Origin: Cytophagaceae bacterium
Lineage (GTDB): Bacteria; Bacteroidota; Bacteroidia; Cytophagales; Spirosomataceae
Reading direction: 5' to 3'
Length of the DNA: 32,173 nucleotides
NCBI GenBank assembly: GCA_027486845.1
Contig: JAIXOL010000064.1
Location: forward strand, 1-32,173
The stretch's first letter is position 1. Each line of letters opens with the position of its first letter. Both the position numbers and the translations under genes were made by a program. The notes beneath the pieces were generated by a model. That model was not told the origin of the DNA and did not search any database. It saw only the letters and a list, made by a program, of their open reading frames with translations. Positions 1-32,173 of this stretch are shown in pieces.

Positions 1-355
1 ACTTCAGAATAGTAGTTTGTAAGTTTGTTTTTGGGGGATTCATAAATTGATCTTTGATTCGTAAAACAAATATATCAGTTTTTTGAATCCCCATCTTTTT
101 TTATGAACAAACCCTGTAAACAGAATTGAAGAGTGTGTAAATCATAAGCTTTTGTTTTGGATGAAGAGATTTTGGTTTTATCCCAAAATGGCATGATAAC
201 CTGTTTCTGTTTTTTGATTATTTAGGAACGTTATGTAACTATATCATGCTATAATTGTCTATAAAATCGAAAAATACTTACCCTTTAATATTTTGCCTGT
301 TTTTTCAATTTTGTTTATTATCTTTGGTTTTCGTCAACAAAAACCAAAGATTATT
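1..355. other. Intergenic region before the alpha-E gene; inverted repeat and start of a dispersed repeat
   Basis: I see no gene here; the longest ATG-started reading frames are very short. It holds a 9-bp perfect inverted repeat, GGGGATTCA at 34-42 and TGAATCCCC at 84-92, separated by 41 bp, which may be the 3' hairpin of a gene lying left of the window. Directly after it, 98-117 is one copy of a 20-bp sequence that recurs inverted at 32055-32074. The stretch 118-355 is AT-rich leader sequence of the alpha-E gene. I found no clear TANNTTTG promoter box there. Confidence 0.5.
98..117 (+). repeat. 20-bp dispersed repeat, copy 1
   Basis: Identical to the reverse complement of 32055-32074. Its inner 13 bp (TTTTATGAACAAA) also occur at 2439-2451. 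The match breaks off sharply on both sides. Confidence 0.7.
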
Positions 356-1318
356 ATGTTGAGTCGTGTCGCCAATTCTATTTATTGGATTAATCGCTAT
401 ATTGAGCGAGCCGAAAATTATGCCCGTTTCGTAAGTGTAAACCTTAATCTAACCCTCGATACTCCTGGTATTATGACTGCTCAATGGGAGCCGCTTTTGA
501 TTGCAACTGCTGATAATTTCGGTTTTTTTGAGCATCAAAAAGTTGCTGATCGTGATACGGTAATCGACTACATGACTTTCGATAAACGAAATCCAAACTC
601 GATTTATAGTTGTTTGGCCAATGCCCGTGAGAATGCCCGAACAATCCGAGAAAGCATTACGAAGGAAATGTGGGAGCATCTCAATATCTTCTATCTCAAG
701 GTCTCAGAAACACAATCAGCCAAAAACTGGGAAATAGAGCAGTTATTGCAGTTTTTTGATGAAATTAAAGATGGTTGTCAATTGTTTTTTGGTATTATTG
801 ATTCGACCGTAACCCGAAACGAAGGATTCCATTTTGGGCGTTTGGGGCGGTTTCTTGAGCGTGCCGATAAAACTTCTCGCTTCTTGGATGTAAGATATTT
901 TACACTTCTGCCCGACGACCAAGCGATGGGTTCGCCACAAGAATTACTCATCTGGACATCAGTGCTAAAATCAGTGAGTGCCTTCAATATGTATCGTCAG
1001 CAGCACCGTGTCATTAATCCTTCGCACATTGTTGAGTTTTTGGTTTTGGATAAAAGTTTCCCACGGTCAATATTCTATTGTTTGCGTCAAGCCGAACTTT
1101 CGCTTTACCAGATTTCGGGTCGAGATATGACTATCGGATATTCAAATTTGGCCGAAAAGGAAATCACTCGATTACGTCATGAAATCGGATTCACTGAGGT
1201 TGAAGATATTTTTAATAAAGGGCTTCATCCGTATTTAGATGAGTTTCAGATAAAAAACAATACAGCAGCGGCCGAAATTTTCAATACGTATTTTGACTTG
1301 AAGCCTGTTGAGGTATAA
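356..1318 (+). CDS. Alpha-E domain protein (DUF403 family)
   Basis: The protein has 320 residues from the start chosen here and is all-helical. Its N-terminus MLSRVANSIYWINRYIERAE is the family hallmark and fits the start at 356. An upstream in-frame start at 293 would add 21 hydrophobic residues unlike the family. Other recognisable blocks are FGRLGRFLERADKTSRFLDV near residue 180 and a PRSI-FYC block near 240. The biochemical function is unknown. The family is regularly encoded with a circularly permuted ATP-grasp protein and a transglutaminase-like protein, and has been proposed to take part in peptide synthesis or tagging (established as a hypothesis from genome context). Here the transglutaminase follows 182 bp downstream on the same strand. 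The ATP-grasp partner is not visible and could lie left of the window. The family call is sure, the function is not. Confidence 0.9.
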   Translation: MLSRVANSIYWINRYIERAENYARFVSVNLNLTLDTPGIMTAQWEPLLIATADNFGFFEHQKVADRDTVIDYMTFDKRNPNSIYSCLANARENARTIRESITKEMWEHLNIFYLKVSETQSAKNWEIEQLLQFFDEIKDGCQLFFGIIDSTVTRNEGFHFGRLGRFLERADKTSRFLDVRYFTLLPDDQAMGSPQELLIWTSVLKSVSAFNMYRQQHRVINPSHIVEFLVLDKSFPRSIFYCLRQAELSLYQISGRDMTIGYSNLAEKEITRLRHEIGFTEVEDIFNKGLHPYLDEFQIKNNTAAAEIFNTYFDLKPVEV

Positions 1319-1500
1319 ACAGCGTTCTGATGTATTCTGAACGGTCGGTTTAAAACTCAACCGATTTGGATAGAATAGGTTTTTTTTCGAAATCTAAAAA
1401 TATATTGATAAACTATGGATGCAGATTGTTTTGGTTTTCGCAATATAATCTGTGTTCTATTTTGTGAATTTATTTTTAATGAAAATGACATACAATTCTG

Positions 1501-2340
1501 ATGATTTTAAGCGTAGAACATACTCTCTATTATAGCTATTCAAACCCAGTTTCGCTTAGTCCGCATACTATTTATTTAACACCGAAGGCTTCGCCGAACC
1601 AAGAAATTAGTTCTTTTCAGCTTGAAATAGAACCTGCTCCAAATATTATATATAAAAATATTGATGTCGAAGGCAATACTCAAACGGTAGCTTTTTTTGA
1701 TAAACTCACCGACAAACTAAGCTTTCGGGCGAAGGTTGAAATTGTTTCAGAAGAAGTCAATCCGTTTCATTTTATCTATTTTCCGTTTGGTGCTGAAACA
1801 CTTCCTTTCAAATATCCTGAAAAAGAATTTGCCTTATTACAGCCTTATTTGACCAATGAAGGAGTAACTACACTCATCGATCAGTTTGCAAGGCAAATTT
1901 CGTCGGAAGCCAATTGGAAAACGACTGATTTCTTGACCAGAATTTCAAAATATATTCGAAATAATTTCTTTTATGAAAAACGCCTCGAAGGTGCGGCTAA
2001 TTCGCCCGAAACGACCTTGATTTCACGACAAGGCACTTGTCGAGACTACGCCGTTTTGATGATTGCAGCTTGCAAAGCACTTGGTTTAGCAGCTCGATTT
2101 GTGAGTGGCTATTGCTATGGGAGCGAACGGCAAGCCCATGAACTTCATGCTTGGGTAGAGGTTTATTTGCCAGGGGCTGGTTGGAGAGGTTTCGATCCAA
2201 CTGAAGGCCGAATTGTCGATTTTCATTACATTGCGTTGGCCTCTTCGGCACAGGCTGAGTTGATAAATCCGATTCGTGGTGGATTTAGAGGGAACGCAGT
2301 TTCGTCGCTAAATGCTTTTGTTGATATTCGACAGAAATAA
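1501..2340 (+). CDS. Transglutaminase-like cysteine protein of the alpha-E cassette
   Basis: This 279-residue protein begins with the bacterial transglutaminase N-terminal beta domain (SVEHTLYYSYSNPVSLSPHT, residues 4-23). The papain-like core follows. The catalytic triad can be read as C180 in GTCRDYA, H216 in ELHAWVEV and D232 in GFDPTEG, so an active fold is expected, acting either as a protease or as an acyl transferase on amide bonds. No signal peptide is seen, so it is probably cytoplasmic. The length fits the family (about 270-300). It lies 182 bp after the alpha-E gene on the same strand, and the two are known neighbours in many phyla. The substrate is unknown. Residues 100-115 (HFIYFPFGAETLPFKYP) resemble the N-terminal domain end of homologues. 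Confidence 0.9.
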   Translation: MILSVEHTLYYSYSNPVSLSPHTIYLTPKASPNQEISSFQLEIEPAPNIIYKNIDVEGNTQTVAFFDKLTDKLSFRAKVEIVSEEVNPFHFIYFPFGAETLPFKYPEKEFALLQPYLTNEGVTTLIDQFARQISSEANWKTTDFLTRISKYIRNNFFYEKRLEGAANSPETTLISRQGTCRDYAVLMIAACKALGLAARFVSGYCYGSERQAHELHAWVEVYLPGAGWRGFDPTEGRIVDFHYIALASSAQAELINPIRGGFRGNAVSSLNAFVDIRQK

Positions 2341-2438
2341 AAAATCAGAATTTTTATTTACTTTAGCATAAATATGGCGTTTTTACTTGAAATAGTATAT
2401 TGTAATAAAACCAATAATCGTAATCGACTTTTATTTGC

Positions 2439-2522
2439 TTTTATGAACAAATGTCTGATAATTAGCAAATTATATCGCCTTTGATTGTCGTAAGTTGACT
2501 ATCGATTATTAACACTTACACC
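2439..2522 (+). promoter_or_regulatory. Leader of nupG: shared dyad element followed by a heptad tract
   Basis: Positions 2449-2475 match 9365-9391 upstream of nhaA at 24 of 27 bases. The core is a dyad ATAATT-N4-AATTAT (2458-2473) whose arms are identical at both sites while the 4-bp centre differs (AGCA here, AATG there). This is the pattern expected of a protein-binding site rather than of a copied sequence. The first 13 bases (2439-2451) also match the dispersed repeat at 98-117. Positions 2481-2522 then form six 7-bp units: TTGATTG, TCGTAAG, TTGACTA, TCGATTA, TTAACAC, TTACACC. I found no convincing -7 box. Regulation of nupG by this site is inference. Confidence 0.4.
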
Positions 2523-2559
2523 ACTATAATAACCTAAACTAAAACCAAGACCTTGAATT

Positions 2560-3819
2560 ATGGGCATCAAGAACAGACTAATTATAATGAATTTTCTCCA
2601 ATTTTTTATTTGGGCTTGTTGGCTCATTACGATTGGAGCATACTGGTTTCAAAATAAAGGTTGGTCAGGAGCCGAATTTGGAGCTATTTTTTCGACGATG
2701 GGAATTGCCTCACTGTTTATGCCAACACTCGCTGGCATTATCGCCGATAAATATATCAACGCCGAAAGACTTTACGCTATTCTTCACTTTTTAGGAGCTT
2801 TGGTTTTGATTTATATTCCGCAAGTTGATAACCCGAGTGATTTTTTCTGGGCGATTTTGTTATGTGTGATTTTCTATATGCCTACTTTAGCTCTTTCAAA
2901 CTCAATCGCTTACACAATTCTGAAAAACAATAATACCACCGATCTTGTGAAAGATTTTCCACCGATTAGGGTTTGGGGAACGGTCGGTTTTGTGGTAGCA
3001 CTATGGGTGATTAGCCTTACCCACAATGAAACTTCAGCCAATCAATTTTATATTTCGGCGGCCTCGGCTATTGTTTTGGCGATTTATTCACTTACTTTAC
3101 CAAAATGTCCGCCTTTGGCTGGGTCACCCGATAAAAGAAGTTTTATTGAGATTTTGGGCTTAAATGCTTTTAAATTGTTTAAAGACTCAAAAATTGCAAT
3201 TTTCTTCATTTTTGCGATGTTTTTAGGTGCTTCTTTGCAGCTAACAAATGCGTATGGAGACACTTTCTTACATGACTTTGCTAATGTTGATTTTTATAAA
3301 GATTCGATTGCTGTGAAATATCCAGCTATTATAATGTCAATTTCTCAGATTTCTGAAACACTCTTTATTTTGGCAATTCCCTTCTTTTTGAAGCGTTTTG
3401 GTATCAAGCAAGTTATGCTTATTAGTATGGTTGCGTGGGTTTTACGTTTCGGACTTTTTGCTTTTGGAAATCCAAGTGATGGACTTTGGATGATTATAAT
3501 GTCATGTATCGTTTACGGAATGGCTTTCGATTTCTTTAATATTTCAGGATCATTATTTATCGAAACCTATACCGACCCCAAAATCCGTTCGTCTGCACAG
3601 GGTTTATTTATGATGATGGTCAATGGTTTTGGAGCAGTTTCAGGAAGTTTAATTAGTGGATATGCGATTCAGAAATACTTCACTTTGGCCGATGGAGTAA
3701 CAAAAAACTGGAATGGGATTTGGCTTACATTTGCTATTTATTCATTGGTTGTAGCCATTCTTTTTGCTATCTTATTTAAGCACAAACACAAAGAAGGGAC
3801 AGAGGTAAAAGAACATTAA
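2560..3819 (+). CDS. nupG: Nucleoside:H+ symporter, NupG/XapB-type MFS permease
   Basis: This is an inner-membrane transporter of 419 residues, the usual length for the nucleoside:proton symporter branch of the major facilitator superfamily, with about twelve hydrophobic segments. The N-terminus (NFLQFFIWACWLITIGAYW, then FSTMGIASLFMPTLAGIIAD) and the cytoplasmic block DFPPIRVWGTVGFVVALW are close to what I remember of E. coli NupG. The C-terminus is a short basic tail (KHKHKEG). The likely role is uptake of nucleosides driven by protons. It stands alone: the gene before it is unrelated and the next gene converges on it. The substrate range (purine versus pyrimidine) cannot be read from the sequence. 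The start at 2560 is preferred over an internal Met at residue 10 because homologues begin a few residues before the first helix. Confidence 0.88.
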   Translation: MGIKNRLIIMNFLQFFIWACWLITIGAYWFQNKGWSGAEFGAIFSTMGIASLFMPTLAGIIADKYINAERLYAILHFLGALVLIYIPQVDNPSDFFWAILLCVIFYMPTLALSNSIAYTILKNNNTTDLVKDFPPIRVWGTVGFVVALWVISLTHNETSANQFYISAASAIVLAIYSLTLPKCPPLAGSPDKRSFIEILGLNAFKLFKDSKIAIFFIFAMFLGASLQLTNAYGDTFLHDFANVDFYKDSIAVKYPAIIMSISQISETLFILAIPFFLKRFGIKQVMLISMVAWVLRFGLFAFGNPSDGLWMIIMSCIVYGMAFDFFNISGSLFIETYTDPKIRSSAQGLFMMMVNGFGAVSGSLISGYAIQKYFTLADGVTKNWNGIWLTFAIYSLVVAILFAILFKHKHKEGTEVKEH

Positions 3820-3823
3820 AAAC

Positions 3824-3879
3824 TTACGATTTACGAATGACGAACTATATGAGCAATTCGTCATTCGTTAAATTCGTCA
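3824..3879. repeat. Heptad-periodic inverted repeat between nupG and the M16 gene
   Basis: Left arm units are TTACGAT (3824), TTACGAA (3831) and TGACGAA (3838). Right arm units are TTCGTCA (3857), TTCGTTA (3864) and, slightly out of phase, TTCGTCA (3873). The arms ACGAATGACGAA and TTCGTCATTCGT are perfect complements across a 12-bp loop. It sits exactly between two convergent genes, so it could act as a transcription block, though no U-run follows the stem on either strand. Confidence 0.75.
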
Positions 3880-3886
3880 CTCAAAA

Positions 3887-5125
3887 TTACTTTTCCGCTC
3901 TATAATACATCGTTGAGCAATTTTCTTTTCTTAACATTCTTTTTGCCATTGCTTGTAGGCTTTCGGGGCTTACTTTCGCAATTTTTTCGGCATCATCATT
4001 GCACCAATCTGGATTTCCTGCATTGGCGGCAAAAGCCAAATTCATAGCCCGGTTCAGTAATTCTACTTCGGCAAATGCCATTGTTGATTCAGCTTGATTT
4101 TTTACTTTCTGTAATTCACGTTCTTCTAAAGCATTGTTTCGTAAATCAGCTACCACTTCTTCGATTGCCGCATCTGCTTCTTCAAGACTAACACCTTCAT
4201 TTAGATTCCCTTGAATAATTAATAAACCTGGGTCTAGTGAAGCCGTTACATAACCAGAAACATTATTAAAAAATTGTTTTTCTTTAACCAATTTAGTGTA
4301 TAATCTTGAAGATTTTCCACGACCTAAAATATCGCTTACTAAGTCAGCATCATAAAAATCATCATCAAATCTACCTGGCGTATTATATGCTTTATAGATA
4401 GCATTTAAAGGCACTTTTGCCGATGTTTCTAAGAATTTAGGTGCAGTTTGTGGCGTCTCTTGAGGAAGATTTCGTACATATTTTTCTCCTGCTGGAATCG
4501 GCTCAAACCATTTTGTACAAAGTTCTTTGATTTGCTCAAATGTTACATCGCCAGCAACTACCAAAATGGCATTGTTTGGTAGATAATATTTATAGAAAAA
4601 GTGTTTAACATCGTCCATGGTGGCTTCTTCGATATGGCTGATTTCTTTGCCAATCGTTGCCCAACGGTAGGGGTGTTTTTCGTAAATTAACGGGCGAAGC
4701 TTCAACCAAACATCACCATAAGGTTGATTCAAATAGCGTTGTTTAAACTCTTCGATTACTACTTTTCGTTGTACTTCCAGCACCTTTGGGTCGAATGAAA
4801 GACTCATCATTCGGTCAGATTCTAGCCAAAAAGCAGTTTCTATATTCTGAGCAGGAAGCGTTATATAATAATTCGTAATATCGGGTGAGGTAAAAGCATT
4901 GTTTTCGCCGCCTACTTTTTGGAGTGGTTCGTCGTAAGCAGGAATGTTTTTCGAGCCACCAAACATCAAATGTTCAAATAGGTGGGCAAAACCTGTTTTA
5001 TTTTCATCTTCGTCGCGAGAGCCAACATTATATAAAATATTAAATGCCGCCATTGGGGTTGTATGGTCTTCGTGGACGTAAACTTCTAAGCCGTTTTTTA
5101 ATGTAAAATGTTGGTAGTTAATCAT
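3887..5125 (-). CDS. M16 family zinc metallopeptidase (insulinase/processing-peptidase type)
   Basis: The 412-residue protein has the inverted zinc motif HxxEH as HLFEH (H48, E51, H52) in the block GFAHLFEHLMFGG, and the distal glutamate region VVIEEFKQRY (E125/E126) that provides the third zinc ligand. Two M16 half-domains fit the length: the catalytic half is residues 1-200 and the second half carries LGRGKSSRLY (about 265-275), the C-terminal hallmark. This corresponds to one subunit of a two-subunit M16 pair. No non-catalytic partner is encoded in the window. No signal peptide is visible, so a cytoplasmic role in peptide degradation is likely. The gene is divergent from ispF with overlapping promoters and converges with nupG. 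Confidence 0.92.
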   Translation of the reverse strand: MINYQHFTLKNGLEVYVHEDHTTPMAAFNILYNVGSRDEDENKTGFAHLFEHLMFGGSKNIPAYDEPLQKVGGENNAFTSPDITNYYITLPAQNIETAFWLESDRMMSLSFDPKVLEVQRKVVIEEFKQRYLNQPYGDVWLKLRPLIYEKHPYRWATIGKEISHIEEATMDDVKHFFYKYYLPNNAILVVAGDVTFEQIKELCTKWFEPIPAGEKYVRNLPQETPQTAPKFLETSAKVPLNAIYKAYNTPGRFDDDFYDADLVSDILGRGKSSRLYTKLVKEKQFFNNVSGYVTASLDPGLLIIQGNLNEGVSLEEADAAIEEVVADLRNNALEERELQKVKNQAESTMAFAEVELLNRAMNLAFAANAGNPDWCNDDAEKIAKVSPESLQAMAKRMLRKENCSTMYYRAEK

Positions 5126-5185
5126 CAGAACGCAAAGTGCTAAAGCACGATTAAAAATTTAGAATGAAAATCATTATTTTTATTC

Positions 5186-5237
5186 TTCGTACGAAATTGT
5201 ACGAACCACAAAGTTAAAACATCTTTCCGAAAGCAAA
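5186..5237 (-). promoter_or_regulatory. Promoter of the M16 gene with a dyad over the start site
   Basis: On the minus strand a -7 box TAACTTTG lies at 5216-5209 and a TTTG at 5237-5234, 17 bp apart. The spacing is a little short for the Bacteroidota consensus (19-21). Immediately downstream is a 7-bp dyad TTCGTAC-N6-GTACGAA (5186-5205), covering the expected transcription start about 75 nt before the ATG. A regulator binding here would block the M16 promoter. The dyad lies just outside the ispF promoter elements. Confidence 0.45.
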
Positions 5238-5255
5238 AGTTTATCCTTACTTTTG
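5224..5255 (+). promoter_or_regulatory. Candidate ispF promoter
   Basis: A perfect TANNTTTG box, TACTTTTG at 5248-5255, lies 21 bp before the ispF ATG, giving a very short leader. The -33 position (5224-5227) reads TTTC instead of TTTG with a 20-bp spacer. It overlaps the divergent M16 promoter. Confidence 0.4.
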
Positions 5256-5276
5256 CCAAAAAGAAATCTGTAATTT

Positions 5277-5753
5277 ATGAATATTAGAATAGGACAAGGC
5301 TACGATGTACACCAATTGGGTGAAGGCTACGATTTATGGTTGGGAGGCGTAAAGATTCCGCATACAGTTGGTTCGGTTGGGCATTCGGATGCTGATGTAT
5401 TACTGCATGCCATGTGCGATGCACTCTTAGGAGCCGCCGCTATGGGCGATATTGGTAAACACTTTAAAAATACAGACCCACGTTGGAAAGGTATCGATAG
5501 TAAAATTTTATTGAAAATCGTGGTAGAAATGCTCGAAAAAGAAGGCTATAAAATCGGAAATATAGACTCAACAGTTTGTTTGCAAGAACCCAAAATTAGC
5601 AAATATATTCCAGAAATGATAAAAGCGATTTCGGAAGTAACTGGTTTACCCGAGAACTGCATCTCAATTAAAGCCACAACTACTGAAGAAATGGGTTTTG
5701 TAGGCCGAAAAGAAGGTTTAGATGCTCATGCTATTGCTTTGATTTATAAGTAA
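5277..5753 (+). CDS. ispF: 2-C-methyl-D-erythritol 2,4-cyclodiphosphate synthase
   Basis: IspF converts CDP-methylerythritol 2-phosphate to methylerythritol cyclodiphosphate, releasing CMP, in the cytoplasmic MEP pathway to isoprenoids. At 158 residues it has the standard family length. The signature RIGQGYDVHQL gives the metal ligands D10 and H12, and the block GHSDADVLLHAMCDALLGA supplies the third ligand H44 and the conserved H36 and D38. The C-terminal ATTTEEMGFVGRKEG (about residues 132-146) is the nucleotide-binding end of the family. The start is supported by the short leader after the TACTTTTG box and by the N-terminal beta strand beginning at residue 2. The gene is monocistronic here, followed by a hairpin at 5781-5816. 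Function is confident. Confidence 0.97.
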   Translation: MNIRIGQGYDVHQLGEGYDLWLGGVKIPHTVGSVGHSDADVLLHAMCDALLGAAAMGDIGKHFKNTDPRWKGIDSKILLKIVVEMLEKEGYKIGNIDSTVCLQEPKISKYIPEMIKAISEVTGLPENCISIKATTTEEMGFVGRKEGLDAHAIALIYK

Positions 5754-5780
5754 ACGTTTGAATTAAAGGTCTTAATTTCC

Positions 5781-5816
5781 AAGGAAGGCTTCGATTTAAG
5801 CGAAGTGCTCCTTTTT
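5781..5816 (+). terminator. Probable ispF terminator
   Basis: An imperfect hairpin pairs AAGGA and CTTCG (5781-5793) with CGAAG and TCCTT (5801-5813), with a small internal loop and a 7-nt loop. It is followed by a run of T to 5816. It lies 28 bp after the ispF stop. Confidence 0.6.
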
Positions 5817-5971
5817 GATTACAAATGCCTCCATTTTTTTGTCATTACATCGCCAATTTAAACCTATTGGTCGAAAACGAAAACCGAGTTTTATTAAATT
5901 AGTAGTTTTTCATTAAATTGCATAAAACATTTTTATAATTTTCGCTCAAACGTCAGACCTATGGTACAGAC

Positions 5972-5983
5972 GTTTGTACAAAC
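5972..5983. promoter_or_regulatory. 12-bp perfect palindrome before the amidohydrolase gene
   Basis: GTTTGTACAAAC is fully self-complementary and ends 13 bp before the ATG at 5997. It could be an operator or a leader hairpin. Nothing else supports a function. Confidence 0.3.
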
Positions 5984-5996
5984 TTACCATTATTTA

Positions 5997-7139
5997 ATGA
6001 AAAAACTTACTTTTACACTTGTTACAATGCTGACTATCAGTTTGTTACAGGCTCAACAAATTAAAATTGGAGATAATGCTGGTACAGTAACCTTCGAAGA
6101 ATACGAACCAAAATCTACACTTGTAGTGCCTGGAAAAGTTATTACTCGTGCTAAATTTCCATTTATTGATGTGCATAATCACCAGTGGGAAATGAACTCA
6201 AAAGAAAACCTTTCTAAGCTCATTACCGAAATGGACAAAATGAATATGGGTTTAATGGTAAACTTGAGTGGACGAGGGTTTAATCAAGATGAAGCTAAAA
6301 GTACGGCTGGTTTAGTTAATATGATTAGTGCTGTAAAAGCTAATAATCCAACTCGTTTTGCGGTTTTTACGAATATTGATTTCTCAAAAATTAACGAACC
6401 TGATTGGACTGCCAAAGCTGTAAAAATGCTTGAAGAAGACGTAAAACTTCGTGGAGCAAAAGGCTTAAAAATTTATAAAAGTCTTGGTTTTAGTGTAAAA
6501 GATAACGGAAAACTTGTACCTGTTGATGATGCTCGCATCGACCCGATTTGGGCAAAAGCTGGCGAATTAGGCATTCCTGTATTAATTCATACAGCTGACC
6601 CTGCCTCGTTCTGGAACCCACTCAATGCCCAAAACGAACGTTGGCTCGAACTAAAAACTCACCCAGGACGCAAGCGTGATGCGGCCGAAGGAAAAGATTA
6701 TACTTGGGAACAGCTTATTGAGCAGCAACACAATGTATTCAGAAAACACCCAAAAACTACTTTTATCAATGCCCACATGGGTTGGTATCCGAATAATTTG
6801 GCAAAACTCGACAGCTTAATGGAGGTGTTCCCGAATATGTATGCCGAAATCGGTGCGGTTATTGCCGAGTTGGGTCGTCAGCCGCGTATGGCCAAAAAGT
6901 TTTTTGAAAAACGCCAAGACCGCATTTTGTTTGGTAAAGATTCGTGGGTTCCTGACGAATATCAAACTTATTTTAGAGTTTTAGAAAGTGAAGATGAGTA
7001 TTTTCCGTACCACAAAAAATATCATGCTTACTGGCGTATGTATGGTATGGGGCTTTCGGATGAAATTTTGAAGAAAGTTTATTACAAAAATGCCTTGAAA
7101 ATTATTCCGGGCTTAGATAAATCGCAGTTTCCAAAATAG
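5997..7139 (+). CDS. Exported metal-dependent hydrolase, amidohydrolase-2 family
   Basis: The protein is 380 residues from ATG 5997, where a signal peptide begins (MKKLTFTLVTMLTISLLQA, cleavage likely before QQ). An in-frame start at 5961 would put 12 polar residues before it and is rejected. The TIM-barrel hydrolase pattern is present: D58-V-H60-N-H62 at the end of strand 1, K158 in GLKIYK, H198 in VLIHTADP, H260 in FINAHMGWYP and D315 in ILFGKDSW. It probably hydrolyses or decarboxylates a small carboxylate or lactone in the periplasm. The exact substrate cannot be read from the sequence. It is followed after 92 bp by another exported amidohydrolase on the same strand, which suggests a shared catabolic task. 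Family confident, substrate unknown. Confidence 0.87.
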   Translation: MKKLTFTLVTMLTISLLQAQQIKIGDNAGTVTFEEYEPKSTLVVPGKVITRAKFPFIDVHNHQWEMNSKENLSKLITEMDKMNMGLMVNLSGRGFNQDEAKSTAGLVNMISAVKANNPTRFAVFTNIDFSKINEPDWTAKAVKMLEEDVKLRGAKGLKIYKSLGFSVKDNGKLVPVDDARIDPIWAKAGELGIPVLIHTADPASFWNPLNAQNERWLELKTHPGRKRDAAEGKDYTWEQLIEQQHNVFRKHPKTTFINAHMGWYPNNLAKLDSLMEVFPNMYAEIGAVIAELGRQPRMAKKFFEKRQDRILFGKDSWVPDEYQTYFRVLESEDEYFPYHKKYHAYWRMYGMGLSDEILKKVYYKNALKIIPGLDKSQFPK

Positions 7140-7143
7140 CTAA

Positions 7144-7204
7144 TTGACCATAACCGATGGTCGATGGTTTTGTTTGTTTCTAGTAACTATTGACTATGGA
7201 CTTC
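7144..7204 (+). repeat. Heptad tract between the two exported amidohydrolases
   Basis: 7-bp units can be read as TTGACCA (7144), TAACCGA (7151), TGGTCGA (7158) and TGGTTTT (7165), then TTTCTAG (7177), TAACTAT (7184), TGACTAT (7191) and GGACTTC (7198). The first units are partly complementary to the next two. The tract encodes the false N-terminal extension of the downstream reading frame. Confidence 0.55.
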
Positions 7205-7231
7205 AAAAACTTACCTAAACTCAACCGAATC

Positions 7232-8845
7232 ATGAAAAAAACTTGTATTTTCATCACTACAATGTTGATTGTGAGTAACTTAGCTTTTTCTCAAAAGAAA
7301 AAAGCCGTTGTTGCACCAGTTCCCGACAAACTTGAATTGCTAAAACAAGAGGTAATCAAGAAAATCGATGACCGTCAAAAGTTTACACAAGAAGTAAACG
7401 ATCAAATTTTTAGCTTTGGCGAATTGGGTTTTCAAGAATTTGAAACCTCAAAGTATTTAACGAATTTACTCGAAAAGAATGGTTTCACCGTTGAGCGTGG
7501 CGTAGCAGGAATGCCGACTGCATGGATTGCAAAGTGGGGTTCGGGCAAGCCAGTAATTGCCATCGGTAGCGACATTGATTGTATTCCGAAGGCATCACAA
7601 AAACCTGGTGTTGCTTACAAAGACCCAATCGTAGAAGGTGCTCCTGGACATGGCGAAGGACACAATTCTGGTCAAGCTCTTAATATTACGGCAGTTTTAG
7701 CTTTGAAAGAAGTCATGGAGCGAGATAAAATTTCGGGAACACTCGTGCTTTGGCCTGGTGTTGCCGAAGAGCAAGTAGGAGCAAAGGCTATTTTTGTACG
7801 TGAAGGTTATTTTAAAGATGTTGATGCTTGTATTTTTACGCACGTAGGCGATAATTTGGGCGTTTCTTGGGGCGATGCAGGAAATAACGGCTTGGTGTCG
7901 GTCAAATTTCATTTTGAAGGCGAAGCCGCTCACGCAGCGGGTGCTCCGTGGCGTGGACGCAGTGCTTTAGATGCCGTAGAATTGATGAATGTAGGCTGGA
8001 ATTATAAGCGTGAACACTTAGAAACTACGCAGCGTTCGCATTATGTAATTTCTGATGGTGGCGACCAACCAAACGTTGTGCCATCGAAGGCTTCAGTTTG
8101 GTATTATTTCCGTGACCGAACTTATCCACGTATCAGAAAACTCTTCGAAAGTGGTATAAAAATAGCAGAAGGTGCAGCCATGATGACTGATACGAAATTT
8201 ACCTACGAGATTTTGGGTAGTGCTTGGCCGGGGCATTTCAATAAACCCATTGCTGATGCAATGTATCAGAATATTAAGCGTGTAGGTTTGCCTCAATGGT
8301 CGGAAGAAGACCAAATATTGGCAAAGGCAAGTCAGAAAGAGTTGAAAGCCCCAAAAATTGAAGGTTTGGCTATGAAACTTGATACGATGAGTGAGCCGGT
8401 TTATTCACCAAATATTATTCGTCAAGGTGGCTCAGATGACATTGCTGATATTTCGTGGTCGTTGCCAACGGTTGTATTGCGTTATCCATCAAATATGCCC
8501 GGAATGCCGGGACATCACTGGGCGAATGCCATCACGATGGCAACACCGATTGCTCACAAAGGTTGTACAGCAGGAGCGAAAGCTGAGGCTTTGACAATTT
8601 TGGATATGCTTTTTAAGCCAGAGATTATCAAAAATGCTTGGGAATACTACAATAAAGAACAAACGAAAGAAATTAAATATACGCCGCTTATCTCGAAAGA
8701 AGATAAACCTGCAATCCAGCTGAATAAAGAAATCATGGAGAAGTTCCGCCCAGAAATGAGCAAATATTATTATGATTCAACTAAATACAAAACGTATTTG
8801 GAGCAATTGGGAATCAAATATCCGACGGTGAGAGCGGAGAAATAA
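7232..8845 (+). CDS. Exported M20 amidohydrolase, AbgB-like
   Basis: From ATG 7232 the protein has 537 residues. The start gives a clean signal peptide (MKKTCIFITTMLIVSNLAFS, then QKKK). The upstream TTG at 7190 lies in a repeat tract and is rejected. Metallopeptidase M20D features are AIGSDIDCIP (about 110-119), PGHGEGHNSGQALN with H144, the acidic pair E179-E180 in PGVAEEQVGAKAIF, H204 in CIFTHVGDNLG and H234 in GEAAHAAGAPWRG, followed by the lid domain. In E. coli AbgB is one of the two subunits cleaving p-aminobenzoyl-glutamate and is cytoplasmic. This homologue is predicted periplasmic, so the substrate is probably another N-acyl amino acid. No AbgA partner is present. It is the second gene of a probable two-gene unit. 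Confidence 0.85.
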   Translation: MKKTCIFITTMLIVSNLAFSQKKKAVVAPVPDKLELLKQEVIKKIDDRQKFTQEVNDQIFSFGELGFQEFETSKYLTNLLEKNGFTVERGVAGMPTAWIAKWGSGKPVIAIGSDIDCIPKASQKPGVAYKDPIVEGAPGHGEGHNSGQALNITAVLALKEVMERDKISGTLVLWPGVAEEQVGAKAIFVREGYFKDVDACIFTHVGDNLGVSWGDAGNNGLVSVKFHFEGEAAHAAGAPWRGRSALDAVELMNVGWNYKREHLETTQRSHYVISDGGDQPNVVPSKASVWYYFRDRTYPRIRKLFESGIKIAEGAAMMTDTKFTYEILGSAWPGHFNKPIADAMYQNIKRVGLPQWSEEDQILAKASQKELKAPKIEGLAMKLDTMSEPVYSPNIIRQGGSDDIADISWSLPTVVLRYPSNMPGMPGHHWANAITMATPIAHKGCTAGAKAEALTILDMLFKPEIIKNAWEYYNKEQTKEIKYTPLISKEDKPAIQLNKEIMEKFRPEMSKYYYDSTKYKTYLEQLGIKYPTVRAEK

Positions 8846-8852
8846 AAGTTTT

Positions 8853-8931
8853 CAGTTCTCAATTTGCAGTCTTCAATTTATCGGTAAATGGTCTAATTGA
8901 CTGAAAACTGTAAATTGTGGACTGCAAATTG
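8853..8931. repeat. Heptad-periodic hairpin element between convergent genes
   Basis: The left arm is CAGTTCT (8853), CAATTTG (8860), CAGTCTT (8867) and CAATTTA (8874). The right arm is TTGACTG (8897), AAAACTG (8904), TAAATTG (8911), TGGACTG (8918) and CAAATTG (8925). Left 8860-8880 and right 8911-8931 are complementary at 19 of 21 positions. Period 7 is exact within each arm, with CA at each left-arm unit start and TG at each right-arm unit end. It fills most of the gap between the AbgB-like gene and the minus-strand gene at 8944-9348. Confidence 0.85.
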
Positions 8932-8943
8932 CTAAATTATCTA

Positions 8944-9348
8944 TCAATCTTCTGGAAAAGGAATAAAAACAAATCCTGCAAACTCGGCTTCCATTACAAA
9001 TAAGCAACAATACTCGTCAGCATTTTTGTAATTTTCTTTAAAAAGTTCAATTGATTCTTCTCCAATGAGTTTTCTTTGTACAAATTCATCCAAATAAGAT
9101 GCTTTGTAATCAAATTGAGTTTCAAAATCAAGCCTTGTAAAAAGCATTTGTCCAACCTCAACCAATGTGCGATTGACCACAAAAATCGGATAATCCGAAA
9201 AACCACGTTTACGTATTTGATAAGATGCTTCTTTCAAATGGTCAGAAACTTTTATAAAATCGCCTGCCACAAAACTCATGATTTTTTGGTCGAGTTCAGG
9301 CGAGTTTACATCGTCTAAAATAGTATTTTCGTTTGAGTGTGAAGTCAT
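8944..9348 (-). CDS. Conserved-looking hypothetical protein, 134 residues
   Basis: I do not recognise this family. The protein is acidic and soluble, with no signal peptide or membrane segment. It starts with a polar segment, then SPELDQKIMSFVAGDF (16-31), a probable helical pair (FIKVSDHLKEASYQIRKRG), a beta-like DYPIFVVNRTLVEVGQMLF and a C-terminal strand pattern EYCCLFVMEAEFAGFVFIPF. Composition and codon use match the neighbours, so it is probably a real gene. It is monocistronic, converges with the AbgB-like gene and diverges from nhaA, whose predicted -33 box lies inside its first codons. It may be a Bacteroidota-specific cytoplasmic protein. No function is proposed. Confidence 0.75.
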   Translation of the reverse strand: MTSHSNENTILDDVNSPELDQKIMSFVAGDFIKVSDHLKEASYQIRKRGFSDYPIFVVNRTLVEVGQMLFTRLDFETQFDYKASYLDEFVQRKLIGEESIELFKENYKNADEYCCLFVMEAEFAGFVFIPFPED

Positions 9349-9391
9349 TTTGTTTTATATTTGTAAATGTCTGATAATTAATGAATTATAT
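9332..9391 (+). promoter_or_regulatory. nhaA promoter with shared dyad element
   Basis: The -33 TTTG is at 9332-9335, followed by a 20-bp spacer and -7 TATATTTG at 9356-9363, a full match to the Bacteroidota sigma consensus. The expected start is near 9370, giving a leader of about 170 nt. Right at the start site lies AAATGTCTGATAATTA (9365-9380) and the dyad ATAATT-AATG-AATTAT (9374-9389), also found before nupG at 2449-2475. A regulator bound there would overlap the transcription start. Confidence 0.55.
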
Positions 9392-9538
9392 TTGACTCTT
9401 TTAAGTTGAAAATAATTCTTTCGTAAAGCTAATCACCCAAAAATCTAAAGTCAAAATTCCATTTCTTTTTAACCATAAATCTACTCAATTAATTCATTTC
9501 TGATAAAAGTAAAAGTTTTACTGAATCCTTAAAATAAT

Positions 9539-10711
9539 ATGAAAGACACACTTAAGCAATTAAAACCTACTAAGTTATTTAAAGATTTTTTTGAAAGCGA
9601 AAAGTCTGGTGGGTTGACTCTTATTGTTTGCACTGCAATTTCGCTACTTATTGCTAACTCAAAATGGGCGAGTAGTTACGAACATTTTTGGCAATTCATT
9701 GTTGCAGGTCACGGCATATCTCACTGGATAAATGATGGCCTAATGACAATATTCTTTTTGTTGATTGGCTTAGAACTTGAACGTGAAATCTATCTAGGCG
9801 AATTATCAAATTTTAAAGATGCAATGTTGCCAATTTTTGCGGCAATTGGAGGAATGCTTTTACCTGCTGGTTTATTTTTATTGCTTACTTATGGTACAGA
9901 AGGGCAAACAGGAATTGGAATTCCGATGGCTACTGACATTGCTTTTGCACTCGGAGTCTTATCATTATTAAGCAATAAAGTGCCAACTTCGCTCAAGGTT
10001 TTCCTAACCGCACTGGCAGTAATTGATGATTTAGGAGCAATTTTAGTAATTGCGATTTTTTATACAAAATCTATTCTTTGGATGAATCTTTTCATTGCAT
10101 TGGGAATTTTTATTGTGCTTTTAATTTTAAATCGACTCAAAGTGCGGAATCTGATTCCTTTTTTGCTTGGTGGTGTGGCGATGTGGTATTTTATGTTGAA
10201 TTCGGGGGTTCATGCAACAATCACGGGCGTTTTATTGGCGTTTGCAATTCCTTTTGGCAATGGCGACGAAAAATCTACGTCGTATATTTTGCAGCATTTT
10301 TTGCATCGACCTGTAGCATTTATTATACTTCCGCTCTTTGCATTGGCCAATACTGCTATTTCTATCGATGGAAATATTGTAGAAACCTTAACTCATAGCT
10401 ATAGCTTGGGTATTGCATTTGGATTAATCATAGGAAAGCCTTTGGGAATATTTCTGATAAGTTTTATGGTAGTTTCGCTGGGAATTTGCAAACTACCCTT
10501 TGATTTAGATTGGAAGGCAATCATCGGAGCGGGATTTTTGGGCGGAATTGGCTTCACAATGTCGATATTTATTACTTTATTGGCTTTTGAAAATGCAACA
10601 ATCATCAATAATGCAAAGTTTATGATTCTTACTGCTTCGTTGGTCGCAGGTATATTAGGATATCTATTTTTAAATTTTACGTTGAAAAAAGAAGTAGTGG
10701 AAATTGAATGA
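9539..10711 (+). CDS. nhaA: Na+/H+ antiporter NhaA
   Basis: NhaA exports Na+ in exchange for H+ at the inner membrane and serves pH and sodium homeostasis. The protein has 390 residues, like E. coli NhaA (388), with twelve hydrophobic segments. The ion-binding aspartates fall at D163 and D164 in ALAVIDDLGAILVIAIFY, and D133 is in GIPMATDIAFALGVLSLL, the same numbering as in E. coli. The conserved lysine block IIGKPLGIFLISF follows near residue 300. The N-terminus (FKDFFESEKSGGLTLIVCTA) is typical. The gene has its own promoter at 9332-9363 and a long leader. It converges with ald. Confidence 0.96.
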   Translation: MKDTLKQLKPTKLFKDFFESEKSGGLTLIVCTAISLLIANSKWASSYEHFWQFIVAGHGISHWINDGLMTIFFLLIGLELEREIYLGELSNFKDAMLPIFAAIGGMLLPAGLFLLLTYGTEGQTGIGIPMATDIAFALGVLSLLSNKVPTSLKVFLTALAVIDDLGAILVIAIFYTKSILWMNLFIALGIFIVLLILNRLKVRNLIPFLLGGVAMWYFMLNSGVHATITGVLLAFAIPFGNGDEKSTSYILQHFLHRPVAFIILPLFALANTAISIDGNIVETLTHSYSLGIAFGLIIGKPLGIFLISFMVVSLGICKLPFDLDWKAIIGAGFLGGIGFTMSIFITLLAFENATIINNAKFMILTASLVAGILGYLFLNFTLKKEVVEIE

Positions 10712-10927
10712 GTAAAAAGTGCAAAAAGAATTTGAACTAAAGTAGGAAGAATTCAAAACACTGATTTTTTGTATTTGCACATGAAGTAAAATTCAACCAA
10801 GATTTAGTTTAGAATTGCCTTATTGGAATTTGCAAAATTCTGTACTACCGATATTATATTGCTATTCATCTGCTTTTTATAAAGTCTCGAGGTGGTATAA
10901 TGGAACATTCGTCAATCTTCATTTTAC
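10712..10927. other. Gap between convergent nhaA and ald
   Basis: No gene is seen. A 7-bp complementary pair, GTGCAAA (10719-10725) and TTTGCAC (10774-10780), brackets 48 bp and is preceded by a T-run at its right arm. It may end nhaA transcription, but the stem is weak. Confidence 0.35.
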
Positions 10928-12145
10928 CTACATCCTAGCCGCAATAAGCAGACTTAAATCTTTATATCTAAGATGGAAACGTTGTGCAATTGACAAGTTT
11001 GTTAAGCTACCTTTGAAACAATAAACCCCTTTTGTGAACCATTGTTTGGCGAAAATCATGTCTTCTATGCCGCCCACATTGCCTGTTTTTAGTAGAAATG
11101 GCGTAAATACATTACTTAATGCGATACTTGCTGTATGTGCAACCCTTGATGCAATATTGGGTACACAATAGTGAGTAATGCCATATTTCTGAAAAGTTGG
11201 ATGTTTATGTGTTGTTATTTCAGAAGTTTCAAAGCAGCCTCCTTGGTCAATCGAAACATCAATAATTATCGAATTAGAGTTCATTTTTGAAACCATTTCT
11301 TCTGTAACAACAATTGGTGCAACGCCATCTTCGGCACGCATAGCACCAATCACTACATCAGCACGAGCGAGTGCATCTCCTAAAGTGTCAGAGTCGATGA
11401 TTGAAGTATATATGTGTTGCCCGACAGCATATTTTAAGCGTTGAAGTCGATAAATGTGTTGATCAAAAACCTTGATTTCTGCACCCAAACCGAGGGCTGT
11501 ACGAGCAGCATATTCGCCAACTGTTCCAGCTCCGATTATCACAATTTTGGTTGGTGGAACCCCCGTTATTCCACCTAATATCATTCCTCGACCGTTGTGT
11601 ACGCTGCTCAGATATTCGGCCGCAATAAGCATAACTGTGCTTCCTGCAATTTCGCTCATGGTTCTGATAATCGGATAATTACCCACTTTATCTTGAATCA
11701 GCTCAAAACCTATGCCTGTTACTCGTTTTTCGTTGAGTTGTTCAAAATATGAGCGAGAAAGGTTCGGAACGTTGAGCGTTGAAATAACTGTTTGACCAGC
11801 TTTTAGATAAGTCATTTCAGCTTCGAGTAGGGGCTCTATTTTTACAATCAAATCAGCTTCAAAAACCTCTTGCGGACTGTAAACTATTCTTGCACCGGCT
11901 TCGCTATAATCATTGTCTGAGAATTTTGCTCCTTCGCCAGCACCTTTTTCTAAAATTACCTCGTGGCCGTTTCTAACCAATAATCTGACCGATTCAGGTG
12001 TAATTGCAATACGGTTTTCCTGTAAAGAAACCTCACGAGGTAGTCCAATAAAAAGGCTTTTTTTTCCTTTTTTTATCATTTCCGGCGATTCTTGTGGGTA
12101 AAGAATCGATTGCTGTGCTAATTCTGAAATAGATTGTCCTGTCAT
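10928..12145 (-). CDS. ald: Alanine dehydrogenase / PNT-alpha-like NAD-dependent dehydrogenase
   Basis: This cytosolic enzyme family oxidises L-alanine to pyruvate and ammonia with NAD+. From ATG 12145 it has 405 residues. The upstream ATG at 12202 lies beyond a repeat tract and adds an unlikely 19 residues, so the inner start is preferred. Visible features after a short N-terminal extension (SISELAQQSILYPQE) are the substrate-domain start IGLPREVSLQENRIAITPESV, the conserved block RTMSEIAGSTVMLIAAEYL, the glycine-rich dinucleotide loop KIVIIGAGTVGEYAAR, and the end block CVPNIASRVAHTASIALSNV. The N-terminal extension and the position directly after tsaE are typical of Bacteroidota. It follows tsaE by 69 bp on the same strand, so co-transcription is likely. 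The enzyme class is sure; alanine as substrate is inferred. Confidence 0.9.
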   Translation of the reverse strand: MTGQSISELAQQSILYPQESPEMIKKGKKSLFIGLPREVSLQENRIAITPESVRLLVRNGHEVILEKGAGEGAKFSDNDYSEAGARIVYSPQEVFEADLIVKIEPLLEAEMTYLKAGQTVISTLNVPNLSRSYFEQLNEKRVTGIGFELIQDKVGNYPIIRTMSEIAGSTVMLIAAEYLSSVHNGRGMILGGITGVPPTKIVIIGAGTVGEYAARTALGLGAEIKVFDQHIYRLQRLKYAVGQHIYTSIIDSDTLGDALARADVVIGAMRAEDGVAPIVVTEEMVSKMNSNSIIIDVSIDQGGCFETSEITTHKHPTFQKYGITHYCVPNIASRVAHTASIALSNVFTPFLLKTGNVGGIEDMIFAKQWFTKGVYCFKGSLTNLSIAQRFHLRYKDLSLLIAARM

Positions 12146-12174
12146 TGTTTGCTTACTTGGGGACTTGTTACTGA

Positions 12175-12195
12175 AAAACTGTTTACTGTACACTG
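12175..12195. repeat. Short heptad tract between tsaE and ald
   Basis: There are three exact 7-bp units ending in ACTG: AAAACTG (12175), TTTACTG (12182) and TACACTG (12189). A fourth GTTACTG at 12167 is one base out of phase. The tract falls in the tsaE-ald gap and would encode part of the rejected N-terminal extension of ald. Confidence 0.6.
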
Positions 12196-12214
12196 CCAAC
12201 AAAAAACTTGTATT

Positions 12215-12619
12215 CTAACTAAATTCTATATTTCTTTCTAAATTGTCTGTTAGACTAATTTTTATTTTAAAACAATTATCAGGTAAAAGAGATTCAACTT
12301 TTTCGGCCCATTCAAGCATGCAGATGTTTCCCGAATCAAAGTATTCTTCTATACCAAAATCGAGGGCTTCGGTTTCGTTTTTTAGTCGATAAAAATCAAA
12401 ATGATAGATGGTTTCCCCCGCTGATGATAAATATTGATTGACTATTGAAAAAGTTGGGCTTTGGATGTGTCCAAGTACCCCCAATTCCTTACAAATTGCT
12501 TTTATCAAAGTTGTTTTTCCCGCTCCCATTTCTCCTTCAAAAATCCAAATATTTCGACCATAGGCGGCTTTAATAACTTGATTAGATATTTGACCTAAAT
12601 CTTCTTTATTATAAAACAT
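12215..12619 (-). CDS. tsaE: tRNA threonylcarbamoyladenosine biosynthesis ATPase TsaE
   Basis: TsaE is the ATPase that works with TsaB and TsaD in placing threonylcarbamoyl on A37 of ANN-decoding tRNAs. The 134-residue protein is of family length. The Walker A loop is GEMGAGKTTLIKAI (about residues 29-42), the switch block SPTFSIVNQY (about 55-64) and the HFDFYRLKNETEALDFGIEEYF stretch with CMLEWAEKVESLLP (about 99-112) are diagnostic. It is upstream of ald in the same direction and divergent from mrdA. TsaB and TsaD are not in this window. The start at 12619 fits homologues, which begin shortly before the first helix. Confidence 0.95.
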   Translation of the reverse strand: MFYNKEDLGQISNQVIKAAYGRNIWIFEGEMGAGKTTLIKAICKELGVLGHIQSPTFSIVNQYLSSAGETIYHFDFYRLKNETEALDFGIEEYFDSGNICMLEWAEKVESLLPDNCFKIKISLTDNLERNIEFS

Positions 12620-12919
12620 TCGAATAATTTCTTTATATTTTCCTGTAAAAATCGTATAAATACTTAAAATAATTTTAATCTTTTTTTAGAAAATGCTTTT
12701 TTACAAAAAAATCAAATTTTCTTAGGCAATATATGCAGAAATCTGTTGATTTTTAAAGAACTTTGTTAGAGGAAATAAAAAAACCAATAATAGTAGTACC
12801 TAATAGTTAATAGCGATTAGTATTTAGCTTAATTGAGAAATTCAAGGTTGTTTATTCGCTAACAATATAACTGCCGTGACCAATACTTTAGCCAAAACCC
12901 AATAGATTTTATTAGTAGA
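12620..12919. other. Divergent tsaE/mrdA regulatory gap with a heptad tract
   Basis: No gene is seen. The left half is very AT-rich with several A- and T-runs. Positions 12789-12830 form six consecutive 7-bp units: AATAGTA, GTACCTA, ATAGTTA, ATAGCGA, TTAGTAT, TTAGCTT. Five of the six have TAG at positions 2-4 or 3-5, and AG recurs exactly every 7 bp at 12805, 12812, 12819 and 12826. No matching complementary arm is visible. No perfect TANNTTTG box was found for either gene. Confidence 0.55.
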
Positions 12920-14896
12920 ATGTTCCAAGACAGAAAGCAAATCATTCTTAGTTTTTTCTTTTTAGTTTGTACCATTTATGCACTGAGGTTATTTTACCTT
13001 CAAGTGATAGATGATACCTACCACACTATTGGCTCTACCGGAGCTCTAAAGAAAGAGGTTCAGATTCCACTCCGAGGTCAAATCTATGACCGAAACGGTA
13101 AGCTTTTGGTGGCAAACGTAGATGTTTATGATATGTATGTTACGCCTTACAAAGTAAAACAAATGGATACGACTACTTTTTGTCGTTTGTTCAATATCAC
13201 TCGCTCGTATTTCGATAGTACAATGACGATTGCGAAAAGTTATTCACGTAATCGATCAACCTTATTTCTTAGACAACTATCGAAGGAGGATTATGCTCGA
13301 GTGGCTGATGCGATGGTGAGCTTTCCTGGTTTTACATTCGAATTATCGTTTTTTCGTACGTATCCTGCACGAACGATGGCTAACGCTTTGGGTTATATTG
13401 GAGAGATTAGTAAAAAGTCATACGAAGCACAAGAAGTTGAATATTATAGAAGTGGCGATTATATCGGTATTACTGGCCTCGAAAAACAGTATGAAATGGA
13501 ACTGAGGGGTAGGCGAGGAGTGAAGTTTACTATGATGAACGTACACGGAGAAAACAAAGGTTCGTATTCGGATGGTGAATATGACACATTGGCAGTAATC
13601 GGAAAAAACCTGTTTACAACGGTAGATGTAGAGGTACAACAACTATCTGATAGTCTTTTTCAAGGAAAAACAGGTTGTGTCGTAGCTATTGAGCCACGTA
13701 CTGGCGAAATTTTGGCGATGGGGTCGTATCCTTATTATGATCCAAATATGCTTTCGGGTAAACAGTTTAGTAAATACTTCAAAGAACTTTACCGAAATCC
13801 TGATAAACCACTCAACGACCGTGTAGCTACCGGGTTTTTCCGCCCTGGTTCGACATTCAAGTTAGTACAATCATTAGTTGGTTTACAATTAGGTTCTATC
13901 ACTCCCGAAACTTTCTTTGTCTGTGGAAATGCTCCAGTAAAATGTCACGGTCATCCTTCGGGCGATTTACATAATGCTGTTCGTTTTTCTTGTAATCCGT
14001 ATTTTTATCAGGTTTTCAAGAAAACGATGTCGGCAACTCCTGAATCTAATCCATTTAAGGCTGCCCCGATTATGCTTTCTAAATGGCATGAAATGGTCGA
14101 AAAATTTGGGTATGGACTAAAACTTGGTATTGACTTACCGTCTGAATCATCGGGTTTGCTGCCAAATGTAAAATATTATGACAAGCGTTATGGCTCGCAG
14201 CAGTGGAAATTCTCTAATATTTATTCATTAAGTATTGGTGAAGGAGAGATTTCTGTGAATATGCTTAAAATGGCCAATTTAGCTGCTACAATTGCCAATA
14301 GAGGCTATTGGGTCACTCCACACTTGGTTCGTGGAATTGGTCAAAATGGAAAAGGCGTATTGCCTGAGCATCGACAAGTACACCGAACTGATATTGAAAC
14401 TCGTCATTTTGAGGCAATAATTGGCGGTATGCAAGATGCCGTTGAGCATGGAACTGTTGGTGGTGGTGCGGGTATCGTTGAAGGTATTGCTATTTGCGGT
14501 AAGACGGGTACATCGCAAAATAAAAAAGGAAAAGATAATTCAATTTTTATCGCTTTCGCTCCTCGTTATAACCCTAAAATTGCGATTGCCGTTATGGTTC
14601 AAAATGCAGGATTTGGTGGTTCGGTTGCTGCACCTATTGCAACTTTGATGATTGAGAAATATTTGAAACGCAAGATTGAGCGTACAGCTATCAAAGAGCG
14701 TATGTTAAACTTAAGTATCAGAACCGTTGAGGCAATGGCGGCTGGCAGTGCTGCAAAACCCATACCAGTACTAATTCCAGAATCAACGAGTAAGACGGCT
14801 CCTGTTGTTCCTTCAAAACCCAAAAAAGAGGCTGAAAAGTCTATTAAAACAACATTTGTTAAACCAAAGGTAGAAAAATTTAATAAAACCAAATAG
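12920..14896 (+). CDS. mrdA: Penicillin-binding protein 2, elongation-type transpeptidase
   Basis: PBP2 cross-links peptidoglycan for lateral wall growth and partners with RodA. The protein has 658 residues with one N-terminal membrane anchor (ILSFFFLVCTIYALRLFYLQV, about residues 9-29). The pedestal or dimerisation domain contains RGQIYDRNGKLLVANVDVYD (54-73). The transpeptidase motifs are S311-T-F-K in RPGSTFKLVQ, S357-C-N in RFSCNPYFYQ and K528-T-G in CGKTGTSQNK. The C-terminal tail (from about 600) is a proline/lysine-rich extension (PKKEAEKS...), probably disordered. The stop is one base from the rodA ATG, so the pair is translationally coupled. mreBCD, often found just before this pair, is not adjacent here. 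Confidence 0.96.
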   Translation: MFQDRKQIILSFFFLVCTIYALRLFYLQVIDDTYHTIGSTGALKKEVQIPLRGQIYDRNGKLLVANVDVYDMYVTPYKVKQMDTTTFCRLFNITRSYFDSTMTIAKSYSRNRSTLFLRQLSKEDYARVADAMVSFPGFTFELSFFRTYPARTMANALGYIGEISKKSYEAQEVEYYRSGDYIGITGLEKQYEMELRGRRGVKFTMMNVHGENKGSYSDGEYDTLAVIGKNLFTTVDVEVQQLSDSLFQGKTGCVVAIEPRTGEILAMGSYPYYDPNMLSGKQFSKYFKELYRNPDKPLNDRVATGFFRPGSTFKLVQSLVGLQLGSITPETFFVCGNAPVKCHGHPSGDLHNAVRFSCNPYFYQVFKKTMSATPESNPFKAAPIMLSKWHEMVEKFGYGLKLGIDLPSESSGLLPNVKYYDKRYGSQQWKFSNIYSLSIGEGEISVNMLKMANLAATIANRGYWVTPHLVRGIGQNGKGVLPEHRQVHRTDIETRHFEAIIGGMQDAVEHGTVGGGAGIVEGIAICGKTGTSQNKKGKDNSIFIAFAPRYNPKIAIAVMVQNAGFGGSVAAPIATLMIEKYLKRKIERTAIKERMLNLSIRTVEAMAAGSAAKPIPVLIPESTSKTAPVVPSKPKKEAEKSIKTTFVKPKVEKFNKTK

Positions 14897-14897
14897 T

Positions 14898-16175
14898 ATG
14901 GCACGTGATATTGATATTCGAGAAGGAATCGACTGGACAACAGTTTGGCTTTATGCAGCACTCGTGTTTTTTGGTTGGTTAAATATTTATGCGGCAGTAT
15001 ATAACCCTGAAAGCCCAATTGCTATTTTTTCTACTTCGCATAATGCAGGAAAACAGCTGCTTTTTATTTCATCTACATTCGTATTGATACTCATCATTCT
15101 CTTTGTTGATTATAAAGTTTATGATTCTTTTGCTTATATATTTTATGGTTTTATTATTCTTCTATTACTAGCGACTATATTCTTAGCAACTGAAATAAAA
15201 GGATCAAGGTCTTGGATAAAATTGGGAAGCACGTTTTCACTACAACCCGCCGAGTTTTCTAAAATCTTTACGGCTTTGGCATTGTCGAGGTATCTAAGTA
15301 CACAAGGGGTAAATATTACTAAAGTTCGAGATGCTATCGTTGCAGGCTTATTAGTTTTTGTGCCACCAATCATCATTATTTTGCAGAAAGAAACAGGTTC
15401 TGCCTTAACTTTTGCTGCTTTTATTGCGGTTTTTTACCGTGAAGGTTTACCCGGGATTTATCCTGCTCTTGGTATCGCCTTGGCAATCCTTTTTGTATTG
15501 GTGTTATTTTTTAATAAATTTTATGTTGTGGCAGGTTTGGCTGTAGCTTGTGGTTTATTTTGGTATGTATTTTTGAAGCGTTATGAGCGTACTCGTCAAA
15601 ACCTGATTCGTCTTGGTGGAGTGTTTGTTATTGCATCTGCATTCGTATTTGGTGTGAAATTTTTCACAACAAATGTGCTTCAACCACACCAACAAAAGCG
15701 TATTCAAGTATTGGTAAATCCAGACTCTGACCCACTTGGGGCTGGCTGGAATGTTACGCAATCAAGGGTTGCTATTAGTTCTGGAGGTATAATCGGTAAA
15801 GGCTATTTGCAAGGAACACAAACCAAATTCGACTTTGTACCAGAGCAATCAACTGACTTTATTTTCTGTACAGTTGGTGAAGAATGGGGTTTTATCGGCA
15901 GTGTAATTGTGATTTTAATATTTGCGGCTTTGTTAAATAGAATCATCAATTTAGCTGAAAAACAACGCAGTAAATTCTCCCGAATTTATGGTTATTGTGT
16001 CGCTTCCATTTTGTTTTTTCACTTACTTGTAAATATCGGTATGACTATTGGATTAATGCCTGTAATTGGTATTCCTTTACCATTCTTGAGTTATGGTGGT
16101 TCGTCGCTTTGGTCATTTACTATTTTGTTGTTTATATTTTTGAAATTAGATGCACACCGTAGTTATAAAGTGTAA
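14898..16175 (+). CDS. rodA: RodA, SEDS-family peptidoglycan polymerase
   Basis: RodA polymerises lipid II into glycan strands in the inner membrane, together with PBP2. The protein has 425 residues and about ten to eleven hydrophobic segments. SEDS hallmarks are SRSWIKLGSTFSLQPAEFSK (about 97-116), the large periplasmic loop with DPLGAGWNVTQSRVAISSGG, the block PEQSTDFIF with D320 (I believe the acidic residue needed for polymerase activity), and the C-terminal PVIGIPLPFLSYGGSSLW. It is coupled to mrdA (1-bp gap) and ends at a strong palindromic terminator. Residues 205-260 carry an extra hydrophobic/basic stretch relative to my memory of E. coli RodA (370 residues), common in Bacteroidota. 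Confidence 0.96.
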   Translation: MARDIDIREGIDWTTVWLYAALVFFGWLNIYAAVYNPESPIAIFSTSHNAGKQLLFISSTFVLILIILFVDYKVYDSFAYIFYGFIILLLLATIFLATEIKGSRSWIKLGSTFSLQPAEFSKIFTALALSRYLSTQGVNITKVRDAIVAGLLVFVPPIIIILQKETGSALTFAAFIAVFYREGLPGIYPALGIALAILFVLVLFFNKFYVVAGLAVACGLFWYVFLKRYERTRQNLIRLGGVFVIASAFVFGVKFFTTNVLQPHQQKRIQVLVNPDSDPLGAGWNVTQSRVAISSGGIIGKGYLQGTQTKFDFVPEQSTDFIFCTVGEEWGFIGSVIVILIFAALLNRIINLAEKQRSKFSRIYGYCVASILFFHLLVNIGMTIGLMPVIGIPLPFLSYGGSSLWSFTILLFIFLKLDAHRSYKV

Positions 16176-16196
16176 AAACCATTAATTTATCTTCAT

Positions 16197-16228
16197 AAAA
16201 AAAGCTCCGTAATTACGGAGCTTTTTTT
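16197..16228. terminator. Bidirectional terminator after rodA
   Basis: The 32-bp stretch is a perfect palindrome: seven A, GCTCCGT, AATT, ACGGAGC, seven T. It gives a 7-bp GC-rich stem with U-runs on both strands. It sits between convergent rodA and the minus-strand gene ending at 16243. Confidence 0.93.
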
Positions 16229-16242
16229 ATGAAAAAATGCAT

Positions 16243-16602
16243 TTATGGCTGTTTTTCGGCTTCAATTATATTTCCCTGTAATGAAAGTTTAGCCTTTACG
16301 ATTATTTTCTGGTCATTTCTGACGAACTCAATTTTACCGTCATAGCCAACAACTTCGAAAATATCAACTTCTTTAGTTGCTGCAAGTACAGCAGAACCTT
16401 GGCCAACTGCCTCACCAAAAAGTTTTCCACCTTGGATACTTACAATTAATTCCTCAAAAGGCCCTTCTTTTACTTTATATTTACCAACATAAGATTTAGC
16501 TGCTACAGTATCAATTGTTGCCGTAGTAGAAGGAGTTTGAGCTGAAACCTCAAAACCAAAGGCAAAAATGCCTAAAATTAATAATAAAGAAAGTTTTTTC
16601 AT
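16243..16602 (-). CDS. Small exported protein, DUF3471-like beta fold
   Basis: The protein has 119 residues and a clear signal peptide (MKKLSLLLILGIFAFGFEVSAQ). The mature part begins with a Thr-rich linker, then AAKSYVGKYKVKEGPFEELIV (about 34-54), GGKLFGEAVGQGSAVL and a beta-rich end IEFVRNDQKIIVKAKLSLQG. The YVGKY-type opening and alternating strands recall the small DUF3471-like domain found at the end of some serine hydrolases, but I cannot confirm this. There is no lipobox and no catalytic residue pattern. It converges with rodA at a shared terminator and diverges from the CoA-transferase gene with a 218-bp gap. Expected location is periplasm. Function unknown. Confidence 0.75.
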   Translation of the reverse strand: MKKLSLLLILGIFAFGFEVSAQTPSTTATIDTVAAKSYVGKYKVKEGPFEELIVSIQGGKLFGEAVGQGSAVLAATKEVDIFEVVGYDGKIEFVRNDQKIIVKAKLSLQGNIIEAEKQP

Positions 16603-16755
16603 TGATAGATAATAGATGTTTATAAGTGATTCTAAACCCTAAACGTCAATGTTGGTTAAATAGTTTGCTTTTATAAATATAATTATTTTTATATTTTATT
16701 TTTAGATTTAATGATATGATAATGGCTTTTTTTTGGATGAAAAAAATGTTTAATA

Positions 16756-16773
16756 ACATGATAGTAGTCATGT
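16756..16773. promoter_or_regulatory. Dyad upstream of the CoA-transferase gene
   Basis: ACATGA-N6-TCATGT is a 6-bp perfect dyad with a spacing of about one and a half helical turns between arm centres, 47 bp before the ATG at 16821. It is a plausible operator, weak on its own. Confidence 0.3.
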
Positions 16774-16820
16774 ATTTCATATACTGAAAAGTCTTTTTTT
16801 GTACAATAATTACAAAACGT

Positions 16821-18104
16821 ATGTTAATTACAACAGCTCAAAAAGCCTTGGAAACTGTAAAATCAGGCGATAAAATCTTTATTCATAGTGTTTCGGCGGT
16901 TCCACATCATTTAGTAAACGCCTTAGTTGCTCGTGCCGATTCTTTGAAAGGAATCGAAATTTATCACCTTCATACCGAAGGCGAAGCTCCATATACAAAT
17001 CCTGAATATGCCGAAGTTTTTCATACTAACGCTTTTTTTATTGCAAAAAATACTCGCAAAGCCATCGCCGAGGGTCGGGGAAGTTATATTCCAGTTTTTC
17101 TTTCTGAAATCCCTAAACTTTTTAGTCAGAATATTATCAAGTTAAATATTGCATTAATTTCAGTTTCTGTACCCGATAAAAGCGGTTTTTGCTCTCTCGG
17201 AACATCGGTTGATGCAACTTTAGCAGCTATTGATTCGGCTGATGTGGTCATTGCTCAAATAAATAAATTTGTTCCACGCACGCTTGGCGATTCGCAAATT
17301 CACACAAACCGCATTGATTATTTTGTGCCTTTCGATGAGCCATTGCAAGAAGTTTCATGGGGCAAACCTACCGACGAACATAAAAGAATTGGTAGCCATG
17401 TTGCTTCGTTGGTCGACGATGGTGCAACGCTTCAAATGGGAATTGGCAGTATTCCGAATGCTGTTTTGGCAGCTCTCGGAAACCATAAAGATTTAGGTAT
17501 TCATACTGAAATGTTTTCGGATGGAATCATCCCTTTGGTCGAAAAAGGTATTATTACGGGAAAATACAAAAAACTTAATCAAGGAAAAATCGTTGCTACT
17601 TTTTTATGTGGTTCACGAAAACTCTATGACTTTGTTGATGATAATCCGCTCGTAACTATGATGCGGGTTGATTATGTAAATGATACCTCGATTATCAGAC
17701 AAAATCCAAAGGTTACAGCCATCAATAGTGCCATAGAAATTGATATTACGGGACAAGTTTGTGCAGATAGTATTGGCTATAATATGTATTCGGGTGTGGG
17801 TGGACAAATGGATTTTATCAGAGGTGCGGCATTATCAGAAAGTGGGAAACCAATAATTGCTTTGAATGCAACTTCTAAGGGTTTAACAAAAATCGTTTCG
17901 CATCTCAAAGAAGGTGCGGGGGTTGTTACGACTCGTGCCAATGTGCATTATGTTGTGACCGAGTTTGGAATTGCAAATTTATTCGGCAAAAACTTAGTAG
18001 AAAGGGCGAAAGAACTTATCAAAATTGCCCATCCCGACCACCAAGAAGCACTCGCTAAGTCAGCTTACGAGCGTTTTAAGCATCATAATTATCTTAGTTT
18101 TTGA
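16821..18104 (+). CDS. Acetyl-CoA hydrolase/transferase family protein (4-hydroxybutyrate CoA-transferase-like)
   Basis: The family moves CoA between acyl-CoAs and free acids such as acetate, or hydrolyses acyl-CoA. The protein has 427 residues, right for the Cat1/Cat2 and 4-hydroxybutyrate CoA-transferase group. The N-terminal half holds VSVPDKSGFCSLGTSVDATL and the glycine loop MGIGSIPNAVLAAL (about 198-211). The probable catalytic glutamate is E230 in GIHTEMFSDGIIPLVE. The C-terminal half has GVGGQMDFIRGA and HYVVTEFGIANLFG. The start follows the dyad region directly and gives the family N-terminus (ITTAQKALETVKSGDKIFIH). No acyl-CoA partner genes are adjacent, so the substrate is open (acetate or a short acid is most likely). 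Confidence 0.9.
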   Translation: MLITTAQKALETVKSGDKIFIHSVSAVPHHLVNALVARADSLKGIEIYHLHTEGEAPYTNPEYAEVFHTNAFFIAKNTRKAIAEGRGSYIPVFLSEIPKLFSQNIIKLNIALISVSVPDKSGFCSLGTSVDATLAAIDSADVVIAQINKFVPRTLGDSQIHTNRIDYFVPFDEPLQEVSWGKPTDEHKRIGSHVASLVDDGATLQMGIGSIPNAVLAALGNHKDLGIHTEMFSDGIIPLVEKGIITGKYKKLNQGKIVATFLCGSRKLYDFVDDNPLVTMMRVDYVNDTSIIRQNPKVTAINSAIEIDITGQVCADSIGYNMYSGVGGQMDFIRGAALSESGKPIIALNATSKGLTKIVSHLKEGAGVVTTRANVHYVVTEFGIANLFGKNLVERAKELIKIAHPDHQEALAKSAYERFKHHNYLSF

Positions 18105-18176
18105 TTTTTCATATACTATAATTAAAAATAATATAACTGCATAAGTCTAAATTATTAGATAAAATAACTGTTATTA

Positions 18177-18207
18177 TTTGTTTTGATAAATAATATATCT
18201 ATTTTTG
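18177..18207 (+). promoter_or_regulatory. metF promoter
   Basis: -33 TTTG at 18177-18180, 19-bp spacer, -7 TATTTTTG at 18200-18207. Both boxes match the Bacteroidota consensus. The leader would be about 28 nt. Confidence 0.6.
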
Positions 18208-18241
18208 CTAAAGAATAAGGATAAAAATCATCTTTTAGAAA

Positions 18242-19201
18242 ATGGCAAAAGTAACCGAACATCTGAAGAGTAATAACGGAAAACCAATTTTTTCGATTGA
18301 AATCATTCCGCCAACTAAAGGCTCAAATCTCAATGATTTATTAAGTGCCATTGAGCCAATGATGGAACTGAAACCTCCTTTTATTGATGTTACTTTTCAC
18401 CGTGAAGAATATTTTACCAAACAATTACCTGATGGAACGAGTAAGGATATAAAAACTCGTAAACGACCTGGTACAGTCGGTATTTGTTCTTCAATCATGC
18501 ACCGTTTCAAAATTGACCCTGTGCCGCACGTGCTTTGTGGAGGTTTCACAAAAGATGAAAACGAAGATTTATTGATTGATCTAAATTATTTAGGAATTGA
18601 TAATGTATTGGCACTCAGAGGCGATTTTGCTAAACCTTACGATACTTTCAAAGCAAAAAAAGACGGTCATCAATTTGCCAATGAGCTGGTTTCACAGATA
18701 AAAGATATGAATAATGGCAAATATTTGCATGAAGACGCCGAATATCTTAATGCAAGCGATTTTTGCATTGGAGTAGCGGCTTATCCCGAAAAACACTTTG
18801 AAGCAACAGATTTAGACCAAGATATGGAAAATTTGAAGCGTAAAGTTGCGGCAGGTGCAGATTACGTAGTAACTCAAATGTTTTTTGATAATCAAAAATA
18901 CTTTGATTTTGTAAATAAATGCCGCAACGAAGGAATCATGATTCCAATTATTCCGGGTTTGAAAGTTTTAGCTACTAAGAAACAATTAGATATTTTGCCA
19001 AGATTATTCTATTTAGATATGCCCGAGGCATTCAGAAAAGAGGTGATAGCTTGCGAAAACGACAAACAAGCAAAGCAATTGGGCATCGAATGGTCGATTC
19101 AACAATGCAGAGAGTTGATTAATTTTGGCGTGCCTGCTCTACACTTTTATACAATGAGTAAATCAGATACAACAATGGCTGTTGCGAGGCAGGTGTTTTA
19201 A
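18242..19201 (+). CDS. metF: Methylenetetrahydrofolate reductase
   Basis: MetF reduces 5,10-methylene-THF to 5-methyl-THF with FAD and NAD(P)H and supplies the methyl group for methionine. The protein has 319 residues (usual 290-320). The N-terminal catalytic glutamate lies in FSIEIIPPTKG (E20), and the FAD/folate barrel shows LGIDNVLALRGDFAKP (about 120-135), IGVAAYPEKHFEA (about 177-189), ADYVVTQMFFDNQKYFDF and the end block GVPALHFYTMSKSD. It has its own promoter (18177-18207) and a hairpin terminator after it. No S-box riboswitch is expected in this phylum and none is seen. Function is confident. Confidence 0.95.
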   Translation: MAKVTEHLKSNNGKPIFSIEIIPPTKGSNLNDLLSAIEPMMELKPPFIDVTFHREEYFTKQLPDGTSKDIKTRKRPGTVGICSSIMHRFKIDPVPHVLCGGFTKDENEDLLIDLNYLGIDNVLALRGDFAKPYDTFKAKKDGHQFANELVSQIKDMNNGKYLHEDAEYLNASDFCIGVAAYPEKHFEATDLDQDMENLKRKVAAGADYVVTQMFFDNQKYFDFVNKCRNEGIMIPIIPGLKVLATKKQLDILPRLFYLDMPEAFRKEVIACENDKQAKQLGIEWSIQQCRELINFGVPALHFYTMSKSDTTMAVARQVF

Positions 19202-19212
19202 TTAAAAAATAG

Positions 19213-19238
19213 TTGAGACGTTGTATGCAACGTCTCAA
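19213..19238. terminator. Bidirectional hairpin terminator between metF and the DsrE-like gene
   Basis: A perfect 11-bp stem TTGAGACGTTG / CAACGTCTCAA with a TATG loop. On the minus strand it is followed by ACTATTTTTTAAT (U-rich), on the plus strand by a weaker AT-rich tail. It sits between two convergent genes. Confidence 0.85.
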
Positions 19239-19255
19239 TATAATTATTTTATCCT

Positions 19256-19789
19256 TTACGGTAATATCAGAGCATATCCCAAATTCTGAAAAGTACTGAA
19301 AGTTATTAATGCTGATTGTGCTACTTTTATATGCTCATTGCGTTTTTCATCCACTAATTTTCTTGCTCTAAGCGATTGTCCACATACATAAAAACGAACA
19401 CCATTCTTTGCTAATTCATTGATTAAAGCTGTGTTCGGATTTGCCATTCCAAACTTACTTTTGTAGGCTTCGTCTTCTAATATTACAGGAGTTCCTAAAA
19501 AACGAAATACACCAATAATAGACAAGTTTTCTTTGGGTACACCTGCTTCAATATGAGCATTTACAAGACGAGCTAATTTATCCAGCGAAGCATTAACCGA
19601 GTCGGGCTTATCCGATGCTTTTGACAAATCAACTATAATTTTGTATTGCATTTTTTTGTCAACCAAAGGGGTTGCTTCTGGCACTGTAAACATTCCACCG
19701 CCGCTTTTGATCAGTGGGTATATTTTTTTCTGAGCGAAGGTTATACTTCCCGAAAAACATAATAAAGAAAGAATAATCAGTTTTTGCAT
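19256..19789 (-). CDS. Exported DsrE-family protein
   Basis: The protein has 177 residues with a signal peptide (MQKLIILSLLCFSGSITFAQ). The mature domain starts with QYKIIVDLSKASDKPDSVN and shows the DsrE/DsrF-like alpha-beta pattern: a long helix (LDKLARLVNAHIEAG), a strand (LSIIGVFRFLG), ALINELAKNGVRFYVCGQSL with a conserved-type cysteine, and a final ALITFSTFQNLGYALILP. Classical DsrE proteins are cytoplasmic sulfur-relay subunits. Exported versions are common in Bacteroidota and of unknown role. It lies downstream of gyrB in the same direction but beyond the gyrB terminator, so it probably has its own promoter. It converges with metF. Confidence 0.82.
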   Translation of the reverse strand: MQKLIILSLLCFSGSITFAQKKIYPLIKSGGGMFTVPEATPLVDKKMQYKIIVDLSKASDKPDSVNASLDKLARLVNAHIEAGVPKENLSIIGVFRFLGTPVILEDEAYKSKFGMANPNTALINELAKNGVRFYVCGQSLRARKLVDEKRNEHIKVAQSALITFSTFQNLGYALILP

Positions 19790-19814
19790 AGTTAAGATGA
19801 AGTTTTGGAAACTG

Positions 19815-19865
19815 AAAAAAGGCAGCTATTTTTAGCATTGTCTGCTAAAGATAACCGCCTTTAAA
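19815..19865 (-). terminator. gyrB terminator
   Basis: On the minus strand AAAGGC and TTTAGC pair with GCTAAA and GCCTTT, with a small internal bulge (GTTAT opposite ATAGC). The hairpin ends in a T6 run (A-run at 19815-19820). It lies 44 bp after the gyrB stop. Confidence 0.85.
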
Positions 19866-19908
19866 ATATTCACAATGAAATAAAAGCTAAATATTTATTG
19901 ATGACTGG

Positions 19909-21885
<1,977 letters not shown>

Positions 21886-22112
21886 TTATTTTTTATAAAA
21901 ATTTAACTATCAGATTTTATCTGAGTAGAATATCTTAACTTTGATATTCACAGTTTTTAGTGTTATTTTAATGTAAAGATACATATTTTTATCGGAATTT
22001 TAAAATTTAAAATCCGAGCCGTACCTCAATAATCCTGCATTTTCGGGATAGATTTAGTTTGAAAACAAAATGTGCGAATAGTACCTCTAAAAATCAATAA
22101 ACAATAGAAATT

Positions 22113-22616
22113 ATGAAAAAGCTTGTTTGGGTGGTATTGCTTTTAACTTCTTGTAAATCAACGTTTTATATGATTCGTCATGGCGAAAAAGTTGATAACT
22201 CCGCCAATCCACCTTTAAGTGTTTTGGGCCAAGAAAGAGCCGAAGATTTGAAATCTGAACTGGCTAATAAAGGAGTCGCCGAGATTTATTCGACCAATTA
22301 TTTGCGAACCAAAAATACGGCCAAACCTTTAGCAAATTCAAGGGGTTTAATGACCAAAATATATGTTGCTAGTCCAGCTGATTCGATGAGAGTTTTTATC
22401 GAAAAATTGAAACAAATGAAAGGTAAAAATATATTGATAGTAGGGCATAGCAATACGACAAAATATGTTGTCAATGGCTTGTTTGAACGAGATACACTTC
22501 GTGCAGATATTCCAGATAATGATTTCGATAATCTTTACATTGTAAAAAGATACTTTTTCCCGGTCCGAAAAATGCGTTTCTTTGCAAAAACTTATGGAAA
22601 AACTTCACCACAATGA
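22113..22616 (+). CDS. Histidine phosphatase lipoprotein
   Basis: The protein has 167 residues. A very short lipoprotein signal MKKLVWVVLLLTSC gives a lipobox LLTS-C with C14 as the lipidated residue. Only seven residues later comes the catalytic motif IRHGEK (R22, H23, E25). The second histidine is in ILIVGHSNTTKYV. The domain therefore belongs to histidine phosphatase branch 1, phosphoglycerate-mutase-like, acting on a phosphoester through a phosphohistidine intermediate. Lipidation would tether the enzyme with its first strand almost at the membrane, which is unusual. The end is basic (VRKMRFFAKTYGK). Upstream lies the divergent gyrB. The S41 protease follows 115 bp downstream. Substrate unknown. 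Confidence 0.85.
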   Translation: MKKLVWVVLLLTSCKSTFYMIRHGEKVDNSANPPLSVLGQERAEDLKSELANKGVAEIYSTNYLRTKNTAKPLANSRGLMTKIYVASPADSMRVFIEKLKQMKGKNILIVGHSNTTKYVVNGLFERDTLRADIPDNDFDNLYIVKRYFFPVRKMRFFAKTYGKTSPQ

Positions 22617-22731
22617 CATCTTTTGGTCAAGTTTTTGCGTTTTATTTAAAGTAGGTTTCTAACTTGCTCATTCGATATTTACAATTTATATATAGGTTCG
22701 CCGAAGCGATAGTGTCACAAAACCTTTGAAA

Positions 22732-24384
22732 ATGAAAAACGTACGCAGATTTACATTAATTGCCCTCGCCGTTGTTACGATTCCGTTTGTAGCCTTTAAG
22801 TATGATGACCGCTATTTCGAGATAGCCAAAAACTTAGATATTTTCGCAACAATGTTTAAGGAACTCAACGCTTATTACGTTGACGAAATCAATCCAAACA
22901 AAGCAATGCGTTTGAGTATCGAATCTATGCTCAAGCAACTTGATCCCTACACCAACTTCTTTCCCGAAGACGACATCGAAGATTATATGACCATGACAAC
23001 AGGGAAATATAATGGTATAGGGGCAACGGTTTCGCACCGTGATAGCAAACATGTAATCGTGATGATTTACGAAGGTTCGCCAGCCGATAAAGCAGGAATG
23101 AAAATTGGTGACGAAATCATAAAAGTTGATGGTGTGGACGTAGTTGCTCGCAAAGGAGTTGATATTGGTCGATTAATGAAAGGTCAAACTGGCACTACCG
23201 TGAAAATGTCAGTAAAGCGTTTTGGGCAAAACTCGCCGATTGATTTAGTAGTTGGGCGTGATATTGTAAAAACGCCAAACGTGCCAAATTCAGGTATGAT
23301 AAACGACGAAGTTGGCTATATTCAATTAAATGATTTCACTGCTACTGCTGCCAAAGAAGTAAAAGGTGCTTTTTCTGAATTGAAAGGTCAAGGTATGAAA
23401 AAAGTGATTTTAGATTTGCGTGGAAACCCAGGTGGTCTATTAAATATGTCGGTTGAAATCTGTAACGCATTTTTGGCAAAAGACCAACTAATTGTAGAAA
23501 CTCGTGGGAAAGTGGCCGAATGGAATCATAAATACATGTCAATGGAAACTCCGCTTGATACTGAAATTCCGATTGTGGTTTTGATAAATAGCCAAAGTGC
23601 TTCGGCTTCAGAAATTGTGAGTGGAACGCTCCAAGACTACGACCGTGCCGTAATTATTGGGCAACGTTCATTCGGAAAAGGTTTGGTTCAAACAACCCGT
23701 GATTTGAGTTATGGAACAAAAATGAAAATCACAACGGCCAAATACTATATTCCGAGCGGACGATGTATTCAGGCTTTAGATTATAGTCACCGAAACCCCG
23801 ATGGAAGCGTTGGGCGTGTGGCAGACTCATTAAAAACTGCCTTCAAAACTAAAAATGGACGCACAGTTTATGATGGTGGCGGTGTTGATCCCGACATCAA
23901 AACTGATGTAGTTACTTTATCAGCCGTGGCGGTTAATTTGCTTCAAAAAAATTACATTTTTGATTACGCCACTAAGTATTATTTTGAACATGATAATCAA
24001 AAACCAAAAGAAAAATTCTCGCTTACCGAAGCCGAATATCAAGACTTTATCAGTTGGCTTATAAGTAAAGATTTTACTTATACGACAACAATGGAACGTA
24101 ATCTCGATAATTTGGAGGCATCGGCTAAGAAAGAAAACTCATTTGATTTGGTACAAGAGCAAATCAAATCTTTGCGTGAAAGAATTAATCAAGGTAAACA
24201 GCAAGATTTAGTAAAAAATAAAGTAGACATTAAAGAACAGTTGGAAGCTGAGATTTTGAGACGTTATTACTATCAGAAAGCGATGAAATTTGTAGCCTTT
24301 GATCGCGATAAAGAAGTGCAGGAAGCTTTGAAATTATTTAAAGACCTTCCTCGCTATAATTCAATTTTGAAAGGTGGAAAATAA
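22732..24384 (+). CDS. S41 family C-terminal processing protease (Ctp/Prc type)
   Basis: The protein has 550 residues from ATG 22732; a TTG two codons upstream is rejected. A single N-terminal hydrophobic segment (FTLIALAVVTIPFVAF) serves as signal or anchor, placing the protease in the periplasm. The PDZ domain (about 85-170) contains GIGATVSHRD and SPADKAGMKIGDEIIKVDG. The tail-specific protease core follows with LDLRGNPGGLL. The Ser/Lys dyad is S291 in SASASEIVSG and K316 in SFGKGLVQ, at the 25-residue spacing of E. coli Prc. A helical C-terminal domain (about 400-550) is charged, with a coiled-coil tendency. It likely cleaves periplasmic proteins near their C-terminus. Confidence 0.94.
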   Translation: MKNVRRFTLIALAVVTIPFVAFKYDDRYFEIAKNLDIFATMFKELNAYYVDEINPNKAMRLSIESMLKQLDPYTNFFPEDDIEDYMTMTTGKYNGIGATVSHRDSKHVIVMIYEGSPADKAGMKIGDEIIKVDGVDVVARKGVDIGRLMKGQTGTTVKMSVKRFGQNSPIDLVVGRDIVKTPNVPNSGMINDEVGYIQLNDFTATAAKEVKGAFSELKGQGMKKVILDLRGNPGGLLNMSVEICNAFLAKDQLIVETRGKVAEWNHKYMSMETPLDTEIPIVVLINSQSASASEIVSGTLQDYDRAVIIGQRSFGKGLVQTTRDLSYGTKMKITTAKYYIPSGRCIQALDYSHRNPDGSVGRVADSLKTAFKTKNGRTVYDGGGVDPDIKTDVVTLSAVAVNLLQKNYIFDYATKYYFEHDNQKPKEKFSLTEAEYQDFISWLISKDFTYTTTMERNLDNLEASAKKENSFDLVQEQIKSLRERINQGKQQDLVKNKVDIKEQLEAEILRRYYYQKAMKFVAFDRDKEVQEALKLFKDLPRYNSILKGGK

Positions 24385-24442
24385 TTCGTTACTTTTTTAT
24401 AACTTTTTTTAGAAAAAAGCTACAATCTTTTTCATTTTGTTG

Positions 24443-24450
24443 TATTTTTG
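24443..24450 (+). promoter_or_regulatory. -7 box before the microprotein gene
   Basis: TATTTTTG fits TANNTTTG and lies 30 bp before the ATG at 24481. No TTTG was found at the -33 distance, so this is weak. Confidence 0.35.
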
Positions 24451-24480
24451 CAGGGTTAATAATTTAAACTTCATACGATT

Positions 24481-24600
24481 ATGTTCGGTTATCAATATCC
24501 AACTTGGCTTCCAATTGCATTTTTTGTTGTTCTGATGCTTACATCTTTTGCAGTTGGCAAATGGTTAGTAAAAAATGACAGAGATTATAAAGGGTTCTGA
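24481..24600 (+). CDS. 39-residue single-span membrane microprotein
   Basis: The reading frame starts MFGYQYPTWLPIAFFVVLML and ends KNDRDYKGF. One hydrophobic span (about residues 9-29) is followed by a charged, basic tail, suggesting an N-out, C-in inner-membrane peptide. Support for a real gene: it fills an otherwise empty gap, has a TANNTTTG box 30 bp upstream, and its amino-acid make-up is that of a genuine membrane peptide rather than random translation. It follows the S41 protease by 96 bp on the same strand. I do not recognise it. It might be an accessory subunit of a membrane complex, which is speculation. Confidence 0.6.
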   Translation: MFGYQYPTWLPIAFFVVLMLTSFAVGKWLVKNDRDYKGF

Positions 24601-24602
24601 GG

Positions 24603-24671
24603 TTAATGTAAAATGATGAATGTTTAATGCTCAAATTGTTTTTTGATTAAACATTCATCATTAAACATTAA
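24603..24671. repeat. Heptad-periodic hairpin element after the microprotein gene
   Basis: The left arm is TTAATGT (24603), AAAATGA (24610), TGAATGT (24617) and TTAATGC (24624). The right arm is ATTAAAC (24646), ATTCATC (24653), ATTAAAC (24660) and ATTAAAA (24667). Arms 24603-24628 and 24646-24671 are complementary at 24 of 26 positions around a 17-bp loop. It lies between the plus-strand microprotein gene and the minus-strand rhodanese gene and overlaps the last codon of the latter. Confidence 0.88.
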
Positions 24672-24952
24672 AATACTCCTTCTTCCAGGTGCAGAATAGT
24701 TTTCTCTGACAATTTCTTTTTTAAAAGTCGTGCTACGATACTACTTCGTGTGCCGTTTGAACAAGCTACTACAATCGTTTGGTAGTTTTTCAGTTCGTCC
24801 AATCGCTCTGTAACTTCATGTGGAGGTATATTTATTCCACCGATATTAAAATCAGCAAATTCGCTAATTTCTCTTACATCAAGCAATATACTTTTTGGGT
24901 TAGAAAGAATGCTTTTTAAGTCGTTTTGCGATATTTCGGGAAAGTCTTGCAT
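24668..24952 (-). CDS. Single-domain rhodanese-like protein
   Basis: The protein has 94 residues from ATG 24952. A longer frame from 24982 would begin inside the terminator hairpin of the preceding gene and is rejected. The rhodanese fold is recognisable: ILLDVREISEFADFNIGGIN (strand with the conserved DVRE and the GxxNIP turn), then the active-site loop VVACSNGTRSS with the catalytic cysteine C64 and a six-residue loop ending in R69, followed by a helix. Function is sulfur transfer, or a related role as a persulfide carrier, in the cytoplasm. It is short but within the range of single-domain PspE/GlpE-like proteins. It follows the ABC-F gene on the same strand but after a terminator. Confidence 0.85.
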   Translation of the reverse strand: MQDFPEISQNDLKSILSNPKSILLDVREISEFADFNIGGINIPPHEVTERLDELKNYQTIVVACSNGTRSSIVARLLKKKLSEKTILHLEEGVF

Positions 24953-24968
24953 GATTTTGTGTATAAAA

Positions 24969-25001
24969 TAAACGTGGCACATTTTGATAATATGCCACGT
25001 T
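24969..25001 (-). terminator. Terminator of the ABC-F gene
   Basis: A perfect 10-bp stem AAACGTGGCA / TGCCACGTTT (24969-24978 and 24992-25001), followed on the minus strand by ATTTTATA. It lies 26 bp after the ABC-F stop and 17 bp before the rhodanese start. Confidence 0.8.
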
Positions 25002-25026
25002 TGTGTACCTAAATATTGCTAGTCAA

Positions 25027-26673
<1,647 letters not shown>

Positions 26674-26743
26674 CTACTTAATATTTTTGTGAAAATTTTG
26701 ATACTTGGAGGTTGTATATTTAAAGAAAATACGTGCAAGGTTA

Positions 26744-27078
26744 TTATTGTATATCCTGCACAATCTTAATTAATTCTTTTAATTTCTTGTCATTAAGCGA
26801 TGAGCGTTCTGATTTATCATAAATTGAAAGTAAGAATAACTCACTTGATGCAACATATACGCAAGTAATTATTCCTGCTCCACCTGACTTACCCTTATTT
26901 TTGAAGCAATAGAAAGTCTGATTTTATAACAATCAAAGCCCAGCGAAGTTCCTTTATGTGGGTTGTCTTTGAGAGTCTCTATTAATGTTAATACTTCATT
27001 TTTAAGAGAAGGGAATTTTTTAATGAGTCTTTTTGCTTGCCTTTGGAAAGGTAAAATTAGTATTATTTCAAAGCTCAT
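26744..27078 (-). pseudogene. RelE/ParE-superfamily toxin, frameshifted in an A5 run
   Basis: The first frame gives SFEIILILPFQRQAKRLIKK and continues through DNPHKGTSLGFDCYKIRLSI, a RelE/ParE opening, then stops early after 69 residues. Inserting one base in the A5 run (T5 on the plus strand, 26898-26902) changes SKIRV into SKNKGKSGGAGIITCVYVAS and then LLSIYDKSERSSLNDKKLKE, the usual RelE C-terminal strand and helix, ending at a TAA at 26744-26746. The repaired protein would have about 111 residues, normal for the family. It overlaps the antitoxin gene by 11 bp. Either the toxin is inactivated, or the run is a slippage site, or there is a sequence error. RelE enzymes cut mRNA on the ribosome, and the missing part carries residues needed for that. 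Confidence 0.8.
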
Positions 27079-27286
27079 TCAAAAAATCAGTTAAATTAGG
27101 TTTCTGCATTTTTCCCTCTTTAATCATTTTCATCTGCTCAAATGCCTCAAGTAGCTCTTGGCGATGCAATGTCTTTGCTGATTCGTCAGGAAGGTGTAAT
27201 TGTTTGCGAATTCCTTCCCATTCTTGAATAGGAATAAAAACTCCAGTAACGTTTCCTGCGTGGTCAGCCAAATATTGTAAATTCAT
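27068..27286 (-). CDS. Antitoxin-like protein paired with the frameshifted toxin
   Basis: The 72-residue acidic protein begins MNLQYLADHAGNVTGVFIPI, resembling the small Bacteroidota antitoxins that precede RelE-type toxins: a short beta unit with QEWEGIRKQL, then a helical, highly charged C-terminus (LLEAFEQMKMIKEGKMQKPNLTDFLNEL) that would wrap the toxin. It overlaps the toxin start by 11 bp, which supports coupling. It is intact although the toxin is not. Antitoxins of this kind usually bind their own promoter. It is followed on the minus strand by the toxin and lies 59 bp downstream of the radC stop. Family assignment is based on context and pattern only. Confidence 0.7.
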   Translation of the reverse strand: MNLQYLADHAGNVTGVFIPIQEWEGIRKQLHLPDESAKTLHRQELLEAFEQMKMIKEGKMQKPNLTDFLNEL

Positions 27287-27345
27287 ATCTTCTTTAATTT
27301 AGCTCATTAAAAGTATGTAAAATTACTATATTTCAATCAAAGATT

Positions 27346-28029
27346 TTAAAATATTCCCTCGTCAGCGAAACTAAAATATCCATTATCGCTAAAAATGAGG
27401 TGGTCAAGTACTGGAATATCAAGTGTTTTGCCTCCTTCTTTTACTTTTTTTGTCAATTCTTTATCTGCTTGGCTCGGTGTCAGGTTTCCTGAAGGGTGAT
27501 TATGAACCAAAATAATTGCCGAAGCTAGATGCTCAATAGCAGCTTTGAAAATCATCTTTGGGTCAGCCACAGTTCCCGAAACTCCACCGATACTTATTTG
27601 CTGAGGACGAATAACTTCATTGGCTCGATTGAGCAACAATACCCAAAATTGTTCGTGTTGCAAATCCATCAAATAGGGGCGAACCGTTTCATAGACGTCA
27701 GCTGAGGAAGTGATTTTTGGTTTTTTTAGCGTCTCACTTTCTTTTCTTCTTCTTCCGAGTTCTAAAGCGGCAGCAATCGAAATAGCTTTTGCTTCGCCAA
27801 TACCCTTAAATTTTATTAAGTCATTGATACTCAGCTTTGCTAATTCATTAAGGTTATTATTAACGCTTTGCAAAATTAGCTTTGATAAATCAACAGCCGA
27901 TAACTCTCTTGTGCCTGAACCTATCAAAATGGCAATCAATTCGGCATCCGAAAGGGCAGCTTTGCCTTTTAACAAAAGTTTTTCTCTTGGTCGGTCTTCT
28001 TCCGCCCACGATAGAATATTGCTAATCAT
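27346..28029 (-). CDS. radC: RadC-family JAMM/MPN protein
   Basis: The protein has 227 residues. The N-terminal part has a helix-hairpin-helix (LIKFKGIGEAKAISIAAALE, about 71-90). The C-terminal MPN/JAMM metallopeptidase-like domain shows the metal motif HNHPSG (176-181) followed by SQAD (186-189) and the upstream glutamate E126 in LQHEQFWVLLLN. Despite the name, RadC has no proven DNA-repair role and its activity is unsettled. It lies upstream of the toxin-antitoxin pair in the same direction. The 220-bp gap behind it (28030-28249) has only a weak repeat remnant GCAAAGGCACAAAG (28061-28074) and the rpsT terminator. Confidence 0.93.
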   Translation of the reverse strand: MISNILSWAEEDRPREKLLLKGKAALSDAELIAILIGSGTRELSAVDLSKLILQSVNNNLNELAKLSINDLIKFKGIGEAKAISIAAALELGRRRKESETLKKPKITSSADVYETVRPYLMDLQHEQFWVLLLNRANEVIRPQQISIGGVSGTVADPKMIFKAAIEHLASAIILVHNHPSGNLTPSQADKELTKKVKEGGKTLDIPVLDHLIFSDNGYFSFADEGIF

Positions 28030-28185
28030 TGTTAATTTTTAGCTAAAAAGGCTCTGTGTTGCAAAGGCACAAAGTTTGTTTGATGTGTATAAAGGAGTTT
28101 GGTTGAGACATATGTACGATTTTGCAAATATCTTTATGCCTGTATGCATTTACTCCATTTTGCCTAAATTTAAACAAAAAATGCT

Positions 28186-28210
28186 CACGGAGAAAATGTT
28201 TCCATGAGCA
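28186..28210 (-). terminator. rpsT terminator
   Basis: On the minus strand TGCTCATGGA pairs with TCCGTGAGCA (one U-G pair) around a 5-9 nt loop and is followed by T6 (A-run at 28186-28191). It lies about 40 bp after the rpsT stop. Confidence 0.85.
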
Positions 28211-28249
28211 AAATATTGAATTCCCGAAAGGCGGGCGACGTATCGCAAA

Positions 28250-28507
28250 TTAAGCTGCTAATCCAGCTATATGCTTAGCTAAACCTGATTTCAGGTTCGC
28301 TGCTTTGTTTTTGTGAATAACGTTCTTACGGGCTAGTTTATCCAAAGCTGAAGCTGCTGTTTTAAATAATTCAGAAGCTGCTGTTTTATCGCTTAAACCA
28401 CGTAGTTTTCTGACTAAAGTACGTGTGGTTTTGTGTTGGTAACGATTTCTCAAACGCTTGGTTTCGTTTGCTCTAATACGCTTTAATGCCGACTTATGAT
28501 TTGCCAT
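28250..28507 (-). CDS. rpsT: 30S ribosomal protein S20
   Basis: S20 binds 16S rRNA early in 30S assembly. The protein has 85 residues, rich in Lys/Arg/Ala and all-helical: MANHKSALKRIRANETKRLR at the N-terminus, TRTLVRKLRGL in the middle and NVIHKNKAANLKSGLAKHIA at the C-terminus, all standard for the family. The minus-strand -7 box TAATTTTG (28558-28551) lies 44 bp upstream of the start. No clear TTTG is found at -33. A terminator follows at 28186-28210, so it is transcribed alone. This gene is sure. Confidence 0.97.
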   Translation of the reverse strand: MANHKSALKRIRANETKRLRNRYQHKTTRTLVRKLRGLSDKTAASELFKTAASALDKLARKNVIHKNKAANLKSGLAKHIAGLAA

Positions 28508-28611
28508 TGTATTTTAAATATAATAATTGTCTTACTCTAAATTTGGATTGCAAAATTAATGAAATAATATTAAAGAAAAAACTTAAACTAAAATATTTTT
28601 TATTTGTAAAA

Positions 28612-28644
28612 AACGAAGGCATCGCCCCGAGCGATGCCTTCGTT
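28612..28644 (-). terminator. Strong terminator of the Dabb gene
   Basis: A perfect 14-bp stem, AACGAAGGCATCGC (28612-28625) and its complement (28631-28644), with a 5-nt loop. On the minus strand it is followed by a T-run. It lies 24 bp after the stop of the gene at 28668. Confidence 0.95.
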
Positions 28645-28667
28645 AAATTTATCTCTTGAAAATCAGA

Positions 28668-29096
28668 TTATTTAATCTCTGAATTAATAACCAATACTTT
28701 ATCCCATTTTGCTTTATTGGCTTTTTCAAATACCTTATATTGAGTACTTTCACGAAATTTTTCTACCTCAGTTTCAGTTCTGAAGGTTAGGTAATGCATA
28801 ACATCGTACTCGGCTGTTGAATTTTCTTCTCCGAAGGTTTCGCCTGCTGAATAGGCGGCGATTTCTGGCATCTGACGTTTCAAATCTTGGAAGTCGGACA
28901 TGTGTTGCTTGATTGCTTCTGCTGAGATGCCTTCCTTGAATTTAAAACAAACAATGCGTTGCTTTTGTGCTTTTGGGGGCGTGTACGCCGAACCATAAGC
29001 TACCATCAAAAAAGCGAAAATTCCTAAAGCCATTGCTGGCATCAAATATCTTAATAACGATTGGGCAACAACTTGCTTTCTTTGTATCTCACTCAT
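28668..29096 (-). CDS. Membrane-anchored Dabb-domain protein
   Basis: The protein has 142 residues. A hydrophobic segment (LMPAMALGIFAFLMVAYGSAY, about 18-38) after a short basic N-terminus anchors it, with the rest probably periplasmic. The remainder is a stress-responsive A/B-barrel (Dabb) domain: RIVCFKFKEGISAEAIKQHM, then FQDLKRQMPEIAAYSAGETF, EYDVMHYLTFRTETEVEKFR and YKVFEKANKAKWDKVLVI, the ferredoxin-like dimer fold. The usual role is a small-molecule-binding or stress-linked dimer; here it is unknown. The -7 box TATATTTG (29139-29132, minus strand) lies 36 bp upstream. It is isolated by a strong terminator from the rpsT gene. Confidence 0.88.
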   Translation of the reverse strand: MSEIQRKQVVAQSLLRYLMPAMALGIFAFLMVAYGSAYTPPKAQKQRIVCFKFKEGISAEAIKQHMSDFQDLKRQMPEIAAYSAGETFGEENSTAEYDVMHYLTFRTETEVEKFRESTQYKVFEKANKAKWDKVLVINSEIK

Positions 29097-29459
29097 TTTC
29101 TTAATTCCGAATAATATTCTGTAATATGATACAAATATAAGCTATTTTATTTAAAAACGTTGCATTATTTCAAGAAAAAATTTTATTGTATTTGTTTTAA
29201 TATTATATTGCCAAATAAAATTTGGATATTATGCTTTTTAACAAAATGAGTATTAATCCTTAAATTTTCAAAATATTTAAAATTAGGTTTTGTTTTTAGG
29301 AGTTTTTAAAAGAAAGTATGTTTTTTCTATAAAAGAGCATTTGGAATTTACGTATTATCCAAGAAAAAATGAAAAATTAATGTTTTTGAGGTTTAAATCA
29401 GAAGTTTTTTAGAAAGTCTGTGATAAAATATTTTATTTTGAAAAATAATAACAGTAAAA
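29097..29459. other. AT-rich divergent gap
   Basis: No gene is seen; the longest ATG frame is about ten codons. It holds the minus-strand -7 box for the Dabb gene (29132-29139), many T- and A-runs, and the leader of the gene at 29460. I see no clear repeat or complementary structure. Confidence 0.5.
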
Positions 29460-30518
29460 ATGACAAAAAGAGGTATTAAAAAAAATTTTTTGCCGAAATG
29501 GATAATTTTGCTCAGGAGTGGTTCCCTTTTTTTAGGTATTATTTTGATTTCTTCCTGGAAACTGAAACTGGAAAATTCACGTCCACTCTGGGAATATCCA
29601 TTGTGGGGCTTTTTTGGGCATCAGCGGATAAATCGTTTGGCGGTTTTTACGCTTCCACCCGAAATGTTTAAATTTTATAAATCACATATAGACTATATTA
29701 CTGAAAATGCAGTAAATCCTGATCAGCGGCGTTATGCTGTAAAAGAAGAGGCTCCTCGACATTTTATTGACTTAGATAATTATTCCGATTCGTTACGATT
29801 GAAGCTTCCAACTTATTCGTGGAAAGAAGTGACGGAGAAGATTTCAGAAGATTCTTTAAACCGACATGGTATTGTTCCTTGGCACATCAATTTTATGAAG
29901 TTTCAGCTTACGGAAGCATTTCGTAAACGTGATGTTCGGAGAATTTTGATGCTTTCGGCTGATATTGGTCATTATATTGCAGATGCCAATGTGCCACTTC
30001 ATACAACTCGAAATTATAATGGACAACTAACCAATCAGGTCGGTATTCATGGTTTTTGGGAAAGCCGTTTGCCTGAATTATTTTCGGATAATTATGACTT
30101 TTTTGTCGGACAAGCAGAATACGTGAAAACTCCTCAGAAGCGTGCTTGGCAAGCGGTTTTGAAAGCAAATGCTGCTTTGGACTCGGTTTTGATTTTTGAA
30201 AGAGAACTAACAAGCCAATTTTCAGAAGATAAAAAATTTGGTTTTGATGAGCGAAATGGTGTGACCATAAAAAGTTATTCAAAAGATTTTTCGGAACGAT
30301 ATCATACCATGCTCAAAAACCAAGTGGAGCGACAAATGAGAGCTTCTATAAAAATGGTAGGAGATTTTTGGCTTACTTGTTGGATTGATGCTGGGCAACC
30401 AGATTTAGCACAATTGCTTGGTTATCAGCTAACAAAAGAAGAAAAAGATGCAGATACTGCCGAGAAAAAATCTTGGTTGTATAGGGTTTTTGATGTCAGA
30501 AAAGAAGGTGATAATTGA
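29460..30518 (+). CDS. Zinc-dependent phospholipase C / S1-P1 nuclease-like protein
   Basis: The protein has 352 residues. An N-terminal basic and hydrophobic segment (WIILLRSGSLFLGIILISSW) serves as signal or anchor. The fold has the three-zinc pattern of phospholipase C and S1/P1 nucleases: W49 and H54 in WGFFGHQRINRL, H101/D104/D106 in APRHFIDLDNY, H142 in GIVPWHINF, D168/H171/D175/H181 in SADIGHYIADANVPLHTT, and H197 with E201 in GIHGFWESRL. All ligand types are present in order, so an active zinc hydrolase of phosphoesters is likely. A lipid or nucleic-acid substrate cannot be separated by sequence alone. The C-terminal 40 residues are charged. It ends at a hairpin shared with the LytTR gene. 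Confidence 0.85.
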   Translation: MTKRGIKKNFLPKWIILLRSGSLFLGIILISSWKLKLENSRPLWEYPLWGFFGHQRINRLAVFTLPPEMFKFYKSHIDYITENAVNPDQRRYAVKEEAPRHFIDLDNYSDSLRLKLPTYSWKEVTEKISEDSLNRHGIVPWHINFMKFQLTEAFRKRDVRRILMLSADIGHYIADANVPLHTTRNYNGQLTNQVGIHGFWESRLPELFSDNYDFFVGQAEYVKTPQKRAWQAVLKANAALDSVLIFERELTSQFSEDKKFGFDERNGVTIKSYSKDFSERYHTMLKNQVERQMRASIKMVGDFWLTCWIDAGQPDLAQLLGYQLTKEEKDADTAEKKSWLYRVFDVRKEGDN

Positions 30519-30533
30519 ATTTAATGTGTGAAG

Positions 30534-30572
30534 AATAACATGACATACCATTTTAAAATGTGTCATGTTATT
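30534..30572. terminator. Bidirectional terminator between the phospholipase-like and LytTR genes
   Basis: A perfect 12-bp stem AATAACATGACA / TGTCATGTTATT (30534-30545 and 30561-30572) with a 15-nt loop. On the plus strand it is followed by TTAATATTTT. It sits between two convergent genes, 16 bp after the plus-strand stop. Confidence 0.85.
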
Positions 30573-30588
30573 TTAATATTTTCGACAA

Positions 30589-30930
30589 TTAAGCACTAAT
30601 TGGCATTTTTTGCTCAAAATACTTCTCTACAATGTTATTTAATCGTTTTATTCTTCTTCTTGAGATATTTACTTTCAATTTGTTTTGTAGCACGAGTTCT
30701 CCCAAATGATAGTTATCAACAAATTGTAGATTGATAAGATAACTTCTATTAGGACGTATAAAACCACATTCTTCGCCTATACGTTCGTGAATCTGACCAA
30801 TAGTTGTAGCAACGATTTTGTTTTTTCCTTGGTAATAATGAATGATTGTATAGTTTACATTGGCTTCAAAGTATGCCACATCTTCAGAGTATAGTTTCGT
30901 CCTACCTCCGACTTTTATTTCGTTTTTCAT
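30589..30930 (-). CDS. Stand-alone LytTR DNA-binding protein
   Basis: The protein has 113 residues and consists almost only of a LytTR domain: KLYSEDVAYFEANVNYTIIH (12-31), then KNKIVATTIGQIHERIGEE and the most conserved block FIRPNRSYLINLQFVDNY (about 57-74), ending with a basic strand LKVNISRRRIKRLNNI. No receiver domain is present, so it is not a phospho-regulated two-component regulator by itself. LytTR proteins bind pairs of short direct repeats about 21 bp apart. Exactly such a pair lies upstream of the next gene (31919-31950). The start at 30930 is the only plausible Met. It is 76 bp after the stop of the BclA-like gene, same strand. Confidence 0.93.
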   Translation of the reverse strand: MKNEIKVGGRTKLYSEDVAYFEANVNYTIIHYYQGKNKIVATTIGQIHERIGEECGFIRPNRSYLINLQFVDNYHLGELVLQNKLKVNISRRRIKRLNNIVEKYFEQKMPISA

Positions 30931-30971
30931 TTTTGGCTATATTTATATTTTCGTGTTGATTTTTTGCTTTA

Positions 30972-30995
30972 GAAAGTAGGTATGAGCCTACTTTC
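30972..30995. other. Hairpin between the BclA-like and LytTR genes
   Basis: A perfect 9-bp stem GAAAGTAGG / CCTACTTTC with a 6-nt loop, but no U-run on either strand. It could be a weak terminator, or an RNA-processing or stabilising structure limiting LytTR expression relative to the upstream gene. Confidence 0.55.
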
Positions 30996-31006
30996 AAAAG
31001 TAAATT

Positions 31007-31747
31007 TTATTGCATTCGAGTAATGATAAGATTAGCTGAAACAGCTCTTGTTCCACCCGCACTCGGATTAAGAGTAATTGCAACTGGATTACCACTTGGA
31101 TTCGCAATTGTTAGAACAGTGTTTGGTAGGGTAGTCGAAATCATTGTTTCACCTACAATTTGATCTGTCCCTGTTGCTCTCCCAACCACACTTCTTGCAA
31201 GGTCTGTTCCATTAAGTTGCAAGATAAGTTGCCCTGCTTCGGCTATGCTTACTTGCCAACGAACCGAATAGATTCCAACGGCAGGGATATTAAATTGACT
31301 TGCATTGATACGAGTAATTATGCCATTTGTTGGGCCATTCTGAGGGAATTCGACGGGTGAACCTGCAGCAATTGTGGCGGTATTGTCGCCGGGCATGAGT
31401 GCATAAAACTCCGCAAAGGTTGTGATGCCACCTAAAAGATTCCATTTTGTACCATTCCAGAAATAATATGCTGGTGAGACATTGGTAGGTGGAATGCCAA
31501 CAGTAGAGGTGTTATACACAAGTAATGACGTAGCGGGCGAGGTAATAGTACTAATATCAGCAGTTGATGTTAAACTCACTCGAGGAATCAAAACTCCCTT
31601 GTTATTGGCCGCTACATCAAGTATTGCAGATGGATTTTGGCCAAATACGGCTTCATTAAAACTAAAGATAATTAGGCAAACAAGGCTCCAACTTGTGAAA
31701 AGGGATTTACATTGCGTAAATACAAATGAACGAACAAGTTTTTTCAT
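31007..31747 (-). CDS. Exported protein with BclA-type C-terminal domain
   Basis: The protein has 246 residues. Residues 1-36 form a long signal peptide (basic start, hydrophobic SWSLVCLIIFSF, cleavage likely at FG-Q). Residues 38-106 resemble the segment found at the start of many Bacteroidota surface or tail-fibre-like proteins (SAILDVAANNKGVLIPRVSL, then YYFWNGTKWNLL). Residues 111-246 resemble the C-terminal domain of Bacillus BclA/collagen-like exosporium proteins: FAEFYALMPGDNTATIAAG, SASQF-type NASQFNIPAVGIYSVRWQVS, VVGRATGT (188-194) and GGTRAVSANLIITRMQ at the end. That domain is a C1q/TNF-like jelly roll that trimerises. No collagen Gly-X-Y repeat is present here, so the trimer would form without it. 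It is followed by the LytTR gene. Location: cell surface or outside. Confidence 0.8.
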   Translation of the reverse strand: MKKLVRSFVFTQCKSLFTSWSLVCLIIFSFNEAVFGQNPSAILDVAANNKGVLIPRVSLTSTADISTITSPATSLLVYNTSTVGIPPTNVSPAYYFWNGTKWNLLGGITTFAEFYALMPGDNTATIAAGSPVEFPQNGPTNGIITRINASQFNIPAVGIYSVRWQVSIAEAGQLILQLNGTDLARSVVGRATGTDQIVGETMISTTLPNTVLTIANPSGNPVAITLNPSAGGTRAVSANLIITRMQ

Positions 31748-31918
31748 TTTTAAAGTTGTTTTAATGTTAAAAAATAGTAAAATGTGTCTAAATTTTTTAA
31801 AGAATTATTTCATTTCCGTAAAATTTCAACAGGTATTGAAGTTATGTGTAGAAACTGAATGGTTTACTTTAGAAATAATTTTTACTATGTAAAGTTGAAG
31901 CTAATCTTGTCAGGAAGT

Positions 31919-31950
31919 ATTACATAATTAATTCTAATGATTACATAATT
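31919..31950. promoter_or_regulatory. Tandem direct repeats spaced like a LytTR operator
   Basis: Two identical 11-bp copies of ATTACATAATT begin 21 bp apart, about two helical turns, 172 bp upstream of the BclA-like start. LytTR proteins are known to bind pairs of direct repeats with that spacing. The word itself only loosely resembles the published LytTR consensus. Inferred as the target of the neighbouring LytTR protein. Confidence 0.45.
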
Positions 31951-32054
31951 CATACTTTTAATAAAAAAAGGGGGTAATCGGTATCTATAAATTAGTATAG
32001 GAACATGGATCAGTAGAAAAATGAATAGTAGAATTTTATGTTAATATTTTGGAA

Positions 32055-32074
32055 ACAGGGTTTGTTCATAAAAA
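32055..32074 (-). repeat. 20-bp dispersed repeat, copy 2 (inverted)
   Basis: Reads ACAGGGTTTGTTCATAAAAA on the plus strand, the exact reverse complement of 98-117. Flanks differ. Confidence 0.7.
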
Positions 32075-32173
32075 TAAACTTACTTAAAAATTGCTGGTAT
32101 TAACTTCCAATTTTTACTTAATTTTTCTCTGAGGCTGGATTTATTACCCTCTTGCTTTTCTAATAAATTACAG

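Follow-up and report, generated by a model that had tools for sequence, protein, structure and literature searches.

The window, the whole stretch of 32,173 nucleotides that was analysed, belongs to a genome that is Emticicia-like (Cytophagales) as judged from its sequence, and the protein adjoining the element at 8853-8931 shows 96-98% identity to its counterparts in L001-L003, which are labelled Emticicia. The genes and features of the window that are relevant to this element and to similar tracts are the following:

3824..3879, no strand: mirrored heptad element with TTACGAT, TTACGAA, TGACGAA and TTCGT words, between convergent genes, 4 bp past the stop of the gene at 2560-3819
7144..7204, no strand: period-7 tract (lag-7 p 0.002) without significant pairing (inverted repeat p 0.13)
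7190..8845, plus strand: upstream gene with the Pfam domain M20_dimer (peptidase family M20 type), whose stop ends one base before 8847
8847..8856, no strand: outer-left word AGTTTTCAGT, fully complementary to 8900-8909, though not nested
8853..8880, no strand: left arm of four heptads, printed from the sequence as CAGTTCT CAATTTG CAGTCTT CAATTTA
8897..8931, no strand: right arm of five heptads, TTGACTG AAAACTG TAAATTG TGGACTG CAAATTG
8900..8909, no strand: ACTGAAAACT, partner of 8847-8856
8944..9348, minus strand: convergent downstream ORF of 134 aa, no Pfam match
24481..24600, plus strand: small ORF MFGYQYP... of 39 aa (MFGYQYPTWLPIAFF...), with its TGA stop 2 bp before the 24603 element
24603..24671, no strand: mirrored heptad element with ATTAAAC and ATTCATC words and 26-nt arms that are 92% complementary
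24668..24982, minus strand: rhodanese-domain gene that ends at the edge of the 24603 element

The element at 8853-8931 is located in a gap of 98 bases between the convergent genes 7190-8845 (+) and 8944-9348 (-), i.e. between two stops. A sequence-only reading had described it as a foldback of 7-bp words, and both the heptads and the pairing of 8860-8880 with 8911-8931, where 19 of 21 positions are complementary, were reproduced exactly. In a comparison of each tract with 1000 dinucleotide shuffles by means of a lag-7 score and an inverted-repeat score, the element yielded a p of 0.007 for the period, and its inverted repeat was reached in none of the 1000 shuffles. RNA folding of 8846-8940 resulted in -32.8 kcal/mol (z -7.4). 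The longest T-runs on the two strands of the element comprise two and four bases, short of the U-tract of an intrinsic terminator. A DNA search of its own genome (G000; 82 contigs with 5,360,263 bases) provided no near-identical copy, the best other match to this element being 73% over 65 bp, and at the gathering score Rfam matched neither the window nor the loci L172, L090, L104 and L097.

The same architecture had been claimed for 3824-3879 and 24603-24671, and both turned out to be as solid as the given element when compared with shuffles. Neither the lag-7 score nor the inverted repeat of 3824-3879 was reached (0/1000 each), and 24603-24671 gave a lag-7 p of 0.003 and an inverted repeat reached in 0/1000, with a z of -7.7 for RNA folding of 24595-24680. 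The latter element lies between the stops at 24598-24600 (+) and 24668-24670 (-) and overlaps the second of them. The small ORF 24481-24600 is below the 80-aa limit of the ORF list, and its sequence can be made out again in the gaps at the orthologous position in G003, G004, G006 and G010. Four looser tracts of the earlier description fared unevenly: 7144-7204 is clearly periodic, 12175-12195 (lag-7 p 0.024, inverted repeat p 0.98) and 12789-12830 (lag-7 p 0.047, inverted repeat p 0.75) are marginal, and 2481-2522 is unsupported by 1000 shuffles (lag-7 p 0.14, inverted repeat p 0.13). In relatives, the slot of 7144-7204 is occupied by plain stem-loops (G010 and G006), and that of 3824 by a GAATGA/TTCATTC foldback in G002 which is tetramer-like by eye.

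Period of seven bases and position behind stop codons

The excess over chance was determined in a 432-kb sample of the same genome, consisting of the window and 20 other stretches with 55 kb of intergenic and 372 kb of coding DNA, in which genes were called by a simple purpose-built caller that misses small ORFs. Ten strict period-7 segments were detected in the intergenic DNA versus 0.25 after shuffling, an intergenic position as in STRR-type repeats (STRR and REP denote repeat classes), along with 11 strict period-14 segments versus 0.15, and the remaining periods between 4 and 15 yielded 0-4 segments; the coding DNA contained three strict period-7 segments. Two of the ten lie in divergent gaps, and none is within the window, since the arms of the window elements are too short or degenerate for this threshold. 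A joint mirrored scan, with three units per arm, two complementary arms and a threshold that is passed once per shuffled data set, resulted in 11 of 244 gaps at k=7 versus about one by shuffling, and in 0-2 gaps at k=5, 6, 8, 9, 10 and 11. Eight of the 11 score higher than anything in three shuffles, and all three main elements of the window belong to these top eight. The bulk autocorrelation is weak, with z values at lags 7, 14 and 21 of 2.7, 3.0 and 3.6 in convergent gaps, 4.5, 4.6 and 5.8 in tandem gaps and 2.4, 1.2 and 3.2 in divergent gaps. The period-7 excess in intergenic DNA that had been named as a check is present in the 432-kb sample, and the view that period and symmetry, not sequence, define the family is supported.

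A rule of exactly seven was rejected with respect to the octads at slot E090 in G002 and G006 (lag scores), the 9-bp foldback at the given slot W8846 in L008/G007, the tetramer-like foldback at 3824 in G002 and an alternation of 7 and 6 bp at several loci (by eye). Moreover, foldbacks of GTCA words with 8-bp units occur in 5/296 genomes, and seven is therefore no strict ruler. By lineage, strict period-7 segments amount to six in the loci of Emticicia synteny, three in other Spirosomataceae, three in Chitinophagales-type and five in Flavobacteriales loci, and none was detected in five Lacihabitans-group loci or in 11 other Cytophagales loci. Five period-9 segments are present in the Lacihabitans-group loci L012-L015 and L080. 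The CAGT arrays of L208, L209, L212-L214, L216 and L217 alternate by eye between 7- and 6-bp units (CAGTTTT CAGTCG), which gives a 13-bp rhythm.

The 11 mirrored elements of the genome occupy three convergent, seven tandem and one divergent gap, so that a restriction to convergent gaps was rejected. Nine of them lie at most 17 bp from a stop codon or overlap a stop by 2, with the small ORF 24481-24600 supplying the stop in the 24603 case. The other two are L095:3040, close to where a gene starts, and the AT-rich L089:3716. Inverted repeats of all kinds cluster behind genes: the 42 convergent gaps contain 20, the 162 tandem gaps 28 and the 51 divergent gaps 2. Among 20 loci from 20 genomes with CAGT words in the left arm, all from the window's class and picked by the search tool, 17 are within 36 bp of a stop, versus 0/5 of the loci with the reversed arrangement, the genes around all 25 loci being merely the longest ORFs. 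Thirteen of the 20 loci are tandem, and in seven of these the next start is only 6-25 bp away, so that the elements touch both stop and start and leave little room for a new promoter.

The words also appear to be in register with the stop. Where a TAG stop is followed by CAGT words, the distance between the stop and the first CAG is divisible by 7 in 6/10 cases (by script), and in 7/12 if two more contexts are added, with one in seven expected. TAG accounts for 48/310 stops in the own sample versus 7/18 among the stops at most 36 bp from the CAGT-left and reversed loci, an enrichment at the elements that is suggestive only. Three observations thus go beyond the sequence-only reading, namely the adjacency to stops, the exchange of words at one slot between sister species and the polarity of the CAGT words.

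Distribution and polarity of the words in Bacteroidota

Four consecutive CAGT heptads are present in 116/296 Bacteroidota genomes and 59/140 genera, the backward control with TGAC heptads being common as well. The foldback with CAGT in the left and ACTG in the right arm was detected with 7-bp units in 55/296 genomes (318 placements), the reversed arrangement in 12/296 (19 placements) and the 8-bp version of the CAGT foldback in 1/296, where overlapping placements of one array are counted separately and chance is estimated at about 7-8 per pattern. The genome of the window contains 11 CAGT-left and no reversed cases, and both polarities are found in eight genomes, including G201 with 2 versus 3. 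The GTCA family served as a built-in control and gave 35 GTCA-left placements in 12 genomes and 55 TGAC-left placements in 14 at period 7, G111 being the one genome with both kinds, as well as 24 GTCA-left placements at period 8 in the five genomes mentioned above. Since GTCA words lack an overall preference and include 8-bp forms, polarity and strict period hold for CAGT words and not for all words. Foldbacks of GTCA words have a single polarity in 24/25 genomes, which is opposite between genomes (25 TGAC-left in G302, 8 GTCA-left in G293).

In the 5' arms of 30 elements, among which some slots are represented by more than one species, AGT outnumbers ACT by 51 to 5, and AG/GA steps outnumber CT/TC steps by 228 to 90. 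That the 5' arm is purine-rich as a rule was rejected, the mean being 0.53, with 13 elements exceeding one half and 12 falling below it. With regard to words or a descent possibly shared with cyanobacterial STRRs, a search of plasmids with the element of L104 gave matches in Calothrix (94% over 33 bp) and in Kovacikia (90% over 30 bp). The ACTG heptads of L104 showed weak matches of 74% over 70-78 bp to the Enterobacter/Salmonella plasmids NZ_CP116350, NZ_CP030078 and CP074250.

Turnover and persistence at orthologous slots

The given slot W8846 contains nearly the same words in L001, G004, G010 and G009, an expanded CAGT array in G002, other heptad-like words in L006, a plain stem with the same core in G006, plain stems in L005, L007, L009 and L010, and a long stem with a 9-bp rhythm in L008. 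Four word families are distributed over the 11 genomes at slot E090: G000 carries heptads (CAGTCTT), G002 and G006 carry octads (CAAATTTC), G004 has words of the GAGTTTT type, and the remaining seven genomes have TTACGAA. The upstream gene shares 97% identity between G000 and G002. At slot E097, where the paralogous loci L138 and L139 were dropped, AATTAAC heptads occur in G000 and G002, CAATTATCAGTGAA words in G010, GTCNATA words in G004, a plain stem in G003 and terminators consisting of a stem and a T-run in G006, G001, G005, G007 and G008. The genes flanking E090 might be rpsI and rpsB according to size and order. Behind this slot, from about position 1973 of L172 onward, a conserved stretch (GTCCAGACAGCACTTA...) without a match in Rfam precedes the next gene in all 11 genomes.

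Folding was scored at five slots that were picked for an element in G000, leaving aside E104, 3824 and 24603. A z of -3.0 or lower was obtained for 13/13 sequences at W8846, 11/11 at E090, 9/10 at E097, 7/11 at E094 and 6/10 at E096, where the contig end L156 was dropped and two gaps too short to score were counted as without hairpin. The distant species G001, G005, G007 and G008 have no hairpin at E096 and z values above -3 at E094. These data indicate that the same slot in sister species contains other words, units of 8 or 9 bp or a plain terminator, and that the hairpin usually persists; as sister species often differ in words at the same place, the shape outlasts the sequence.

Covariation of the arms between strains, which had been proposed as a test, was borne out at E090 and failed in the given stem. 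An alignment of five of the seven TTACGAA sequences at E090, from which G009 and G010 were excluded for their longer inner arrays, revealed two-sided changes in 7/23 pairs, a number reached in 3/500 shuffles and compared with 0-3 two-sided pairs when the partner was slid. The given stem yielded no two-sided change in 29 nested pairs of five sequences, along with 7 one-sided changes, 18 invariant pairs and 8 broken cells. G004 and G010 differ on both sides in 2/22 pairs at slot 24603, none of which is broken, and three sequences of E097 gave 1/18 two-sided pairs with 3 broken cells. The 4/39 two-sided pairs (12 broken cells) in three sequences of E104 were set aside, as the fold runs into the coding flank. 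The segments 8847-8856 and 8900-8909 are perfect complements both in the window and in L001, with one compensating base difference on each side (by eye). Their pairing is incompatible with the stem as a simple hairpin, and this single case therefore points to copying of arms at the DNA level over selection on the RNA.

Origin of the hairpins and relation to known systems

The explanation that we tentatively prefer, with a confidence that falls a little short of even, is that these elements are fast-turnover 3'-end hairpins which arise from 7-bp slippage and arm copying and are kept because a hairpin at this place is useful or harmless. Words would multiply by slippage of 7 or 14 bp from the stop codon, often in register with it, and one arm would then serve as the template for the other, by a template switch while the DNA is transiently folded into a hairpin; this is proposed to keep the arms matched. 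The slot would retain whatever hairpin arises, because it may be tolerated just behind the reading frame and is probably useful. Hairpins can protect RNA against 3' decay, and the likely use would be that of a barrier to 3'-to-5' RNA decay and of a spacer, for both transcripts in convergent gaps, rather than that of a U-tract terminator; it is the persistence at the slots that suggests such usefulness. This is the simplest account, and it would explain the polarity, since on either strand it is AGT words that run outward from the stop, as well as the TAG register, the fast replacement of words and the fact that no donor copy of the given element was found in its genome. The growth by units and foldback copying envisaged in the sequence-only reading are a good fit to the comparisons of sister species. 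The preferred explanation has its support in the position behind stops, turnover, persistence, the covariation at E090, the TAG register, the arm copying, the missing donor and the period. Against it stand the given stem without a two-sided change, the joint change outside the stem that was seen in one case, the lack of a hairpin at E096 and its weakness at E094 in the distant species, the two of 11 own elements away from stops, and the 8-bp foldbacks of GTCA words.

A purely mutational origin, in which gaps behind stops tolerate microsatellite-like slippage and template switching and a functionless hairpin turns over by drift, would likewise account for words that differ freely between sister species, for the missing and weak hairpins in the four distant species and for the lack of two-sided changes in the given stem. 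We consider it rather unlikely, because a hairpin often unrelated in sequence was kept in all sequences of W8846 and E090, the arms covary at E090, and the hairpins of all kinds are distributed unequally over convergent, tandem and divergent gaps. That the elements are the usual bidirectional intrinsic terminators, merely written in heptads, is suggested by the plain stems with T-runs in the same slots of relatives (L005, L009 and L010 at W8846 and the five genomes at E097), by the location of the three main window elements between convergent genes and by the available part of PMC2670836, in which termination is suggested for a Nostoc STRR hairpin. A T-run of five or more is nevertheless present in only 1/11 heptad elements (counting the nine next to a stop together with L106:1340 and L094:1830 from just below the threshold) versus 25/45 other hairpins; the G+C fraction of the heptad elements is only 0.19-0.49, and heptad arms (445 to 454) do not show the A-left/T-right asymmetry that ordinary hairpins have (699 to 367). 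As T-runs are rare and narrow tandem gaps common, with the next start close behind in seven of 13 tandem loci, the elements are probably not standard terminators; the plain terminator was demoted for the mostly absent U-tract, and this explanation is distinctly improbable.

The polarity of the CAGT words across the 296 genomes and in the own genome and the prevalence of AGT over ACT in the 5' arms would be expected from a dedicated activity, for example a transposase or an RNA-binding protein, with a 7-bp register for AGT words, by which foldbacks would be placed or read; RAYT and HUH are such hairpin-recognising transposase types. A protein or RNA reading such a register was the other option of the sequence-only reading and stays hypothetical. 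G201 and seven other genomes contain both kinds, GTCA words are found in both orientations, no whole copy of the given element exists elsewhere in the genome, and growth from stop codons can explain the polarity as well, which makes a dedicated activity very unlikely. A dispersed copy-and-paste family such as REP or MITE would fit the word families common to several loci and genomes, but was demoted since the search of the own genome, done for the given element, gave no near-identical copy, and it is now highly improbable. A further-reaching form of the preferred explanation, namely a widespread polar class of 3'-end foldbacks in Bacteroidota, where a stop-anchored process that for the most part counts in 7 bp and favours AGT words repeatedly rewrites hairpins whose sequence is disposable and replaced wholesale between sister species, is plainly a long shot. 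The anchoring at stops, the exchange of entire word sets at one slot, the marked preference of CAGT words for 7 over 8 bp and the polarity of the arms divide the problem into questions that can be tested one by one: what measures seven bases, why the 5' arm is the one with AGT words and whether a gene can be followed by just any hairpin. If the latter applies, the slots would represent natural experiments on the origin and retention of hairpins.

Repeats with a seven-base unit are on record from cyanobacteria, from Beggiatoaceae and from a small number of Bacteroidetes, with no settled origin or role in the accessible parts of the literature found. A description of mirrored heptads in Bacteroidota was not found in the literature, including the available text of PMC6749651, PMC9723704 and PMC2858038, most subscription journals being outside this coverage. 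Intrinsic bidirectional terminators occupy the same slots in relatives and likewise form a hairpin at convergent gene ends, whereas the elements described here have no U-tract as a rule, an AT-rich stem and often a narrow tandem gap. REP and GTAG-tagged palindromes, according to the accessible sections of PMC3733652, are also short and extragenic; the given element differs by the lack of a conserved sequence found and of repeats around its own genome and by the 7-bp units in its arms. Palindromes containing GTAGAGACAGGGC and resembling GTAG-tagged REPs were observed in L090 (19583-19617) and L093 (10962-10992). L091 has three near-identical hairpins (AAAAAAGGTCGAGCA/TGCTTGACCTTTTTT) within 6 kb, at 11835, 12568 and 17288. 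Template switching that makes or maintains RNA hairpins, as outlined in the available portion of PMC8794818, is what we propose to have produced the matched arms and the joint changes, to which the present elements add the heptad register and the anchoring at stop codons.

The TAACTGA direct repeats (MacGregor 2015, PMC4679880, in the text accessible to us) are mostly intergenic 7-bp units with an ACTG core that are mixed with other heptamers, show indels in 7-nt steps and are present in five Bacteroidetes. They share the unit length, the mostly intergenic position and the ACTG core with the present elements, but consist of a single invariant word repeated directly, which in the main genome mostly lies shortly ahead of start codons, with one inverted case, whereas the words of the given element do not include TAACTGA and the element lies between two stops. 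With respect to cyanobacterial STRRs, the available parts of PMC3488679 and PMC2670836 describe degenerate 7-bp units that pair into a hairpin and vary by unit number, so that the mirrored heptad form is already known from cyanobacteria, for example in the P6b stem of the Nostoc tRNALeu(UAA) intron. A terminator role has been proposed for one intergenic STRR hairpin of Nostoc that lies close to the 3' end of a gene (PMC2670836). The elements of the window share with STRRs the tandem degenerate 7-bp units, the intergenic position and the hairpin of complementary heptad arms. They differ in belonging to another phylum with many word families per genome, and anchoring at stop codons, slot exchange and polarity go unmentioned for STRRs in the accessible text of the two papers. 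The best reading at present is that they probably work like cyanobacterial STRR hairpins.
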